DNA of 64,000 nt from Desulfitobacterium dichloroeliminans LMG P-21439 (GTDB lineage: Bacteria; Bacillota; Desulfitobacteriia; Desulfitobacteriales; Desulfitobacteriaceae), in the NCBI RefSeq assembly GCF_000243135.2, contig NC_019903.1, positions 2,642,001-2,706,000 of the forward strand. The letters run 5' to 3'. Below are positions 1 through 64,000 of this stretch, one piece after another. A model generated the notes under the pieces. It was not told where the DNA came from, searched no databases, and saw nothing but the letters and a program-made list of their open reading frames with translations. Made by a program: the position numbers and the translations under genes. How positions within the stretch are numbered: position 1 is the stretch's first letter; each line of letters opens with the position of its first letter.

Positions 1-112
1 CTTTGGAGGAATTTTCCTGCGTGGCTTTAGGCAAATCTCCTTCTCCTTCTATTCTTTTCCTAAAAATATATAATGTTATACTATACCGATTAAACTATCT
101 ACTTTCTGATAC

Positions 113-160
113 GTATAAAAAAGAGTGCCGCAACCATCTCATTAGATAGCGCGGCACTCG
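113..160 (-). terminator. Rho-independent terminator of the lipoprotein gene
   Basis: A 9-bp perfect stem (GAGTGCCGC at 123-131 with GCGGCACTC at 151-159) is followed on the minus strand by a run of T. It lies about 30 bp past the stop of the minus-strand lipoprotein gene. The leftmost 112 bases hold no gene I can support. Confidence 0.75.
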
Positions 161-192
161 ATTATTTGGAATATCTGAGTTCTTGAATATAA

Positions 193-750
193 TTATTTTG
201 CAGCTTTAGCAGCATCAACAATAGCCTTAACATATCCAGCAGTATCAGCTAAGGTGGAGCCAGTTACTGTGTCAACAGGCATTTTTTCTGCAGGTGTAGA
301 GGTAAGAACACCTTCTAATTCAGTGATGGTTTTTCCTTCGCAGAATTCTACAATGGCATTGAAGTTATCAGCATAGGCAACAGTAGATCCAGCTTTTTCT
401 TTCATGTTGTTGCTATAGTAGTCATTGTTGACAATTTTAGAAGCCAGCACTTGAGCAGGATCTTTGTAGTTTTTAGCTGCGAGGCCTTCGCTATTAGCAA
501 GACCTGTAGCCTTATCAGCAGGCATGAATTGATACTCGTCAAGGGAAACCCCAACGATTTTATCACCTTGAACAGCAACAACAGCAATAGTTACTGCATT
601 GGAACCATGAGCAGCAGCATCCACACGTCCCATTTTAATAGGCTCTACGGCAGCTGGCGGGTTAGTAGCGGTAGCTGAAGGAGCTTGGGAACAACCTGCA
701 AGTCCGACCAATAAACCTAATGAAAGTACAACACCCAAAACCTTTTTCAT
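193..750 (-). CDS. FMN-binding-domain-like lipoprotein
   Basis: A 185-residue secreted lipoprotein. The N-terminus is a classic lipoprotein signal (MKK, hydrophobic stretch, lipobox LAGC with Cys20). The C-terminal DTVTGSTLADTAGYVKAIVDA resembles the D-x-x-SGAT motif region of FMN_bind/COG4939-type lipoproteins, but the last position of the flavinylation motif is Ala, so covalent flavin attachment is doubtful. The start is the ATG at 750, because GGGAGG sits 7 nt upstream; a longer TTG reading overlaps that ribosome binding site. It has its own promoter and a 200-nt leader and appears monocistronic. An extracytoplasmic redox role is inference; the ligand is unknown. Confidence 0.75.
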   Translation of the reverse strand: MKKVLGVVLSLGLLVGLAGCSQAPSATATNPPAAVEPIKMGRVDAAAHGSNAVTIAVVAVQGDKIVGVSLDEYQFMPADKATGLANSEGLAAKNYKDPAQVLASKIVNNDYYSNNMKEKAGSTVAYADNFNAIVEFCEGKTITELEGVLTSTPAEKMPVDTVTGSTLADTAGYVKAIVDAAKAAK

Positions 751-885
751 TTCTTTTCCTCCCAATTCTTGAGTACAGTTTTATATTTTTAGCTTAATAG
801 CTAAAATTTTACCAAGTAGCTTTTGACCCGTGAAAAGACACACATCTTTACTCTCGCGTATCAAATTGCGCACACAATAATTGTC

Positions 886-922
886 GCCAACAAGTATCAC
901 TTAAAAAAATGACTTGTTTGGC
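886..922 (-). promoter_or_regulatory. Hairpin in the lipoprotein leader
   Basis: GCCAACAAGT (886-895) pairs with ACTTGTTTGGC (912-922) with one bulged base, forming a stem in the middle of the roughly 215-nt predicted leader. It matches no riboswitch class I recognise. It could be an mRNA stabiliser or attenuator. Confidence 0.35.
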
Positions 923-977
923 ATAATTATACCCCCACAAGCACATTGTAAGGACTATCTTTATCGAGTACTTTTGC

Positions 978-1007
978 ATTATAAAATATCGTACTTCTCT
1001 ATGTCAA
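978..1007 (-). promoter_or_regulatory. Sigma-A promoter of the lipoprotein gene
   Basis: On the minus strand TTGACA (1002-1007) and TATAAT (978-983) are both exact consensus boxes separated by 18 bp. It points at the lipoprotein gene and implies a 5' untranslated region of about 215 nt. Confidence 0.65.
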
Positions 1008-1026
1008 TACTATTTCTGAATTTAAA

Positions 1027-1041
1027 TAAAAATAATTCTCA
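1027..1041. promoter_or_regulatory. Possible Fur-type operator
   Basis: TAAAAATAATTCTCA matches about 12 of 15 positions of the 7-1-7 Fur consensus TGATAATNATTATCA in reverse. It lies 20 bp upstream of the -35 box. The region is AT-rich, so a chance match is likely enough to keep confidence low. Confidence 0.25.
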
Positions 1042-1113
1042 TTTACTAGCAAAATTTTCTAAAGTTGATAGATTTGCTCAATGGGTACTGATAACACTTA
1101 TGTGTAGCCTAAT

Positions 1114-1716
1114 CTAGGTTGTAGCTAATTTGTGCAATGCCAACACAACCATGCTTGCTAAAACAGCATAATCCTCTGTGGGCAGAATCGATCCCGCCGA
1201 TCGATCAAAGAGAATATTACCTGAGGCCGAAAACTCCTCATCCCCTTCCCATAGGACCATGGTAACGGGAACCTTAGGGAATACTTCAACAGAGACTGCA
1301 ACATCTCCCAACGAGACAGGTACTCCGCCTATTTTGCACGCAGCTTCCACTAAGCTTTTGGGACGGTGACCGAAGGACTTTACTAAGGGATTAATCGCTC
1401 GGTTGGTAAAGGGCTGAGTATAGATACTTCCACCCGGAAGCTCTTTATAGGTTATATATTGGCCAGTTTGCATGGCAAGCGAGCGATTTACCAAATAATG
1501 AAGGATAAGGATTTGAGCAGGTACGGATATTTCTCCCTCCCCTGATGTGTTTGCGAAAAACTGACCTGATGGATAGTCTACAGAGAATTTCCGGCCAAGA
1601 AAATCGATCTTTATCCTATTCCCATCGATTGGATAACCCGAGTACTCCGCTATATCCTCAAGGGTTATCTCGTGGAATTTGGCTAAAGCAACATCATGGG
1701 CAGCTGTATAATCCAT
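1114..1716 (-). CDS. DUF3786 family protein
   Basis: A 200-residue soluble protein with the DUF3786 signature: an FLGR..VDYPSG element near residue 45, QILILHYLVNRS near 75, the YKELPGGSIYTQPFTNRAI block near 100 and PLVKSFG just after. The family occurs in anaerobic Firmicutes and methanogens, often near corrinoid or one-carbon genes, and its biochemical role is not established. The start is the ATG at 1716, with GAAGGAGG 7-8 nt upstream; a longer frame would start upstream of that site. It is followed downstream by nothing coding and preceded, on the same strand, by the TIM-barrel gene 131 bp away. Confidence 0.8.
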   Translation of the reverse strand: MDYTAAHDVALAKFHEITLEDIAEYSGYPIDGNRIKIDFLGRKFSVDYPSGQFFANTSGEGEISVPAQILILHYLVNRSLAMQTGQYITYKELPGGSIYTQPFTNRAINPLVKSFGHRPKSLVEAACKIGGVPVSLGDVAVSVEVFPKVPVTMVLWEGDEEFSASGNILFDRSAGSILPTEDYAVLASMVVLALHKLATT

Positions 1717-1847
1717 TCCCTTTCCTCCTTCGGACACTCGTTTGCCTTTTTCTTATGGCATCATAGAGTGTTAATTTTTATTAACTCTCTAATTCTTGCA
1801 CACCTAGCGTTTTTCCTTCTAAATAATTTAGGCGTTTCTATCTTACT

Positions 1848-2678
1848 TCACCCTAAGCTACGATACGTAGTTTGCATCAATAAAGCATCGACTTCAAGGT
1901 TGGGGCTTTCACAAATCACTAATCCTTCTACCCCGAAGGTGTGAAGTGCTTTTATCAATTCCGGATAGCGAAAATCCGCTTCAGCCAAGACTAAATGCTT
2001 CTTTTCGCCCTTTAGTCCGTAATCGATACCCGAAACATGAAAATGCGCATTCTTCACCCATTGGTCGCCAAGAGCTTGAGCGGTTTCTTCGAGAACCTGA
2101 CAAAACTCATCATAAGTATTAATCTTTCCATTGCTGCGTGCATAGAGATGGCTGATATCAATACAAGGGAGTACTCCGGGCACCTCTTGGGCCAAGTTCA
2201 AAACTTCCCGAAGGGTACCTAGCTGTGAGGGTTTCCCTGTCGTCTCCGGTCTTAATATAATTTCGTTACCCTCAACATCTAGAATCTCACGAACTTTCAT
2301 GAGTTCGCCTGCTGTTCGCTCTAAAACCACCTGGGGATCATCATCATGGTAAAAAGCTGGATGAAAAACCACGCTTCTTACGCCTAGGATCTTACTAATC
2401 CGTGCACTATGCAGAAGGCGATCGCGGCTGGCCTTTACCTTTTCCGGTTCTCGTGAATTGAAGTTAATCCAGTATGGACCATGGCAGCTTAAAGCAACAT
2501 TCTCTTCAAGCGCTATCTTGGCAATTTTGCTAGCCTTCTCTTCTCCCATCCGGACACCATGAACAAATTCTATTTCCATGGCATCCAGTTTAAGCTCTCG
2601 GACTCTCTTCACCCCTGCTTCCGTCGAACGTACCCGGGCCGATATAGGAACGCCGGCCGTCCCAAATAACAATGGCAC
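1848..2678 (-). CDS. Endonuclease IV-like TIM-barrel protein (AP endonuclease 2 family)
   Basis: 276 residues, close to the 280-285 of endonuclease IV, with the family's metal-ligand segments in order: SCHGPYWIN (about 63), VFHPAFY (about 105), RPETTGKPSQLG (about 142), CIDISHLYAR (about 176), NAHFHVSGID (about 210) and VICESPNL near the end. The trinuclear-zinc His/Glu/Asp pattern is largely kept, so cleavage 5' to abasic sites is plausible. Family members with changed specificity (sugar isomerase-like) exist. Start is GTG at 2678 behind GAGGGGGG. In spore formers Nfo homologues help repair spore DNA, which would fit the neighbouring SASP gene. Confidence 0.75.
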   Translation of the reverse strand: MPLLFGTAGVPISARVRSTEAGVKRVRELKLDAMEIEFVHGVRMGEEKASKIAKIALEENVALSCHGPYWINFNSREPEKVKASRDRLLHSARISKILGVRSVVFHPAFYHDDDPQVVLERTAGELMKVREILDVEGNEIILRPETTGKPSQLGTLREVLNLAQEVPGVLPCIDISHLYARSNGKINTYDEFCQVLEETAQALGDQWVKNAHFHVSGIDYGLKGEKKHLVLAEADFRYPELIKALHTFGVEGLVICESPNLEVDALLMQTTYRSLG

Positions 2679-2890
2679 AAATATCCCCCCCTCATTCGTT
2701 TCCTATTTCAATCGCTTAGGTTTCCCCTAGGATACCATGTTCTAACCAATGCAGCCAAATTTTTGATAATTCATATATGATGAAAACAACATTTAGCTTC
2801 ACATAAAATTTGCTCTAATGACACAAACTAGAGTTACTTGCTGAAGTGCAAGACATCTTTTTTTGCCCCGAGATGAAAGGAGGAATCTAG

Positions 2891-3070
2891 ATGTCCAGAC
2901 GCCGCAGTACTATGTCCGATAACCTTAAACAACAAATCGCTCAAGAGCTTGGATTTTCGGATACCTTAAAACAAGAGGGTTTCAGCGGAGTTTCTTCCAA
3001 AAATTGTGGTAACATGGTAAAAAAAGCGATTGAGATTGCCGAGCGCAATATGTCCGGTCGTATGTCCTGA
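2891..3070 (+). CDS. Alpha/beta-type small acid-soluble spore protein
   Basis: A 59-residue protein starting MSRRRSTMSDNLKQQIAQEL. It keeps both SASP blocks: LKxxIAxELGFxDTLKQEGF (including the Glu-x-Gly-type region around the GPR protease site) and the NMVKKAIEIAER helix. These proteins coat and protect DNA in dormant spores and are degraded on germination. AAAGGAGG lies 8 nt before the ATG. The two helical segments and the length match the family. A sigma-G promoter is expected upstream, but I see no convincing match. It is convergent with the hsp20 gene. Confidence 0.93.
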   Translation: MSRRRSTMSDNLKQQIAQELGFSDTLKQEGFSGVSSKNCGNMVKKAIEIAERNMSGRMS

Positions 3071-3094
3071 TTGTTATAGAAGGTAAGTAAGCGA

Positions 3095-3128
3095 AAGGGA
3101 TTAACTCGCATTATAGAGTTAATCCCTT
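3095..3128. terminator. Hairpin between convergent genes
   Basis: A perfect 13-bp stem (AAGGGATTAACTC with GAGTTAATCCCTT, 8-nt loop) lies between the SASP and hsp20 genes. Neither strand has a strong T-run after it, so it is a weak or bidirectional terminator candidate. Confidence 0.45.
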
Positions 3129-3153
3129 CTCAGTAGTTTCATCTCCTTTTAGG

Positions 3154-3585
3154 CTAATGAAAATCCACTTCAATCGTACGGGCTGCAGGATGGCGATCCT
3201 TAAGAAAGGACAACTCTAATACCCCATTTTTATAACTAGCATGCGCCCCATCGGCTTTAACCACTGCCGGAAGGGTTAGGGTGCGGCTAAATCTCCCATA
3301 ATACCGTTCTACACGATGAGTAGAACGTTCTTCTCCCGAATTTGTTCGCTTAATTTCTCCACTGATGGTCAGCTGATTTTCGTCAATTTCAATACAAAGG
3401 TCTTCTTTCTTATCAAGCCCTGGTATTTCGGCAGTGACATAAATTTGCGAAGAGGTTTCTTCCACATCGACTCGATACAAAAATTGAGCAAGGTCCTCTT
3501 TCCCTCTTCCTCTTAGGAGATTGCTATTTATATCATCCCAATACTGGTCGAATATCCGAAAAGATCCATATGGGACTAATGGCAT
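3154..3585 (-). CDS. Hsp20/alpha-crystallin small heat-shock protein
   Basis: 143 residues. The central alpha-crystallin domain runs from about residue 38 (VDVEETSSQIYVTAEIPGLD) to about 130, with the diagnostic GVLELSF near the end, matching the A-x-x-x-x-G-V-L box. These ATP-independent chaperones hold unfolding proteins. The start is taken as ATG 3585, with GAGAGG 8 nt upstream; a GTG three codons earlier overlaps that site. No CIRCE operator is visible upstream. Confidence 0.9.
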   Translation of the reverse strand: MPLVPYGSFRIFDQYWDDINSNLLRGRGKEDLAQFLYRVDVEETSSQIYVTAEIPGLDKKEDLCIEIDENQLTISGEIKRTNSGEERSTHRVERYYGRFSRTLTLPAVVKADGAHASYKNGVLELSFLKDRHPAARTIEVDFH

Positions 3586-3888
3586 TGTTTTCACCTCTCT
3601 AATTATTTAAATTCTGGGCAAATCAACTCAAATCTAGTATGGCAATTCCTAATAATATCATACCCAGAAAATAATGAGATTTCTGAAGCATTAAACCCAA
3701 TGTAAACAATTGGCAATTACGTGGTGGGAGATTTTCTGCTATACTTAATTGTTAAATAACAGTTGCAGAACTCTGGTTCTATGCATAAACAGCTTATCAC
3801 CACTTATCTATTTTAATTAGCAAAAGCATTAGTGGCGGTCAGCGATGGACAAGTATAATACTAAATTGCCGAGAAGGAGGATTAACAA
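3586..3888. other. Divergent intergenic region
   Basis: This separates the divergent hsp20 and CarD-like genes. A TATAAT at 3854-3859 lies on the plus strand, but no good -35 box stands 16-18 bp before it. I see no gene, RNA or repeat. Confidence 0.4.
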
Positions 3889-4383
3889 ATGTATAAAATT
3901 AATGATTATGTAGTATACGGCTCAACCGGATCATGTGAAATCGTAGATATTGTCATGGAAAAGGATATAAGCAATAATGATACAGAATACTATGTTTTAC
4001 AACCGGCTTATGACAACAATATAACGATTAAGACCCCCGTGAACAATCCTAAGGTCTTGATGAGACCCATCATGACCAAAGAGGATGTCTTATCATTAAT
4101 TGCGACTATGCCGGAACTGGAACCCATCTTAGCTAGCGACGATCGGCATAAAAACGAAAGCTACAAAGCGGCACTTAAAACAGGTCAAAGCGAAGAATGG
4201 GTAAAAATAATTAAAGCCTTATATATCGAGCAACAACAACGTCTTGAAGTGGGTAAGAAACTAGCAAAAGCCGATGATGACATTATGAAAGCTGCTGAAA
4301 AAAATCTGCATGAAGAGTTTGCTTTAGCCTTAAATATTTCGCCGGATGAAGTGCACCCCTATATTCTTGCACATGTTCATTAG
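3889..4383 (+). CDS. CarD/CdnL-type transcription factor
   Basis: 164 residues. The N-terminal Tudor-like RNA polymerase interaction domain covers about residues 1-60 (YKINDYVVYGSTGSCEIVDI, YYVLQP), as in CarD, CdnL and the RID domain of TRCF. The rest is a helical domain, as in the family. Such proteins bind the RNAP beta subunit and stabilise open promoter complexes. AGAAGGAGG is 7 nt upstream of the ATG. It is a single-gene unit flanked by a terminator. Which promoters it serves cannot be read from the sequence. Confidence 0.88.
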   Translation: MYKINDYVVYGSTGSCEIVDIVMEKDISNNDTEYYVLQPAYDNNITIKTPVNNPKVLMRPIMTKEDVLSLIATMPELEPILASDDRHKNESYKAALKTGQSEEWVKIIKALYIEQQQRLEVGKKLAKADDDIMKAAEKNLHEEFALALNISPDEVHPYILAHVH

Positions 4384-4468
4384 GTTTACAGAATTATCCA
4401 TATTCTCATCAAGGGTAATCATCGAATAATGCGCTACAACACGGTAATCAAATATATCTCAAAAGCCA

Positions 4469-4516
4469 AAAGGAAGACCCAAGCATTATTTGACTTGAGT
4501 CTTCCTCTTTTTGCAA
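4469..4516. terminator. Bidirectional terminator
   Basis: AGGAAGACCCAAG (4471-4483) pairs with CTTGAGTCTTCCT (4494-4506) with one mismatch; T-rich tracts follow on both strands. It ends the CarD-like gene on the plus strand and the NHLM export operon on the minus strand. Confidence 0.75.
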
Positions 4517-4534
4517 TATACTTTTATGCTGGAT

Positions 4535-7375
4535 TTAAGCGAGTTGTCTGTGTACGAGGTTTGCGAAAACTCCGCTATTGCTCATCAGCTCATCATAGGT
4601 ACCACTCTCAACGATTCTTCCCTGATCCATAACGATAATCATATTACAGTTAATAATCGTACTTAAGCGGTGAGCAATGACAATCCGGGTGACCTTCATC
4701 CGGTCAAGGCTTTGACTGACAATGGCTTGAGTTCGATTATCTAGGGCACTGGTAGCTTCATCAAAGAAGAGAATTTTCGGCTGATTGACTATGGCCCGGG
4801 CAATCATCAAACGTTGCTTTTGCCCGCCGGAGATAGTCGAAGCTCCCTCACTAATCATGGTATGCATTCCCATGGGCATGGCCTGAATATCCTCTTCAAT
4901 TCCGGCCATTCTGGCTGCTGCCCAGGCATCGTCGATCGTCAGATAAGGATTAGCACCCACAATATTTGTGAAGATATTCCCAGACATGAGCTGACCATTT
5001 TGCAGTACAACACCCAGCTGCTTCCGGATCGACCGTATATCTACTTTCTCCAGGTCCTGGCCATCGTAATATATATTTCCGGTCTCTGGCTTTTCGAAGC
5101 CCAACAAGATTCTTAGCAACGTCGACTTTCCACAGCCGGAAGTACCCACTAAAGCGACATAATCCCCTTCCTTAATCTGGAGAGATATGTCTTTCAACAC
5201 CAGAGGCCCATCTTCTTTATAACGAAAAGAAATGTGATCCATCTCGATCGAGCCTCGCAGAGGGACAGGGGTGATCTTCGTCTCATCATACTCCGGTAGG
5301 GTGTCTAGAATCGGTTTAGCCCGTTGATAGAGAGGAATCACAATATAAGAACCAATAATTGATTCCGCCAAGGAAGACATAGAAAGGGTAAAGGAGATAA
5401 AAGCTGCATTGAAGCCGATGAACTCCCCCGGTGATAACTGACTATGGCCTGCAGTGAGAGCATAAAAAATGATCATACTGGCAAGGAGGGGGAAAACATC
5501 ATGAAAGGTCGTCAGCCAATTCCCTAGAATCCTCCTTTTATAGACGAATTGACGTTGTTCACTGAACCTCTCAGCCCATCGGTAAAAGGCTCTAACCTCA
5601 GCACCTGCAACACGAAACTTCGTGATACCGCCGATCAACTGCAGCATCATTCCTGAAATTCGATTCGAGATATCTAATATTTTTCGCTCATAGCCCACTT
5701 GCCGGTACCCCAAAAAAAACATGATGAGCAGTGCTACGGCCACTAAGATCGTGGCCACACCGGCGAGCTTGCGGTCATAATAAAACATTAAGACCAGAGT
5801 AAAAACTGAAAAGATACTAGACAGAACAGTATTTAAGGTGACACCCGAGAGAATTTTGCGAATCTGACTGATGCCCATTGCCCGCATTGCCAATTCACCC
5901 GCTGGAAACTGCTTGAAAAACGGCACTGGTAAACTCAGCAAGCGATCCCAAATAGCTGCCTGAATTGCTCCCTCCATTTTTCCCTCTATCCGCAAGGTCG
6001 CCATGCTGCGTACAAACTGAAAAATCATCGTTGCCAAGGCACTAGCTCCCAAAAAAAAGGCGATTTGGACTAAGTGCCCCCTCTCTCCTTCAGGAATAAT
6101 GGTATTAAAGATGATTCCTGTGGCTAGAGGGATAGCTGTCCCTAAGATCCCACCCAAGATACCCATCAAGAAAATCATCAGGAAGTCCCTGCGCCAGCTA
6201 TTTTCCCACCCTAAGTTTAGCAGGTCGCGGGCGGTGATTTTCTTTTCAGCAAAGGGACGATAGAAGACAAAGCCAAAGGCATCGATCTCCTGTGCTGTAT
6301 CGCGATCAACAGTTCTGGTGACCCCTTGTGTATAATCATGAAGGAAATATTTTGTCGGTGCGGAAGGAATTAAGGCAATCGGTCGATGGTCTTTTTTCAT
6401 ATAACCCAGGAGAGGACCGCTATCTTTTGTATACCAATCACCGTGTAAGGCGACTTCCCTCACCCGCACCCGTGAGGCCCGAGCGATATCATCCAGATGC
6501 AGTTCTCTTCGGCTCCCTAGGACTTCTGGGGGGGCGACAATCTTCATCTGCATCGTTTGACCCACTAGGCGACAAGCATCCAGCAAGACATCTCCTGTCT
6601 GATCTGTTAAAGCCTTGGTTTCCACTTTTTCAGTAATTGCCGCTAACTTCGAGATGGCGGTATCCATCAATCGTCGATCGGATTTACTTTTCTCCTCCAG
6701 CCGCTTTTCCTCAGATTCCCTTTTTTTGTCCCAGAGATTGCTTGCTGCTTGCACAACTTGCGAATGGTATCCTGCACGAAGTGAATCCTTGATTAAATAC
6801 TCATACACAGATATGAATCCTTCAGCTGTAGAAGCGACCTCATCCTGAGAAGATCCGAGATCGAAAGCAGTCTTTGCCTTCTGAGAGATGTCTTCGCGTC
6901 CACTAATCTGAGCTAAACTATGAAGCCATTGGCCTATAGCCTTGTTAATCATCTCTGAGATTTCTTTGTCCGCTCCTCGTTGTTCACTAAGGGCTAGACC
7001 TTGTAGTTCTTCATGAGCTGTTCCCTGGAATTTCTTATGGGCTTCCTCGTCAGCTTCTTCGCTGTCCATAAGTAGCCCTGTTAGTTGCCTGATGTCAAAT
7101 CTCAGTAGACTCGAACCCAATAGCCCTGAGACCAACAAGCCTTTTTTGTGAGGGGTACCTTCAGGAGTTATTCCAAAAAGCCAATCGCCAGGACAGGCTT
7201 CAAATAAGAAGGTTTTGGTCCCTGTCTGTAGCTCTTCATCCATAGTCGATAAAAAGACAGCCGCCTTCCCCTGCTCCACTATCCAAATATAGTGGTCTTC
7301 ATGAAGAAACAGTGATTTTTGGCCATCCAGAGGTATTCTCACACCCTCTTGTTTAAAGAAATCCCAGTTATTCAT
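4535..7375 (-). CDS. NHLM-type bacteriocin ABC transporter, permease/ATPase without peptidase domain
   Basis: About 946 residues, long for an ABC half-transporter. The first 390 residues are a cytoplasmic region typical of the second ATPase of NHLM peptide systems (it begins MNNWDFFKQEG and has no C39 peptidase). Membrane segments follow (about 395-690), then an ABC domain with Walker A GTSGCGKST, signature SGGQKQRL and Walker B ILFFDEATSALD, all intact. It probably pairs with the adjacent peptidase-type transporter to export the matured peptide. The ATG at 7375 is preferred over a GTG three codons upstream that overlaps the AGGTG site. It is the last gene of the export operon. Confidence 0.88.
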   Translation of the reverse strand: MNNWDFFKQEGVRIPLDGQKSLFLHEDHYIWIVEQGKAAVFLSTMDEELQTGTKTFLFEACPGDWLFGITPEGTPHKKGLLVSGLLGSSLLRFDIRQLTGLLMDSEEADEEAHKKFQGTAHEELQGLALSEQRGADKEISEMINKAIGQWLHSLAQISGREDISQKAKTAFDLGSSQDEVASTAEGFISVYEYLIKDSLRAGYHSQVVQAASNLWDKKRESEEKRLEEKSKSDRRLMDTAISKLAAITEKVETKALTDQTGDVLLDACRLVGQTMQMKIVAPPEVLGSRRELHLDDIARASRVRVREVALHGDWYTKDSGPLLGYMKKDHRPIALIPSAPTKYFLHDYTQGVTRTVDRDTAQEIDAFGFVFYRPFAEKKITARDLLNLGWENSWRRDFLMIFLMGILGGILGTAIPLATGIIFNTIIPEGERGHLVQIAFFLGASALATMIFQFVRSMATLRIEGKMEGAIQAAIWDRLLSLPVPFFKQFPAGELAMRAMGISQIRKILSGVTLNTVLSSIFSVFTLVLMFYYDRKLAGVATILVAVALLIMFFLGYRQVGYERKILDISNRISGMMLQLIGGITKFRVAGAEVRAFYRWAERFSEQRQFVYKRRILGNWLTTFHDVFPLLASMIIFYALTAGHSQLSPGEFIGFNAAFISFTLSMSSLAESIIGSYIVIPLYQRAKPILDTLPEYDETKITPVPLRGSIEMDHISFRYKEDGPLVLKDISLQIKEGDYVALVGTSGCGKSTLLRILLGFEKPETGNIYYDGQDLEKVDIRSIRKQLGVVLQNGQLMSGNIFTNIVGANPYLTIDDAWAAARMAGIEEDIQAMPMGMHTMISEGASTISGGQKQRLMIARAIVNQPKILFFDEATSALDNRTQAIVSQSLDRMKVTRIVIAHRLSTIINCNMIIVMDQGRIVESGTYDELMSNSGVFANLVHRQLA

Positions 7376-7422
7376 CTCACTCACCTGCCGATCACGACTG
7401 TTTATTTTTCTTCGTCCCCACT

Positions 7423-9600
7423 TTAACCTGTGGCGATCAGTTTGGCATAAGTCCCTGCGGCCTCATATAGCGACTCATGGTTTCCTCGCTCAATAATCTT
7501 CCCCTTTTCCAGCACAATGATCTCGTCACAATCCCGTATCGTACTAAGGCGATGAGCAACAATGATACAAGTGCACCCCCGGTAACGAATATGTTCATCT
7601 ACGTTTTTCTCCGTTATTGGATCTAGGGCACTGGTAGCTTCATCCATAATTAGAATAACTGGATTTCCGGCTAAAGCTCTGGCAATCTCCAGCCTCTGCC
7701 TTTGACCTCCGCTATAATTTTTACCGCCCTCTTCCACTATTTGCTCATAGCCCCCTGACCGAGCAGTAATATCATCATGAATACAGGCATCCTTAGCAGC
7801 CCGGATCATCTCGAACTCTGAAAGGGTTCCATCCCAGAGGGTAATGTTTTCCTTGACTGTTCCATGAAACATACAAATCTCTTGATCCACCATCGCTAAA
7901 GAATTGCTAATCACTTCCTTGGGGAAAGAGGAACGGGGTTGCCCATCAAAAAGAATCTCACCGGACCAAGGATTGTGGATACCGGCGATGATTTTGGCGA
8001 TGGTCGATTTGCCGCTACCGGAGCCGCCGACTAAAGCTACCCGCGACCCGGGTCTTAGACTTAAACTGAAATCTTCAATTAAGGGCGGTTCCAAAATACT
8101 ATAGCCAAAGGTAATGTTCTTAAGCTCCACATAGCCTGAGAGCTTATGCCCCATCGAAAGCGGCGCGTTCGCGCTAGCTTCTCCTTCGTGACTCTCGTGG
8201 ACGCTTTGCTCCCGATCGAGTGGATATTTTAAAACATCGTCTAAGCGATTCATCTCGCCTTCCATTTCCTGAAGCTCAGCTCCGAGTCCCACCAGTCCGG
8301 TGACGGGCATCATAAAGCTACTCATCAAGCTTTGGAAAGCCACCAGCATGCCGATGGTCATTTGGCCATCGAGAATCAAAAAGCCACCAATCACTAAGAC
8401 GAGGGCGTTATTGATGCCAGTTAAAAAACTGGGGAATACAGATAGAAACTGAGAAGAAACCCCTAGCTCCTGTTCTGCATTGAGCAATTTTGCCTGATAT
8501 CCCGACCATTGGGCAAAGAAGTTAGCTTCCGAGCCTGTGGCTTTGAGGGTCTCGATAATTTGCAGACCCGCCATACTTGAGCCGAGCAGTTTTCCCTCAT
8601 CTTGCAGTAATTTGCGGTTCAGATCGACCCTTCGGGCAGATACCGCAATCAAATAGAATACATTAATCAAAGCAATTGCCAAACCTACTAAGGCTAAAAT
8701 CCAGCTATAGCTGAGCATTAACGCAAAGTAAAAGATAATCATGAGGACATTCAGTGCCGTAGTGGCTAGTTTCCCTGACAAGAGCTTCGCTACCTTATCA
8801 TTGCTTTGTATCCTGGAAGTGATATCACCGGCGGCGCGCTGGGAAAAGAATTCACTGGGTAGACGAAAAATGTGCCACAGAAACTGACCGGAGGTGGCTA
8901 AGGCAATCTTCGTTTCTAATCTAAGCAAATAATACTGCTGCATCCAAGTCAGAACTCCTCTGAGCATTGCCGTAATGCCCATGCCCAGCAACAAGGGTAG
9001 CATCCAAGAATCGAGACCGCCCAACAAAATATCATCGACAAATACTCTGGAAAACACGGGTATTACTAAGCCGGGAATAACTAGGGCCAGACCCAGCAGA
9101 ATGATATAGGTTAAAGCTTTCTCCGAACCTTTAAGCCTTTTCTTTAAGGCAGTGCTTATATTTGGTTTCTTATTATCCTTTTGAAATTCAGGGGTTGGTG
9201 TGAAGGAGAGGACAATGCCCGTAAAGGATTGGTTAAATTCTTCTTCGGATACGACCCTCCTGCCTGCTGCCGGATCATTCAAGTATACTTTTCCTTTATG
9301 AAAGCCTTCCAGAACGAGGAAGTGGCTAAAATTCCAGTGGATGACCAGGGGCAGGGGCATCCCACGCAAAGCATCCGGTTCTTTTCGGTAACCCTTCGCT
9401 TCCAGACCATGACCCCGGGCAGCCTTCAGGAGATTACTGGCTTTACTCCCATCCCGGGAAACACCACAATCAATTCTCAATTCCTCCAAGGTAATATATT
9501 TCCCATAATATGCTAGAATCATAGCCAAAGACGCCGCTCCGCACTCCACCGCTTCCATCTGCAGCACTGTGGGAACCTTGACGATTTTCTGTTTTACCAC
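7423..9600 (-). CDS. NHLM-type peptidase-containing ABC transporter (C39 peptidase)
   Basis: 725 residues. An N-terminal C39 peptidase has the catalytic Cys in VECGAASLAMI (Cys20), the His in HWNFSHFLVLEG and the Asp in LNDPAAG. Six membrane segments lie about residues 160-450, followed by an ABC domain with Walker A GGSGSGKST, signature YSGGQRQRL and Walker B ILIMDEATSALD. This architecture cleaves leader peptides after a Gly-Gly-type motif and exports the core. The neighbouring Nif11 precursor ends its leader in AVAGGG, a suitable substrate. GTG start behind GGGAGGG. It lies between the HlyD-like and the second ABC gene in one operon. Confidence 0.92.
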   Translation of the reverse strand: MVKQKIVKVPTVLQMEAVECGAASLAMILAYYGKYITLEELRIDCGVSRDGSKASNLLKAARGHGLEAKGYRKEPDALRGMPLPLVIHWNFSHFLVLEGFHKGKVYLNDPAAGRRVVSEEEFNQSFTGIVLSFTPTPEFQKDNKKPNISTALKKRLKGSEKALTYIILLGLALVIPGLVIPVFSRVFVDDILLGGLDSWMLPLLLGMGITAMLRGVLTWMQQYYLLRLETKIALATSGQFLWHIFRLPSEFFSQRAAGDITSRIQSNDKVAKLLSGKLATTALNVLMIIFYFALMLSYSWILALVGLAIALINVFYLIAVSARRVDLNRKLLQDEGKLLGSSMAGLQIIETLKATGSEANFFAQWSGYQAKLLNAEQELGVSSQFLSVFPSFLTGINNALVLVIGGFLILDGQMTIGMLVAFQSLMSSFMMPVTGLVGLGAELQEMEGEMNRLDDVLKYPLDREQSVHESHEGEASANAPLSMGHKLSGYVELKNITFGYSILEPPLIEDFSLSLRPGSRVALVGGSGSGKSTIAKIIAGIHNPWSGEILFDGQPRSSFPKEVISNSLAMVDQEICMFHGTVKENITLWDGTLSEFEMIRAAKDACIHDDITARSGGYEQIVEEGGKNYSGGQRQRLEIARALAGNPVILIMDEATSALDPITEKNVDEHIRYRGCTCIIVAHRLSTIRDCDEIIVLEKGKIIERGNHESLYEAAGTYAKLIATG

Positions 9601-9632
9601 CTAATTTCTCCCTCCCTTCCGGCCCCCTTAAT

Positions 9633-10571
9633 TTAAAAGGGTATGACTTTCTGAATGGGCTTCTCCCGCAGGGTGATAATCTCCGAGCTAATGATGGTCC
9701 CACTCTGAAAAGACATGGGGGGTCCTAGGGGAGATGACCAGCGATAGCCACTTTCTGTTGCATTGTCAGGAATCAAGTCGATCTTAACTAATAAGGGAGC
9801 ACCTTGCCCTGCTAGTAAGTCGACCAAATTTTCATTGCCCAAAGTTTGCAACATACTTTGCGCGGTCGCCGGATACTCCGCTACAGCATTCACCCGCCCT
9901 ATCAAGTAACCATACTCTTCTTTGTTGACTGTGGTCGGGGAGATTTGGCATTCCATGCCGGGACGGAGCAGACCACCTTGTTCGGCTGGAACATAAACTA
10001 CCGCTTCCAGCTTGACTGTATCACCATACTGCTCAAGGGTCGCCAGTGTATCACCCGGTTTGATGATACTTCCTTTGCTAATATTCAACTCTAATATGCG
10101 GCCATCAATTTCTGACACAACTTGAGTTTGGTAGACTAATTCACTGCGGAGCTGCTGTATCTGTTCCTCGATTTTGGCATTAGCCGGATCTTCTCCTTGT
10201 CCATTGTTTTCCACGGCGTCTTGTCTGCTTAATAGTTCATTGATTTGAGCGACTAACTCCGGTTGCTCAATTCTTGCGATGACATCCCCTTGCCTTACCT
10301 CTTGCCCCACCTTCACGCGAATATCACTGATCTGACCGGTAACGTGATGCTGCAGAGAAAACACCCCGCCATTATTCAGAAGAATCCCTTGTCCCTGAAC
10401 CTTCGTGGGAATGCTCCCTAATAGTCCCCAAGCGACCCCACTTATTAGAATCAGCCCTATTGCCACTAGGGCTAGCCAGGCCTTAGGTGAAGTCACCTGA
10501 ATCCGTTGATCAAGCTGCTCCGGAGAGGACAGTCTCGTCAAAGAAACTTCACGAAATAATCCTTTCTTCAT
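9633..10571 (-). CDS. NHLM-type secretion adaptor (HlyD family)
   Basis: 312 residues. A short cytoplasmic N-terminus is followed by one membrane segment (about residues 30-50) and a periplasmic-adaptor-like region with lipoyl-like halves around VTGQISDIRVKVGQEVRQGD and GSIIKPGDTLATL, separated by a short coiled coil. It resembles the membrane fusion proteins of NHLM bacteriocin export systems. In a monoderm it would extend the exporter across the wall zone. It starts 15 nt downstream of the substrate-binding protein gene and 32 nt before the peptidase transporter, so it is co-transcribed. Confidence 0.88.
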   Translation of the reverse strand: MKKGLFREVSLTRLSSPEQLDQRIQVTSPKAWLALVAIGLILISGVAWGLLGSIPTKVQGQGILLNNGGVFSLQHHVTGQISDIRVKVGQEVRQGDVIARIEQPELVAQINELLSRQDAVENNGQGEDPANAKIEEQIQQLRSELVYQTQVVSEIDGRILELNISKGSIIKPGDTLATLEQYGDTVKLEAVVYVPAEQGGLLRPGMECQISPTTVNKEEYGYLIGRVNAVAEYPATAQSMLQTLGNENLVDLLAGQGAPLLVKIDLIPDNATESGYRWSSPLGPPMSFQSGTIISSEIITLREKPIQKVIPF

Positions 10572-10586
10572 ATCTGTACCCCCCCG

Positions 10587-11720
10587 CTACTGCTTAAGAT
10601 ACTCAAATCGTCCGTCCTTGACCTTCTTCAACACTATCAGGTCGCCGATGTCATCACCCTGCTCATCGAACCGGTGCACCCCTATCACTCCCTCCCATGC
10701 TCCCAAGTCCCTTAATCCTTGGGCAACTGTAGTAGGATTAGCCAAATCAGATTTTTCCAAGGCAGCTGCCAGCAAGTTGACCGCATCATACCCTGTAGCT
10801 GCATAAGAGGTAGGTGGTTGCTGATATTTCTGTCGGAAAGCTTCGATAAAGTCTTGGGTCTCGGAACTGGGACGCTGGGGATTAAAGAAGGAACCTACCA
10901 GCAGCCCTTCTGCAGCAGCCCCGGTAGCCCCGGTCAGGGAAAGTGAGTCCCATGAATTTCCGGCAGCTAAGGGCTCCTCAATGTTTACCGCTCTGGCATC
11001 CATCAAAAATTGAGCCCCACCTTCCGCCGCAATCTTGGCAATAAAAATTCCATCAAAACCAAAAGCCTGCCATTTATCATGCAAACGTTCTAAATCCTCT
11101 AGATTGCTATAGTAATTAAAACGATCCACGATTGTTATTCCCTGGGCACCGGCATAGTCTTCAAAAGCATTGGCCAAACCATTGCCGTACGAGTCATCGG
11201 TATAATAGATAACCATCCGCTCATGGCCTTGTTCCGCAAGGTAAATCGCCAATTGCCGAGCGATCTCTGCATCGGAGGGAATATTGCGAAAGACATGGGT
11301 GTACTCATGCTGAGTGAGTTCCGGTGAAGTCGAAGCCGGAGATACCATCGCCAATCCGGCCTGATCATAAATAGAGGATGCCGGTATCGAGATAAAGGAA
11401 TTGCGATGACCGATGACAGCCTGCATCCCTTTATGGTCCGCGAAGGACTGAGCGGTGGCCAATCCCTTCTCCAGCTCTGCCTCGTCATCAGCTTTAAGCA
11501 GGCTCAGCTTGCGACCTTGTATACCGCCCTGATCGTTAATCTCTTGAACGGCCAGATCAAGGCCTTCTTCAAATAAATCATCTGGGGAGGCAAAGGGCCA
11601 GGCAACACCAATGAGGATTTCTTCACTTGGGTTGACCTGGGTACATCCCAGAGGCCATAGGCTGAGCCCTAAAAAGAGCATAATAACTATTGATTTTTTA
11701 ATCATCCTACTTTGCAGCAT
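10587..11720 (-). CDS. LivK-like extracellular ligand-binding lipoprotein
   Basis: 377 residues: a lipoprotein signal (lipobox PLGC near residue 26) and a two-lobed type I periplasmic binding fold (Peripla_BP_6), with LIGVAWPFASPDDLFEEGL at the start and the family blocks AVIGHRNS, MVSPASTSPEL and VIYYTDDSYGNGLA. Such proteins bind branched-chain amino acids or amides for LIV-type importers. No LIV permease or ATPase is nearby; instead it is the first gene of the peptide export operon, under the ECF-type promoter. It may sense or bind the exported peptide or another signal, which is inference. AAGGTG lies 5 nt before the ATG. Confidence 0.85.
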   Translation of the reverse strand: MLQSRMIKKSIVIMLFLGLSLWPLGCTQVNPSEEILIGVAWPFASPDDLFEEGLDLAVQEINDQGGIQGRKLSLLKADDEAELEKGLATAQSFADHKGMQAVIGHRNSFISIPASSIYDQAGLAMVSPASTSPELTQHEYTHVFRNIPSDAEIARQLAIYLAEQGHERMVIYYTDDSYGNGLANAFEDYAGAQGITIVDRFNYYSNLEDLERLHDKWQAFGFDGIFIAKIAAEGGAQFLMDARAVNIEEPLAAGNSWDSLSLTGATGAAAEGLLVGSFFNPQRPSSETQDFIEAFRQKYQQPPTSYAATGYDAVNLLAAALEKSDLANPTTVAQGLRDLGAWEGVIGVHRFDEQGDDIGDLIVLKKVKDGRFEYLKQ

Positions 11721-11842
11721 ATCTACACCTTGCTCTCCGAATTATTCTCTCTCCCTGGATTCGCCTAAAAGGTTCAGAAGGATTTAACTTATCAAGTTAA
11801 AGATTATCAAGCCTACGCTAACCACAGACTTATCCTCATCTA

Positions 11843-11874
11843 GTTAATACGTGATAATTGATTATTCATTACAA
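11843..11874 (-). promoter_or_regulatory. ECF-type promoter of the peptide export operon
   Basis: On the minus strand TTGTAAT (11868-11874), exactly 16 bp, then CGTATTAAC (11843-11851). The two boxes and the spacer length are identical to those in front of the Nif11 precursor gene. The pattern is of the ECF kind (compare sigma-W TGAAAC-N16-CGTA). The implied leader is about 115 nt. Confidence 0.75.
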
Positions 11875-11879
11875 TCTTT

Positions 11880-11911
11880 CTGTAATGCTCTAAAGCTTTT
11901 TACGTATAAAC
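11880..11911 (+). promoter_or_regulatory. ECF-type promoter of the radical SAM maturase gene
   Basis: CTGTAAT (11880-11886), exactly 16 bp, then CGTATAAAC (11903-11911), a near copy of the other two island promoters. It is back-to-back with the export-operon promoter, the two -35 boxes being 5 bp apart. The gene starts 30 bp downstream. Confidence 0.72.
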
Positions 11912-11940
11912 TAATAAATGGACATTAGGGAGAGAAGTAC

Positions 11941-13335
11941 ATGTACAAAAAGGAAGTGGGTCCCTTTCACCTGTTTGAATACCAAGGCGATCATTATCTG
12001 CTAAATATCGAAAAGATGTCCGCCCATCGAGTGAGCGCGGAACTTTTGCCAATCTTGCATAGGCTCCGGGAGCCGCAAGCAACACTTCCTGCGAGGCAAG
12101 AACAACTGCTCAAGTCATGGGATCTAATTAGGGAAGGCACGGAGAAAGACATATCAGTCGCGAAGATAGAGCCTGTCCCCATCACTTATATGTACCTTTT
12201 CCTCACCCAATCTTGTAATCTTCGCTGTATTTACTGTTATGGCGACGGCGGCGAGTACGGAACCGGCGGCAGTATGGACATTACCACGGCTAGGCAAGCT
12301 GTGGATTGGCTTATCGCCAAGTCGGGGAAAATGAAAAAAATCTACTTAGGATTTTTTGGTGGCGAACCTTTTATTAATTTTGCACTGATGAAAACCACAG
12401 TGGAATATGCCAAATGCAAAGCTCAAGAAGCCCATAAAGAAGTTGCCTTTTATGTGACGACTAACGCTACATTATTAGATGACGAAAAAATCGCTTTTAT
12501 TAAAGAACATCACATTTCTGTACAGATTAGCTTTGATGGTCCAAAGGAAGTCCAAGATGCCCAACGTCCCTATGCCAACGGTCAGGGCTCTTATGACTCG
12601 ATTGTGCCAAAAATCCAAAAATTACTCGCCCTTGCTCCTACAGTTTCCGGACATGCGGTTCTTTGGGGTGATACTGATCCTCAACTTGTTAAGGCTAACC
12701 TGCAAGACCTAGGATTTACCTCCATCTCCCTTTCCCCGGCCTCCCATTCCCTCTTCGCTGATGAATCTGAAAAAAACAGCCTCCGCAAAACCCACGTACA
12801 ACTCCAAGCTTTAGAACAAGAAGCGAAAACCTGGTTGCATCATCTCCGATGCAGAGACATAGATAGCCTCCGTGGCTTAATCGCATGTAGTGCAGGATAT
12901 GGGGTTTACCCCGGTATGATAACCTTGCTGCACAATCGCCATAAATACCATTTTTGTGGTGTCGGTCGCAAGATGGTCGGTGTATCAGTAACAGGAGACC
13001 TCTATCCCTGTCACCGCTTTGTAGGCAACGATGACTATAAATTAGGTCATGTTGACAATGAAAAATTTAACCGAGATGATTATCTACAAAGCCCTGTTTA
13101 CACTCAGGCAAACTGTGCCTCGTGCTTTGCTCGCTATTATTGTGCGGGTGGCTGCCTGCATGATAATCTTAGCTCTAGCGGCTCCCTAGACATTCCCTCA
13201 GAAGAGATCTGCCGCCTCAGGCACCGTGAACTTGAACTGGCCTCAGTCATCGTGTCAAACCTCAGCCCTGATGATCAAGCCTTTTTAGTCAATGAACAAA
13301 TTATTCCTCCCAAACCCTGCCCTCTTGATTTTTAA
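11941..13335 (+). CDS. Radical SAM/SPASM peptide maturase (Nif11-class)
   Basis: 464 residues. An N-terminal RiPP-recognition-like segment (residues 1-80) precedes the radical SAM domain, whose CNLRCIYC supplies Cys92, Cys96 and Cys99 for the SAM-bound 4Fe-4S cluster; GGEPFIN and TTNATLL are typical following motifs. The C-terminal SPASM region has further cysteines (HFCGVG, LYPCHRF, CASCFARYYCAGGC, EEICRLR) for auxiliary clusters. Enzymes of this type form thioether bonds from cysteine in precursor peptides. The Nif11 precursor lies 187 bp downstream on the other strand. GGGAG is 8 nt before the ATG. The exact bond type made is not predictable here. Confidence 0.9.
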   Translation: MYKKEVGPFHLFEYQGDHYLLNIEKMSAHRVSAELLPILHRLREPQATLPARQEQLLKSWDLIREGTEKDISVAKIEPVPITYMYLFLTQSCNLRCIYCYGDGGEYGTGGSMDITTARQAVDWLIAKSGKMKKIYLGFFGGEPFINFALMKTTVEYAKCKAQEAHKEVAFYVTTNATLLDDEKIAFIKEHHISVQISFDGPKEVQDAQRPYANGQGSYDSIVPKIQKLLALAPTVSGHAVLWGDTDPQLVKANLQDLGFTSISLSPASHSLFADESEKNSLRKTHVQLQALEQEAKTWLHHLRCRDIDSLRGLIACSAGYGVYPGMITLLHNRHKYHFCGVGRKMVGVSVTGDLYPCHRFVGNDDYKLGHVDNEKFNRDDYLQSPVYTQANCASCFARYYCAGGCLHDNLSSSGSLDIPSEEICRLRHRELELASVIVSNLSPDDQAFLVNEQIIPPKPCPLDF

Positions 13336-13411
13336 AAAATTATTACACTCTGGCTTGGCACTTGCGAGGGGTGTATTAAACTTAATCCGAGCCTTGTCAG
13401 ACATAAAGGAT

Positions 13412-13446
13412 GGGAGCATATCATTTTGATATGCTCCCCTTGTTTT
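13412..13446 (+). terminator. Terminator of the maturase gene
   Basis: GGGAGCATATCA pairs with TGATATGCTCCC around a 3-nt loop, followed by CTTGTTTT. It lies about 75 bp past the maturase stop. Confidence 0.65.
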
Positions 13447-13522
13447 AGTTTCCTTTAGCGTTGACTAGCATAACTGACCTTGGATTAATCGACTAAGTCC
13501 AATTGGATGCCGCTGAAGAGTC

Positions 13523-13762
13523 TTAGAATAATTCTCTTAAGCCACAGGAATCTAATACGCAACCGCCACCGGCAACAGCATCTAACTCGCTGTCACTCAT
13601 TTCATCGCCAAGATCCTTTAGTTCTGCAGGGCTAAAATCGAAGCCATCCTCTTTTACTAGTACCCGGCGCTCTTCTGCGTCTTTGGCTGCCATAACTTTC
13701 TTGGCAAAGTCCTGATCAGTTTTCATTTTCTCCATGAATGCTTTTGCGGATTCGATACTCAT
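13523..13762 (-). CDS. Nif11-type RiPP precursor peptide
   Basis: 79 residues. The leader (1-66) is Nif11-like: MSIESAKAFMEKMKTDQDFA, acidic stretches and SDSELDAVAGGG at the end, the Gly-Gly-type processing site. The core is only CVLDSCGLRELF (68-79) after Gly67. Cys68 is three residues before Asp71, and Cys73 is four residues before Glu77, a C-x3-E spacing like that used by some thioether (ranthipeptide) maturases. AGGAGGG lies 7-8 nt upstream of the ATG, and an ECF-type promoter sits 55 bp upstream. Leader processing would be by the C39 transporter of the island. The product's activity is unknown. Confidence 0.9.
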   Translation of the reverse strand: MSIESAKAFMEKMKTDQDFAKKVMAAKDAEERRVLVKEDGFDFSPAELKDLGDEMSDSELDAVAGGGCVLDSCGLRELF

Positions 13763-13817
13763 TAAATATTCCCTCCTATTATTTGTGTACCCTGTACACA
13801 GATTAACCTCTTCAACT

Positions 13818-13849
13818 GTTAATACGATTTTCTCTGGATAGTATTACAA
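13818..13849 (-). promoter_or_regulatory. ECF-type promoter of the Nif11 precursor gene
   Basis: TTGTAAT (13843-13849) and CGTATTAAC (13818-13826) on the minus strand, 16 bp apart, identical in both boxes to the export-operon promoter. The predicted transcript start leaves a leader of about 48 nt. It gives the precursor its own transcript, separate from the sigma factor operon. Confidence 0.75.
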
Positions 13850-13881
13850 GAGATCACTACAAAACTTTTTGATTTTTGCCA

Positions 13882-14262
13882 TCACAGTTTGCAGTATGGA
13901 CATCTCCCATCCACAGTAATATTCCTTGACCTTGAACCGCATCTCGGGCATTCTTGCCACCCGCTCTGTTGAGAAAAACCTGCTGCAACATAGTCCAAAT
14001 CCTCTTCACCTAACTCCTCATCTCCACTGAATTCCCTTAAGCCAACCGGATTGACCTGATCTAATTGGGCTAAAATCTTTTCCTTTAAGATATCGCGTAT
14101 CTTACTGTTCGAGCTTAAGTCATTGGTGAGCATCGTCTGAGCTAAGAACAAAAGTTTTCTAATTTCTGGATCCTCCACCGCTCCCAGATCTTTTTCCCCG
14201 GCAATGATCTGCTCCAGATACGTCAAATAAGCATCTGCCTTTTGCTTCTCATTCATAGACAC
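13882..14262 (-). CDS. Zinc-ribbon protein with leader-like segment; putative anti-sigma factor or second precursor
   Basis: 126 residues, not recognised as a named family. Residues 1-80 are helical and acidic. Then comes DEELGEEDLDYVAAG, which looks like the end of an NHLP/Nif11 leader (ELxxxxLDxVAxG), followed by a 32-residue tail holding two Cys-x2-Cys pairs (CPRC and CPYC), a zinc-ribbon pattern. It overlaps the sigma factor gene by 14 bp, an arrangement common for sigma/anti-sigma pairs. So it may be a zinc-dependent anti-sigma factor, or a second modified peptide substrate with four cysteines. Start GTG 14262 or ATG two codons on are both possible. Confidence 0.7.
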   Translation of the reverse strand: MSMNEKQKADAYLTYLEQIIAGEKDLGAVEDPEIRKLLFLAQTMLTNDLSSNSKIRDILKEKILAQLDQVNPVGLREFSGDEELGEEDLDYVAAGFSQQSGWQECPRCGSRSRNITVDGRCPYCKL

Positions 14263-14872
14263 ACATCCCTTGTCTTGCCAAAACTATGCGCAACTGTCGC
14301 ATAGCCCGAAAGAGGATAACCCCTGTATTACTTTCGCTGATGTCAACGAGCTTGGCGATCTCACGATTGCTTAAGCCACTCCAGAACTTCAAAGCAATAA
14401 TCTCTTGTTCACGTTGACTTAAGCAAGCAATGGCCTTGAGGAGGTGATGTTGGATCTCATTTAATTCCACTATAGTTGCCGGATCGGGCTCACGAGCTAC
14501 AATGTTTTTGGTATATTCATCAAGGGAAATAACATGTACTCCCTTTCGGCTTCGATAGTAATCAGTGATGGTATTCCGGGCAATGCGAAAAAGCCAGACA
14601 GAAAAAGGGGCTTTGTCTTTCTGGTAATAGTGATTTTTGGTAAATACTTTCTCAACGATTTGGCTGACCAGATCTTCGGCATCATGATAATCGGCCACCC
14701 GATAATGCACATAATTATTAATCCGAGGAAAGTAATAATTGTAGGACTCTGTAAAGGAGTTCTCATCCTCTTGCACAAGTTCAATCAGTGCTCTTCCTGA
14801 CCCCTGAGTTAATATGGCCGATCCCCCCTCGATCTGAAAACTTCTGCCCGTAGCCTCATTATAAAAATCCAA
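14249..14872 (-). CDS. ECF-type RNA polymerase sigma factor
   Basis: 207 residues. Sigma region 2 covers about 40-110 (DAEDLVSQIVEKVF, PFSVWLFRIARNTITDYYR) and region 4 about 140-195 (LSQREQEIIALKFWSGLSNREIAKLV, helix-turn-helix). Regions 1.1 and 3 are missing, as in ECF factors. It starts with TTG behind GGTGG. The next gene begins inside its last codons, so the two are translationally coupled. Its likely targets are the three TGTAAT-N16-CGTAT promoters of the island. No such promoter is visible in front of its own gene, so its expression may depend on the upstream MalT-like regulator. Confidence 0.9.
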   Translation of the reverse strand: MDFYNEATGRSFQIEGGSAILTQGSGRALIELVQEDENSFTESYNYYFPRINNYVHYRVADYHDAEDLVSQIVEKVFTKNHYYQKDKAPFSVWLFRIARNTITDYYRSRKGVHVISLDEYTKNIVAREPDPATIVELNEIQHHLLKAIACLSQREQEIIALKFWSGLSNREIAKLVDISESNTGVILFRAMRQLRIVLARQGMCVYE

Positions 14873-14934
14873 CTACCACCAAAAGTGCCACCATACTTTT
14901 GCAGATTACCCTAGTAAAAAAAAACAGTTGTCGG

Positions 14935-14990
14935 AGTGCAATATAAAAGAGGAAAACCATTTTTTGGTCTTCCTCTTTTTATATTGCACT
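14935..14990. repeat. Long hairpin between regulator and sigma genes
   Basis: AGTGCAATATAAAAGAGGAA (14935-14954) pairs with the reverse arm ending at 14990 with one extra base and a mismatch, closing on a T-rich loop. On the minus strand a T9 run follows 10 nt later. It could terminate the regulator transcript or stabilise the sigma mRNA. Confidence 0.6.
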
Positions 14991-14992
14991 TT

Positions 14993-15040
14993 GAGTTACT
15001 TTTTAAGTTACTTTTTGAGTTACTTTTTGAGTTACTCTTG
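14993..15040. repeat. Four tandem 12-bp repeats
   Basis: Four head-to-tail 12-mers of the form RAGTTACTTTTT (the last one ending differently), in phase and without spacers, lie between the regulator stop codon and the hairpin, about 120-170 bp upstream of the sigma factor start. Regularly spaced direct repeats are how SARP/BTAD activators recognise DNA. Confidence 0.8.
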
Positions 15041-15050
15041 GCGTTAATCA

Positions 15051-17969
15051 TTAGTTCTCGATGCTCGCGATGGAATGTCCCATCTTCGCACACCGCCGTA
15101 TCAATTCCCTGGCCTTGGACTTTTCTCCCGCTTCCGCGCACCCCTCCAGCAGGACCGCCGCAGCTCTAAGAAAGAGTTCCTCAAGGTGGATTCTTGTACT
15201 TTCAGCCCACAGTGCCTCCAAGTCATTCAGATAGCGTCCAGTGTAGTGTTCCACAACCTTTTGGGCGTTCCCAAAGCTTGGCTGCTGTGCGAACACTGCT
15301 ACAGCTTGCTGGAAAGCATCGAGATCACAGCTAATTTCAGCCATCTTTAGACGGTACATACCACCCTCATATACGATAGGGTTACCGGCCCCTACACTCT
15401 CAAAAGCCCGTCGTATCTCACCGCGGCGGGTATGAAATAAACTGGTCACATTTGCCTCGCTGTCCCACCACAGGTCGTTCAAGATATTTTCTTTACTGAC
15501 CCCTTCACGATGCTCTAGTAGATAAGCTAAAAGCTCACGAGCTTTCTGAGTGCGGATCTTAATCGGGTTTTTCAGCTCATGGGCAGGAGCCATGTAAAAG
15601 GTTCCCAGGGTTTTGATATAAATCCGAGCACAAGTATACTCTCCGTACCTGAAAAGCTCGCGGGTATAGTCCGGCATAATCCCTTCATCTGCTGCCTGCT
15701 TCAAGACAGCAGCAAAAAGCGGCTTAAAGCGAATGTAGTAGCGGTGATCATTTTGACGGGAAAGTTCCAGAAAGCGGCAGATATAACTCTGAGCCTGCTC
15801 CGCATCACCCTCTTCCAAATAAATGGCCGCCAGCTTGCCATAAGCAAGGGTTGCATAGGCATAGCAGCCAATTCCCTCGCCGATAGTGATCGACTTTTTA
15901 TAGTATTCTATATACTGTTCCTTATTCTTCTTCATCACTTGCAGGGCATTGGCCATCCGCCCAAAGGCCACGGTCTGAAAGAAGGGGGTGGTATCTTCGA
16001 TAAGCAAAAGTATCTCGGCAATAATCTGCTCAGCTTTATCCCGATGTTCTAAGATTTCCGCACAAGCCTTCCATATCTTCACAAATAACCAGTGCTCGCG
16101 GGTGCTGCGATTTAAAATAGCATATTCTTCCGCCATGTTCAGATAACGATCAGAGACTGAAAAATCAGCAGCTTCTCCCAAGTAATATTTTAGCTGCTCA
16201 GCGGTATTAAGAGTTTCGGCATACAAGAGATAATTGATGCTGAACTCTTCATGAAGACCCAATTGGCGCATCCGATAAAGCTCCGCATCTAGCAAGGGCA
16301 GCGCCTTTTCTTCCTGCCCGGCAATCTGGTAAGCTTTAGCGGCATAGACTCCCACCCCATGGCGCATCAGCTGATCCTGCTCTTCTTGAGGAATGGTCAG
16401 AGACTTTTCATAAGCCTTCAAACAATTTTTATAATCTCCTTTATAAAAATAGATGACCGTGAGATAGCGCTCAAACCAGCCTTTAATTCTTAAATCTCCA
16501 TTCACTAAGCATTTATTCATCATAGCCATTGTTAAATCCATGGCCTCGGATAGCTGGGAGATGAGCGTCAGGTTGTGAATCTTTTCAATGAGAACTCCGT
16601 ACCAGACTGACATGGGTGTACCTTCCAGAAGGGGTAGCAGACAATCTAGGCACGCATTGCTCTCCGCGAAGGAAGACCTGTTGCGCAGTACTCTTGCCGA
16701 ATGGGTCATAGCCAGTATATAAAAGTCCTTGTCTTCACTTATTAACTGGGGGGTTGCTACTCTGAGGTATTTTTCTGCCTGGTAAAAGTCGCCGTGATCA
16801 GAAAGGTAAATCCCTTTGATTAGTTGAACCCTTGGGGTTAGCTCAGCGTGGCGAACCTCAAGAAAATCAAAGTACCTTTTTAAATCTCTGTTGCACCCTT
16901 TGGCAATGAGTTCTCCTGCCATTGCACTGATACAGTCATGAATAATTATCGTATCCTCAACTAAGAAGGCGTACTCAGCTGCCCGCCCATAATCTCCGCT
17001 TGCGTAGTAGCTATCCTTGGCCTTCTGCAAGATTCTCCATCCCGTACCCTCATCATTTTGTTGTAAAAAAGTACGGAATAAGGTGTGGTAGCGATAAGAG
17101 GTAGTAGACGTTCTCAAGGTAAAGAGGTTTCTGTGCACAAGTTCTTCGAGGATTTTCTGGGAATGGTCGATATCTAACAAACGATTACAGGTTACAACCT
17201 CCAGCTCCGGGAGCCGAGAAGTGGCTTTCAAGAAATCTCGGATTTCCTCCGTTAGCCCCATGAATATTTCATTAAACAGATAGCGGCTAATATCTCGCTC
17301 AGCCTCAAGCTTCGCTAAAGAGAGCTCTTTATTGCCCTCTGCCGCCAAACGATAGGATTGAATGGCTAAAGTCCATCCCTCAGTGGCTGAAAAGGCGGCC
17401 TCATCTGAAAATCCCCATAGTCTTGTCGCTTCCTCCTGGCTGAAGCTCAAATCATTTTTGGTGAGCTCAGTCACTCCACCAGCCATTTTTAAGCGAAAAA
17501 GACCACTCCATAATTCATGACGACTAGCCATGATCAGAGTAATCTGAGGAGGACAGCCTTTGATCATTTCTGCAAGAAGATCTGTTAACTGTGGATTGGC
17601 AATCACATGCACATCATCCATGATAAGGGTCAGCCTATTGCTACCCATTGCTTTTAACAACGCAGAAAGAACAACCGGCACAAAGGTATCACTCCCCGTA
17701 AAGGGAATATAGTCTGTGGCATGAAACTCAAACTCGACCAGTCTCTCCCTAAGCGAAAATTCCAGGTGCTGTAAAAAGAATAACGGCTCACGATCCTTAC
17801 CATCCAGAGCCATCCACACAACATCTTCACGTCCTCTTGCGTATTGCATCAAGAGGGTGGTCTTACCATAGCCTGCATCAGCATGTATGTAGGTAAGCTG
17901 AGTGCCGGGGAGACCAATCTTATCCAACAAATGGGGGCGTTGTAGGAGTGCCTCAGTGCCTTTTGGCAT
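15051..17969 (-). CDS. MalT-like ATPase regulator with C-terminal SARP/BTAD domain
   Basis: 972 residues. The N-terminal STAND-type ATPase has Walker A ADAGYGKTTLL (about 29-39) and Walker B TLIMDDVH. A long TPR-like helical solenoid (about 330-760) follows. The C-terminal part has a winged-helix segment (TLGTFYM, KARELLAYLLEHREGVSKENILNDLWW) and a bacterial transcriptional activation domain (SCDLDAFQQAV, YTGRYLNDLEALWAE). Such proteins are ligand-controlled activators. It lies directly upstream of the sigma operon with direct repeats between, suggesting it turns on the sigma gene. ATG 17969 has GAGG 6 nt upstream; a TTG farther up is an alternative. Confidence 0.88.
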   Translation of the reverse strand: MPKGTEALLQRPHLLDKIGLPGTQLTYIHADAGYGKTTLLMQYARGREDVVWMALDGKDREPLFFLQHLEFSLRERLVEFEFHATDYIPFTGSDTFVPVVLSALLKAMGSNRLTLIMDDVHVIANPQLTDLLAEMIKGCPPQITLIMASRHELWSGLFRLKMAGGVTELTKNDLSFSQEEATRLWGFSDEAAFSATEGWTLAIQSYRLAAEGNKELSLAKLEAERDISRYLFNEIFMGLTEEIRDFLKATSRLPELEVVTCNRLLDIDHSQKILEELVHRNLFTLRTSTTSYRYHTLFRTFLQQNDEGTGWRILQKAKDSYYASGDYGRAAEYAFLVEDTIIIHDCISAMAGELIAKGCNRDLKRYFDFLEVRHAELTPRVQLIKGIYLSDHGDFYQAEKYLRVATPQLISEDKDFYILAMTHSARVLRNRSSFAESNACLDCLLPLLEGTPMSVWYGVLIEKIHNLTLISQLSEAMDLTMAMMNKCLVNGDLRIKGWFERYLTVIYFYKGDYKNCLKAYEKSLTIPQEEQDQLMRHGVGVYAAKAYQIAGQEEKALPLLDAELYRMRQLGLHEEFSINYLLYAETLNTAEQLKYYLGEAADFSVSDRYLNMAEEYAILNRSTREHWLFVKIWKACAEILEHRDKAEQIIAEILLLIEDTTPFFQTVAFGRMANALQVMKKNKEQYIEYYKKSITIGEGIGCYAYATLAYGKLAAIYLEEGDAEQAQSYICRFLELSRQNDHRYYIRFKPLFAAVLKQAADEGIMPDYTRELFRYGEYTCARIYIKTLGTFYMAPAHELKNPIKIRTQKARELLAYLLEHREGVSKENILNDLWWDSEANVTSLFHTRRGEIRRAFESVGAGNPIVYEGGMYRLKMAEISCDLDAFQQAVAVFAQQPSFGNAQKVVEHYTGRYLNDLEALWAESTRIHLEELFLRAAAVLLEGCAEAGEKSKARELIRRCAKMGHSIASIEN

Positions 17970-18114
17970 TATATTCCTCAACCCTATCCCCCCTTCAATC
18001 GTCAGCAATTTAAGAACTCTTACCTTTAAAATTAGACCCTCTCCACTAAAAATCCTTCTCCCTTACGTTCCGCAGTAATTTAATTTTCAAGTATGCGGAT
18101 CTCCTTCACTTACC

Positions 18115-18154
18115 GCCCGTTCAAAATCAGACAGGAATCTGATTTTGAACGGGC
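18115..18154 (+). terminator. Orphan terminator-like hairpin
   Basis: A perfect 17-bp stem with a 6-nt loop (arms begin GCCCGTTC and end GAACGGGC) is followed on the plus strand by AATCTTTTT. No plus-strand gene ends here, so it may end an unseen transcript or be a mobile hairpin repeat. Confidence 0.5.
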
Positions 18155-18161
18155 AATCTTT

Positions 18162-18212
18162 TTCAAAAAAAATGACTGTCGCCAACATTTACTGATAAAC
18201 ATTTGGTGACAG
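18162..18212 (-). terminator. Terminator of the CDGSH gene
   Basis: CTGTCGCCAACATTT and AAACATTTGGTGACAG form an imperfect stem; on the minus strand it is followed by T8. It lies 10 bp past the CDGSH gene. Confidence 0.7.
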
Positions 18213-18221
18213 CCCCGCGTA

Positions 18222-18908
18222 TTATTGTTCGTCTTTGTATTTCATCGGTACATGTGTCGCATCACAGAAGGGTTTTTTCCTCGACTTTCCGCAACGGCAC
18301 AAGACATATCTGTTTCTAAGCTCATATATATATCCGTCTTCTGATTCTAGGGGAATCATGCCTTTGACAAATATCCCGCCACTGACTCTCCTCTCAGGGT
18401 CTTGAAGTATCTCGATGGACGGCTCGTATTCCGGTTCAATGACCTTGCCGGTTTTATCCATAACCTGCAATCTTCCGGCCGGACATTCGACAGCCGTTTT
18501 AATCGCCAGCTCCCGGAACCCTTCTTTGTCGGACTCTTCGATTAGCTGCCAGACATTCCCCTTCTCACTGTGACAAAAACGCGCAAAGGCGCAGCGATTG
18601 TCATCCAAAAGATCTAATTCGGGTCCTTTAAATAATTCAGCCCTATCTTCAAATCTGTCTCGTGAAGCCGTCTCTGTACCATCAAAATTACAATCGACAT
18701 GAGAGCCATCACAGAAGGGTGGATTCTTTGACTTACCGCAACGACATAAGGCATATGTTTCAGCTTGCGGTAACTCGCGTCCTGGTTGGTATTCGTAGGC
18801 TTTGCCCTTAGGGGTGATGATGCTTTCCTGCAAGGGAACATTCCCAGTCACAATATAGGGGCCATCCTTGATGATCTTAATTTTACATTCGCTTTTTTTC
18901 TCGTCCAT
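18222..18908 (-). CDS. Double CDGSH iron-sulfur protein with central ferredoxin-like domain
   Basis: 228 residues. Two CDGSH-type 2Fe-2S motifs frame the protein: CRCGKSKNPPFCDGSH near residue 57 and CRCGKSRKKPFCDATH near the C-terminus, each with three Cys and one His ligand. Between them lies a divergent Fer4_19-like segment (CAFARFCHSEKG, AVECPAGRL). The family is probably involved in electron transfer or redox sensing in the cytosol. ATG 18908 fits AAGGGGA better than an ATG three codons upstream that would leave a 2-nt spacer. It is a single-gene unit with its own terminator. Confidence 0.88.
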   Translation of the reverse strand: MDEKKSECKIKIIKDGPYIVTGNVPLQESIITPKGKAYEYQPGRELPQAETYALCRCGKSKNPPFCDGSHVDCNFDGTETASRDRFEDRAELFKGPELDLLDDNRCAFARFCHSEKGNVWQLIEESDKEGFRELAIKTAVECPAGRLQVMDKTGKVIEPEYEPSIEILQDPERRVSGGIFVKGMIPLESEDGYIYELRNRYVLCRCGKSRKKPFCDATHVPMKYKDEQ

Positions 18909-19125
18909 TATAATCATATCCCCTTAACACTATAATTCTAGCACTATTTCTTACTATTAATTAACTTGTCGCTATATTAACCTTATCACTATAAGAAGAT
19001 TGAAGTCAAACTAAGATAGAACATTTATAGACTCATTTTGTCATCGTACAACATTAATCTCCAGATAGTGCTGGAAGGAAACTGCCTATTTCTGTCGAAT
19101 TCTTCCTTCTATGGGAGGGATTAGC

Positions 19126-20649
19126 TTGTTTGCATCTGTGCATGGTATGGCGGTTTTCGGGATTCAGGCTCACTTAATACAGGTAGAGGTGGATGTCTCG
19201 AATGGTTTACCTGTGTTTGACATTGTTGGGCTTCCGAACACAGCAGTAAGGGAGTCACGCGAGAGAGTTCGTTCGGCCATTAAGAATTCTGGGTTTGATT
19301 TCCCTTTACAGCGCATCACGGTCAATTTGGCTCCGGCTGATCTGAAAAAGAACGGCTCTGGTCTGGATCTGCCGATTGCCATCGGTATCTTGGCGGCTAC
19401 TGGACAATGTTCGGCCAAGAGCCTTACCAATAGAGTCTTTGTCGGTGAATTATCCCTAGAGGGGCATCTGCGTCCGGTACCCGGAGTCCTTGCTATGGCT
19501 GTATCTCTAGCACAGCACTCTACCTATAGCTTGATCGTCCCTCCCGAGAACATACAGGAAGCCAACCTAATTGAAGAAATCGCGAGTGGATCCGCGGATA
19601 ATCTGGCACAGCTCGCCTCTTCTTTAGAGAAGGATCTATTCCTTGCCCAACCCCAAGCAGAACCTTCCCCCGAAGAGATACCTTCGGATAATACCATCAA
19701 TTTAAGCACGGTACGTGGGCAACAGCAAGCGAAAAGAGCTTTAGAGATTGCCGCTGCCGGTGGTCACAATCTCCTCTTGCTTGGGCCTCCCGGCTCTGGA
19801 AAGACTATGCTTGCCAAAGCCTATGCTGGGATCCTCCCTCCTCTAACACGGGTGGAGAGCTTGGAAGTCACCAAAATATATAGTGTGGCCGGGTTGCTCG
19901 GTCACATGGGCCAGCTTATTCAGGCACGGCCTTTTCGCCAACCTCACCATTCGGCAACAGCGGCCGGTATTCTGGGGGGCGGGCGCGATATGAAACCCGG
20001 AGAGCTTATTCTTGCTAATCATGGGGTGCTGTTTCTCGATGAATTGCCGGAGTTTTCCCGGGAAGTGCTAGAATCTCTACGCCAACCCTTAGAAGATCGA
20101 GAGTTGACCCTTACCCGCCAACGAGGCAGTGTCAAATACCCAGCTCGACTGAGCATCGTCGCTAGCATGAATCCCTGTCCCTGCGGTTGGTACGGAGATC
20201 CGAAGCGTTCCTGCATCTGTTCACCACGGCAAATCGATAATTATCGGGGGCGCATATCTGGACCTTTACTTGACCGCTTTGATCTACATATTGAAGTTCC
20301 ACGAGTGGAATTTGACGAGCTACATAGCCATCCGGAAAGTGAGTCCTCCCCAACTGTGCAAGCCCGTGTTCTTCAGGCTCGCCAGCGCCAATGGACTCGT
20401 CTGGGCGAAAGTAAGACTAATGCTGAAATGAGTGCGGTGGAAACATCAGCCTACTGTGGCCTAGATTCCACAGGTGAGCAGCTGCTGCGCAATGTCTTTG
20501 AGCGACAACACCTGAGCGCCCGCAGCCATGATCGAATTCTCCGGGTTGCCCGCACGATTGCTGATTTAGATAGCGAGAACCATATCCTTCCTCGTCATCT
20601 CGCCGAGGCGCTTCAATATAGGGCCCTGGACCGTACTGTTACATACTAA
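19126..20649 (+). CDS. comM: YifB/ComM family Mg chelatase-like AAA+ ATPase
   Basis: 507 residues with an N-terminal Lon-protease-like fold (GLPVFDIVGLPNTAVRESRERV), AAA+ core with Walker A GPPGSGKTM, Walker B GVLFLDELPEF, sensor segments and a cysteine-rich loop (NPCPCGWYGDPKRSCICS). ComM homologues are branch-migration helicases that help integrate DNA during natural transformation. The start is taken as TTG 19126 with GGAGGG 6-7 nt upstream, which matches the family N-terminus; an ATG at 19111 lies on that ribosome binding site and has none of its own. Confidence 0.92.
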   Translation: MFASVHGMAVFGIQAHLIQVEVDVSNGLPVFDIVGLPNTAVRESRERVRSAIKNSGFDFPLQRITVNLAPADLKKNGSGLDLPIAIGILAATGQCSAKSLTNRVFVGELSLEGHLRPVPGVLAMAVSLAQHSTYSLIVPPENIQEANLIEEIASGSADNLAQLASSLEKDLFLAQPQAEPSPEEIPSDNTINLSTVRGQQQAKRALEIAAAGGHNLLLLGPPGSGKTMLAKAYAGILPPLTRVESLEVTKIYSVAGLLGHMGQLIQARPFRQPHHSATAAGILGGGRDMKPGELILANHGVLFLDELPEFSREVLESLRQPLEDRELTLTRQRGSVKYPARLSIVASMNPCPCGWYGDPKRSCICSPRQIDNYRGRISGPLLDRFDLHIEVPRVEFDELHSHPESESSPTVQARVLQARQRQWTRLGESKTNAEMSAVETSAYCGLDSTGEQLLRNVFERQHLSARSHDRILRVARTIADLDSENHILPRHLAEALQYRALDRTVTY

Positions 20650-20792
20650 CACTTGAGTAATTTCTTGTGTGACATTGTCCTAGGTATAAAAACGCCTGGA
20701 TTCGACCCTTCACTAAGGATACATACGGAATATAGGAAACTCATCTTCTTAGAAAGCTTGGTCAATATCCCCTGTGTAAAAAAAATTAAAGC

Positions 20793-20845
20793 AAACGGCT
20801 GGAGAGTATGGTGTTACCACTACTCTCCAGCCGTTTCCTCTTTTT
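20793..20845. terminator. Bidirectional terminator between comM and assT
   Basis: AAACGGCTGGAGAGTA pairs with TACTCTCCAGCCGTTT; T-rich runs follow on both strands. It serves the convergent comM and arylsulfotransferase genes. Confidence 0.82.
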
Positions 20846-20862
20846 GAAAGTTCTTATTGTGC

Positions 20863-22749
20863 TTAAGCCTTGATGCTAACTCCGGTCTCATAGAGTTTTT
20901 CTTCCGCCACGAGTTGGACATTATACTTCCCGGATAATCCAGTCTTGTTAATATAGGTATCAATATTGCGTGGATCAGCCTTTTGGAAGGTTCCTACGCA
21001 CATTGCTTGGAAGGCCTGGGGTACGGTATTGATCGGATAACGTTTTACCCCACCGGCTTCATCCACTAGGAGCAATTGAGCCAGCTCACCGGCATCAAAG
21101 ATAGCATTAAAGAGAATACGATCTTCTTCTTCAGTGATAGATGCTAGATAATGCTCCGGCACCAGTGTACCTGTCACTTCAGCTTTGATCTTCATTTTTG
21201 TTTCTTCGGTTTGAATTAGATGGCCAAGGATTTCACCCTCGCCCAATTCGACAGTTTCGTGAGCATAGTAGAGCGGCAATTTTTCAGCGCGGTAACAGTT
21301 GGCCGGCACTTGCAATTCATACATTAACACATCGTCTTTGATCTCACAGGTGATGGAATTGAAGGTATAGACATTATCCTTAAACTCCGGTTGCATAGTT
21401 TTCATGACCGCCATACCTTCGCAGGTTTTGCCATTTTCACAGCCGATTCCACCGGAGTGAACCAAGTAGTGACCTTCATTATAATACTCGACATTGCAAA
21501 TGTAAGGTGAGAAATATTCAGCACCCCGTTCTTTGCCATACTGCCATACTTGCTCGATAGTCATCTTTTCGGTATCAATGCGGTATCTGACCCCACGACT
21601 GAAGTTTTTGCTATTAGGCCAGTAATTCTCTTTGTTCTTTGCTCTGTAGTGACCGTTATCAAACATCATGATATCCCCGTCAGGTAACACAACACAAGCG
21701 TGTTGCTCATACTGCCAGTCAAATTCTCCGTCCCCAACTGGGGTGAAGAAGTATTTTTCCACCATCTCTTGAGGCCAGCCTTCCGGGTCGCCGATAATCC
21801 AGTTTAATTCTCCTGTCTCATAGTCAAGATTGATCACAGCGTCTTGGTGACGGCCAGATAAGCTTAAGCTGTTGGTCTTTTTATCGTACCAAACGGCGTT
21901 GTTGTGGAACCAGTCATGCTCATCTTGACTTCCTGAACCAGCCACATTCTGTGGTAATACTTTCTTGTAATCCCAGGACTTCAGAATTTCTCCTGTCTTA
22001 GCATCCAACAATACACACATATCTTCTACTGTACCTGAGTAAAAATCAAAGGTGAGCACCAGGATATTGCCGTCTTCCATGGCGAATTGATCATGATGAT
22101 AGCCGCTGGGCAGAACGTACTCTTTAAAAATCTTGCCACTAAAAGCCATCTCGTAGAGACCTGTGGTGAAATAAGGCATTTTTACTAAACGTTCAGTACC
22201 TACGAGAATATGACCGTTGGGTAAACGCTTGAGATCAAAAGCAAAATTCCTCGTGGCATACCAACGGATATCCCCTGCATAGTCATAGCCGACTGGCATC
22301 GCTCTCATAGCGGCAGTCAGGAACATCAGATTGTTCCCCATGTATTCAGGTGTCGTCTTGATGGAGGTAGCAACCGGGACATCGGGATGAAGAGGTTCGG
22401 TCTTGATGGTTATGGTGTTTTTTTGGCCATTAGCCATGACGATATCCACTTTGTTTTCGTAATCAGCATAGAGGCCATAGACGGGCAAAATATGACGCTT
22501 ACCTGCCGGGAAGGTATGGCGGATATCCCCGAGATGCTCTTTACCACGTACGATAATTGTCGCTTCTGTGGCTGCCGGTGTTTCAAATAATACCATGGCC
22601 GTCAAGGGAGAAGTTCCATATGGATTAAGCTTGACTAGGGGATTTGCAAGGGTATAGTTGTCGGCTGCGAATTCTGCTAAAAATCCCTTTTCTAACTCAC
22701 TTTGCTGATGGATAATATGAGGAATTTGTTCACTTTTAATCGGACTCAT
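20863..22749 (-). CDS. assT: Arylsulfate sulfotransferase
   Basis: 628 residues with the ASST beta-propeller and its active-site blocks: YHHDQFAMEDGN, HDWFHNNAVWYD, SGRHQDAVINLD and YEQHACVVLPDGD, carrying the His, His, Arg and sulfate-accepting His of the family. ASST moves sulfate from a phenyl sulfate donor to a phenolic acceptor without PAPS, via a sulfo-histidine. Proteobacterial relatives are periplasmic and have a signal peptide; none is visible here, so this one is probably cytosolic. TAGGAG precedes the ATG. It lies 150 bp downstream of the DASS transporter gene and is likely co-transcribed with it. Confidence 0.92.
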   Translation of the reverse strand: MSPIKSEQIPHIIHQQSELEKGFLAEFAADNYTLANPLVKLNPYGTSPLTAMVLFETPAATEATIIVRGKEHLGDIRHTFPAGKRHILPVYGLYADYENKVDIVMANGQKNTITIKTEPLHPDVPVATSIKTTPEYMGNNLMFLTAAMRAMPVGYDYAGDIRWYATRNFAFDLKRLPNGHILVGTERLVKMPYFTTGLYEMAFSGKIFKEYVLPSGYHHDQFAMEDGNILVLTFDFYSGTVEDMCVLLDAKTGEILKSWDYKKVLPQNVAGSGSQDEHDWFHNNAVWYDKKTNSLSLSGRHQDAVINLDYETGELNWIIGDPEGWPQEMVEKYFFTPVGDGEFDWQYEQHACVVLPDGDIMMFDNGHYRAKNKENYWPNSKNFSRGVRYRIDTEKMTIEQVWQYGKERGAEYFSPYICNVEYYNEGHYLVHSGGIGCENGKTCEGMAVMKTMQPEFKDNVYTFNSITCEIKDDVLMYELQVPANCYRAEKLPLYYAHETVELGEGEILGHLIQTEETKMKIKAEVTGTLVPEHYLASITEEEDRILFNAIFDAGELAQLLLVDEAGGVKRYPINTVPQAFQAMCVGTFQKADPRNIDTYINKTGLSGKYNVQLVAEEKLYETGVSIKA

Positions 22750-22899
22750 TATGCAACACTCCTAATATTATTTTTTAATCCTATTCAGAAATATTATTAA
22801 ACACTTTTTTCATCTATATTTCGCCCGTATGTGATCCAATGGTAAGAAAGAATAATCCTGAGAATACTGCAAGCTTTCCGATACGGTGTTGTCTTGTTT

Positions 22900-24423
22900 T
22901 TAAAACAGCAACTTAGCCAACGGATAACCAATGAAGATGTAATATACCAGAGTGACAACGCAGATCGGAAAACCCAAACGCATAATTTCACCGGTGTTAT
23001 AGACATCCGTTCGACCATGCATCATGCCGGCATGAGGAGAAGCGGCAGGAGTCAACATAGCCACAAAAACCATCATGGTCACTCCCATGGCCACCGGCAT
23101 CGGATCTAGGCCCATCTGACCGCAGAAAGCCAGGATTACCGGCATCAGTACTACTGCCATAGCAGCGTTGTTGGCAAAATTGGTAATGATCAATGCCACT
23201 GTAAACATGATGGCTACAAAGCCCATCTCTGATTGTCCGCCCAGAATTGGGTTCAACGCGTTCAGCAAGAAATCTTTAATACCGGTAGCATCATTTGACA
23301 AGGCATTAGCTCCATAAACTGCGGCAGCGATCATGAAGAAAATACCCCAATTGAATTGCCTATAGGCAACCACTTTAAAATCCAATACTTCTCTGCCCTG
23401 ATAACGAATGAGGCAGAAAAAGACAACCCAGGCTACGGTCACGCCCAAAGGCCCTAGAGTTGCTAAAAAACTTACCACCGGAATACTTCTATCCAAGAAG
23501 CTCGGCACCAGCAGCATGATGATGTATATAGGGATCATAATCATCATTAACACCTGTGGCCAAACCATCGGGGGCAGCGCCTGTTCTCTGGCCAACTGGT
23601 CTGCATCGACGCCCTTGAGCTTGCTGATATCTGGACGCACGATAAATTTCAAAACGAGGATATACACGGCCAAAAGTAGCATCGTACTTATAAAGTTTAA
23701 GGCCATATAAGGCGCATACGGCACCGGTGTCATATCAGCGGGAACACCCGTCATATTACCAAACGCACTTACAACAATCAGTTGAGCACCGGTAAAGGGG
23801 AACAAGGGTTGACCCAAAGTCATAACGGCAAACATACCCACAAAGAAATAGGGCCAGATTTTATCACTGCGTTTTACTCCCATTGTGTCCATAATGCGCA
23901 AGGTAATCGGCCACATCAGGATCAAACCAGTGATCGGTGATACCAAGGTGGAAATAACAAAGCAGGTAAACCAAACTACACCCATAAAAGCGTAGGGTCG
24001 GCCATTAATAATTTTTCTAGTCAGCAGCCAGCGCGCAATATATTTGGTGCATCCTGCTTCGTCCATAGCGCCAAACAAGACCATAGCAAACAATGTCAGC
24101 AAAACCGTGTCCGCGCCAAAGGCATTGAGAAAAACGGATTTAAAGCCGATAGCGCCTTGTCCCGCATAGCCGGATAAAGCAATGCCCGTTAGGCCCAGCA
24201 AGCTTGGCCACAGACTACCAACGGTCGACCACAAATACACCATACCCAGAAAAGCACCAACGACCTTCATTCCCACTGGGGTAATCGGTTCAATCGGCGA
24301 CATAAACCAAAAAATTACTATAATTGCTAATCCAATAAAGCTATGGATATACATTTTTTTATCAATAGGGGATAGTGTTTTTTTAACAGAAGTAACGTTG
24401 TCAGCTCCAGTAGCAGGTTCCAT
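22900..24423 (-). CDS. DASS/SLC13 family anion transporter
   Basis: 507 residues with about 11-12 membrane segments. The family signatures ALSNDATGI and FANNAAMAVVLMP mark the two inverted-repeat substrate and sodium-binding hairpins of divalent anion:sodium symporters. Substrates of the family are sulfate and dicarboxylates. Next to an arylsulfotransferase it may import aryl sulfates or move sulfate, which is inference from context. ATG 24423 has CGAGGAGAG at a good distance; an alternative GTG 42 nt upstream has none. It is preceded by a 377-bp region with a mini-ORF and a palindrome. Confidence 0.87.
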   Translation of the reverse strand: MEPATGADNVTSVKKTLSPIDKKMYIHSFIGLAIIVIFWFMSPIEPITPVGMKVVGAFLGMVYLWSTVGSLWPSLLGLTGIALSGYAGQGAIGFKSVFLNAFGADTVLLTLFAMVLFGAMDEAGCTKYIARWLLTRKIINGRPYAFMGVVWFTCFVISTLVSPITGLILMWPITLRIMDTMGVKRSDKIWPYFFVGMFAVMTLGQPLFPFTGAQLIVVSAFGNMTGVPADMTPVPYAPYMALNFISTMLLLAVYILVLKFIVRPDISKLKGVDADQLAREQALPPMVWPQVLMMIMIPIYIIMLLVPSFLDRSIPVVSFLATLGPLGVTVAWVVFFCLIRYQGREVLDFKVVAYRQFNWGIFFMIAAAVYGANALSNDATGIKDFLLNALNPILGGQSEMGFVAIMFTVALIITNFANNAAMAVVLMPVILAFCGQMGLDPMPVAMGVTMMVFVAMLTPAASPHAGMMHGRTDVYNTGEIMRLGFPICVVTLVYYIFIGYPLAKLLF

Positions 24424-24581
24424 AGTTTTCCACTCTCCTCGATACTTATTATTTTCCATTTTCACAGCTGGTTTCTCGCAGATAGAATCCTAGTTCCATT
24501 AACTACATCGACACGTAGCATAGCAGGATTTACAATAACTTCTTCATGTCCTTTTGCGTAGGAATAATTATTAGCAGGAAC

Positions 24582-24611
24582 CTAGGCCATGATGTTTATG
24601 TGCACTTTCAC
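24582..24611 (-). CDS. Possible nine-codon leader peptide upstream of the DASS gene
   Basis: AAAGGAGGAATT is followed by GTG and a short frame reading MKVHINIMA then TAG. The ribosome binding site is better than that of most genes here, yet the frame is tiny. It sits about 160 nt upstream of the DASS start in the same transcript. It could be a regulatory uORF or the relic of a lost gene. Confidence 0.35.
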   Translation of the reverse strand: MKVHINIMA

Positions 24612-24664
24612 AATTCCTCCTTTAATAGTTCGTTAGAATCTTTTAAGATAACTAAATCAAATAG

Positions 24665-24676
24665 AATCTATAGATT
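24665..24676. promoter_or_regulatory. Palindrome, possible LysR operator
   Basis: AATCTATAGATT is a perfect 12-bp palindrome about 240 bp upstream of the DASS start. LysR factors bind interrupted palindromes (T-N11-A), and two LysR genes are adjacent. Assignment is tentative. Confidence 0.3.
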
Positions 24677-24739
24677 AATTTTATTCTAGTTGACACCTTA
24701 AGCTTTGTATAATACAGGTTTTGGTATGCTGGACATGTG

Positions 24740-24781
24740 AAAAAATATATATGCACTAATTGTAGTGCATATATATTTTTT
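24740..24781 (-). terminator. Terminator of the LysR pair
   Basis: A perfect 19-bp stem (arms AAAAAATATATATGCACTA and its complement) with loop ATTG; the T-run is the lower stem on both strands. It is 20 bp past the stop of the second LysR gene. Confidence 0.75.
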
Positions 24782-24800
24782 CGTCTATATTTTAGCTTCC

Positions 24801-25733
24801 TTATTGAATCTGTTTTTTAACCATATTATCCTGAATCAATTCTTTGACTAGGGTAAGTAACTCCCTTTCCATAAATGATAAGGATTCGTAGTGAGTGTAT
24901 AAGATAAAAATATCCCACTGTTCACTGAACTCTTGTATCGGTATGGCTTTAATCATCCCTCTGTTCATATAGAGGTCATTAATGGATAAAATCTCGGGAA
25001 AAATTGAGAATCCAAAGTCATCGCTGATGAGTTTTTTAAGCAATTCAATATCTTCAACAATAATTGGTTTATCAAGATGATACTTTAAGGTTTTGGAAGT
25101 CTGGACATAGTTTTCTTTATAGGAAACCATCTTCATGGACTTGAGATCGGAGGAGCTGAGCCATTCTCTATCGGACAGAGGGTTCTTACTGCTTAAAAAA
25201 ACCAACAATCTAGTCTGACCTCCGAAAACAATCTCATATTCAATATCCAAATCTTTTAACTGTTTGAGCAAATTGTCTTTACCCTCTGGATCGCAGGTTA
25301 TTACCCCGATGGAATAAGCACCTTTATCCATGTTCTCCACGATTTCATAATAAGGTGCCTCATGAATATGCAGGCAAAATTTTGGATAAAGAGTATGGAA
25401 TTTCATAAGCAAATCAGGGACTATAGCATTGGCAAGGGCTCCAGGAACTGCCATTTGAAGATTATGGATTGGGACGTTTTTTTCGTCCATGATTCCTTTG
25501 ATCTTTTCGCTCAAGCTTAAGATGTATTTTGCCAATTCCAGCACAGCTTTCCCCTGTTCTGACGGGACAACGCCAGTGCTGCTGCGTTCAAAGATCTTTA
25601 AGCCCAGCTCTTCTTCCAGTCGACTAACAGATACACTTAAAGAAGGTTGACTAAGGAAAAGAGCATTCGCAGCCTTAGACATCGATCTAAATTCATCAAT
25701 TTTTATGATCTGTTCAAGCTGTTCAATACGCAT
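24801..25733 (-). CDS. LysR family transcriptional regulator (second of pair)
   Basis: 310 residues. The N-terminal winged helix (MRIEQLEQIIKIDEFRSMSK, AANALFLSQPSLSVSVSRLEEELG) is typical LTTR, followed by a periplasmic-binding-like effector domain from about 90. ATG 25733 has AAAGGAGA 8 nt upstream; the frame extends farther but without a ribosome binding site. It starts 13 nt after the other LysR gene, to which it is clearly paralogous. It probably regulates the neighbouring DASS/assT genes; the effector is unknown. Confidence 0.88.
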   Translation of the reverse strand: MRIEQLEQIIKIDEFRSMSKAANALFLSQPSLSVSVSRLEEELGLKIFERSSTGVVPSEQGKAVLELAKYILSLSEKIKGIMDEKNVPIHNLQMAVPGALANAIVPDLLMKFHTLYPKFCLHIHEAPYYEIVENMDKGAYSIGVITCDPEGKDNLLKQLKDLDIEYEIVFGGQTRLLVFLSSKNPLSDREWLSSSDLKSMKMVSYKENYVQTSKTLKYHLDKPIIVEDIELLKKLISDDFGFSIFPEILSINDLYMNRGMIKAIPIQEFSEQWDIFILYTHYESLSFMERELLTLVKELIQDNMVKKQIQ

Positions 25734-25746
25734 AAGGGCTTCTCCT

Positions 25747-26670
25747 TTAATTACAGTTGTCGACAATTGTATCGATAAGTATCTTCTTAAGTTGTTTTGC
25801 AGAATGGGACAAGGATTCAGTTTTCGAATAGATAAGGTACATCTCCATTTTAATTTGATCGGTTATCTTTTCAAGGGCACAATATTTGAGTAACCCTTGC
25901 TCGAAAAATTGATCATTATAAAAAAAGCAACGTGGAAAGACAGCAACAGCCTGATTCTTAGCAATGATTGCCTTCATGACTTCACGATTAGAAACAATCA
26001 ACAATTCACTCTTAGTGGTATCAATTCCGCAGTGTCTTAGTGAATTACGATACCTGCCGCGATAATCCACGATAGTCATTCCTTCTAATTCTGCCAAGCT
26101 AATGGTCTCCTTAGCTGCTAAAGGGTGATTCGAACCAATAATCAAGCACATATCATCCTGCATTATTTTTTCATAGGCTATGTCCATTTCATCAAGTAGC
26201 TTGCGCATTGTCTCATCATAATTACTGGTCCAAACTGTGACCCCCATCAAACATGCCCCTGTGGATACCTTGTCGACTAAGCCAATCCCTATGTCCTCTG
26301 TAAGCACAAGATTAACATTAGGGTATTTTTCATGAAATCGCGAAATTAGAAGCCCGGCAAAAGAATTGAATACACCCGGGGCAAGAATCAGACTGAAATT
26401 TCCGGTAAGATTGGCTTCACCACCTGCCAGAGACTTAAGTACTTCAATACTATTAGTGATTTCTCGGGCCATGCTAATGACTTCTTGCCCTAGGCAAGTT
26501 GGAATTAAGCCCGCTCGATTGCGCCGAAATATTTTGTAGCCCAGCTCATCTTCGAGATTTTTCACAGAATGGCTAAGCTGAGGCTGACCCATAAAGAATG
26601 TTTTCGCCGCTTCAGAGATAGACTTCTTATTATTAATCTCGATAATATGCTGTAGCTGCTCAATACGCAC
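25747..26670 (-). CDS. LysR family transcriptional regulator (first of pair)
   Basis: 307 residues, LTTR with N-terminal helix-turn-helix (RIEQLQHIIEINNKKSISE, AAKTFFMGQPQLSHSVKNLE) and an effector domain. Start is GTG 26670 with GGAGG 7 nt upstream. The longer reading runs antisense-free into the histidine kinase gene and has no signal. It lies 25 nt behind the kinase stop, so regulator, kinase and both LysR genes can be one transcript. It and the next gene look like a tandem duplication. Confidence 0.88.
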   Translation of the reverse strand: MRIEQLQHIIEINNKKSISEAAKTFFMGQPQLSHSVKNLEDELGYKIFRRNRAGLIPTCLGQEVISMAREITNSIEVLKSLAGGEANLTGNFSLILAPGVFNSFAGLLISRFHEKYPNVNLVLTEDIGIGLVDKVSTGACLMGVTVWTSNYDETMRKLLDEMDIAYEKIMQDDMCLIIGSNHPLAAKETISLAELEGMTIVDYRGRYRNSLRHCGIDTTKSELLIVSNREVMKAIIAKNQAVAVFPRCFFYNDQFFEQGLLKYCALEKITDQIKMEMYLIYSKTESLSHSAKQLKKILIDTIVDNCN

Positions 26671-26695
26671 AATACTACCTCCATTACAAATCATT

Positions 26696-28525
26696 TTACT
26701 TAGGGAGGATAACTTTAAAGATGGTTCCGTTACCGACTTCACTTTCAACCTTAATCTCGCCATCATGGGCTTCAACGATGAGTCCCACAATGGATAATCC
26801 TAAGCCCATGCCGCCCTCTTTACGCGATCGTGATTTATCTACCCTATAAAATCGCTCAAAAATGTGCGGCAGAGCCGAAATAGGAATACCTTCGCCCTCA
26901 TCTTCGACGCTGAACTGAATCCAATCAGAACATTCCTTAATCTTAATCTGCACCCTTTTGCCAGCAGGGGTATGACGGAAAGCATTCTCAATCAGATTAA
27001 TGAATACTTGTAGCAACCGGTCTCGATTAGCAAAGATGGCTCCTGAGCCGTTCTCAATCTCTAAGTGGATACCTAAATCATCCGCTCGTCCTTGGAATCG
27101 ATAGCGTAGCTCTTGAAGAAAGTTAGCCAAATCAATCTCTTTCTTATCAAAGTTTCTCCAGTTGTCAAAACGATCCAGTTCCTGAAGCTCCATGACCAGC
27201 TTGGCTAAACGCTTTGCCTCCTCCAGCACCAAATCGATATGCTCCGGCTGCTCTTCCTTGGGGATGACCTCATCTTGAATAGCCTCTAAGTATCCTTGGA
27301 TGAGATGAAGGGGAGTTCTTAATTCGTGGGTGACACTGGCCATGAAATCACGCCGTTCCTTTTCAGCGCGTAAGGATGCAGTAACATCTCGTAGCACTGC
27401 CACATAGCCTTGCATACCATCTTCAGATTGAGTGGTGGCCATGCCCACCTGAAGAACTTGGGTTCCTAAGTTGAAATGCATTTTTTGCTCTAAGTCGATG
27501 TTATCCATAAACTCACGTAAAAATACCATCAGTTGCACTTTTCGTGCCGATGACTCTTCTTCTTGACCTGTCCCCTGCCAAATGGCCTTCGCTGGTTCAT
27601 TACAATAGAGAATTCCACCTTCAGCATCCAGCATAATTACCCCGTCGCTAATCCCTTCCACAATCCCCAGCAAGAGGTTTCTCTCCTCTGAAAGCCAGGT
27701 CATATGATTTTTCAGGCTTTCGCCCATGGAATTTAAAGCATTGGCGAGTTCACCCAACTCATCACGACTTCGGACTCCACTAATCGGTTGGAAGTCACCG
27801 TTAGCCATTTGACTCGCTCCTTTTTGCATGAGGGCTAAGGGACGCGTAAATTGCCGTGCAAAAATCAAGCTGACAAGGGTCGCTAAAACAACTGCCCCTA
27901 GTGAAACATAGAGGGTCATCCGGCGAAAAGCATCAATACTTGCTTGAACCGGGGCCGGCGAGGTTCCCAATACCACAATTGCTTCGCTGGGATCACCGAT
28001 GGGGGCAGCAGCAATCAGCATAGCTTGGCCCGTCTGATTCCGAGGAATGGCCTTGATGGTAATAACTTCTCCGCTCAAAACTTCGGCAATATCGGATTGG
28101 GTTAAAAAATCAGAAGGATATAAAGAACGAATCAACCAGCTCATTTCACCTGAGGCATCACCCCAACCAATACGGTCATTCGTCCCAAAACTCGCTCCGA
28201 CATTCTCCCCTTTGATTGCAATAATTTCACTATAGCGGTCAATGACAACCATCTGTGTATCTGAGGATAAGCGGATTTCATCGATAGCAAATAAGCGTTG
28301 TGCCCAATTGGGCTGCTCCTCAAGATAATGGGATATCTCCTTGACTTCGTCACCTAAAGTATCTAAAGTTTGCTGGAAATAAAAATCACCGAATAGCAAA
28401 GTAATGGTTACCCCTAGACCGCCTAATACTACGAGAATCAATGCGGTAATGGCAGCCCATAATTTCATACTGATGCTACGTGGACGAAGGTTAAACTTCA
28501 ACTTTTCTCCTCTTTCCGAGTTCAT
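26696..28525 (-). CDS. Membrane sensor histidine kinase (HAMP, PAS)
   Basis: 609 residues: membrane segment about 20-45, extracytoplasmic sensor about 46-200, second membrane segment about 203-224, HAMP about 225-280, PAS about 285-370, then HisKA with H-box SVTHELRTPLH and a HATPase domain with N-box NLIENAFRHT, G1 DEGEGI and G2 GGMGLGLS. All kinase motifs are intact. It resembles the ResE/PhoR/WalK group. It starts 7 nt after the response regulator, its likely partner. The signal is unknown. Confidence 0.92.
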   Translation of the reverse strand: MNSERGEKLKFNLRPRSISMKLWAAITALILVVLGGLGVTITLLFGDFYFQQTLDTLGDEVKEISHYLEEQPNWAQRLFAIDEIRLSSDTQMVVIDRYSEIIAIKGENVGASFGTNDRIGWGDASGEMSWLIRSLYPSDFLTQSDIAEVLSGEVITIKAIPRNQTGQAMLIAAAPIGDPSEAIVVLGTSPAPVQASIDAFRRMTLYVSLGAVVLATLVSLIFARQFTRPLALMQKGASQMANGDFQPISGVRSRDELGELANALNSMGESLKNHMTWLSEERNLLLGIVEGISDGVIMLDAEGGILYCNEPAKAIWQGTGQEEESSARKVQLMVFLREFMDNIDLEQKMHFNLGTQVLQVGMATTQSEDGMQGYVAVLRDVTASLRAEKERRDFMASVTHELRTPLHLIQGYLEAIQDEVIPKEEQPEHIDLVLEEAKRLAKLVMELQELDRFDNWRNFDKKEIDLANFLQELRYRFQGRADDLGIHLEIENGSGAIFANRDRLLQVFINLIENAFRHTPAGKRVQIKIKECSDWIQFSVEDEGEGIPISALPHIFERFYRVDKSRSRKEGGMGLGLSIVGLIVEAHDGEIKVESEVGNGTIFKVILPK

Positions 28526-28532
28526 TATTCAC

Positions 28533-29225
28533 CTATCCATTAATTGCTTCGGGGTCAAATTTATAACCTACACCCCACACTGTGGCAAGCATGCTTCTTA
28601 TCTTAGGATCGGCTAGTTTTTCACGGATTTTCTTAACATGGGTATCCACCGTTCGAGCATCACCGTAGAAATCATATCCCCATACTGTCTCCATAAGCTG
28701 TTCTCTGGAAAATACGCGGCTGGGATTTTTGGCTAGAAAGTAAAGTAGTTCAAATTCCCGAGGAGTAAACGTGATTTGTTCTTCATCGACGGATACACGA
28801 TGCTTATCTTTCTCAATCTTCAAAGGTCCATAGGCTAAATCAGAAGAATTTGCTGTTAAATTCCCTCCGGAACGCCTCAAAAGGGCTTTAACTCGCGCTA
28901 CAAGCTCTTTAGTACTAAAGGGCTTGACCAGGTAATCATCTGCGCCTAATTCAAATCCCAAAACCCGGTCAAACTCTTCCCCACGTGCTGTCAACATAAT
29001 GATGGGGATATCGGATTTCTCCCGAACATCTCGGCATACTTTCCAACCGTCGACTTCGGGCATCATGAGATCAATAATGAGCAAGGCATACTCCTTTTTT
29101 TGAATTTTCTCTAGAGCCTCTCGGCCGTTGTCAGCCTCATCAACGCTATATCCTTCTCTTTCGAGGTACATACGCACTAAATGGCGAATACGATCTTCGT
29201 CATCGATTACTAATATCGGATTCAT
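28533..29225 (-). CDS. OmpR-family response regulator
   Basis: 230 residues: receiver domain with acidic pair DDED (about 7-10), phosphorylation Asp in LLIIDLMMPEVDG, T in MLTARG and K in YLVKPF; then a winged-helix DNA-binding domain (FTPREFELLYFLAKNPSRVF, YDFYGDARTVDTHVKKIREKL). AGAGGAGG precedes the ATG. It is the first gene of the two-component unit and is followed by the kinase and the LysR pair. Confidence 0.93.
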   Translation of the reverse strand: MNPILVIDDEDRIRHLVRMYLEREGYSVDEADNGREALEKIQKKEYALLIIDLMMPEVDGWKVCRDVREKSDIPIIMLTARGEEFDRVLGFELGADDYLVKPFSTKELVARVKALLRRSGGNLTANSSDLAYGPLKIEKDKHRVSVDEEQITFTPREFELLYFLAKNPSRVFSREQLMETVWGYDFYGDARTVDTHVKKIREKLADPKIRSMLATVWGVGYKFDPEAING

Positions 29226-29302
29226 AGTTGTCCTCCTCTATAAATAGTCCTCTATATGCATTTTATCATACCTCAATAGTCTTACAAATACGATAATTAT
29301 CC

Positions 29303-29668
29303 TTAAATGCCGCGGATCCACAATATTTCCGCAGGATTGTCCAGTTGATCCGGTATGCGTATGGCGATTAGGTCAAAGCGCAGGGGAGGCCAGCCTTTAT
29401 AGTTGTGGAATTTTATAAAATGGATTCCAATGCGATTCAATCTGGCCCGTTTCTGCGGAGTGATACTCTCTTCACCCCAGCCACGTTTGCCGGTGGAGCG
29501 TGTCCGAACCTCAATAAAAATGATGGTCTCCCCTTCACGGGCGATGATATCCATTTCTCCCAAAGGACAACGATAGTTTCGATCAAGAATAGTAAGTCCG
29601 GCTTGCTTAATATGATTAACAGCAAGTTGTTCGCCAAGCATCCCTAGGTTCCTTCTCTGCTCACTCAC
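29303..29668 (-). CDS. YraN/UPF0102 family putative endonuclease
   Basis: 121 residues with the restriction-endonuclease-like fold of UPF0102: GMLGEQLAVNHI, DRNYRCPLGEMDIIAREG and IIFIEVRTRS, giving the E...D...ExK-like metal site (with ExR here). The molecular role is not settled; it is often near rnhB, comM and lepB. GTG start with GAGGAG 6 nt before it. The gene lies between the two-component regulator and the nuo operon end. Confidence 0.88.
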   Translation of the reverse strand: MSEQRRNLGMLGEQLAVNHIKQAGLTILDRNYRCPLGEMDIIAREGETIIFIEVRTRSTGKRGWGEESITPQKRARLNRIGIHFIKFHNYKGWPPLRFDLIAIRIPDQLDNPAEILWIRGI

Positions 29669-29810
29669 CTGCGACTCCTCTTTTCTTTGTCTATCTTACC
29701 CCACTTTGCCTCTTACATGTTGTCCTGCCTTCTTTCATCTGTTTAGCTTACCTTCTATAAGCTCGCCTCCATTCCCTTCCTGTCCTGCAGTTCTTGAAGA
29801 TCTGACAGCA

Positions 29811-29840
29811 AAAAAAGAGCCTCAGCAAATGCTGAGGCTC
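29811..29840 (-). terminator. Terminator of the nuo operon
   Basis: GAGCCTCAGCA pairs with TGCTGAGGCTC (29817-29840, 2-nt loop) followed on the minus strand by T7. It is 26 bp past nuoN. Confidence 0.88.
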
Positions 29841-29866
29841 CTGCAAACTATCCCACTTATAAGAAT

Positions 29867-31330
29867 CTATTTTACCAAACTTGCTGCCGCCGTAATAGCC
29901 ATTTGAGCAAGCGGTGTAGGATAGATTCCCAAAATGACGGTTACAATCATGGACAACAACATGCCAAACTTAGCGGCACCATGTACAGGTGCCTCCGGCA
30001 ATCCTTCACCGTCTCCCAAATACATGACCTTAACGACGGACAAGTAGTAGTAGACTGAGATCATACTCATCACAAAACCAATCACTGCTATCCAAACAAA
30101 ACCTTGATTGACCACTGCCGAGAAGAGATAGAATTTAGCGACAAACCCAGCAAGTGGCGGAATACCAGCCAAGGAAAGGAAAGATATAGTGAGCACAGCC
30201 GCTGCGAGAGGCGAGCGTCTGGCAAGACCGCTGTAGTCTTTAATCTCAGTGCTGCCCTGACTTTGAGCCACATGGGTAATAACTGCAAAGGCACCCAAGT
30301 TGGCGACGACATAAATCATCAGGTAGAAGAGCACGCCCTTGATACCATCCACAAAGACTGAGACCGCCGGAATGGCAACGGCAATGATACCGACCATGAT
30401 GTAACCCGCTTGAGCAATCCCCGAATACGCCATCAAGCGTTGGATATTCTTTTGAGGGAAAGCCATCAAGTTACCGATAATCATAGTCAAAGCAGCCAAA
30501 ATAAGGAGTAGAACCAGCCCAGTTTCAGCGAAGGATTGACCATACATCATCAAGAGGTAGAATCTCACCAAGGCTGCGAAAGCGGCTGCTTTGGAAGCTG
30601 TTGCTAAGAAGGCAGTTACCGGGGAAGGAGCTCCTTCGTAAATATCCGGTGCCCACATATGGAAAGGAACTAAACTAATCTTAAAGCCGAATCCAGCGAG
30701 CAGCATCACGGTTGCAAGAATTGTCACCGCGTTGACATCTGTTCCTAGAGCCATAGCCACTGCAAACATCTGCGTGGATCCTGTCAATCCATAGATGAGG
30801 CTGATGCCGTAGAGAAGCACTGCCGAGGAAGTAGCTCCCAAGACTAAATACTTAATTCCTGCCTCAGAGGATTTTGGATCATTGGGATGATAAGCTACAA
30901 GAATATAGAAGGTGATGGTCATGAGCTCCAAGCCCACATACATCGTGATTAGATCCCCTGCTCCAGACATAAGCATCATGCCCAAAGTAGCAATCAGCAG
31001 TAAGGGATAAAACTCTCCGCGATACGCTTGAAATTTGGCAACATAGGATTTTGTTGAAAGTACAACAAGCAGAGCCGCCACTAAGAAGAGAATCTTGAAG
31101 AAACCTGCAAATTGATCATGCATATACATTCCGTTGAGGAATGCTGCATTCCCCCCATAGAAGAAATCATAGAGGGCATAAGCAAGGGTCCCCAATATGG
31201 CAAATATCGTGAGAGGAAACATGCCTTTTCTTGAACCACGTGGGAGGATGAGCCCTACTGCAAATAAGCCAAGGCTAAGGACTGCCATAATGATTTCTGT
31301 TGTGAGTAAAGATAATTCAAAAGTCACCAT
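29867..31330 (-). CDS. nuoN: NADH-quinone oxidoreductase subunit N
   Basis: 487 residues with about 14 membrane segments, one of the three antiporter-like proton-pumping subunits of complex I. The segment around AYSGIAQAGYIMVGI and the Lys and Glu residues in helices are as in the family. The GTG-rich start ATG 31330 overlaps the nuoM stop by one base (TAATG), with GGAGGG upstream. It is the last gene of the operon and is followed by a terminator. Confidence 0.95.
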   Translation of the reverse strand: MVTFELSLLTTEIIMAVLSLGLFAVGLILPRGSRKGMFPLTIFAILGTLAYALYDFFYGGNAAFLNGMYMHDQFAGFFKILFLVAALLVVLSTKSYVAKFQAYRGEFYPLLLIATLGMMLMSGAGDLITMYVGLELMTITFYILVAYHPNDPKSSEAGIKYLVLGATSSAVLLYGISLIYGLTGSTQMFAVAMALGTDVNAVTILATVMLLAGFGFKISLVPFHMWAPDIYEGAPSPVTAFLATASKAAAFAALVRFYLLMMYGQSFAETGLVLLLILAALTMIIGNLMAFPQKNIQRLMAYSGIAQAGYIMVGIIAVAIPAVSVFVDGIKGVLFYLMIYVVANLGAFAVITHVAQSQGSTEIKDYSGLARRSPLAAAVLTISFLSLAGIPPLAGFVAKFYLFSAVVNQGFVWIAVIGFVMSMISVYYYLSVVKVMYLGDGEGLPEAPVHGAAKFGMLLSMIVTVILGIYPTPLAQMAITAAASLVK

Positions 31331-32889
31331 TAGAACAACCCTCCAATCTTCGCCTGAGTCACGACTTCAAGCACCTTGGCTAATCCTGAGGAATGGACCC
31401 CGGTGTCGATCAGTTGCAGTACGGTGTTCGGGAATACACCCGTTATGATAATGACAAAGACCAAGATGACCAACGGAACTAACTCGGGACCGTGGAGGTC
31501 TTTCAAATGATCCCATTCCTTACGACGTGGTCCAAATAGGACATTGGCAATAAGGCGAAGGGAATAAACTGCAGTGATGATAATCCCGGCAACCCCGACA
31601 ATCGCATGGACCGGTAAAGTCTTAACTGTACCAATGAAAATGGTAAACTCTCCAATAAAGTTCACAGTTCCTGGCAAGCCAAGACCAGCCATACCTGCAA
31701 TCAAGAACCCAACAGCCAGACGTGGCATCTGATGGGCCAGTCCGCCGAGTTCAACAACATTGCGGGTATGGGTCTTCTCATAGATAAAGCCAATCATGGA
31801 GAAGAAGAGGGCTGACATGACACCGTGGGCAAACATCATGGCTACTGCACCAGTAACACTGGTGACGTTCAAAGCCGCAATGGCGATCAGGACATATCCC
31901 ATGTGACTGACGGATGAGTATCCGACAACATACTTGAGGTCTTTTTGTGCTAATGCAATGAACGCGGCATAAAGAACGTTAACAAGAGCTAAAACCGCAA
32001 TCACTGGCGCCCAGAACTTGGCTCCGATAGGGAAGCACAACAGTCCTAGACGAATTAAGCCGTAGCCCCCGATTTTCTTCAAGACCCCAGCGTGGATCAT
32101 ACTGACTGCTGTAGGAGCGCCAGCATAACCGTCGGGAGACCAAGAGTGGAAGGGGAACATGGAGATCAATGATCCAAAACCAAAGGTTAAGAGACCAAAG
32201 ATGATAATCTGGAAGGTCTCATCATACTGGAGCCTTGCCAGTTGATCAAACATGAAGGTTGGTCCTTGACCCATAGCCGCAAACTGATTCGTAGCATTAA
32301 CCCAAATAGAAACCATCGCTACGAGCAAGAAGGCAGATCCAATCAAAAGGTAAATGGTCAATTTCATACCCGCATATTCTTTGGACACTCGTTTCGTACT
32401 TCCCCAGATGATAACCATGATGTAGATAGGGATAACCACGATTTCATAGAAAAGGAAGAAGATAAACAAGTCGCGAGCAATAAAGGTTCCCATAACCCCA
32501 GCAACCAATATTAAAAGTAGAACGAAAAATTCTTTGACACGATTGTCAATATTCCAAGAGGAATACACTGCTGTAAACGCGATTAAGTTCGTGAGTAGGA
32601 GCATAGGAATACTGATACCGTCAACTCCGAACGCTAGGTTAACACCGATATCAGGAATGAGCGGAATCGTTAGATTAAATTGCATACCTGCCAAGGAGCG
32701 GTCGTATGCAAAGAATACATAGAGCGAAAGCAACAAGGAAGTGAGAGTACCTAATGCTGCCACTAATTTAATCGTTTTCCCTTCTTCCTTAGGAAGGAAG
32801 ACAATTACGAGTGCTGCTAGAATGGGTGCTAACAGTGCCAATGGCAGAATCAAAGAGCCCACTTCGGGCTGAAGTGCCAATGTCGACAT
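31330..32889 (-). CDS. nuoM: NADH-quinone oxidoreductase subunit M
   Basis: 519 residues, about 14 membrane segments, with the M-type signatures LFFLFYEIVVIPIYIMV and YSSVSHMGYVLIAIAA. It forms one antiporter-like proton channel of complex I. Its start overlaps the nuoL stop by one base and it overlaps nuoN in the same way; GGAGGTG precedes the ATG. Confidence 0.95.
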   Translation of the reverse strand: MSTLALQPEVGSLILPLALLAPILAALVIVFLPKEEGKTIKLVAALGTLTSLLLSLYVFFAYDRSLAGMQFNLTIPLIPDIGVNLAFGVDGISIPMLLLTNLIAFTAVYSSWNIDNRVKEFFVLLLILVAGVMGTFIARDLFIFFLFYEIVVIPIYIMVIIWGSTKRVSKEYAGMKLTIYLLIGSAFLLVAMVSIWVNATNQFAAMGQGPTFMFDQLARLQYDETFQIIIFGLLTFGFGSLISMFPFHSWSPDGYAGAPTAVSMIHAGVLKKIGGYGLIRLGLLCFPIGAKFWAPVIAVLALVNVLYAAFIALAQKDLKYVVGYSSVSHMGYVLIAIAALNVTSVTGAVAMMFAHGVMSALFFSMIGFIYEKTHTRNVVELGGLAHQMPRLAVGFLIAGMAGLGLPGTVNFIGEFTIFIGTVKTLPVHAIVGVAGIIITAVYSLRLIANVLFGPRRKEWDHLKDLHGPELVPLVILVFVIIITGVFPNTVLQLIDTGVHSSGLAKVLEVVTQAKIGGLF

Positions 32890-34835
32890 TACTTAACACC
32901 TCCTAGCATAGCTGCGGGATTAAGCGTCGAAAGCTGTCCTTCTCCTAGAGCAAAGACAATATAGATGACGACGACCGCAAAGAAGAAGACTAAGGCATAA
33001 GTTTGTAGCTGTCCTGTTGTGGTCTTGCGAAGTACACGACCAGAACCGCGAGTGAGGAATGCCAACCCATTGACAATGCCATCAATAATATACAGGTCAA
33101 ACCAGTAAAGAACTTTAGCAACGATACCATCCATAACCTTATGGATGAACCAGAGGTAGATTTCGTCGATATAATACTTATTCTTGAGGAGTTTATAGAC
33201 TCCAGGAAAACGTGCTACTACATTCTCAGCTTTGATAGCTCGGGTCACGTAAGTGATATAAGCTAAGCCGATACCAAGAACTCCGACAAGGATAGATATA
33301 GAAGCTATCGCCCAATCGATCCCTTCATGGTGGAATTCACCATAATGGACAAAGTAACCAAAATTGTGCTCAGGTAAAGCAACCCATCCGCCGACGATGC
33401 TGAAGAAAGCTAAAATGATCAGCGGTAAAGTCATTACCCAAGGAGATTCGTGGGGATGATTCTCCGGCTTTTCCTTGCCCATGAAGGCCACGAAGAAAAG
33501 ACGGCTCATATAGAAGGCTGTCAAAAATGCGGTAAACAAGCCCACAGCAAAAATCACGGGATGACCATTATGCAGCGCTGCGGCCAAAATCTCGTCTTTA
33601 GAGAAGAATCCAGCAAAAGGTGGAATACCTGAGATCGCTAATACACCGATGAAGAAGGTGGTACCGGTAATCGGCATCTTCTTCCAAAGTCCACCCATAT
33701 CCCAGATGTTTTGCTTCTCATGAAGGGCATGAATCACAGAACCTGCTCCTAAGAACATCAAAGCCTTGAAGAAGGCATGAGTCATTAAGTGGAACATAGA
33801 AGCTGTTAAAGAGCCAACCCCCAGAGCGAACATCATATAACCTAATTGGCTTAAGGTTGAATAAGCCAAAATACGTTTGATGTCATCCTGAGCAATGGCT
33901 ATCGTCGCGGCAAAGATCGCCGTAAAGGCTCCCATGCCTGCCACTAGCTGCAGGGCAAAAGGTGATGCGTTATCAAACAGGAAGAACATCCGAGCAACCA
34001 AGTACACACCGGCGACGACCATGGTAGCAGCGTGGATCAAGGCACTGACGGGTGTAGGACCTTCCATGGCATCCGGTAACCAGACGTGTAAAGGAAACTG
34101 ACCGGATTTCCCAATCGGTCCAATGAAGACTAAGACTGCCATGACAGTAAGATAGCTTACTCCGCCAATCAAGGCAAAATCATGGAAGCTCGTGGCCATT
34201 TGAACGGATAAGGAACCAGGACCATAGAAATCTAAAGTACCAAATTGGTTGTAAAGGAACAGGATTCCTAAGAGTAAACCAAAGTCTCCCACCCGGGTGG
34301 TAATAAAGGCCTTCTTCGCAGCTTCGCGAGCAGACACCTTAAAGAACCAGAAGCCGATGAGTAGATAAGAACATAGTCCTACCAATTCCCAGAAAATAAA
34401 CAGTTGTAACAAATTTGTTGCTAAGACCATGCCCAGCATGGAAGCCGCAAATAAGGATTGGAATGCATAATAACGTGAAAACCCAGGGTCTCCATGCATG
34501 TAACCGATCGAATAGATCTGAACCATAGATGCTACCAAAGTAACAACAAAAAGCATCATCGCACTCATTGGATCAATGAGTGTGCCAAAGTCGATTTGAA
34601 GACCAGCAATGCTGATCCAATTCGCAGTGTTCAGCACAGGGTTTTCAATGACTTGCGAACCGGACTGAATTACACCAATACCGATACCAATGGCCAATCC
34701 CAACGAAGTAAGAATCGCCAATATTGAAATGGTGGAGGACAGTCTTTTGGATCGCTTCGTGACAAAGACGATGAGCAGAAACGACAGAAAGGGCAAAAAC
34801 GGGATTAACCATGCCCATTGAAAAAGATCATTCAT
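32889..34835 (-). CDS. nuoL: NADH-quinone oxidoreductase subunit L
   Basis: About 648 residues, the largest antiporter-like subunit: 14 core membrane segments (LLQLFIFWELVGLCSYLLIG, AYSTLSQLGYMMFALG) plus the C-terminal lateral helix and last membrane segment (about 540-640). It pumps protons at the distal end of the membrane arm. The ATG at 34835 has AGGTG at 9 nt; a GTG four codons earlier is an alternative with a 3-nt spacer. Confidence 0.95.
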   Translation of the reverse strand: MNDLFQWAWLIPFLPFLSFLLIVFVTKRSKRLSSTISILAILTSLGLAIGIGIGVIQSGSQVIENPVLNTANWISIAGLQIDFGTLIDPMSAMMLFVVTLVASMVQIYSIGYMHGDPGFSRYYAFQSLFAASMLGMVLATNLLQLFIFWELVGLCSYLLIGFWFFKVSAREAAKKAFITTRVGDFGLLLGILFLYNQFGTLDFYGPGSLSVQMATSFHDFALIGGVSYLTVMAVLVFIGPIGKSGQFPLHVWLPDAMEGPTPVSALIHAATMVVAGVYLVARMFFLFDNASPFALQLVAGMGAFTAIFAATIAIAQDDIKRILAYSTLSQLGYMMFALGVGSLTASMFHLMTHAFFKALMFLGAGSVIHALHEKQNIWDMGGLWKKMPITGTTFFIGVLAISGIPPFAGFFSKDEILAAALHNGHPVIFAVGLFTAFLTAFYMSRLFFVAFMGKEKPENHPHESPWVMTLPLIILAFFSIVGGWVALPEHNFGYFVHYGEFHHEGIDWAIASISILVGVLGIGLAYITYVTRAIKAENVVARFPGVYKLLKNKYYIDEIYLWFIHKVMDGIVAKVLYWFDLYIIDGIVNGLAFLTRGSGRVLRKTTTGQLQTYALVFFFAVVVIYIVFALGEGQLSTLNPAAMLGGVK

Positions 34836-34866
34836 TTCCTTGAACACCTACCTCTCCATTGACTCT

Positions 34867-35199
34867 CTACCACTTCAACCAATTGAACTCATCCACATTT
34901 GTGGTGCGGCGATTACGGTAAATGGCAATAACTAATGCCAAGCCCACGGCAATTTCAGCTGCCGCTACAACAATCACGAAGATTGCAGCAACCTGTCCAA
35001 TCAGTGGATTTGTCCCAGGATCAGCCCAGGGGGCAAACCGGCTAAAAGCCACAAAATTAATATTGACTGCATTAAGCATTAATTCAATAGACATAAGAAT
35101 AGCAATGATATTCCGTTTCACGAAAACTCCGTAGAGTCCTAGGCAAAAAAGCATCGCTCCAACTAATAAATAGGATCCAAGCCCAACGCTTATACTCAT
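34867..35199 (-). CDS. nuoK: NADH-quinone oxidoreductase subunit K
   Basis: 110 residues with three membrane segments ([54 protein letters not shown]). The two conserved membrane Glu residues (in MSIELML and AEIAVG) that relay protons are present. The start ATG overlaps the nuoJ stop (ATGA). Confidence 0.95.
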
Positions 35200-35708
35200 C
35201 TGCTTTCATGCCCTCCTTTCGCGATAATCACTGCCCCGATGAGAGCAAGTGTCAGCAGGATGGCTGCTGCTTCAAAGGGTACCATATACCATGTCAAAAG
35301 CAGTTTGGAGAGCTCAACCGTCGTCCCTCCGGCAAGAGCTGGCATGGCCAGAATACGCCAATCACTGTGAGTCAAAATCACCAAAGCTAATAGAATAAAC
35401 ACAAGGGAGCCGACCAAAGCACCGGAAGCCCACTTTTTGGTCACCGGACTACTATCAGCAACATCTCCCCTTAAGGTTAACATCACTGCAAAAATCACCA
35501 TAATCGAAATAGCACCTGCATAAACAAGTAATTGAACTGCTGCAAGATACTCAGCGTTTAACAAAATATACAGGACGGCTACTCCCGCAAAGGAAAGTGC
35601 CAAGAAAAAGGCACTGTGTACAATGTTTTTCGAGGTGACAACTCCCCAAGCCGAAGCCACGGCGATTATGGCGAAAATGAAGAACACAACGGTCGCCATA
35701 GTACTCAT
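35196..35708 (-). CDS. nuoJ: NADH-quinone oxidoreductase subunit J
   Basis: 170 residues, five membrane segments, with the conserved [20 protein letters not shown] block of NuoJ, the helix whose pi-bulge takes part in coupling. ATG 35708 has GGAAGGAGG 6-7 nt upstream and overlaps the nuoI stop by four bases; the longer in-frame reading has no ribosome binding site. Confidence 0.94.
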
Positions 35709-36112
35709 TCGTTGCCCTCCTTCCGATTGCGTTTGGAACGCTCGATCATATCCCAATCCAAATCCTCAGGATAGAAGACCGAATTCTCAAACTCCTGGGT
35801 CACAGTAAGTGCATTTGTCGGACATGCTTCTGTGCATAAGCCGCAGAATAAACACCGTCCAACATCCATGTGGTAAGTTTGAAGAACTTTTTTATTGTTC
35901 TCATTCTTTTCACTGGTTAAGGTAATAACTTCGTTTGGACAGGCCATAGCACATAAGGAACAAGAAATGCATTTCTCCGGTTCCAGTCCCATGGAGCTTC
36001 TAACCGTCTTAGGAAGATTCGGCATAACCTCTGGATAGAACTCTGTGATGTTTGGCCCGAGCATCTTTTTGATGGTGATGCCCATACCTTTAAATAACCC
36101 TTTACCTAACAC
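35705..36112 (-). CDS. nuoI: NADH-quinone oxidoreductase subunit I
   Basis: 135 residues with two 4Fe-4S motifs CISCSLCAMACP and CLFCGLCTEACP (clusters N6a and N6b), carrying electrons towards NuoB. It is shorter than typical NuoI. The start is GTG 36112 with GGAGGG 7 nt upstream at the end of nuoH; a TTG upstream lies on that site. In this NuoEFG-less complex it is the probable docking face for an external electron donor. Confidence 0.94.
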   Translation of the reverse strand: MLGKGLFKGMGITIKKMLGPNITEFYPEVMPNLPKTVRSSMGLEPEKCISCSLCAMACPNEVITLTSEKNENNKKVLQTYHMDVGRCLFCGLCTEACPTNALTVTQEFENSVFYPEDLDWDMIERSKRNRKEGNE

Positions 36113-36116
36113 TCTG

Positions 36117-37175
36117 TCACCCTCCAATCACGAGTTGATAGATATAAATCCCCAAACCCGTCAACAAAATGTTGAGAAGCGCGAGCGGTAACAAGACCTT
36201 CCAGGCAAAATGCATCAAGTGGTCGATCCGAATCCGTGGAAATGTCCAACGCACCCACATAGAAACAAAAATCAAAAGACCTACTTTAAGCCAGAACCAA
36301 GCCCAGCCTGGTAAGATCGCTGGCCCTTGCCAACCCCCTAAGAAGACTGTTGTTGCTAAGGCACACATAGCAACTAGGTTTGCGTATTCACCGAGGTAGA
36401 ATAATCCCCAACGCAGACCTGTATATTCGGTAAAGGGTCCGGCGATAATTTCCTGGTCAGCTTCGACAAGGTCGAACGGCGCTCTGTTGACTTCCGCTTG
36501 TCCGCAAATCAAAAAGATAATAAATCCTATGGGTTGTAAGAAAATAAACGGAATTGTAGCTTGAGCCTCGACGATTTTCGTTAAGTTGAACGTCTGGGTC
36601 AGCATGACAACACCCAAAAGTGAGAAAATCAAGGGAATTTCATAACTGATCATTTGCGCAACTGCACGCATACCTCCAACTAAAGAATACTTATTATTGG
36701 AACTCCAACCAGCCATCAAGAAAGCCAAGGTAGCAACTGAAGTAATCCCCAGATAGTAGAATATCCCCAGTTCTAAGTCGATAGCTGCCATTCCATAGCC
36801 CATAGGTATAATGGCTAGAGTTAAGATTGGAATACCAAAAACAAACATGGGGGCAATTTTATACATTACTTTATCAGCATTCGCTGGTGTAATATCCTCT
36901 TTCCCCAAAAGTTTCAGAGCATCAGCTATGGTCTGAAACCATCCGCGAGGACCCAAACGATTTGGACCAGGGCGTTGCGAAGCCCATCCGGCAACTTTTC
37001 TCTCTAAGATAACGAGAAAAAGTGCTGCCACTACGATGACCACGATAACTAAAATCATGCCGATTAAAGTCATAGTGAGGTCGGCCCAGATGGAGTGAGG
37101 ATCTGCGAACAAACCGCGGATCATATCCGCAATATTGAGTGGCAATTGATTTAACGATTGAATAAAAGCGTCCAT
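36117..37175 (-). CDS. nuoH: NADH-quinone oxidoreductase subunit H
   Basis: 352 residues, eight to nine membrane segments with the signatures [19 protein letters not shown] and [16 protein letters not shown], which line the quinone chamber and connect the peripheral and membrane arms. GAGGGGAG precedes the ATG. It is followed at once by nuoI. Confidence 0.95.
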
Positions 37176-37199
37176 CTTATTCTCCCCTCGTTGAGAGTT

Positions 37200-38312
37200 T
37201 TACTTATCCACTTCACCAAGCACTGCATCCAACGACGCAAAGCTACAGATCAAATCTTGAATATAGGTTCCAACACTTATTTCCTCTAAACACTGAAGAT
37301 TAACAAAGGCACCCGCCCGAATCTTCACCCGTTCAGGCTTCGGTGTTCCATTGCTAACAATATAGAAACCGAGTTCACCCTTGGGATTTTCCACCCGGTG
37401 ATATACTTCCCCAACAGGAGGTTTGATGATTTTGGGCACTTTCGCCATAGTCGGACCTTCAGGGATATCCCGCATAGCTTGACGAATAATTTTGAGGCTC
37501 TCGTTCATCTCCAAGAAACGAATCATGTTTCGGTCGAATGAATCGCAGCCATAAAGTACCGGGACTTCAAAATCAAAACGATCATAGATTCCATAAGGTT
37601 CTGCCTTACGCACATCGTATTGTACTCCTGACGCACGAAGGGCTGGGCCGGTAATGCAAAGATTCTCTGCCTTTTCCTTAGAAAGAATTCCGACATTCTT
37701 CAATCTGCCTTGGGTGATTTCATTGCCAAGATAGATATTATAATATTCTTCAATTTTTTCCGGCATATCATCCAAGAATGATTCTAAGGCAGCCCAAAAT
37801 TCTGGCGTTGGATCAAAGTTCATACCACCGATCCGCATTGCGTTGACAGTTAGTCGGCTACCTGATGTCATCTCAAATAAATCAAGGATTCTCTCCCGAT
37901 CACGGAAGGGATATCCCCAGGCGGTCCAGCCCGCGATATCTAAGGCCCCACTGGCTACAAACACTTGGTGGCTGGCAATTCGTGCTAGCTCAGCAAAAAT
38001 GATACGTAAATATTCTGCTCTTTCGGGAATCTCAATTCCCATTAACTTTTCTACAGCCTGAACATAAGCCAAATTATTGTGGGGTGAAGCCAGATAATCT
38101 AAACGGTCGGTATACGGAATGAACTGGGTGTACGTCCGACTTTCAGCGATTTTCTCTAACCCACGATGGAGATAGCCAATCTTTGGTTCAATTGCAGTTA
38201 CTGTTTCCCCCTGTAAATGAACGATCATCCGAAATACACCGTGCATACTCGGATGCTGGGGGCCCATGTTTAAAAGAAGTTCTTCTGTTCCTTCTTGGTA
38301 TAAATCTGACAT
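37200..38312 (-). CDS. nuoD: NADH-quinone oxidoreductase subunit D
   Basis: 370 residues, the 49-kDa-type subunit related to hydrogenase large subunits. The quinone-site His is in [14 protein letters not shown] and the family blocks [15 protein letters not shown] and GGMNFDP are present. It forms the quinone-binding cavity with NuoB. Gene separate from nuoC, 12 nt after it. Confidence 0.95.
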
Positions 38313-38324
38313 GGTTTTACCCCC

Positions 38325-38816
38325 TTACTCATCATCTCTGCGTACACGCATAGTATTACGAACTTCCACAGGCTCTGTAACATAATCCTTACGTAATGGG
38401 AATCCTTCAAAATCATCCCACATATAAATCCGTTTCAGATTCGGGTGACCTGTGAATTGGATACCAAACATATCATAAGCTTCTCGCTCCATGAAATTGG
38501 CACCTGCCCAGATTCGGGTCACGGAGTCAATCACCGGTTTCTCGCGATCGACAATTGCCTTAACGCGCAGCTTTTGGGGCCCACGAAGGCTTGTCATCTG
38601 ATAAACAACTTCGAAATGGGTAAGTTTATCCACTCCAGCGATGTCGTGGAGAAAGTCACATGGTACTTCCGCAAAGCTCTTCACTGCGGTTAGAGTTTCC
38701 GTGATGTAAGCGCTCTGTACAGTAAGTACTAAAGTATCAATCATCTCTTCCACTTTGCCATTGACACGCGCCGCTAACTCATCCACGCGTTTTCTTAATA
38801 CTTCATTATTTCCCAT
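38325..38816 (-). CDS. nuoC: NADH-quinone oxidoreductase subunit C
   Basis: 163 residues of the 30-kDa type, with the signature [21 protein letters not shown] and the following [10 protein letters not shown]. It is a structural peripheral-arm subunit. Its start overlaps the nuoB stop by 11 bases. Confidence 0.95.
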
Positions 38817-39327
38817 GTTTCAATAACCTCACCTTGTCTGGGTGGTTCACTTTATATTGAAGTTGAAGCAACCCATATACTAAGGACTCCGGCCGCGGAG
38901 GACAACCCGGAATATAGACATCGACAGGGACAATTTTGTCTACACCTGTCAACATGGAATAGGAATCCGCAAAGGGACCACCTGCGCTGGCACAGCTCCC
39001 CATAGCAATAACCCATTTAGGTTCAGCCATTTGGTCATAAATCATCCGTAATAGGGGGGCCATTTTGCGAGTACATGTTCCAGCGACAACCATAACATCG
39101 GCATGACGCGGTGAAGCCCGGAAGACTTCATACCCAAAGCGAGAGATGTCAACACGCGGACCACCTGCCGCCATCATTTCGATGGCACAGCATGCTAAAC
39201 CGAAGGTTACAGGCCAAAAGGAATGTCCACGACCCCAATTCAATATCTTATCAATACTAGTTAGTAGAACATTCTTTTCCATGAGCGCTTCGGCTTCGCG
39301 GAGTTCTTTCTCTTTTGCTACATCCAC
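38806..39327 (-). CDS. nuoB: NADH-quinone oxidoreductase subunit B
   Basis: 173 residues. The N2 4Fe-4S ligands are present: the tandem Cys pair in [10 protein letters not shown], Cys in GTCTRK and Cys in IPGCPPRPE. It passes electrons to quinone. The start is taken as GTG 39327 with AGAAGGTG 7 nt upstream; it overlaps the end of nuoA by 10 bases. A TTG upstream lies on the ribosome binding site. Confidence 0.95.
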
Positions 39328-39674
39328 TCTAATGCACCTTCTTTCCAAGCATACCAGAATCCAACTAAGAGAATGATGATGAAGACAAACATTTCAATAA
39401 AAGCGAAGGTTCCAAGTTGTCGGAACGATAACGCCCAAGGAAACAGGAAAACAGTTTCTACGTCAAATGCCGTAAAAACAAGGGCATAAAGAAAATAATT
39501 GCTTTTGAACCCTAACCAGGTACGTCCAATCGTTTTGTTACCACCTTCATACGGTGTTAACTTCTCGGGAACTGGTTTTTTTGGAGCTAAGAGCTTGGGC
39601 ATCAACATCATAATCATGTTAATGGCAATTGCCACCACAAGTGCTATCCCAACAGCAGCAAAGTTATCTGACAT
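39318..39674 (-). CDS. nuoA: NADH-quinone oxidoreductase subunit A
   Basis: 118 residues with three membrane segments and the NuoA blocks KLTPYEGG and [12 protein letters not shown]. First gene of the operon in the order A-B-C-D-H-I-J-K-L-M-N. ATG 39674 follows GGGGGTAAGGAG. An ATG six codons upstream overlaps that site. Confidence 0.95.
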
Positions 39675-39725
39675 CTCCTTACCCCCCTTCATAATAAAAA
39701 TATTTTATTCCCATAAACCAAACTC

Positions 39726-39755
39726 ATTGTGCCATATTTGTTCAGGAATAGTCAA
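39726..39755 (-). promoter_or_regulatory. Candidate promoter of the nuo operon
   Basis: TTGACT (39750-39755) and CACAAT (39726-39731) on the minus strand, spaced 18 bp. The -35 box is good and the -10 box weak. It lies about 50 bp upstream of nuoA. Confidence 0.5.
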
Positions 39756-39799
39756 CAATTATGTACGCTTTATCTCCTAAATGTAAATTATAAGTTTAT

Positions 39800-40579
39800 T
39801 CAAACAATATTCAGCTGATTTTTAACAGGAGCAAAGGTTCGGCGATGGATTGGGCATACTCCATAGCGACATAGAGCGGTAAGATGTTCGCGTGTACCAT
39901 AGCCTTTATTTTTCCTAAATCCATAGGCTGGATAGAGCGTATCCAGCTCATTCATCAGATGATCTCGTGAGACTTTAGCAAGTATGGAAGCTGCCGCAAT
40001 ACTTGCGCTGAGTGCGTCTCCATCGATGATTCCTTTTTGGGGGATTTTGAGGGGTATTTCCAAGGCATCGATGAGCAAAAAATGGGGGCGAATCTTTAAA
40101 TTCTCAACTGCTCGTTTCATAGCCAATTTAGTGGCCTGGAGAATATTCAGAGCATCAATCTCAGCGGATTCGGCACTGCCCACCGCATAGCCTAAGGCTT
40201 GCTCCTTAATCTCTTGAAACAGTCTTTCCCGCTTACTCTCTGACAACTTCTTCGAATCATTAAGTCCCGGCAAATTGAATTTTGCCGGCAGGATACAGGC
40301 GGCTGCCACCACCGGTCCCGCTAGAGGACCTCGTCCCGCTTCATCCATCCCAGCGATGTGGAGATACCCAGCTTGCCATAATTGCTTTTCTTCTACTAAC
40401 AAATGCTGGATCCGTGCAGCCTCAGCTTTTCGGGCTTCACAGTCCTTTTGATAGCGGTTCATCAGCTGTCGAACTCCCTGACGCGAGTCTTGTGCACACG
40501 CCTTAAGAAATTCACCCGAGGGTTCAGTTTTGAGCATCTCGCTCAATTCCCGAATGCTCATTTGTGATATCGCTTTCAA
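39800..40579 (-). CDS. rnhB: Ribonuclease HII
   Basis: 259 residues with the RNase HII catalytic motif AGMDEAGRGPLAGPVVAA (Asp, Glu), DSKKLS and LIDALEIP. It removes RNA from RNA:DNA hybrids and single ribonucleotides. TTG start at 40579 behind GAGGATAATA, overlapping the end of rbgA by 56 bp; an ATG six codons later has no ribosome binding site. The N-terminal 70 residues are the usual Firmicute extension. Confidence 0.93.
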   Translation of the reverse strand: MKAISQMSIRELSEMLKTEPSGEFLKACAQDSRQGVRQLMNRYQKDCEARKAEAARIQHLLVEEKQLWQAGYLHIAGMDEAGRGPLAGPVVAAACILPAKFNLPGLNDSKKLSESKRERLFQEIKEQALGYAVGSAESAEIDALNILQATKLAMKRAVENLKIRPHFLLIDALEIPLKIPQKGIIDGDALSASIAAASILAKVSRDHLMNELDTLYPAYGFRKNKGYGTREHLTALCRYGVCPIHRRTFAPVKNQLNIV

Positions 40580-41435
40580 AACTATTATCCTCTTCTTTCC
40601 TACTCTTCTCTTCTATACGATCCAAGGTAAACCTTCCTAAGGAGCCCGCCCGAAATTCTCTAATAAAGATCTGAGCCGCCTTAAAAATGTCCACTTGACC
40701 TCCTTTCACAAGACAGCCCCTTTTACGTCCAATTCCTTCCAGATCTAAGTCTTGGACATTTTCTGTATAGCGTTGCAATGAATCAGGATAGCTTTGCTTC
40801 AACCAAGCTAATAGCCAAATCGATAATTCTTCCAGATTCAGTACTTCATCGCGAATTGCTCCTGCTGCTCCCAGCTTGATACCCACTTCAGTATCTTCAA
40901 ACTTAGGCCAAAGTAAACCCGGAGTATCCATCAGCTCCACTTTGTCATGAATGCGAATCCATTGGTTTCCTCGGGTTACACCAGGTTTGTTACCTGTTTT
41001 AGCTTTTGCACTACCAATCAAATTATTCACTAAAGACGACTTTCCGCAATTGGGTATACCGACAACCATGACACGAATGGCACGGGCCCGGATTCCTTTG
41101 GCTGCCCATTTCTCAATCTTATCCGCCATAAGACGCTCTAGGGTAGGTACGATTTTGCCAACCCCAGCTCCGGTCGCCGCACTAACAGCTAAAACAGGAC
41201 TCACCTTGCGCAGCTCCTTAATCCAGAGTTCTGTCTGGATAGGATCAGCCAAGTCTGATTTGTTTAAGATGACGATTTTGGGTTTATCACCTAACATCTC
41301 TTGTAGAAGAGGGTTTCTACTACTTTCTGGCAAACGAGCATCGCCTAACTCGATGACCACATCGACCCAACGGAGTTGATCCAACAACAGCCGCTTTGCT
41401 TTCGTCATATGACCTGGAAACCATTGAATACTCAA
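40524..41435 (-). CDS. rbgA: Ribosome biogenesis GTPase RbgA/YlqF
   Basis: 303 residues of a circularly permuted GTPase: G4 NKSD (about 58) comes before G1 GIPNCGKSS (about 125) and G3 DTPG (about 172). The start IQWFPGHMTKA is characteristic. It assists late 50S assembly. TTG start behind AAGAAGGTG. It lies between lepB and rnhB, the conserved Firmicute order. Confidence 0.95.
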   Translation of the reverse strand: MSIQWFPGHMTKAKRLLLDQLRWVDVVIELGDARLPESSRNPLLQEMLGDKPKIVILNKSDLADPIQTELWIKELRKVSPVLAVSAATGAGVGKIVPTLERLMADKIEKWAAKGIRARAIRVMVVGIPNCGKSSLVNNLIGSAKAKTGNKPGVTRGNQWIRIHDKVELMDTPGLLWPKFEDTEVGIKLGAAGAIRDEVLNLEELSIWLLAWLKQSYPDSLQRYTENVQDLDLEGIGRKRGCLVKGGQVDIFKAAQIFIREFRAGSLGRFTLDRIEEKSRKEEDNSFESDITNEHSGIERDAQN

Positions 41436-41464
41436 GGAAACACCTTCTTAATCCTCAACTATCG

Positions 41465-41974
41465 CTACCAAAAGAACTTTATTCTTTGGAGCGGATTATA
41501 AACCAACCATGCTTTTCCTATGATATAGCTTTGGGGTAAAACTCCCCATTCGCGAGAGTCACCGCTTTCCCGGCGATTATCACCTAAAACAAAAATGTTC
41601 TCAGCCGGAATAGTCTCTGGTTCAAAGGGTGAATAATCTCCCTGCTTCAGATAAGGCTCTTGAACAAGGGCCCCATTGACGTAGACTTGATTTCCTTTGA
41701 GTTCCACACTCTCGCCTTCTACTGCGATTACTCGTTTGACAAAAGTACGACTGGTATCCTTTGGATAAGCAAAGACCACAATATCTCCCCGCGCCGGGGC
41801 TCCGCTTTGATAGGCTAAGCGATTGACGAGAATCCTATCGCCATTAACCAGTGTAGGTTCCATGGAATTTGAAGAAATCGCATAAGGTTGTAGCACAAAT
41901 AAACGCAAAAGCGCAGCAATTACCACAACTGCTGCCAGAAACCAGATTACCCACCCGAATCTTGTCTTATGCAT
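41465..41974 (-). CDS. lepB: Signal peptidase I
   Basis: 169 residues with one N-terminal membrane anchor (about 8-28), catalytic Ser in SSNSMEPT and catalytic Lys in FVKRVIAVEG, and the C-terminal box GDNRRESGDSREWG. It cleaves Sec and Tat signal peptides outside the membrane. ATG 41974 is adjacent to an in-frame GTG at 41977; GGAGAGGAG serves either. The gene is between rplS and rbgA. Confidence 0.94.
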   Translation of the reverse strand: MHKTRFGWVIWFLAAVVVIAALLRLFVLQPYAISSNSMEPTLVNGDRILVNRLAYQSGAPARGDIVVFAYPKDTSRTFVKRVIAVEGESVELKGNQVYVNGALVQEPYLKQGDYSPFEPETIPAENIFVLGDNRRESGDSREWGVLPQSYIIGKAWLVYNPLQRIKFFW

Positions 41975-42144
41975 CACTGTATTTTCTCCTCTCCGTTTCA
42001 AATTCTTCACTAGTATGAGCAGAAATTTTGAGGAGCATACAGTGTATCGATTGTCTAAAAGCATCTAAAAATATCCATCCATAGTAGTCAACGCTATTCG
42101 CCAATTTTGTTCAGTAAAAGCAAATAGTTGTATAAAAATGAATA

Positions 42145-42171
42145 ACAAAAAGAGCCGGATTGCTCCGGCCC
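42145..42171 (-). terminator. Terminator of rplS
   Basis: GCCGGA pairs with TCCGGC (loop GCAA), then TCTTTTTG on the minus strand. It is 10 bp past rplS. Confidence 0.75.
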
Positions 42172-42180
42172 ATCTCATTG

Positions 42181-42522
42181 CTAGCGATGGTCGCGAATCC
42201 GCGCAGCTTTACCTGAAAGTTCACGTAGGTAGTAGAGTTTAGCACGGCGCACAACACCACGACGTACAACCTCAATATGGTCGATTCGAGGAGAATGGAG
42301 TGGGAATGTCCGTTCAACTCCTACACCATAAGTCACCCGACGAACAGTGAAAGTCCGGCGCAAACCGCCGCCTTTCGTCTTGATGACAACTCCTTCAAAA
42401 GCCTGGATACGTTCCCGAGTACCCTCGACAACTTTTACATGTACGCGTACAGTATCTCCAGGACGGAAGGCAGGAAGATCTTTTTTCATCTGTTCTTCTT
42501 CAATCATGCGAATAAAATCCAT
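42181..42522 (-). CDS. rplS: 50S ribosomal protein L19
   Basis: 113 residues, the usual L19 length, with [18 protein letters not shown], the basic [12 protein letters not shown] and the C-terminal [18 protein letters not shown]. It is at the 30S-50S interface. ATG 42522 follows GGAAGGGGGG. It has its own promoter and a 90-nt leader, though it also lies in the rpsP-trmD gene order. Confidence 0.96.
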
Positions 42523-42619
42523 TATTGATTCCCCCCTTCCTTGCATAGATGTTCATACACTGAGCTTGCCATAAAAAACAAGCTTTTCAAAGTGAGAGGA
42601 CCATCCGTTTTACCGTGAT

Positions 42620-42648
42620 ATCATATCATAATTAAAGTTTGGACGCAA
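42620..42648 (-). promoter_or_regulatory. Candidate rplS promoter and leader
   Basis: TTGCGT (42643-42648) and TATGAT (42620-42625), 17 bp apart on the minus strand, give a leader of about 90 nt containing a small hairpin AGCTTG/CAAGCT. It could be an L19 autoregulatory leader, but I cannot confirm the Rfam consensus by eye. Confidence 0.45.
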
Positions 42649-42698
42649 CTTTAAATTTTTTAAAATAATAAAGCAGCTGTTTGCAGAAAACAATGTGA

Positions 42699-43256
42699 CT
42701 AATGTCCTCTTAAGCGATCTAAAATAATCGCTGCTGCCGAACGAACCGAAAGATGATTCCATTCTCCCGGACCATAAATCGGCTCCAAAATGATATCACA
42801 GCTTGCCATGACGTCTTTGTGCAGCCCCCATCCTGTTCCGAAGAGCAAAAGCAATGGCTCCTCACCCTCTTCGATTTTAGCGCGAACCGCCGCATAATCT
42901 AAGGTATTGGGATACCTTCGGGCATCCGTGGCAATCCTCAGGGGCTTAAGCCCTTGCTCTTGATAAATTTCTTCCTCAACCTCAGCAAGCTCACTAAGTA
43001 ACTTGACCCGGGAGAAGGCTTCCTGGCGATTGGGATTGTATTCCGCACCAAAACCCTCCTGCCAGTAACCCATAATTCGCTGGGCTAATGCTTGTTGGGC
43101 TTGTGCAGGATGAACGATATAGTAACGCTTAACCCCGTAGGTAGTCGAACTCCGAGCGATATCGTGAATATCCAAGTTCGTAATCGAGGTTGCGATCGTT
43201 TCCATGTTCTTATTGTATACAGGTGCATGAATTAAAGCGATATATAAGTCGCCCAT
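42699..43256 (-). CDS. SPOUT-superfamily RNA methylase (COG4752, RNA_Me_trans)
   Basis: 185 residues. It begins DLYIALIHAPVYNKNMETIA, contains DIHDIARSSTTYGVKRYYIVHP and ends with the knot-forming LLLLFGTGWGLHK and GPGEWNHLSVRSAAAIILDRL. This matches an uncharacterised RNA methylase family whose gene usually follows trmD in anaerobic Firmicutes and thermophiles. The RNA target is unknown. It lies 11 bp after trmD. Confidence 0.85.
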   Translation of the reverse strand: MGDLYIALIHAPVYNKNMETIATSITNLDIHDIARSSTTYGVKRYYIVHPAQAQQALAQRIMGYWQEGFGAEYNPNRQEAFSRVKLLSELAEVEEEIYQEQGLKPLRIATDARRYPNTLDYAAVRAKIEEGEEPLLLLFGTGWGLHKDVMASCDIILEPIYGPGEWNHLSVRSAAAIILDRLRGH

Positions 43257-43267
43257 GATTTTACCTC

Positions 43268-44086
43268 CTAATCGTTCAACGGAGCCTGAGGTTTTATTCT
43301 CGACCTTTTCGGCTTTGGCTTAAGGTGTTGCCAGCGGAATCGTTCCGCTGCGAGGTTAGGAATTTCTTGGCACAATTCCTCGAGAAGAGTGTAGTCACTC
43401 CCTTGGAACTCGGTATGTAGGAATAAATCGGGACGCTTTAAAAAAGTACGTCTTAAAGATTCCTTGCGTCGCCACCCCTCAATATGACGATGATGTCCAG
43501 ACAAAAGAACCTCCGGAACCGCTAATCCGTTAAAAACCGGTGGGCGAGTATACTGAGGGTACTCCAAAAGCCCTTCACTGTGACTATCTTCCTCTGCAGA
43601 TGCTTTTTCTCCCAACACTCCAGGCAATAAACGGGCCACAGAATCGATCATCACCATGGCCGCCAGCTCTCCACCTGTAAGGACAAAGTCTCCTAAGGAT
43701 ACCTCTTCATCAGCAAGGCCGCGAATACGCTCATCAAATCCTTCATAGTGCCCGCAAATAAAGACCAGCTCATCAAGTTTACTCCATTCTTTAGCCTTCC
43801 GTTGCTGAAAGACTTCACCCTGAGGAGTAAGCAAAATAACCCGCCTCTGTCCCCGGGGGGAAGGCAAATCCTGTATCGCAGCGTAGATAGGTTCAGGCTT
43901 GAGGACCATTCCTGCTCCGCCACCATATGGCACATCATCCACATTCTTATGCTTACTGAGAGCATAATCGCGAAAATTAATCAGCTTAACACCCATTAGG
44001 TTGGCCGCCTGGGCACGCTTCAGGATACTCTCCTGTAAGGGTGCAAACATTTCTGGAAAAAGGGTCAGAATAGTAAACTGCATCAT
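43268..44086 (-). CDS. trmD: tRNA (guanine-N1-)-methyltransferase TrmD
   Basis: 272 residues with FTILTLFPEMF at the start, the trefoil knot motifs VPYGGGAGMVLKPEP, ICGHYEGFDERI and SLGDFVLTGGELA. It makes m1G37 in tRNA and prevents frameshifting. ATG 44086 is preferred, just after the rimM stop, with GGAGAAG upstream. The frame is open farther up inside rimM without a start signal. Confidence 0.96.
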   Translation of the reverse strand: MMQFTILTLFPEMFAPLQESILKRAQAANLMGVKLINFRDYALSKHKNVDDVPYGGGAGMVLKPEPIYAAIQDLPSPRGQRRVILLTPQGEVFQQRKAKEWSKLDELVFICGHYEGFDERIRGLADEEVSLGDFVLTGGELAAMVMIDSVARLLPGVLGEKASAEEDSHSEGLLEYPQYTRPPVFNGLAVPEVLLSGHHRHIEGWRRKESLRRTFLKRPDLFLHTEFQGSDYTLLEELCQEIPNLAAERFRWQHLKPKPKRSRIKPQAPLND

Positions 44087-44087
44087 T

Positions 44088-44594
44088 TTACTCTTCTCCA
44101 TCCAGCAGTCCAAGGGGTAGCTCCACTTCCATCCGTCGGCCGGGTACATCAACACGCTTCACCACAGTCTTCAGAGCCGGCACGCAGACTTCCCTCTCAT
44201 TTCCCTTCACAAGGTAAACATCATTGGCGCCCGTCTCAATCACTCGAGTCAAAGTCCCCAATAAAGTCTCACCCTCATATACCTGCATACCCTCAAGTTC
44301 AAAGTAATACCAGCCTTCTTCAAGAGGCGGTACCTCCGAGCGATCCACCTTAATTGCCCAGCCCCGTAATTTATCGGCCTCGTCCCTAGAATTTACTCCT
44401 TCTAAAGTCAGGTATATCTCAGATTCTTGAACCTTAGCATTCAGCACCTTCAAACGGCGTTGCAGCTGATTCCGCACGAGTATGACTTCCTGAAGCTTTT
44501 TAAAGCGCTTGGGATTACCCGTAAGGGGATGCACCTTTATTTCGCCCTGCACACCGTGGGGCTTAATGACTTCACCGATTAGAACCTTGTCCAT
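44088..44594 (-). CDS. rimM: Ribosome maturation factor RimM
   Basis: 168 residues: N-terminal RimM domain (IGEVIKPHGVQGEIKVHPLT) and C-terminal PRC barrel (GWYYFELEGMQVYEGE, GANDVYLVKG). It assists 30S head assembly with S19. GAAGGAG lies 10-11 nt before the ATG. Its stop is next to the trmD start. Confidence 0.95.
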   Translation of the reverse strand: MDKVLIGEVIKPHGVQGEIKVHPLTGNPKRFKKLQEVILVRNQLQRRLKVLNAKVQESEIYLTLEGVNSRDEADKLRGWAIKVDRSEVPPLEEGWYYFELEGMQVYEGETLLGTLTRVIETGANDVYLVKGNEREVCVPALKTVVKRVDVPGRRMEVELPLGLLDGEE

Positions 44595-44653
44595 AAGATT
44601 ATTGCTCCTTCTTTGAGCTGAACGTCAAAAAGGGCACAAGGCCCTTCTCAACA

Positions 44654-44884
44654 TCACTGATCAATGTCAACATGCACTCTGCGCCCATCTTTGACCGCAG
44701 CAGCTTTAACTAACGTGCGAATTGCGTTAGCGATTCTACCCTGTTTACCAATGACTTTGCCCATATCCTCCGCCGCTACAGTGAGTTGCAGATGAACGGA
44801 TCTCTCCGTTTCGGATTGAGCTACAAGTACTTGATCCGGGTGATCGACCAAAGCTTTTGCCAGCACTTCAACGAGTTCCTTCAC
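44654..44884 (-). CDS. khpA: KH-domain RNA-binding protein KhpA
   Basis: 76 residues, start GTG behind TTGGGGGTG, with the KH motif VAAEDMGKVIGKQGRIANAI, including the GxxG loop GKQG. It works with KhpB/EloR in RNA binding and cell envelope control in Firmicutes. It lies 22 bp after rpsP. Confidence 0.92.
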   Translation of the reverse strand: MKELVEVLAKALVDHPDQVLVAQSETERSVHLQLTVAAEDMGKVIGKQGRIANAIRTLVKAAAVKDGRRVHVDIDQ

Positions 44885-44906
44885 AGGAACACCCCCAATA
44901 ATCCAA

Positions 44907-45173
44907 TTACTTCTTGGACTCATGGTACTTAGCCAAAACTCCAGCTTTGCGAAGCAAAGACTTCGCTGTATCTGAAGGTTGAGCACCAGTTGCTAACCAT
45001 TTCAATGCTTTTTCCTCATCAATGTTCAAGACTGCTGGTTGTTTCGTAGGATCGTAGTAACCGATCTCTTCGATAAAACGACCATCGCGTGGCGAATCGG
45101 AATCCGCAACGATTAAGCGATAGAAGGGATTCTTCTTGGCACCTAAGCGGCGAAGACGAATTTTTGTTGCCAT
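44907..45173 (-). CDS. rpsP: 30S ribosomal protein S16
   Basis: 88 residues with [37 protein letters not shown] and [19 protein letters not shown] 45173 has GAGGAGGTG 7 nt upstream. It follows ffh in the classic ylxM-ffh-rpsP order. Confidence 0.97.
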
Positions 45174-45231
45174 GTTTTTCACCTCCTCATCAGGATACTT
45201 TTATCCGCTAGCCGAATTTAATGTATCGTGA

Positions 45232-46593
45232 TTATTTAAAGGGGAACGGCAAACCTAATTTCTTGCCTTTTTTACCCTTTTTACCTTTACCCATCATGCC
45301 CATACCCGGCGCACCCGCAAATTGCTTCATCATTTTTTGCATCTGCTCAAATTGTTTAAGCAACCGACCCACTTCTTGAACGCTGGTACCGCTTCCTTTG
45401 GCAATGCGGCGCTTTCTTGAATCTTTAATCAAGGCTGGCTTTCTGCGTTCCTCCTGGGTCATGGAATGAATGATCGCTTCCACATGGGACATATCTTTTT
45501 CATCGATCTGGGCATCTTTCAGTTGTTTCCCGGCACCGGGAATCATTTCGAGCAGCGAGCCTAAGGGCCCCATTTTTTTAATCTGCTGCATCTGATCGAG
45601 GAAATCATCGAGAGTGAATTCCTGCTTGCGAAGTTTTTGCTCCATCTCCCGAGCCTGCTTTTCATCGAAAGCTTCTTGAGCCTTTTCAATCAGGGTTAGG
45701 ACATCGCCCATTCCCAAAATACGGGAGGCCATCCGGTCCGGAAAAAACGGCTCTATAGCGTCCAGCTTCTCCCCTATGCCGGCAAACTTAATGGGACAGC
45801 CGGTGACGGCTTTAACAGAGAGAGCAGCCCCACCTCGGGTATCGCCATCAAGCTTGGTCATAATGATTCCGTCAATCCCGAGATCACCATGGAAGCTTTC
45901 TGCCACATTCACTGCATCTTGCCCTGTCATGGCATCCACGACCAGCAGGATTTCATGAGGCTTAACAGCGGCTTTGATATCCTTGAGCTCCCCCATCAAT
46001 TCTTCATTGATGTGCAGACGTCCTGCCGTATCAATAATGACCACATCTAAGCCTTGACTAAGAGCATGCTCTAGGCTGGCCAAAGCGATCTTTACCGGAT
46101 TTTCCTGCCCTAATGAAAACACCGGGACCTTGATTTGGTCCCCTAAAACCTCGAGCTGCTTGATTGCCGCAGGACGATAGATATCACAGGCGACCAGGAG
46201 GGGATGCTTGCCCTGCTTTTTCAACATATTGGCGAGCTTAGCTCCATGAGTTGTTTTACCGGCCCCTTGCAAGCCCACCAACATAATGACCGTCGGTGGC
46301 TTTGAGGAAATATTTATTTTACTGGAAACGCCGCCCATTAAGGCAACCATTTCCTCGTTAACAATCTTAATCACCTGTTGCCCAGGAGAGAGGGATTCAA
46401 GAACCTCTTGACCGATCGAACGCTCCTTGACTTTAGCGACAAAATCCTTAACAACTTTAAAGTTCACATCAGCTTCCAATAAAGCCATGCGAACTTCGCG
46501 CATCGCTTCATTGACATCCGCTTCTGTGAGTTTGCCTTTGCTTTTTAAGCGTTTAAAGGTTTCTTGCAATTTTTCACTTAGACCTTGAAACAT
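45232..46593 (-). CDS. ffh: Signal recognition particle protein Ffh
   Basis: 453 residues: N domain, GTPase domain with G1 GLQGAGKTT, DTAGRL and TKLDGDTRGGA, then a methionine-rich M domain (about 330-435) that binds SRP RNA and signal sequences, ending in a Gly/Lys-rich tail. ATG 46593 follows GTGAGGG. It lies 32 bp after ylxM. Confidence 0.97.
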   Translation of the reverse strand: MFQGLSEKLQETFKRLKSKGKLTEADVNEAMREVRMALLEADVNFKVVKDFVAKVKERSIGQEVLESLSPGQQVIKIVNEEMVALMGGVSSKINISSKPPTVIMLVGLQGAGKTTHGAKLANMLKKQGKHPLLVACDIYRPAAIKQLEVLGDQIKVPVFSLGQENPVKIALASLEHALSQGLDVVIIDTAGRLHINEELMGELKDIKAAVKPHEILLVVDAMTGQDAVNVAESFHGDLGIDGIIMTKLDGDTRGGAALSVKAVTGCPIKFAGIGEKLDAIEPFFPDRMASRILGMGDVLTLIEKAQEAFDEKQAREMEQKLRKQEFTLDDFLDQMQQIKKMGPLGSLLEMIPGAGKQLKDAQIDEKDMSHVEAIIHSMTQEERRKPALIKDSRKRRIAKGSGTSVQEVGRLLKQFEQMQKMMKQFAGAPGMGMMGKGKKGKKGKKLGLPFPFK

Positions 46594-46625
46594 ACAAGCC
46601 CTCACTTTCCGGACTCATTCTAAGA

Positions 46626-46994
46626 CTAGGAAGCTTCAATATCCCGATAGATTTCATCAATCTTCTGCTTGATGGATTGATGACGTTCCCAGGCATTTCC
46701 GTTGGCAAAATCCTTTTCTTCGAATTCCTGCATCAATTGATGGACTTCGGATAACTTATTGTGCTCGACCACAAAACGGCGTACGAGTCCCAGCTTATCC
46801 TCATATCCATGTAAGATTTTTTCTGTTCTTTTAAGCAAATCGTAAACTGCTTGCCGACTGATATTCTCTGATTCAGCTATTTCTACTAAGGAGAAATCCT
46901 GCTCATAGTGGAGGTCCCATATCCTCCCTTGCTTAGAAGTCAACAGCGGCCCATAAAAATCTGCCAGCAATGCCATTTTTGCAAATCTTTCCAC
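46626..46994 (-). CDS. ylxM: YlxM/p13-like SRP-associated DNA-binding protein
   Basis: 122 residues with a sigma-region-4-like helix-turn-helix (LTSKQGRIWDLHYEQDFSLV, ENISRQAVYDLLKRTEKIL). The family is always next to ffh. GTG start. The ribosome binding site GGAGGG lies in the loop side of a small hairpin (ACGGGA with TCCCGT), with the GTG at its foot, which may restrain translation. It is the first gene of the ffh-rpsP-trmD transcript from a strong promoter. Confidence 0.92.
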   Translation of the reverse strand: MERFAKMALLADFYGPLLTSKQGRIWDLHYEQDFSLVEIAESENISRQAVYDLLKRTEKILHGYEDKLGLVRRFVVEHNKLSEVHQLMQEFEEKDFANGNAWERHQSIKQKIDEIYRDIEAS

Positions 46995-47035
46995 GGGAAA
47001 AACCCTCCCGTCAAGGATTTTTACTTTACTGTGCT

Positions 47036-47064
47036 ATTCTAGGCTATCTTCAAGACCTTGTCAA
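47036..47064 (-). promoter_or_regulatory. Sigma-A promoter of the ylxM-ffh operon
   Basis: TTGACA (47059-47064), 17 bp, TAGAAT (47036-47041) on the minus strand, 40 bp upstream of ylxM. Near-consensus. Confidence 0.72.
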
Positions 47065-47211
47065 GTAATTTTGCTTTCCTGTTGTTAAAATATATGCGAA
47101 TTCTAAGTCTTGGAGCTAGCATTTTCTTAAGTTTTGTTTGGATATCTCATTTCAAGAATAATGCGATATATTATATGAAGGAAAATTTTAGTTTATAGAA
47201 TTCAAAAAACC

Positions 47212-48507
47212 TTAAAAGCTTTCCGCAATCGCCTTTGCCCGCTTTTCGACCTCGTGGCACACGCGCTTAATATCGATGGTCTTTAATTGCCGCTCTTCCA
47301 TCAATAGTTCCCCATCTACCATGACAGTCCGCACATCACCGGCATGGGCTACATACACCAAATGAGCTGGCACTGAGAATCTCGGATAAAAATGCGGCTG
47401 ATCAAAATCAATCGATATCAGGTCAGCCTTATAGCCAGGAACAAGCATCCCTACATCTTTTAACCCTAAGCTGCGCGCCCCATCCACCGTTGCCATCTGC
47501 AACACTTCATAGGCCGGTAGAGTTGTGGCTCCCTTAGTAAGTTTCTGTTGCAAGGCAGCCGAACGCATTTCCCCGAACATATCTAAATTATTGTTGCTGG
47601 ACGCTCCGTCAGTTCCCAGACCGACCAAGACTCCACGAGAGCGTAATTCAGGAACAGGAGCAGTACCGCTGTTCAATTTCATATTGCTTTCGGGGTTATG
47701 AGCTACACAGACCTTTCTTTGCGCCAAAATATCTCGATCTTCCTCGGTGAGATGCACACAATGGGCGGCAACCACATGCCCACCGAATAATCCAAGTTCA
47801 TCCAGCCATTGCACCGGTGTCTTCCCATATTGCTCCTTGATCGTCCCGATCTCATCCTCGGTCTCAGCCACATGAATGTGTATCCCTACCCCAAGCCGGT
47901 CAGCTTCCTGCTTGACTCGTTGGAGGAACTCTCCCGAGCAGGTATAAGGTGCATGGGGCCCGAACATGATCTGAATTCTCCCCTTGCCAGCCCCATGATA
48001 TTCCCGAACCAATTCAATGTTTTCAGCAAGGGCTTTTTCGCCGTTAGGTGCGTTCCCGATCAAACCGCGCGCCAGCACACCGCGGGTTCCGGCTTCCAAA
48101 ACAGCTTTGGCTACATGGCTCATGGAGGCATACATGTCCAGCATAGTGGTGGTCCCTGATTGGATCATTTCCCCCAGAGCAAGTAAGGTCCCCCAATAAA
48201 TATCTTCATCAGACAGCTTATCTTCAAAGGGCCAAATCTTCGTTTGCAACCAAGGCATCAACGGCAAGTCATCAGCATAACTTCTCAACATCGTCATCGC
48301 AGCATGAGTATGAGTATTGATTAACCCCGGCATGACCACATCATCAGGCAAGTCGATAATGCGCTCAGGAACAAAACTGTCCGGCGTCGATCCTTTCTCG
48401 CCTACGAAAAGAATTCGGTCATTTTCAATAGCGATTTCTCCCTCAGGATAAAAATCTTCGGGTCCAGTCATGGGTAGAACCATGGCTCGTATCAGTATCT
48501 TGGCCAT
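47212..48507 (-). CDS. mtaD: 5-methylthioadenosine/S-adenosylhomocysteine deaminase
   Basis: 431 residues of the amidohydrolase superfamily. Metal ligands are seen in HTHAAMTMLRSYADD, HIHVAETEDE and VVAAHCVHLTEED, and the catalytic Asp in GLGTDGASSNNN. MtaD deaminates SAH, MTA and related adenosines to inosine analogues. ATG 48507 has AAGGAG 8 nt upstream. It is the last gene of the salvage cluster after the class II aldolase, mtnA and mtnP. Confidence 0.92.
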   Translation of the reverse strand: MAKILIRAMVLPMTGPEDFYPEGEIAIENDRILFVGEKGSTPDSFVPERIIDLPDDVVMPGLINTHTHAAMTMLRSYADDLPLMPWLQTKIWPFEDKLSDEDIYWGTLLALGEMIQSGTTTMLDMYASMSHVAKAVLEAGTRGVLARGLIGNAPNGEKALAENIELVREYHGAGKGRIQIMFGPHAPYTCSGEFLQRVKQEADRLGVGIHIHVAETEDEIGTIKEQYGKTPVQWLDELGLFGGHVVAAHCVHLTEEDRDILAQRKVCVAHNPESNMKLNSGTAPVPELRSRGVLVGLGTDGASSNNNLDMFGEMRSAALQQKLTKGATTLPAYEVLQMATVDGARSLGLKDVGMLVPGYKADLISIDFDQPHFYPRFSVPAHLVYVAHAGDVRTVMVDGELLMEERQLKTIDIKRVCHEVEKRAKAIAESF

Positions 48508-48566
48508 ATACTTCACTCCTTGCTTATAAAAGACCCCCAAGGAATTGGGGGTCTCATCGACTTACT

Positions 48567-49199
48567 TCACTGTCCATAGCTTTGTCGATAAGAACGGCAC
48601 ATCAATTGGATATCCTCTTGACTCAATAAGGCCGGTCCACCTAAGAGGCGAGACATTATATGGATTTGAGCACTTTTTTCTACTACTTGGCATACCTTTA
48701 AGGCTTCTTCTACAGAACAGCCCACCCCGACCAACCCATGGTTAGCCAGCAGCACAGCACTTCTCTCCTGCAGAGCATTCACCGCTCCTTGAGCTAATTC
48801 TAAGGTGCCGGGTAGACAGTATGGCGCCACTTCCACTTGACCACCCACAATCATCACCATATCCTCGACGATTCCGGGCAGAGGAGCTCGGGCGACCGCA
48901 TGGGCTGTTGCATAGGGGGAATGAGTATGGACAATCCCCTTCACATCAGGACGTTGCTTATAAATTTCAGTGTGGAGCAGCAACTCTGAAGAAGGCTTGC
49001 GGCATCCCTCTAACACTACATTGCCGATGCTCAAAAGGACGAGATCCTCTTCCCCTAGGGTAAAGTAATCCATCCCACTGGGAGTAATCCAATACCCCTC
49101 CCGGGATGAGTCCCAAGCCGAAATGTTACCCCAAGTTCCGGCAACCATTCCGCTCTCAGCAATTTTACGACCCGCCGCGATGATATCCCTTTTCTCCAT
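48567..49199 (-). CDS. Class II aldolase, probable 5-methylthioribulose-1-phosphate aldolase
   Basis: 210 residues of the class II aldolase/adducin family. Zinc ligands are in VHTHSPYATAHA (His-x-His) and HGLVGVG, and the catalytic Glu in KPSSELLLHTEIY. Relatives are fuculose-phosphate aldolase and MtnB. Placed between mtnA and mtaD in an anaerobe with no mtnB-C-D set here, it fits the DHAP-shunt aldolase that splits methylthioribulose-1-phosphate into DHAP and methylthioacetaldehyde. Substrate is inference. Its ATG overlaps the mtnA stop by one base. Confidence 0.85.
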   Translation of the reverse strand: MEKRDIIAAGRKIAESGMVAGTWGNISAWDSSREGYWITPSGMDYFTLGEEDLVLLSIGNVVLEGCRKPSSELLLHTEIYKQRPDVKGIVHTHSPYATAHAVARAPLPGIVEDMVMIVGGQVEVAPYCLPGTLELAQGAVNALQERSAVLLANHGLVGVGCSVEEALKVCQVVEKSAQIHIMSRLLGGPALLSQEDIQLMCRSYRQSYGQ

Positions 49200-50236
49200 T
49201 AAGAGCGCACCATCATTTTTAAGAGATTCACAGAGTAAGGGGACGAAACAATTCCTTTTTCCGTAATAATCCCTGTAATCAATTTGGAGGGAGTCACATC
49301 AAAGGCCGGATTATACACGGGTACATCAGCCGGTGCTACCTGCACCCCAAACACTTCTCGCATTTCTTGAGGATTTCTTTCCTCGATGGGAATATCTTGT
49401 CCGCTGGGAACTTTCAAATCAATGGTCGAAGTGGGAGCTGCCACATAGAAAGGAATGCCATGGGCCTGAGCCAATACCGCCAAGGAATAAGTGCCGATCT
49501 TATTGGCAGTATCTCCGTTGGCAGCGATACGGTCAGCACCGACGATCACCAAATCAATTTTCCCTTGCTGCATTAAAAACCCAGCCATATTATCGGCGAT
49601 CAAAGTCACCGGTATCTTATCGTTCATCAATTCCAAAGTCGTCAGACGAGCCCCCTGCAAAAAGGGTCGAGTCTCATCAGCATAAACATGAACCTTCTTA
49701 CCTGTATCATGGGCAGCACGAATTACCCCAAGGGCAGTACCATACTCGACCGTAGCCAAGGATCCTGCATTGCAGTGGGTGAGAATATTGGCTTCTTCGG
49801 AAACGATGGGATTACCATGTTCACCGATCAAGCGATTGACGCGCCGATCATCCTCTGCTATAGTCTCTGCTTCATCGAGCAGAGCTTGACGAATTTTTGC
49901 CAGATCTGTTTCCCCATGTTGTTCCCGCAAGCGATCTTCCATACGGCGCAGCGCCCAAAAAAGATTTACAGCGGTAGGGCGAGTCTCTGCCAGACGGTTT
50001 TTCACCTGCTCCATATGATCATGTACGCCCTCAAATTCACCTGAGTATTGCAGAGCACCGAGAGCATAGCCATAAGCAGCGGCAGAACCGATTGCCGGTG
50101 CGCCCCGAACTGCCATCGTTTCAATGGCTTTAGCTACATCTTCATAGGTCGTAGCCAGCTGATAATTTATCTCAACGGGCAGGCGTGTCTGATCTAATAT
50201 TCGTAGAGAATTCCCCATCCATTCTAGTGCTTTCAC
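49199..50236 (-). CDS. mtnA: S-methyl-5-thioribose-1-phosphate isomerase
   Basis: 345 residues with the MtnA/eIF2B-like blocks MAVRGAPAIGSAAAYGYALG, TRPTAVNLFWALRRM, the catalytic Cys in THCNAGSLATVEYGTALG, DETRPFLQGARLT and Asp in VGADRIAANGD. It converts methylthioribose-1-phosphate to methylthioribulose-1-phosphate. GTG start 15 nt after mtnP. Confidence 0.95.
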   Translation of the reverse strand: MKALEWMGNSLRILDQTRLPVEINYQLATTYEDVAKAIETMAVRGAPAIGSAAAYGYALGALQYSGEFEGVHDHMEQVKNRLAETRPTAVNLFWALRRMEDRLREQHGETDLAKIRQALLDEAETIAEDDRRVNRLIGEHGNPIVSEEANILTHCNAGSLATVEYGTALGVIRAAHDTGKKVHVYADETRPFLQGARLTTLELMNDKIPVTLIADNMAGFLMQQGKIDLVIVGADRIAANGDTANKIGTYSLAVLAQAHGIPFYVAAPTSTIDLKVPSGQDIPIEERNPQEMREVFGVQVAPADVPVYNPAFDVTPSKLITGIITEKGIVSSPYSVNLLKMMVRS

Positions 50237-50251
50237 ATTCGTACCGCCTTT

Positions 50252-51043
50252 CTAAAACTTACCGACCTCTGAATTACCCAACTGACACCGGCAATCCTGT
50301 TCGGGGCGAAGTATCCGAAATGTTTCTTGAATCAATTGGGCCACTGTTTTTCCTGTGGCTTTCATGCTCACTATAACTTCTTCATGGGTCAAGGGATGAT
50401 CGGCAATCCCTGCCGCTTCATTAGTAATCATCCCAATCGTGGCATAGCACATTCCACATTCTTTAGCAAGAACAACTTCAGGAACACTGGTCATTCCCAC
50501 ACATTCTCCACCAAGCATCTGGTACATTCTAATCTCGGCCGGAGTCTCAAAGCGTGGACCCTCTGTACATACATAGGTCGCACCCTCTTCCAAAGGAACA
50601 CCCACGGCTTCTCCTGCTACTCGAATGACTGCTTGAAGGGATTTACAATAGGGCTCGGTCATATCTACATGGAGAACACCCTGTTCTCCCCCTTCATAAA
50701 AGGTATGCGGACGACTCTTCGTAAAGTCAAGAAACTGATCCATAAGTACGATATCTCCCAATTGCAAACGAGAAGCAAGGGATCCCACAGCTGCTGTCGC
50801 GATGATTTTACGGACACCTAATTCTTGCAGAGCCCATATGTTAGCCCGATAATTCACCAGATGGGGCGGCAAGGTATGTCCTTTACCATGGCGACTCATA
50901 AAAACAAGCGGAGCATTCTGCCCCCCAAAATGTCCTATATCGACCGTAACCACCCCATAAGGAGTCGTTATTGTTTCTGTGCGAGCATCTTGGAGTATTA
51001 AATTTTCTAGGCCTGTTCCGCCGATGAGCGCATAGGTATTCAG
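50252..51043 (-). CDS. mtnP: S-methyl-5'-thioadenosine phosphorylase with CTG start
   Basis: 263 residues. The purine phosphorylase motifs are complete only if the frame begins far upstream of the first GTG: YALIGGTGLEN (phosphate loop), TTPYG, MSRHGKGH, NYRANIWALQELGV, TEGPRFETPAEI, GMTSVPEVVLAKE and NEAAG. The phosphate-binding loop lies in codons 4-14, and an in-frame stop at 51050-51052 leaves CTG at 51043 as the only plausible start, overlapping the ftsY stop as CTGA with AAGGGG 10 nt upstream. The GTG at 50953 would lose that loop. It releases adenine from MTA. Confidence 0.88.
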   Translation of the reverse strand: MNTYALIGGTGLENLILQDARTETITTPYGVVTVDIGHFGGQNAPLVFMSRHGKGHTLPPHLVNYRANIWALQELGVRKIIATAAVGSLASRLQLGDIVLMDQFLDFTKSRPHTFYEGGEQGVLHVDMTEPYCKSLQAVIRVAGEAVGVPLEEGATYVCTEGPRFETPAEIRMYQMLGGECVGMTSVPEVVLAKECGMCYATIGMITNEAAGIADHPLTHEEVIVSMKATGKTVAQLIQETFRILRPEQDCRCQLGNSEVGKF

Positions 51044-51978
51044 CCCTCTTCAACCCCTTCTGGCGAACGGTCAAAAAGAGCCCCCGCAAAGTCCTGAGGA
51101 TTAAAGGGACGCAAATCTTCCATCCCTTCCCCAACACCAATCCATTTCACCGGAATATTAATCTCTCCTTGAATACCTAAGACGACGCCGCCTTTTGCCG
51201 TTCCATCCAACTTCGTGAGCACAATTCCAGTTACACCCGCTACTTCCTGAAAAAGCTTAGCTTGTTGAAGTGCGTTCTGCCCGGTTGTAGCGTCTAGAAC
51301 CAACAACACTTCATGGGGTGCTCCGGGAACCTCACGTTCAATCACCCGTTTGACCTTGCGTAATTCTTCCATTAAATTCACTTTATTGTGGAGCCGTCCG
51401 GCCGTATCCATAATGACCAGATCCGCTCCCCGGGATTTCGCAGCTTGAAGTGCATCATAGGCAACTGCAGCAGGGTCTGCGCCCTCTTTCTGCTTAATAA
51501 CCTCCACTTCAGCTCGCTGTCCCCAGACCTCAAGCTGATCAATAGCCGCCGCCCGAAAAGTATCTCCGGCAGCTAAAATGACCTTCTTCCCATCCGTGCG
51601 GAAATAGTGGGCTAACTTGCCAATGGTCGTCGTTTTCCCCACGCCATTTACACCAACTACTAGGAAGATACTTGGTCCCTGCTCGGCAAAATTCATAGCC
51701 TCCTCTGTTCCCAGTAAATCAGCCATAAGTTCTTGCAGAACTTCCCTGAGCTCTTCCGCCTCTTGAAGCTTTCTTTTCTTTACTTCTTTACGTAGCCTCT
51801 CAACCAGCTCTAAGGAAGTATTCACTCCCACATCTGAACGAATCAAAACTTCCTCAAGCTCTTCATAAAGTTCATCATCGATTTTGCGTCTTCCCGTTAA
51901 AATCTCTTCAACTTTACCCACGAATTGATCACGGGTTTTTGATAATCCTTGTTTCAATTTCGAAAAAAAACCTGCCAA
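51040..51978 (-). CDS. ftsY: Signal recognition particle receptor FtsY
   Basis: 312 residues, short acidic N-terminus (MAGFFSKLKQGLSKTR), NG domain with G1 GVNGVGKTTTIGKLA, DTFRAAA, DTAGRLHNK and TKLDGTAKGG. It docks SRP-ribosome complexes at the membrane. TTG start 51978 with AAGGAGG 7 nt upstream fits the family N-terminus. It is the first gene of the transcript that continues into the MTA salvage genes. Confidence 0.95.
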   Translation of the reverse strand: MAGFFSKLKQGLSKTRDQFVGKVEEILTGRRKIDDELYEELEEVLIRSDVGVNTSLELVERLRKEVKKRKLQEAEELREVLQELMADLLGTEEAMNFAEQGPSIFLVVGVNGVGKTTTIGKLAHYFRTDGKKVILAAGDTFRAAAIDQLEVWGQRAEVEVIKQKEGADPAAVAYDALQAAKSRGADLVIMDTAGRLHNKVNLMEELRKVKRVIEREVPGAPHEVLLVLDATTGQNALQQAKLFQEVAGVTGIVLTKLDGTAKGGVVLGIQGEINIPVKWIGVGEGMEDLRPFNPQDFAGALFDRSPEGVEEG

Positions 51979-52062
51979 CTGGACTTCCTCCTTATGTAGG
52001 CACACCTTCGATGCTATTGTACCACACTATGGTCAGGCTCTCAAACTGAATTCGTCGAATTG

Positions 52063-52096
52063 AAAAAGCCTATATTCCATCTCTTGGAATATAGGC
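52063..52096 (-). terminator. Terminator downstream of the feo genes
   Basis: GCCTATATTCCA and TGGAATATAGGC form a perfect 12-bp stem; on the minus strand TTTTTC follows. It lies 145 bp past the FeoB membrane-domain gene. Confidence 0.72.
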
Positions 52097-52241
52097 TCAG
52101 TCCCGACTCTTTTAGAACTAATTGAACATCCCTAGGAGTTGGGCTATAAACAAAAAAACAAACACAGATTGTTATTCGCACTAATGCGTGTATTCTAACA
52201 ACCTGTCTATGTTTTATATTCATATATCACCAATAATCTTA

Positions 52242-53642
52242 TTAGACTAACCCTAATCCATATACAATTTGAGCGACAGCAAAGCACACTATAAAAGCAA
52301 TTATGGTCGGGAGAAAAAAGCCCAGAGCGGTCCATTTTTTACTCCCTGTTTCTTTATACATGCTGATCAAAGTCGTGGCACAGGGCCAATGTAGGAGCGA
52401 GAAGAGCATGACGTTTAAAGCAGTAAGCCAGGTCCAGCCATGAGCAAGGAGCACTTCCTTCAGCTCCATCAAACTATTAAATTCGGTCAGCTGTCCGGTA
52501 GCCAAATAGCTCATGAGGAGAATCGGAATCACAATTTCGTTAGCAGGTATTCCTAAGATAAACGCCAACAGAATGAATCCATCCAAGCCGATGGCCTTGG
52601 CCAAGGGATCAAGAAAAGCCGCCATATGACCGATAATACTGGCATCACCTACAGTGATATTGGCCAGGATCCAGGTCACAGCCCCAGCCGGTGCGGCGAC
52701 GACGATGGCTCTGCGCAGGACGAAAAGAGTCCGATCTAGCATGGAACGATAAAGTACCGCTCGGATTTTCGGCCGCCGATAAGGAGGCAATTCCAAAACC
52801 AGTGAGGAGGGTTCCCCTTTCAAGAGGGTCATGGAGAGTGCCCAAGAAACAGCAAAGGTCATAAAAATGCCTACAAGCACAATTAAGACAACCGACCCCA
52901 CTGCCAAGATCGACTGAGATAAAGCAGCCATGCCCGTCACGAAAATCGTCGCAATAGCGATCAGGGTCGGAAAACGGCCATTACAGGGCACAAAATTATT
53001 GGTTAAGATAGCGAGCAATCGCTCCCTTGGTGAGTCGATGATCCGGGCAGATACGACCCCGGCAGCATTACAGCCGAAGCCCATACACATAGTTAGGCAT
53101 TGCTTGCCACAGGCCTTGGCCTTCTTAAACATATGATCCATGTTAAAAGCAACTCTAGGCAGATAGCCCAAATCCTCTAAAATAGTGAAAAGCGGAAAGA
53201 AAATTGCCATAGGGGGTAGCATCACCGCAACAACCCAAGCTAAGGTGCGATACGCACCCAGAACGATTACCCCATGGAGCCAGGCAGGGGCCCCCACAGC
53301 ATGAAACCCTTGACTAAGAACATCCTGAAAACCAAATAGCACCGTTGCAAGCAGCTGGGATGGGAGATTAGCACCCACAATCGTAATCCAAAAAATCAGA
53401 CCTAGCAAACCAAGCATAATCGGATAACCAAACGCCCTTGAAATAACAATCCGGTCAATGCGCGCTCGCCATTCACTTTCCTTCTTTCCTTCACGACAGA
53501 CCACTTGATTAGCCAACTTTTCCGAATAAGAAAATATATCGGTGACGACTCGATCCCCTAGAGAGTGTCCATAAGTATCCCGAATCCCTTCGCTATCCTT
53601 ATAGAGTTTTAAGAATGGATCTGCCGGATTGATACTGCTCAT
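52242..53642 (-). CDS. feoB: Ferrous iron transporter FeoB, membrane (gate) domain protein
   Basis: 466 residues corresponding to the C-terminal membrane part of FeoB: about nine membrane segments in two gate repeats, with the conserved cysteines in MCMGFGCNAAGV and HWPCATTLIS and the NFVPCNGRFPTL segment. The N-terminal 55 residues correspond to the linker region after the G domain. It overlaps the GTPase gene by four bases (ATGA), so the two halves are made in a coupled way. FeoB is thus split. It imports Fe2+. Confidence 0.92.
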   Translation of the reverse strand: MSSINPADPFLKLYKDSEGIRDTYGHSLGDRVVTDIFSYSEKLANQVVCREGKKESEWRARIDRIVISRAFGYPIMLGLLGLIFWITIVGANLPSQLLATVLFGFQDVLSQGFHAVGAPAWLHGVIVLGAYRTLAWVVAVMLPPMAIFFPLFTILEDLGYLPRVAFNMDHMFKKAKACGKQCLTMCMGFGCNAAGVVSARIIDSPRERLLAILTNNFVPCNGRFPTLIAIATIFVTGMAALSQSILAVGSVVLIVLVGIFMTFAVSWALSMTLLKGEPSSLVLELPPYRRPKIRAVLYRSMLDRTLFVLRRAIVVAAPAGAVTWILANITVGDASIIGHMAAFLDPLAKAIGLDGFILLAFILGIPANEIVIPILLMSYLATGQLTEFNSLMELKEVLLAHGWTWLTALNVMLFSLLHWPCATTLISMYKETGSKKWTALGFFLPTIIAFIVCFAVAQIVYGLGLV

Positions 53643-54388
53643 AATGCCATTCTTCCCTCCTCGTTTTTAGGCTGGCCCTCGCCTTCCCTATGCAAGGACA
53701 CAAAACGGCCAATCTCCTCGATAAATGCAGGATTGCTATCCAAGAGTCGCAAAGCCAGCCAGCGCGGGCTCAGAATGCTTCCCATTCCTACCTTCTCAAT
53801 CTTGGGCTGTAGCATCCGGATAGCCTTTTCCACATCCTCAGAGTAAACGATTTGCTTGGGCTGAGTCGCTTGTTTTTCTACAGCAATCTCATAGATGGAC
53901 CTTTGCAACTCCTGAAGTCCTTGATTGTGGCGAGCTGCAGTGGCTACTACCGGCACGCCAAGTTCCTGTTGCAGGGCAGCAATATCAATATGGATACCGC
54001 GCTTGCTGGCTTCATCCATGAGATTGACACACACGACAATACGAGGGGTAATCTCCATAATCTGCAAGGCTAGATTAAGATTGCGTTCCAGAGATGTGGC
54101 ATCTAAAACCACCACCGTGGCATCCGGTTGACCAAAGCAAATAAAATCTCTAGCGATTTCTTCTTCGACACTATGCGCAAGCAAGGAATAAGTACCCGGT
54201 AAATCCACCAGCATGAATTTTTGATGATGATAAGCGAAATACCCCTGGGCATTATTCACTGTTTTTCCCGGCCAGTTACCTGTGTGTTGGCGGAGCCCGG
54301 TTAGAGCATTGAATACGGTGCTTTTTCCCACATTTGGGTTTCCTGCCAGAGCAATGACCCATTGGTCTTCGGCAATTTTCAAATTCAT
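53639..54388 (-). CDS. feoB: Ferrous iron transporter FeoB, GTPase domain protein
   Basis: 249 residues: G1 GNPNVGKST, G2 region HTGNWPGKTV, G3 DLPGTYSL and G4 NLMDEA, followed by the helical GDI-like domain (about 170-240). It ends with its own stop, and the frames of the two halves are each intact, with a ribosome binding site for the second. ATG 54388 has GGAG 10 nt upstream. It lies between feoA and the membrane half. Confidence 0.92.
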   Translation of the reverse strand: MNLKIAEDQWVIALAGNPNVGKSTVFNALTGLRQHTGNWPGKTVNNAQGYFAYHHQKFMLVDLPGTYSLLAHSVEEEIARDFICFGQPDATVVVLDATSLERNLNLALQIMEITPRIVVCVNLMDEASKRGIHIDIAALQQELGVPVVATAARHNQGLQELQRSIYEIAVEKQATQPKQIVYSEDVEKAIRMLQPKIEKVGMGSILSPRWLALRLLDSNPAFIEEIGRFVSLHREGEGQPKNEEGRMAL

Positions 54389-54432
54389 ATCAGTCACTCT
54401 CCAAGGTATTCATATTCCGTAAAGAACAAGCT

Positions 54433-54681
54433 CTATACTAAAGTCGAATTCACTCGAATAGCTTGTGCATCTTCACTTCTTAGAGCAATTACTGTTCCAC
54501 GAACTAAGTAAGCAATGGGATCCCCCGCCGGTGCCGAGCCTAAACATTTAAGAGAGGTTCCGGGAACGATACCTAAATCAAGAAGTCTACGCCGAAATAA
54601 TCCGTTCAAGGCCAGATCAACAACATAAGCCTTTTCCCCTCGCTTAAGGGTCGATAAGGGAACAAGCGATTGTGAATCCAT
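54433..54681 (-). CDS. feoA: Ferrous iron transport protein FeoA
   Basis: 82 residues with an SH3-like beta-barrel (LSTLKRGEKAYVVDLALNGL, RRRLLDLGIVPGTSLKCLG, GTVIALRSEDAQAIRV). It interacts with FeoB. First gene of the feo operon. GGGAGAG precedes the ATG. Confidence 0.92.
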   Translation of the reverse strand: MDSQSLVPLSTLKRGEKAYVVDLALNGLFRRRLLDLGIVPGTSLKCLGSAPAGDPIAYLVRGTVIALRSEDAQAIRVNSTLV

Positions 54682-54753
54682 TCTATGACTCTCCCTTCAT
54701 TGTTAGACTAAGTTAACTTTTACACCGATTTCATTTTCAATGTGAACTATGTT

Positions 54754-54770
54754 TTTAATACTGTATTAAA
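54754..54770. promoter_or_regulatory. Candidate metal-regulator operator upstream of feoA
   Basis: TTTAATAC-T-GTATTAAA is a perfect 8-bp inverted repeat about 75 bp upstream of feoA. A second semi-palindrome, GTTAGACTAAGTTAAC, lies nearer the gene. Either could be the site of the neighbouring MntR-like protein. Confidence 0.4.
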
Positions 54771-54817
54771 TTTTAAAATGAAGTGTTACTACATATAAAA
54801 AAAATGCCCCCTACAAT

Positions 54818-54846
54818 ACAAAAAAGGTTTCAGAATTCTGAAACCT
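54818..54846 (-). terminator. Terminator of the MntR-like gene
   Basis: AGGTTTCAGAATTCTGAAACCT is a perfect palindrome followed on the minus strand by a T-run (TTTTTTG). It separates the regulator from feoA. Confidence 0.8.
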
Positions 54847-54871
54847 CATCAGGTATTTTAACAGGACAATT

Positions 54872-55309
54872 TCAAATATTAATTAGGTCCTTCGCTTCGT
54901 CCTTTACTTCTTTGAAGCAAAGAAAGTTATCATAACAGGTCGGGTTTTCTTTAAAGAAACCAACTAATTGGTGCAAGGCCTGGATTGTGGAATCGGAGAT
55001 ATAATGCTCGATGGCTTCTGTCTCAGCTGAGACATCGCATTGACTCTGAATGAGAAACAAAAACTCTTGCAGCATCTGGTTTCTCTCCACCAGATAGCTC
55101 CCCTTCTGACAGCCTTGGTCTGTTAAGAGGATTTCCTCATAGGGTCGATAATTGATATAGCCTTGATTATTGAGCTTTTGCAGAGCTTTAGACACCGAAG
55201 GAAGAGAAACACCGAGCTTTTTACTGATATCGGTAACTCGAACGACACCGCTCGCCAAGGAGAACCGATAAATTTCCTCTAAATAGTCCTCCAGACTTGG
55301 TGAAAGCAC
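54872..55309 (-). CDS. DtxR/MntR family metal-dependent repressor
   Basis: 145 residues. Winged helix (about 1-70: SPSLEDYLEEIYRF, VVRVTDISKKLGVSLPSVSK) and dimerisation domain. Compared with B. subtilis MntR the metal ligands Asp8, Glu11, Glu99, Glu102 and His103 are matched (LEDYLEEIY, ETEAIEH), but His77 is Asn (ERNQML). The missing ligand may change metal choice. GTG 55309 aligns with the MntR start and has GGGGG 8 nt upstream. It probably controls feoAB. Confidence 0.88.
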   Translation of the reverse strand: MLSPSLEDYLEEIYRFSLASGVVRVTDISKKLGVSLPSVSKALQKLNNQGYINYRPYEEILLTDQGCQKGSYLVERNQMLQEFLFLIQSQCDVSAETEAIEHYISDSTIQALHQLVGFFKENPTCYDNFLCFKEVKDEAKDLINI

Positions 55310-55396
55310 CCTTCTCACCCCCAAGACTATATAATCAATCTCTACTACTATATGCCTCGGCTGTTTTGCATTATACCTTGGGTTTATAGATTCTTC

Positions 55397-57190
55397 TTAT
55401 CGTTCTGCAGTCAGTCCAATCCCTTTTTCAGCCGGATTGTACTGATACCAGAAAATAATTCGCCCATCTTCCAGAACCCCGAGAATATGGATATCTGTAG
55501 CTGCGATTGAGACAATCTCCTGCTCGAGCCTGAGTGTCTGCAGATTAATCCGATTCAAGTAATGCCTGTCATTTGCTCTGCCACCGTCGGATCTTTTGCT
55601 CGTGGCAAATGCCGCATAATTCTGTCCGATATAACTTTGATCATCAAATCGGATGTAACCGGTGTCCCCCGGTTCGCTGAGCTCTATCTCCGATACTTGG
55701 CCCGAATGAAAATCTAGAAATGTAGTTATATATCCATCCGTATTCCGGTTTTTTTCCGCGCCTCTTTCATCATACCAATACTGATTAACGAACAGTAGAC
55801 CGGTATCATAACGGATACCTCCGGTAGCCAGTGATCCTTCGGTAATGATCTCATACTTTGTGTTTGTGCCTTTATCCAGATCACAGAGCGTAAAACCCGC
55901 AGTCCATTCATAAGCCGATAGCGTAGTGATAACTTTCTTGTCATCAGCGACAAATCTGGGAGAAAAGTGATAAGAAGGGGTAATAGGTGCACCACGGGAG
56001 GGCTCGGATACCTTAGGTGCAATGGTTTTCGCTAGGAGCTTTTCCTTTCCATCTTGAAGCGTGACAAGCTTGACACCTATTTCATCTGTGTAGACAATCT
56101 GGCACAAGTCGGAAGATATATCGTAACCGCCAAAAAAGACATCCGTCAAACCCATCTGATCATATTTCTGTTCCCTCACCATTTTTTCCGTGATAACGTT
56201 GGGCAAGGAGATTTCCGATTGCACCTCTAAGTCCCTGCTGTAGACCAGCACTTTATCTTTTGAGCGCACAATCAGTCTATTGTCTGTAAACCTCACATCT
56301 GTACTTTCAATCCTGCTGCTTAGAGACACGCTCTTCTCTATCCGCATCTCATTGGGATTCAAGAGCATCAACGCACCACTTTGGCTCTCATTATAAGGAG
56401 TATAGACAAGCAGCAGTTTTCCTTCAGCCTCTCCCACCATGGAAATCTCTTGCAAATCACCGCTAAAACCCTCAATTTCCCGAAATTCCTTCACATTCCC
56501 CGTCAAGGTTACCAAATGATTATCGATAAACTCTCTGCGGCCATCGACAAAATAAAAGCTACCGTCGGCACGCTCTTTCAAGCTAAACGTCTGCCTGCTG
56601 TCAACACGGCTGTCAGAATAATATTCTATTGCAACAGTAAGTGTCCCGTCATTGGTCTTCATCACTTTATCCAGCTTGGTACCCCAAGCATTCGCCGTGG
56701 TATGTCGAGGCTTGCATTTTTCTATATGGGGCGAGAAGACAAAGGCCTGTTTTTCAGGTTTATAGTAATCCGTTATTTTACTTACATCCAGAGCGGTTAG
56801 GTTAAAATAGCGCTCAGCATACTTCTGGGCATCGGCTAACGGAAAAAGAAGGGACAAATCCTCTTCACTCACTTTCTGGAGCTTATCTGTGCCGTTTTCT
56901 TCCTGATATTTCTGCCAACAAAACCGAGCTACGGCTGCCGGGTCGATCTCCTCCGCTGAATGAAACTCCCAAGTATTGCCGATAGTATAAATTGCATCAT
57001 AAATATATTCTTGCCAGAGACGCTCCAACTCAGGATCGGTAACTTCACTGCCTATCGGTAGATTATCTGTGGGCACAATTTGGCTACCGCTGTTTTCTGC
57101 AGTCTGTCGGGTGCAGCCTGCAGTGGTAGATACTATAACGAGAATTAGTCCGAGGCATAGCAATCTCTTAATATGCTTTTCCATATTCAT
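55397..57190 (-). CDS. Large lipoprotein of unknown function
   Basis: 597 residues. A lipoprotein signal (LILVIVSTTAGC, Cys near residue 26) leads to a secreted protein that I do not recognise. Residues 45-130 look helical; residues 200-590 have repeated blade-like strands (LLLVYTPYNESQSGALMLLN, FTDNRLIVRSKDKVLVYSRD, ILGVLEDGRIIFWYQYN), as in beta-propellers. AGGTAGGG precedes the ATG. It stands alone between the feo region and the accessory DNA. A sensor or ligand-binding role is speculation. Confidence 0.72.
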   Translation of the reverse strand: MNMEKHIKRLLCLGLILVIVSTTAGCTRQTAENSGSQIVPTDNLPIGSEVTDPELERLWQEYIYDAIYTIGNTWEFHSAEEIDPAAVARFCWQKYQEENGTDKLQKVSEEDLSLLFPLADAQKYAERYFNLTALDVSKITDYYKPEKQAFVFSPHIEKCKPRHTTANAWGTKLDKVMKTNDGTLTVAIEYYSDSRVDSRQTFSLKERADGSFYFVDGRREFIDNHLVTLTGNVKEFREIEGFSGDLQEISMVGEAEGKLLLVYTPYNESQSGALMLLNPNEMRIEKSVSLSSRIESTDVRFTDNRLIVRSKDKVLVYSRDLEVQSEISLPNVITEKMVREQKYDQMGLTDVFFGGYDISSDLCQIVYTDEIGVKLVTLQDGKEKLLAKTIAPKVSEPSRGAPITPSYHFSPRFVADDKKVITTLSAYEWTAGFTLCDLDKGTNTKYEIITEGSLATGGIRYDTGLLFVNQYWYDERGAEKNRNTDGYITTFLDFHSGQVSEIELSEPGDTGYIRFDDQSYIGQNYAAFATSKRSDGGRANDRHYLNRINLQTLRLEQEIVSIAATDIHILGVLEDGRIIFWYQYNPAEKGIGLTAER

Positions 57191-57670
57191 AATAGCCCTA
57201 CCTCACTTCACTCAATAAAAGGCATGTCAGTTGCGCCTTTTCCACTATTTACATCACATTATATCATACTGCCAAAGATTGTAAGCTACTCCGTTAACAA
57301 GGGGGTCTGGTAATTCCTGCCACACAAGGAATCATTGTGCTTCCTCTCTCCCCTTCCATTAGCTAACTGGAGAAGGACGTGTGTGTACGTCAAAATTAGC
57401 ACTGGTGCAAAATTTGAATATTCATAGGGGTCATTTTTCTGTAAAAATCAGGATAACAAAGAGGAAATAGGTAGAGCGCGGAGAATGTTTGAATGTTTGA
57501 TAGAAGTTATCTTTTCTAAGGAGCAATCCAAATCATAAATTTGCGTTCATTGACAAAAGGGTACTCTTTCACTTCTTTTCCCTATAGAAGGAAAGAAGGC
57601 ATTTGGGAAGAATGCAAAATCCTTTAGCTTCTATATGGAAAAACAATCAGATTCAGGACTGTTGATAGAG
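57191..57670. other. Non-coding stretch before the accessory region
   Basis: I see no gene, terminator or RNA in these 480 bases. The sequence is AT-rich and of low coding quality in all frames. Confidence 0.4.
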
Positions 57671-57753
57671 GTAGGATTACCGCAATGACATGCGGTAATC
57701 CTACTAACGATAACAAAAAAGCGCATTGATGTTGCGGTAAAGAGATGTTATAC
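57671..57753 (-). repeat. Partial attC-like repeat (copy A, inverted)
   Basis: On the minus strand CATGGTATGGCGTATAAC followed by TTTACCGCAAC matches the left arm of copy B (CATGGTACGGCGTATAAC then GTCCCGCAAC). A perfect 14-bp hairpin at 57671-57704 lies at its inner end. Only one arm is clearly related, so the copy is partial or rearranged. Confidence 0.45.
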
Positions 57754-58085
57754 GCCATACCATGCGTATAGGGTTGTTTAGGGCAATATTTTATGTATTC
57801 TTGCATTATTAGGGTGAGGTGAATGAATATTACGGTTCACGAGAGCCGCTATTCCGAAGGTAGTTGAGCCACCTCTCCAGAAAAATTGAGCCACCGTTCC
57901 GCTTACGGAGCCAATCATGCAATACGGCATAAAGACCCCAATATCCGCCCTAACGAAATGGTAGCAAAGTCCCGTACTTGGCGTAGCCAAGGGAGGGGAA
58001 GTCTTCCTGCTTCTTTGCTTCTCTAGGTTTGATGCGTGGAGAGTATATGTATACCCTCCACAACATCACAGTTTATGTTTTTTCG

Positions 58086-58829
58086 TTATTCAAGTATTCC
58101 TTTACGTTTGCGCATGGAATCATCTCCATCAATCATGATCGTATAGGAATCATGAACAATTCGGTCTAAAATTGCATCCGCCAAGGTGCCTTCGCCAATT
58201 TTGCCATGCCAGCCTGCGGGGGAAAATTGGGAGCTAAAAATGGTCGAACCTTTTTTATGCCTTCCTTCAATGATCTCTAGGAGATCCCTAGCTTCACTGT
58301 TGGCTAAAGGTACTAGTAACCATTCATCCAAAATGAGAAGACTCACCTTTTTGTACTGGTTCATGACCTTCTTGTAAATTCCTTCGCCCCGTGCAATGGC
58401 TAACTCATTTAATAAGTCTGGGAGCCGAATGTACTTTACAGTGTAGAAGTTGCGGCAGGCAGCTATTCCAAAAGCACAGCTTAGATAAGTCTTCCCGGCG
58501 CCAGAAGCTCCGAGAACAATAATATTGTGTTTGTCTTGAATGTATGAACATGTAGAAAGTCGGGTGATTTGTGCCTTGTCCAGTTTTCGATCGGCATGAT
58601 ACTCAATATTCTCTATGCAGGCTTCGGGCAAATTCAGTTCAGCTTTTCGAATCAATTTAGCGAGCTTATTGTTTTTACGCCTTGCCCATTCGATGTCGAC
58701 CATTATCCCAAACCGTTCTTCAAAAGATAACTCATTATAGGCCGGATCTTGTATTTGTTGGCGAAAAGATCCCACCATCGAGGATAACCGCATCTCATTG
58801 AGTTTACTAATGGTTGTTTCGTTTAGCAT
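58086..58829 (-). CDS. istB: IS21 helper ATPase IstB
   Basis: 247 residues, DnaC-like AAA+ ATPase: Walker A VLGASGAGKTYLSCA, Walker B VSLLILDEWLLVPL and the C-terminal SQFSPAGWHGKIGEGTLADA. It helps IstA choose the target. Start ATG overlaps the istA stop by one base. No frameshift or stop. Confidence 0.93.
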   Translation of the reverse strand: MLNETTISKLNEMRLSSMVGSFRQQIQDPAYNELSFEERFGIMVDIEWARRKNNKLAKLIRKAELNLPEACIENIEYHADRKLDKAQITRLSTCSYIQDKHNIIVLGASGAGKTYLSCAFGIAACRNFYTVKYIRLPDLLNELAIARGEGIYKKVMNQYKKVSLLILDEWLLVPLANSEARDLLEIIEGRHKKGSTIFSSQFSPAGWHGKIGEGTLADAILDRIVHDSYTIMIDGDDSMRKRKGILE

Positions 58830-60367
58830 TATGAGTTCCTCCTGTAATAGTCTGCGCCTCTGGTAAATCCAAAGGAGGAGGAATCTGGAACGTTAACCGG
58901 CTCTTCTCTAAGGATTTTGTCTTGTCCCGTCTGGAGGATGGTCTGGATGCTCTTAAAACTAGGATTTGGAGTGTAAGAAAGAGCTTTCTGGCAGGCTGCT
59001 TCTAAACGATTGATGGAATACTTGTCCGCCAGTTTGAGTAGGCCCATGCAGCTTTTGTAACCTTGTTGTTCAACTCGATAAGAAGCTAAGATTGCCTTCA
59101 CAACAACCTCAGTATGCTCACCAATACTTTTCGCCCAAGACACGAATCGCTCTGCGTTCCATGCTATATACTTTTGATGGTCCTCGGGCATATGTTCCGT
59201 GACTGTGTTGTATAGACCTTCACGTCCGCGTAATCTGGGATGGGAACAAATCCGATTCCCATTGAAGAAAACCTCCACGACATGGCTGGTAACACGAACA
59301 TCCACCTTGTGCTTGATGTATTCATAAGGAACGCTGTAGTACCTCTTATCTACCGCAACGTGATAGTTAAATTGCACTGTTGCGACCTTCCAAACCGCTA
59401 ATTCATAAGGAGTAGGTGGAAGGGGCAAGAGCATTGCTTTTTCTTCCTCCCGAAAGACACTCAACCGGCTCCCTGGCTTCTTTTGAAAGGGCTTTCGGTT
59501 AAATTCCTCAAGTTTGCCCTGAATCGCTTCATTGAGCTCTCCTAAGGAAAAGAACTGTTGTCTTCTTAGTGCAGCTAGAATCCATGTTGAGATAACTCCT
59601 ACAGCGCCTTCAACACTGGGTTTGTCTTTCGGCTTTCTTACTCGTGCAGGTATAACCGCTGTGCCATAGTGCTCAGCTAATTCATGATAAGTTTTGTTGA
59701 TCACCGGGGTATACCAGGACACCCGATCTACGCCTGTTTTAAGGTTGTCTGGCACTAATATTCGCGTGACACCGCCAAAGTACTTGAAAGCATTAACATG
59801 GGCTGCAATCCAAGATTCTTGATTCTGTGATAGAAAGGCTTCTACATAGGCATATTGACTGCATGAGAGAACAGCTACAAAAACATAGGCCGTGATGATT
59901 TCGCCTGTATCGCTATCGATGATTCCAGCTGTTTGACCAGCCCAGTCGACTTCCATTTGCTCACCAGGCTTGTGGCTAATATGCATGGTTGCTTTGGTTT
60001 TCGTGACATACTGCTGATAGTAGTAACAGAATTGGGAATACATGAGTGGGATCTCATTACTTAACCGGCAAGATTCACAGTATTCATTCCAGAGCAGGCT
60101 AAGTGTTACTCCGCTTTTAGCCATCTCCTTATGAAGGTATTCGCAGTCCGGACGCTTGCGGGTTGATGGTAATGACGATTCGGGGAAGAGAAGTTTTTGT
60201 AGTTCACCGTTGGTCATATCTGGGGTCAGTGGCCATTTTAAATTAAGCTCTACTGCCCGATTTACCACCTTTGCGACGGTGTTTCGTGAGCATTCGCAGC
60301 TTACCGCAATGCTCCGTTGGCTGATTCCTTGGCTGATGAGCCGTAGAATCTCTCTGTAATTGGTCAT
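58829..60367 (-). CDS. istA: IS21 transposase IstA
   Basis: 512 residues. N-terminal helix-turn-helix (ILRLISQGISQRSIAVSCEC), DDE core with first Asp in MEVDWAGQTAG, second in ILVPDNLKTG and Glu in KPSVEGAVG, then a C-terminal beta-barrel region. ATG 60367 follows GGGAGG; a longer frame runs to 60397. It appears functional. Confidence 0.92.
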   Translation of the reverse strand: MTNYREILRLISQGISQRSIAVSCECSRNTVAKVVNRAVELNLKWPLTPDMTNGELQKLLFPESSLPSTRKRPDCEYLHKEMAKSGVTLSLLWNEYCESCRLSNEIPLMYSQFCYYYQQYVTKTKATMHISHKPGEQMEVDWAGQTAGIIDSDTGEIITAYVFVAVLSCSQYAYVEAFLSQNQESWIAAHVNAFKYFGGVTRILVPDNLKTGVDRVSWYTPVINKTYHELAEHYGTAVIPARVRKPKDKPSVEGAVGVISTWILAALRRQQFFSLGELNEAIQGKLEEFNRKPFQKKPGSRLSVFREEEKAMLLPLPPTPYELAVWKVATVQFNYHVAVDKRYYSVPYEYIKHKVDVRVTSHVVEVFFNGNRICSHPRLRGREGLYNTVTEHMPEDHQKYIAWNAERFVSWAKSIGEHTEVVVKAILASYRVEQQGYKSCMGLLKLADKYSINRLEAACQKALSYTPNPSFKSIQTILQTGQDKILREEPVNVPDSSSFGFTRGADYYRRNS

Positions 60368-60542
60368 CCATAGACCTCCCATTGAATGTATTAACACTCC
60401 TCTCTTGAGTGTTTGCTACATTCTACCAAGAAGTCTAACCAAGTGGCTCACCATCCGGAGGAGTGGCTCAAAAATTCCAGAGACCTGGCTCTCATATTCC
60501 GGAACAGTGGCTCATTTTAGCCCGGATTATTCAGGTGAAGAA

Positions 60543-62045
60543 ATGGCTGAATATTTCAATGAGGCGGACATCTCAAACTTACTAATTGGGTATGAGAAGA
60601 AAATAATTAGTCTAAAGTCAGTTACTTTTAATCAATATCGTGATATTATTGGTGATTTTCTTCGTAGTATTGTCCTAAACAAGATAGAGAAATATAACTA
60701 CGAATCGTTTTTTAGTGAAGATAATATTTCTCGCTTTCGTAAGTTAAGAAAGAGCATTATTGTACGATCTGCATTAAATAAATTCTTAGCTTATTTAATC
60801 TCGGAAGGAAAAATTAATAAAGGATTCGAGTTTGAATTTCCAAATACTATAAAGGAGAAAATCAATAACGAATTTCTCACTTTAGAAGAAATTAAGTATA
60901 TATTTAATGATGCAGAATTTGAAAGTAGAGAGGAAAAGCTTATTTCGCGCGCTATATGCGCATTGGCTTGCTTTTGTTTCTTCGAACAAAAACATATCAA
61001 CGCATTACAACTTAACGATGTCCTAGTTGAAAGTGGGCTTGTCAGAAATCTTAGAGCGACTGATGATGACAATGATTCAACGGCTCATTTACTAAAGTGG
61101 TTACGTTTAAATGATGTATCACAAAAGTGCATAAATGATTATCTCAAAAATTATCGCCTCTTACTTAAAACAGATCAACAAGACTTTTTTATATACCAAG
61201 ATAAACCATTAAGCAATAATGCAAATGGAATTAATTCCTTCTTAGCGCCTTATGAAAGAAAGGTAAATAGAGACAAGGTTAAGAAAGTACATGTTCAATT
61301 ACTCTATTCCAGTACTTTATTATATTGGCTAACGTCTACTCAAGGAAAGGCACTCTCGAAAATACTTCAAATAATTGAAGCCGGCAATCAACAATGGAAA
61401 AAAGCATTTAGATACTATATGGAAAACTATGCTTCATTGGATAATTCTGAAGGTGTAATGAACATCGATGATTTCAATGTGATAGAGATTAAACATTCGA
61501 AAGAGGAATCAAGATTCGATGAAGAACCAGAAGAAGATCCTGGGGAGGTTGAGTCTAATTTATTTATTGATTTATTATTATACTCTGAAGAAGGTGACAT
61601 CGGATTGAATGACTTAATTGATTTTGACTCTATGAGTAATAGTAACTTAGAAGATAGTGAAATAAACATAAATCGCCTTGTGAGAGACACAACTATTTCT
61701 AGGAAATTAAAAAGGCTATATGATAATAAATGCCAGCTATGTAGCAATAAACTAAGAAGTGCAAATGGAAGTTTTATGTCTGAGGCCCACCATATACAAC
61801 CATATAATCGAACCCATAAGGGCGATGATACATTTAGAAATCTCATAACCTTATGTCCTAATTGCCACGCTCAGTTTGATCAATTGTATTATGCGATTGA
61901 TCCAGATACATTAAAAGTACATTGTCTTTTTGAAGAGGATCGTAACCATTTAGTTAATTTAGAGATGATTGATGGTCATGTATTTGACCGGAAGTATTTG
62001 GAGTACACATGGAGGTTATTTGAGCAAAAGAAGGCGAATATTTAA
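60543..62045 (+). CDS. Recombinase-like and HNH nuclease fusion protein
   Basis: 500 residues. Residues 1-95 resemble the SAM-like core-binding domain of tyrosine recombinases (ISNLLIGYEKKIISLKSVTF, YRDIIGDFLRSI); about 105-260 resembles a recombinase catalytic fold (LTLEEIKYIFNDAEF, AICALACFCFFEQKHINAL), but the catalytic Arg/His/Tyr set is not evident. The C-terminus (about 400-470) is an HNH nuclease: CQLC, EAHHIQPYNRTHKG, LITLCPNCHAQFDQ. AGGTGAAG lies just before the ATG, which is 28 bp right of the IS21 end, so its upstream region has been replaced. AT-rich and asparagine/lysine-rich, unlike its neighbours. Function unknown; defence or mobile-element nuclease are options. Confidence 0.72.
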   Translation: MAEYFNEADISNLLIGYEKKIISLKSVTFNQYRDIIGDFLRSIVLNKIEKYNYESFFSEDNISRFRKLRKSIIVRSALNKFLAYLISEGKINKGFEFEFPNTIKEKINNEFLTLEEIKYIFNDAEFESREEKLISRAICALACFCFFEQKHINALQLNDVLVESGLVRNLRATDDDNDSTAHLLKWLRLNDVSQKCINDYLKNYRLLLKTDQQDFFIYQDKPLSNNANGINSFLAPYERKVNRDKVKKVHVQLLYSSTLLYWLTSTQGKALSKILQIIEAGNQQWKKAFRYYMENYASLDNSEGVMNIDDFNVIEIKHSKEESRFDEEPEEDPGEVESNLFIDLLLYSEEGDIGLNDLIDFDSMSNSNLEDSEININRLVRDTTISRKLKRLYDNKCQLCSNKLRSANGSFMSEAHHIQPYNRTHKGDDTFRNLITLCPNCHAQFDQLYYAIDPDTLKVHCLFEEDRNHLVNLEMIDGHVFDRKYLEYTWRLFEQKKANI

Positions 62046-62076
62046 TTCCTGAAATTCTATGGGGACATGGTACGGC

Positions 62077-62152
62077 GTATAACAGAGGAGTCCCGCAACT
62101 TGAGGATGATGAATGTGGTTGGGACGCTGCGGGACTCCCCAGAACGTTAGGC
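62077..62152 (+). repeat. attC-like inverted repeat, copy B
   Basis: 76 bp from GTATAAC to GTTAGGC, which form the outer pair like integron R'' and R' boxes. The inner stem GAGTCCCGCA (62088-62097) pairs with TGCGGGACTC (62128-62137). The terminal GTTAGGC fits the attC core GTTRRRY. It begins 31 bp after the HNH gene stop, the position of an attC in a cassette. Confidence 0.6.
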
Positions 62153-62240
62153 GAAATGTCCATTCCCAAGCATTGTTTTCCGTCTTACTTGTGCATGCAT
62201 TTTTTTGTGCCTATGGTGTATGAGGATTATGAATGATAAA

Positions 62241-62262
62241 AGGCCCCCTAATTAGAGGACCT
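62241..62262 (-). terminator. Terminator of the toxin-antitoxin pair
   Basis: AGGCCCCCTAATTAGAGGACCT is an imperfect palindrome followed on the minus strand by TTTTATC, abutting the toxin stop codon. Confidence 0.6.
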
Positions 62263-62629
62263 AGTCATTTCTTCCATATATTAATTCAAGTTCACTTACT
62301 AAGTAATTAAAGCTGTTTTCATCCATCTTTATAATGTAATCGTCTGGTTTAACTACACTCACTAGATACTCATTAGAATATCTCAATAAAAATAGACCTT
62401 TTACCCACGATGGCTTAGTAAAACCATTATTGCGCCAATTCAAAATTGGGATCTTGAATTGATCATGATAGGAGGGGGGATTGCTTGGAGGTTGAGAAGT
62501 TGTTGATACTAAAATAAATAATTCATCTGCGTTACCACCAACAATTATTGCTGGTCTTCTTTTGCTACTATCTGGATCATCTTCAAATTCAACATCTAAC
62601 CAAAAAATATCTCCAACATTAAAGTCCAT
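62261..62629 (-). CDS. PemK/MazF-like type II toxin
   Basis: 122 residues starting MDFNVGDIFWLDVEFEDD, with KRRPAIIVGG, the beta-barrel core of the PemK/MazF (CcdB-like) family of mRNA endonucleases. The C-terminal half is longer and less conserved. ATG 62629 is in the last bases of the antitoxin context, with GAGGAT upstream; the two genes are 9 bp apart. RNA cleavage is inferred from the family. Confidence 0.8.
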   Translation of the reverse strand: MDFNVGDIFWLDVEFEDDPDSSKRRPAIIVGGNADELFILVSTTSQPPSNPPSYHDQFKIPILNWRNNGFTKPSWVKGLFLLRYSNEYLVSVVKPDDYIIKMDENSFNYLVSELELIYGRND

Positions 62630-62638
62630 TCTTATCAA

Positions 62639-62833
62639 TCAATCCTCATAGATATAACGATGAGCGGGATTATTTTTGTCTAACAGTATTTTACCATCTT
62701 TAATTTTAGGGCTTATAGTTATTTCCTTCAGTTTTTTGTCAGATAAAGACAAGCCTTTGTATGTTGTGTTTGCTTCTTTTTTTGCTAATGAAGGCATTTG
62801 TCCACCCGCCTCTTGAGGATTATTCTTGTCCAT
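62639..62833 (-). CDS. Putative antitoxin of the PemK-like pair
   Basis: 64 residues, charged and probably partly disordered (MDKNNPQEAGGQMPSLAKKE, ending PAHRYIYED). It matches no named antitoxin family that I recognise. It precedes the toxin with GGAGGTGG 5-6 nt before its ATG, and the gene order antitoxin-toxin is the standard one. Confidence 0.7.
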   Translation of the reverse strand: MDKNNPQEAGGQMPSLAKKEANTTYKGLSLSDKKLKEITISPKIKDGKILLDKNNPAHRYIYED

Positions 62834-62984
62834 ATCTTACCACCTCCATAGTTCGGTTACAAGACTCTATGTCTAGTTTTGCCAATTTAGAAGGGGATAA
62901 TCGTTCGTGTGGATAATAATGTATATACTTGTGGAGAATTACCTGCAAGTTTATCCTTCGAAGCTGGACACTTCCCCTAACTAA

Positions 62985-63489
62985 TTAGAGATTCATGATG
63001 TTCCTAGACACAGAAAAAGCCATTGATCAAAAATCAGCTTTCTCCTTGATGACGCCGTAATTTCGGCCGTTTTAAGGATTTTGATCAATTCATCCAAGCA
63101 TAAAAACGATACGGTATACCCTTTCTGAAGGGCTAGATAACCGAGGGCACTGGCCAAATGCGACTTCCCAACGCTTGGTGGTCCAAAAACATAATGTTAT
63201 AAGCCTGTTCAACCCATGTAAAGTCGGATAACCTGAGCATTTGTTCCTTGATTATACTTTGTTGAAAGCCAAAGTCGAATTCTTCTAGGGTCTTAAGTTG
63301 TGGCATACCTGATCGCTTGATTCTGCTCTCAGTAGCCTTTTGATCTTTAAGCCGAATCTGCTCGGACAGGAAAAGGCTTAGGCTTTCCAGCGGACTGTGT
63401 TCTCCTTGGAAAAGATTCTCGAATTCTACTTTTTCAAGATGGAGTGCTGTCAGCATTGATTCAATAGATTCCTTGGTTTTTGTCCTCAT
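62985..63489 (-). pseudogene. istB: Decayed IS21-type istB
   Basis: Starting at ATG 63489 the reading is IstB-like (KTLEEFDFGFQQSIIKEQ). A one-base loss in a T-run near 63190 shifts the frame just before Walker A; in the other frame FFGPPSVGKSHLASALGYLA continues, then DELIKIL. The 3' third is missing. The relic also carries an IstA-like tail with ATGA overlap upstream. Confidence 0.8.
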
Positions 63490-63768
63490 GATAGCCCACC
63501 AACCCGTTCATACTCCTTAATTGACCGCTTTTGAGTGATTACAGCTGCAGCCTTTGGATTGGTCAGGGTGTATTTTTTCAAGATGATACCGATCAATTTG
63601 TGGCCAAATTCCGATCAGTTTTGATGTCTGAAAACCGATCAATTTATTTTACCACTCACAACTTGTAAATTACGTCGCATTCATCCTATTTTATGATGCA
63701 GAAGTCTTAGCTTATGTTTAAGGCAGCGCCGTCCATGGCGCTGTCTGAATCTGGGGGCACAATACGTC
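63490..63768 (-). mobile_element. IS21 relic end with internal deletion
   Basis: The minus strand encodes a short frame ending KRSIKEYERVGGLS whose stop overlaps the istB relic start, probably the last residues of an IstA. Three copies of CCGATCAATTT-like sequence (about 63585-63652) look like the multiple terminal repeats of an IS21 left end. Almost all of istA is deleted. A hairpin CAGCGCC/GGCGCTG is at 63724-63743. No other gene. Confidence 0.5.
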
Positions 63769-63844
63769 ACATAACACGTCCATTCCCGCAACTTAGAAAA
63801 TATGAATGTAATATGACGCTGCGGGATTTCTCAGGACGTTATAT
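63769..63844 (+). repeat. attC-like inverted repeat, copy C
   Basis: 76 bp from ACATAAC to GTTATAT, the same length as copy B. ATTCCCGCA pairs with TGCGGGATT. Shared blocks with copy B include TCCCGCAACTT, ATGAATGT, GACGCTGCGGGA and ACGTTA. The unpaired loop is also conserved, which indicates a common origin and not chance palindromes. Confidence 0.6.
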
Positions 63845-63856
63845 GAAAGTCGGCGA

Positions 63857-63883
63857 ACAAAAAAGTAGCCAGTTAAGGCTACT
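63857..63883 (-). terminator. Terminator of the RelE-like gene
   Basis: AGTAGCC pairs with GGCTACT (6-nt loop) and is followed on the minus strand by TTTTTTG. The hairpin includes the stop codon of the gene. Confidence 0.72.
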
Positions 63884-64000
63884 TTGGTGGGAATACATCA
63901 TCGTGAGTACCGATGATATATAGTGTATTGATTTGATCGCTCGCTTCTATAGTTATTTCAATGATAATGCGTATCGACATATTGACACTGATCTCATAGA
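63879..64000 (-). CDS. RelE/HigB-like toxin, C-terminal part
   Basis: The last 40 codons of a minus-strand gene running off the window. The frame reads YEISVNMSIRIIIEIT and ends YIIGTHDDVFPPK. The strand pattern RIIIEI...LYIIGTHDDVF is typical of the C-terminus of RelE/HigB-like toxins. The 5' part, including the start and any antitoxin, is outside the window. Confidence 0.6.
   Translation of the reverse strand, partial: YEISVNMSIRIIIEITIEASDQINTLYIIGTHDDVFPPK

Follow-up and report, generated by a model that had tools for sequence, protein, structure and literature searches.

Binding proteins of the LivK type are taught as parts of importers, and this locus of Desulfitobacterium dichloroeliminans LMG P-21439 raises the question of what such a protein does at the head of a peptide export operon. 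The window, that is, the whole 64,000-nucleotide stretch of DNA that was analyzed, carries on its (-) strand a gene for a 377-aa LivK-type (Peripla_BP_6) binding lipoprotein (10587..11720), followed by the genes for an NHLM HlyD-type adaptor (9633..10571), for ABC1, a peptidase C39/permease/ATPase protein (7423..9600), and for ABC2, a permease/ATPase (4535..7384), with intergenic gaps of 15, 32 and 38 nt. The three NHLM export components are contiguous and all exceeded the NCBIfam cut-offs of their models: TIGR03794 for HlyD (331 bits against a cut-off of 156), TIGR03796 for ABC1 (1151 against 853) and TIGR03797 for ABC2 (1007 against 709). The original prediction, that a LivK-like binding lipoprotein heads an exporter operon, was confirmed by the Peripla_BP_6 match, by a lipobox-like signal and by the position of the gene, 15 nt before that of the NHLM HlyD. 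Its companion claim, that no importer genes are found nearby, also held: all nine BPD_transp_2 (PF02653) matches of the genome lie outside the window, and no match to this LivH/LivM-type permease family was obtained within its span.

The gene for a nif11-like peptide radical SAM maturase (11941..13335, (+) strand; TIGR04064, 697 bits) is divergent from the lipoprotein gene. Beyond it, on the (-) strand, lies a putative Nif11-type precursor of 79 aa (13523..13762), named by motif and context, whose leader end, DAVAGG, and core, GCVLDSCGLRELF, were assigned by motif only. ORFs resembling a Nif11-type precursor were also seen in other exporter clusters. The gene for a 126-aa protein (13882..14262, (-) strand) overlaps that of an ECF-type sigma factor (14249..14872, (-) strand), the latter being identified by Pfam/NCBIfam profile matches, while Pfam and NCBIfam profile searches with the 126-aa protein gave no match. 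This protein contains a RiPP-leader-like VAAG motif, ELGEEDLDYVAAG, and, after the motif, a Cys4 zinc-ribbon-like tail; its homologues adjoin the sigma gene in many exporter clusters, and it may be a sigma partner cut by the peptidase of the exporter. Upstream of the sigma gene, a MalT-like STAND protein is encoded (15051-18008, (-) strand), homologues of which, with 57-61% identity, were observed near the exporter clusters L047 and L140.

The lipoprotein matched Peripla_BP_6 with an E-value of 4.8e-48 (165 bits, against a Pfam gathering cut-off of 31.7). Its best NCBIfam model was LivJ/K NF011933, with a score of 146 bits, far below the cut-off of 477. The signal peptide ends at PLGC, before TQ, which is lipobox-like, and a loose lipobox pattern was matched by 27 of the 29 exporter-linked members described below. 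The predicted model showed a two-lobed type I binding-protein fold (pLDDT 81.8, pTM 0.80) and was closest to the structure 4q6b (Z 42.5, 2.7 A over 334 residues), with a Z of 36.1 for LivJ (4gnr). The entries 4mlc and 4q6b correspond to a D. hafniense binding protein that is 81% identical to the lipoprotein across nearly the whole mature chain and was deposited as an ABC transporter substrate-binding protein, under a title that makes no mention of an exporter. The Leu ligand of 4q6b was taken from its entry title, 'ABC Transporter Substrate-Binding Protein from Desulfitobacterium hafniense complex with Leu', and no paper naming 4q6b or 4mlc was found in the open-licence PMC literature.

The linkage of the gene to NHLM exporters was then analyzed in other genomes. 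In a search of 61 genomes, that of the window and those of 60 relatives, the six top-ranking matches to the lipoprotein, the window's included, have identities of 36-100% and all adjoin HlyD and ABC1 genes; a radical SAM gene also adjoins five of these six. Absence of the gene from all related clusters, which had been named as evidence against the original prediction, is thus clearly contradicted. The search with the six-member alignment collected 80 loci, with NHLM genes beside the LivK match in 16 of them (from Bacillota, Spirochaetota and one Myxococcota contig) and without such genes in the other 64. The total set of exporter-linked proteins reached 29 clusters from Bacillota, Spirochaetota and Myxococcota, with the gene in or beside the exporter genes. 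The neighbourhood is not due to chance, since the D. dichloroeliminans genome has four Peripla_BP_6 matches and orthologues of the lipoprotein occupy this position across many species.

The frequency of this association was quantified in an even phylum draw of 398 genomes, 20 of which contained a total of 24 ABC1 matches. The binding protein accompanies 9 of the 23 resolvable NHLM exporters and is missing from the other 14, a count that excludes L136, whose contig ends inside the cluster. Therefore, it is constant in some NHLM exporter branches, not in all, and is not required for NHLM export in general. In the search of the relatives, 8 of 12 ABC1 matches are accompanied by the gene; the four that are not include L132, which scores below the family cut-off, and L130, which lies close to a contig end. 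Three pairs of loci that represent the same places (L123, L124 and L125, equal to L044, L045 and L051) were counted once each. Two main layouts were observed, binding protein-HlyD-ABC1-ABC2 and HlyD-ABC1-ABC2-binding protein. The order in L139 is ABC2-binding protein-HlyD-ABC1, two genes separate the binding protein from HlyD in L053, and in L055 the binding protein is flanked by ABC2 and by an outer-membrane efflux protein, which comes directly after it. The maturases of the clusters with a binding protein differ, being a nif11 radical SAM protein in the window, a YcaO protein in L052 and another radical SAM protein in L139, and the binding protein accompanies the exporter whatever the maturase.

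Other transport proteins were observed in some of these clusters. An MFS protein is encoded upstream of the exporter-linked binding protein, either immediately or with one gene between them, in L050, L138, L140 and L141, and three of these four MFS proteins have about 380-400 extra N-terminal residues. An SBP_bac_3 binding protein and a sodium:dicarboxylate symporter (identified by Pfam in L053 and by sequence likeness in L135) occur in or near the exporter operon of these two loci. An ABC_sub_bind protein was found in L050 and L138, the L138 copy being at the opposite end of the stretch.

When the 29 exporter-linked proteins were placed in a tree with 66 other binding proteins, all of them fell on one side of a single branch, with a support of 97/84, and this branch was present in 99% of the bootstrap trees. 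The same 29-member split was obtained, with a support of 100/100, in a tree with 43 other binding proteins (18 of the 66, and 25 from nearer relatives and from the window's own genome), in which the two other D. dichloroeliminans binding proteins fall outside the exporter-linked side. When eight long-branch rows were removed the split stayed, 24 against 40, with an SH-aLRT of 99. The repeated recruitment of different LivK genes was rejected on the basis of these trees, which do not include L057 (truncated and nearly identical to L055) or some of the lower-ranked LivK matches from the 61-genome search, and which place all of the exporter-linked proteins on one side of the branch. In the ABC1 tree (28 clusters with the gene and 17 without it), gene presence needs three changes, against 13.8 in shuffles. 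We firmly regard the lipoprotein as a dedicated, conserved partner of one NHLM exporter branch.

Additionally, the pairwise distances were compared across 26 clusters (the 29 less L126a, L126b and L133). The correlations reached 0.95 for LivK-HlyD and HlyD-ABC1, 0.90 for LivK-ABC1 and 0.85 for LivK-ABC2, in Mantel tests uncorrected for the shared operon ancestry of four genes that all travel together. The partial correlations, which are descriptive values with no significance test, were 0.69 for LivK-HlyD given ABC1 and 0.02 for LivK-ABC1 given HlyD, and became 0.52 and 0.22, respectively, when three divergent clusters were left out. Four exporter-linked members without the pocket anchor residues (L126b, at L126 3109-4227; L129 13344-14531; L133 2656-3840; and L147 2243-3364) sit on a long branch (1.8-1.9); for three of the four, ABC1 falls in another exporter branch, the ABC1 of L133 being cut. 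This combination in the trees makes one transfer of the gene between exporter branches possible.

The binding pocket was compared with the LivJ-isoleucine contacts obtained by docking, as given in PMC6983066; S79, A100, T102 and Y150 (E. coli numbering) are identical in the window protein, F276 is Y, and the changed positions are Y18 (P), L77 (R), C78 (N), A101 (S), A103 (S) and Y202 (I). At position 18, the classical residue is W or Y, against P in the window protein. Moreover, E226, which we take to be the ammonium partner of the LivJ-type pocket, is replaced by N. A match to the classical leucine-binding residues had been named as evidence against the original prediction, and the comparison gave a mixed picture: the anchors S79, T102, D121 and Y150 are kept and the 81%-identical orthologue is titled with Leu, whereas the side-chain positions 18, 77, 78 and 202 depart from it. 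Among the 29 members, S79 is kept in 24, T/S102 in 25, D121 in 25 and Y150 in 24.

The mean entropy of 12 pocket positions was 0.93 in the 13-member clade of the window (62% mean identity), compared with 0.32 in an importer set of 61% identity and 0.33 in an overlapping set of 56%. At positions 18, 77, 202 and 276, which were chosen after seeing the table, it reached 1.90 against 0.39 in importers, while positions 78, 79, 101 and 102 are invariant in this clade. These values indicate that in the window's clade the anchor loop is, by alignment, fixed and the rest of the pocket apparently free or diversifying. Such a variable pocket is a poor fit to one fixed free ligand such as leucine.

The lipoprotein very probably belongs to the export system. 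It is likely located outside, near HlyD, with an amino-acid-type pocket, and sequence comparison points to a protein that is probably a partner of HlyD and binds an amino-acid-like ligand. In the proposed mechanism it would be anchored at the external surface of the membrane (the periplasm in diderms) and would work beside HlyD and the two ABC proteins, not with an importer. Close to the external side of the exporter, the kept amino-acid-type pocket would bind either an amino acid or an end group resembling one, and this binding would alter the shape of the lipoprotein and regulate or assist the export step through HlyD. As a whole, a dedicated outside subunit of the NHLM exporter branch, gating via HlyD, is the best explanation, and we give it an even chance of being correct. 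A receptor or gate role at the exporter is proposed tentatively from these sequence data. The further proposal that an importer-type binding protein could form a fourth subunit, an outside receptor docked on HlyD that controls or receives the exported peptide, is a speculative one. The original prediction listed a receptor, an immunity protein and a chaperone as candidate roles, to which regulation by a free amino acid must be added.

The first alternative, which appears unlikely although it deserves consideration, is that the lipoprotein serves as a receptor or chaperone, capturing the mature peptide on its exit from the exporter and holding its C-terminal carboxylate in the anchor loop. The linkage to the exporter and the co-divergence with HlyD would agree with this role, and the last residue of many cores is hydrophobic. 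If the end group that is held stayed constant and the rest differed, an invariant anchor with a variable pocket would be expected, as seen in the 13-member clade at positions 78, 79, 101 and 102 and at positions 18, 77, 202 and 276. However, the latter four positions were selected after seeing the data, and the entry titles show a fold family known for single amino acids, small acids or amides. Furthermore, near-identical cores are paired with different pockets: the window and L044 differ at positions 18, 77, 226 and 276, and L047 and L049 at positions 18, 77, 202 and 276. The pocket variation thus does not read the core in a simple way, and the idea of a pocket that varies to read the core peptide was set aside.

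These pairs, together with the fact that the gene tracks the exporter lineage across differing maturases and cores, weaken core-specific recognition and also a core-specific form of the immunity role, in which the lipoprotein would bind the cell's own peptide at the surface. LanI lipoproteins act in this way, binding the cell's own lantibiotic and conferring immunity. The present protein is likewise a surface lipoprotein in a peptide cluster, and a loose lipobox is found in 27 of the 29 members, but the LanI fold differs from that of Peripla_BP_6, the lipoprotein follows the exporter instead of a single peptide type, and the loci used for the trees include no clade member that stands apart from an exporter. 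We know of no killing activity of the Nif11/NHLM-cluster peptides considered here, and immunity is judged improbable.

An amino-acid sensor that shares the operon and acts via other partners, such as sensor kinases or secondary transporters, is given a slightly lower probability still. The SBP_bac_3 proteins and dicarboxylate symporters of L053 and L135, the four upstream MFS proteins and a multidomain kinase in L053 would be suitable partners; none of them is constant, however, as only the exporter genes are always there, and the window gene has no such partner alongside. The amide sensor AmiC from Pseudomonas (1pea, also listed in the structure comparison) shares this fold and uses it for sensing, not for import. 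AmiC acts on a cytoplasmic regulator and, unlike it, the exporter-linked protein is a lipoprotein.

LivH-type permeases with their own binding proteins are encoded elsewhere in the D. dichloroeliminans genome, so that this genome alone leaves room for action in trans. The E. coli LivH query had a match in 16 of 17 genomes, the exception being G316 (one contig, 99% complete), in which neither the LivH nor the PF02653 search gave a match and the sole PF13458 (Peripla_BP_6) protein is the exporter-linked one; the controls of the PF02653 and PF13458 searches were positive in 12 of 14 and 10 of 14 genomes, respectively. An importer component in trans was therefore rejected for the G316 lineage, and is unlikely for the window's protein. 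It is barely credible that the protein is an orphan that binds leucine for a normal branched-chain importer in trans, as LivJ does in E. coli, since the Leu of the 4q6b title and the permeases present elsewhere in the window's genome are outweighed by a single clade tied to the exporter, by G316 and by a pocket constraint that differs from that of importers.

A dedicated outside partner of the exporter was also compared with known systems. The lipoprotein resembles LivJ/LivK in its fold, signal peptide, pocket anchors and Leu-solved orthologue, but its operon has no importer partner, it belongs to a separate clade and its side-chain pocket is made of variable, mostly polar residues. The NHLM/NHLP export system was defined by TIGR03794, TIGR03796 and TIGR03797 (Haft et al., 2010; PMC2887384), and D. 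hafniense is among the species in which N11P occurs beside the NHLM transporter; Dhaf_0108 is the D. hafniense precursor tag given in PMC4289311. No mention of a binding protein or of a periplasmic or substrate-binding component was found in the 2010 paper, and compared with the system as described there, one branch here constantly includes a binding protein as a fourth component. A search of open-licence PMC papers gave no description of NHLM clusters with a binding protein.

The presence of a protein resembling an amino-acid catcher as a conserved exporter partner suggests that certain export pumps are equipped with an external receptor. The binding protein is kept with the exporter in three phyla and diverges in step with the adaptor, and such a partnership would imply that certain exporters sense or retain something outside; if the proposal is true, this would be a binding-protein-dependent exporter. 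The gene is a marker for one branch of the largely unstudied NHLM peptide systems, and its already crystallised family offers a probe for the outer end of NHLM export.

Follow-up and report, generated by a model that had tools for sequence, protein, structure and literature searches.

The Nif11-type RiPP island of Desulfitobacterium dichloroeliminans LMG P-21439 contains three putative promoters of one ECF class, located before the precursor, maturase and exporter genes. Their reading by the adjacent ECF sigma factor is well supported, as judged from genome uniqueness, conservation of the sites, matches across the phylum and the autopromoters of sister sigma factors. The small protein P126, encoded directly behind the sigma gene, is likely an anti-sigma factor, and its tail resembles the leader of an exported peptide. 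The best explanation of the whole island is probably a sigma regulon with P126 as the inhibitor and possibly with an exporter acting on P126. Comparison of sequences supports the promoter class, the tie between the sigma family and this class, and the view that an anti-sigma-like partner was remodelled with an exporter-type leader. The island lies in a stretch of 64,000 nucleotides, referred to below as the window, and coordinates are those of the window. The arrangement is not unique to the D. dichloroeliminans genome and recurs across Bacillota.

Promoter sites and the genes behind them

The Nif11-family RiPP precursor (13523–13762, minus strand; PF07862, 1.3e-16; TIGR03798, 82.7 bits, cut-off 32.3) consists of the leader EMSDSELDAVAGG and the core GCVLDSCGLRELF. 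The convergent gene (11941–13335, plus strand) encodes a radical SAM/SPASM nif11-like peptide maturase (TIGR04064, 697.1 bits, cut-off 518.7), and a bidirectional terminator-like stem of 12 pairs, present on both strands, separates the two genes (13412–13438). The first gene of the exporter operon, which is located entirely on the minus strand, encodes a substrate-binding lipoprotein-like protein (SBP; 10587–11720; PF13458, 4.8e-48), whose place is kept in relatives. It is followed by an NHLM HlyD-like membrane fusion protein (9633–10571; TIGR03794, 331 bits, cut-off 156.2), NHLM ABC transporter 1 with a C39 peptidase (7423–9600; TIGR03796, 1151.5 bits, cut-off 853.3; PF03412, 1.3e-37) and NHLM ABC transporter 2 (4535–7384; TIGR03797, 1006.6 bits, cut-off 709.4). 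All three exporter models score above cut-off, which places the system among the NHLM exporters. The HlyD-like protein has 312 residues and matches its 421-position model in two stretches, so that the middle is missing; similarly short relatives occur in L048, L049 and L050.

The promoter of the precursor (13818–13849, minus strand) and that of the exporter operon SBP-HlyD-ABC1-ABC2 (11843–11874, minus strand) both read TTGTAAT-N16-CGTATTAAC, and the maturase promoter (11880–11911, plus strand) reads CTGTAAT-N16-CGTATAAAC. All three are conserved in relatives. An earlier note on this DNA had described these sites as TGTAAT-N16-CGTAT promoters, and re-reading of the window gave the same sequences and coordinates; the exporter and maturase sites are back-to-back, as claimed, with their 7-mers 5 bp apart.

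Zero-mismatch copies of TGTAAT-N16-CGTAT in the window are limited to these three sites. The genome-wide search that the earlier note had called for found the exact core four times in 3.62 Mb, the fourth copy (799729) being located within a long coding ORF. With up to one mismatch, TGTAAT-N16-CGTATTAAC matches only the three island sites in the whole genome; at two mismatches, 9 matches are obtained versus 11 for the reversed-pattern control. The short core with two mismatches occurs 19 times in the window, 15 being expected. This is background, and the signal is therefore carried by the exact matches. Occurrence at many unrelated genes at background frequency, which would have spoken against the proposed promoters, was thus not observed genome-wide. 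When the island was scanned for sigma-70 promoters, their number did not exceed background.

Syntenic islands are found in the same family (G034, G035, G009 and G017) and in G187, G157 and Candidatus Formimonas warabiya. The motif is kept before the nif11 precursor in L048, L049, L050, L052, L081 and L090, and before both the SBP gene of the exporter operon and the radical SAM maturase in these loci and in L080. The sites are mostly exact, some having one mismatch, and occupy the same positions despite diverged spacers. The maturase and exporter sites are again back to back, except in G187, where an extra gene sits between the pair and the precursor has no site before it. The consensus of 24 related-island sites is TGTAATa-N-CGTATTAAC, in which the spacer letters are free and the spacer length is fixed at 16.

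Across the order (73 genomes), TGTAAT-N16-CGTATTAA gives 15 matches, 12 of which lie in RiPP/sigma islands (reversed control, 0). The 31-bp motif has 12 matches in 9 of 398 genomes of the phylum (control, 2). Of these, eleven belong to loci of this ECF sigma family or to NHLM/Nif11 loci, and the twelfth, before a lipoprotein-like gene in one of the same genomes, is a near-copy of one G128 promoter. The motif is rare in genomes lacking this sigma family.

The ECF sigma factor as the proposed reader

The sigma gene (14249–14872, minus strand; start codon uncertain) encodes sigma-2 and sigma-4 regions (PF04542, 2.2e-13; PF08281, 4.1e-11) and scores above the cut-off of TIGR02937, so the protein belongs to the ECF factors. 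The nearest family model, that of BldN (TIGR02952), is matched with 147.1 bits against a cut-off of 206.45, which leaves the protein outside that family; the best solved relative is 6dxo. RNA polymerase carrying this sigma factor would recognise all three TGTAAT-N16-CGTATTAAC promoters, and precursor, maturase and exporter would be switched on together, as the earlier note had proposed; comparative sequence evidence supports this joint control.

A scan of genome contigs for relatives of the sigma factor gave 80 loci. In most close relatives (Clostridium, Paenibacillus and others), the gene behind the sigma gene encodes a partner protein about 300 residues long, in which a single hydrophobic segment is located near residue 80; the DUF4367 domain is present in 10 of 10 such membrane-type partners scanned. 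Of 29 close membrane-type loci, 21 have the exact motif within 250 nt upstream of the sister sigma gene, as against 1 of 14 among the most distant loci (reversed control, 0). This putative autoregulatory site is the best evidence that the sigma family reads TGTAAT-N16-CGTAT.

The motif is absent before the sigma gene of the window, so autoregulation of that kind is not expected there. Its production appears to be set by other regulators. A MalT-like (LAL/SARP-type) regulator encoded upstream (15051–18008, minus strand; NF003420, 141 bits, below cut-off) is a candidate input and may control the sigma gene; relatives of this regulator adjoin the sigma gene in L051 (56%) and L090 (61%). A two-component system occupies this place instead in L049, L050, L080 and L081. 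In G017, the sigma gene of the RiPP island is a 60-residue remnant (L052:10441-10623), and a full sigma gene with a shortened P126 and a MalT-like regulator is located about 80 kb away (L051:7348-8194), which suggests that the sigma factor acts in trans in this genome.

The sites could be assigned to other proteins. Eighteen regions of the genome score above the ECF model cut-off, and the other ECF-type sigma genes could in principle read the three promoters, the neighbouring sigma gene being incidental. This is very improbable, since the motif tracks this particular sigma family in distant genomes, precedes sister sigma genes and is rare in genomes lacking the family. The motif could also be the binding site of a transcription factor and not a promoter; one example would be the MalT-like regulator, which the window, L051 and L090 all encode upstream of the sigma gene. 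Such an assignment is hardly credible, because several islands with a two-component system in this place still keep the motif, and membrane-type loci have it without any MalT-like regulator. The paired boxes, separated by an invariant 16 nt and lying at a constant distance upstream of the genes, fit an ECF promoter.

P126 and a possible coupling to export

A probable anti-sigma gene between the sigma and precursor genes was missed in the earlier account. P126 (13882–14262, minus strand) is encoded directly downstream of the sigma gene with a 14-nt overlap, and this gene order is the same in relatives. Its N-terminal domain (residues 1–75; 14038–14262, minus strand) aligns to the cytoplasmic domain of the DUF4367 membrane partners of the sister sigma factors (hhalign score 69.3, E 2e-13, probability 98%), the scores of 200 column shuffles and of the reversed profile being at most 14.9 and 11.8, respectively. 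By a simple hydropathy window P126 has no hydrophobic segment, and it has no Pfam match; it thus lacks the membrane segment and the DUF4367 ectodomain. In the place of the membrane segment stands a 13-residue leader-like stretch, ELGEEDLDYVAAG (residues 83–95; 13978–14016, minus strand), with a cleavage-type motif of Nif11/NHLP leaders, and then a CPRCG...CPYC zinc ribbon (residues 105–124; 13891–13950, minus strand). The same layout characterises the leader-tailed partners of NHLM/Nif11 loci, in which a Nif11-type leader motif replaces the membrane anchor and DUF4367 ectodomain, in most cases with a zinc ribbon behind it. P126 quite probably acts as an inhibitor that binds the sigma factor.

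Scored against the published leader consensus (PMC2887384), ELGEEDLDYVAAG reaches 38, a value attained by 0 of 1000 shuffles; the island precursors tested score 51–55, and membrane-type partners do not exceed 26. The shuffle test is weaker for the homologues in L048, L050 and L081 (12–16 of 1000 as high). All 14 aligned P126 homologues retain the leader segment, but not all retain the zinc ribbon. The leader of P126 ends in AG, and that of several homologues in AA, not in GG. Neither the Nif11 domain nor TIGR03798 is found in P126, no family being matched at E 0.001, and homologues such as those in L054 and L080 give weak end-of-leader family matches only.

The AlphaFold model of P126 (8 alignment rows) is of low confidence (pLDDT 67.5, pTM 0.35), and that of the N-terminal domain (27 alignment rows) is of middling confidence. 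Fold searches with this domain (Foldseek, VIA-align) returned weak unrelated matches and no anti-sigma structure, and a sequence-profile search found no solved relative. Assignment of P126 to the zinc anti-sigma (ZAS) domain was dropped, as the N-terminal domain is devoid of Cys and the zinc ribbon is C-terminal.

Leader-tailed partners go together with NHLM exporters. Exporter genes are present at 11 of 14 leader-tailed loci versus 0 of 47 membrane-type loci (Fisher p 9e-10). For these counts, a simple hydropathy window served to call membrane segments, and each locus was read up to about 10 kb on each side, so that an exporter farther off would escape. At the level of the order, a P126 match was obtained in 8 genomes, all of which fall among the 11 of 73 that have a C39 NHLM exporter (p 1.2e-8); the loci are kin by descent, and both p-values are therefore optimistic as to independence. 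In a sigma tree with 80 rows, each of the two labels, leader-tailed and membrane, needs two changes (shuffled mean about 12.7), which corresponds to one or two origins.

The following switch could be proposed. The N-terminal helical domain of P126 would keep the sigma factor inactive. P126 is predicted to be soluble, unlike the membrane-anchored partners of sister sigma factors, and to end in a Nif11-type leader motif and zinc ribbon, so the cognate NHLM C39 peptidase-exporter may recognise it. Since the cleavage tag of the candidate anti-sigma factor is of the type found on the exported peptide, export may control expression: cleavage or sequestration of P126 would free the sigma factor and tie transcription to export capacity. 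The full cycle, in which a working exporter frees the sigma factor for synthesis of precursor, maturase and more exporter, is a tentative model, and the action of the exporter on P126, judged from the leader motif, is similarly possible without being the expected outcome.

In the register of the precursor motif, with hydrophobic residues at -12 and -7, the predicted cut is after VAAG in P126 and after VAA or TAA in homologues such as those in L048, L050 and L081. After cleavage by C39-type peptidases, the leader part stays in the cytosol, and cleavage alone would thus not carry the N-terminal domain of P126 out of the cell. It is a speculation that a fragment with an AA end might meet the same proteolytic fate as the trimmed forms of the anti-sigma factors RseA and RsiW; trimmed RseA is a protease substrate (PMC10202637).

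Two other roles of P126 have to be weighed against the coupling to export. P126 could be a plain soluble anti-sigma factor, its leader-like tail being ignored by the exporter and its zinc ribbon sensing metal or redox state; CxxC pairs are kept in most leader-tailed homologues, and zinc-binding anti-sigma factors are a known type of sensor. This role is rather unlikely, as conservation is higher in the leader segment than in the zinc ribbon (missing in L051, L083, L085 and L086), and this type of tail occurs together with NHLM exporter genes. Alternatively, P126 could be a RiPP precursor or secreted signal with no inhibitory effect on the sigma factor, its leader being a retained anti-sigma-like domain. 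A leader-type motif followed by a core-like Cys-rich segment would suit such a product, and Nif11-like peptides of Desulfosporosinus lacus have similar zinc-ribbon tails. It is nevertheless improbable, given the homology of the N-terminal domain to partners of sister sigma factors, the position of the gene directly behind the sigma gene (overlapping it in the window) and the absence of the Nif11 domain.

Several related proteins deviate from this layout. A sigma factor in L072:1486-1701 has a 71-residue partner, barely more than a DFS segment and LSDEELDMAVAAG, which represents a minimal leader-tailed form. In L055:7249-7677, a leader-tailed P126-like protein follows a radical SAM gene, and no sigma gene of this family adjoins it. 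The P126-like CxxC zinc-ribbon tails of D. lacus belong to Nif11-like peptides at L054:6498-6848 and L054:9492-9821. At L090:10581-10967, the tail of the P126-like protein gives a weak match (E 2.4e-6) to NF049953, zinc ribbon-containing (seleno)protein DG, which falls far short of the cut-off.

Comparison with known systems and related loci

Pairs of an ECF sigma factor and a membrane anti-sigma factor (RpoE-RseA, SigW-RsiW and BldN-RsbN, the last being closest by sequence model) share with the island a sigma-2/sigma-4 ECF factor, a partner gene directly downstream and a two-box promoter class. The differences concern P126, which has no predicted membrane segment and ends in a RiPP-leader-type motif and zinc ribbon, and the targets, which here are a Nif11 RiPP and its exporter. 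In the review PMC8103513, soluble anti-sigma factors appear as truncated membrane ones, and its passages on them report no such tails.

NHLP/Nif11 (N11P) systems comprise the TIGR03798 precursor, the TIGR03794/03796/03797 exporter and the leader motif ELSDEELEAVAGG (Haft et al. 2010, PMC2887384); the word sigma is absent from this founding paper. The precursor and exporter families are common to those systems and the present island, in which the leader motif is also found on a regulator. In flagella, FlgM, the anti-sigma factor of sigma28, is itself exported by the apparatus whose genes sigma28 controls. The logic proposed for P126 is alike, the proteins being unrelated; it differs in that the C39 peptidase would cut P126 and leave its N-terminal domain inside the cell.

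An ECF sigma factor and an anti-sigma factor reportedly control the RiPP clusters of the lantibiotics microbisporicin and planosporicin. These are actinobacterial class I lantibiotics, in contrast to the Nif11/NHLM island described here, and we know of no link of such clusters to NHLM exporters, Nif11 precursors or leader-tailed anti-sigma factors. A literature search on Nif11/NHLP loci and on DUF4367 proteins with sigma factors, most subscription journals being outside its scope, found no description of ECF control of such loci or of the present arrangement. ECF control of RiPPs as such is already known from actinobacterial lantibiotics.

Most of the widespread Nif11/NHLP clusters have no known product. 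One sigma factor with a short, highly specific promoter could serve as a handle to switch on silent clusters, and the motif alone can reveal new or unlinked ones, for example on D. lacus contig 26 and in G128. If the exporter acts on P126, transcription would be coupled to secretion in a new way, through an anti-sigma factor with a leader-type tail.

Several motif copies in G128, located by the motif alone, surround an NHLM exporter and a Nif11-like precursor (L188:1418-1674), and the near-copy of the G128 promoter is found on a separate contig (L182:1531-1615). On a second contig of D. lacus (G012), the motif stands before two NHLP-like precursors (L076:7483-7918 and L076:2905-3492), one site being exact and the other having one mismatch. 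No sigma gene of this family was seen in the L076 stretch, and these sites are a possible unlinked branch of the regulon. Pairs of sigma and P126-like genes in L083:9577-10930 and L084:8250-9603 adjoin an NHLP-like precursor and a 746-residue protein, which is possibly a cyclodehydratase, this being a guess. The motif precedes the precursor at both loci and, in L084, the gene of the 746-residue protein as well.
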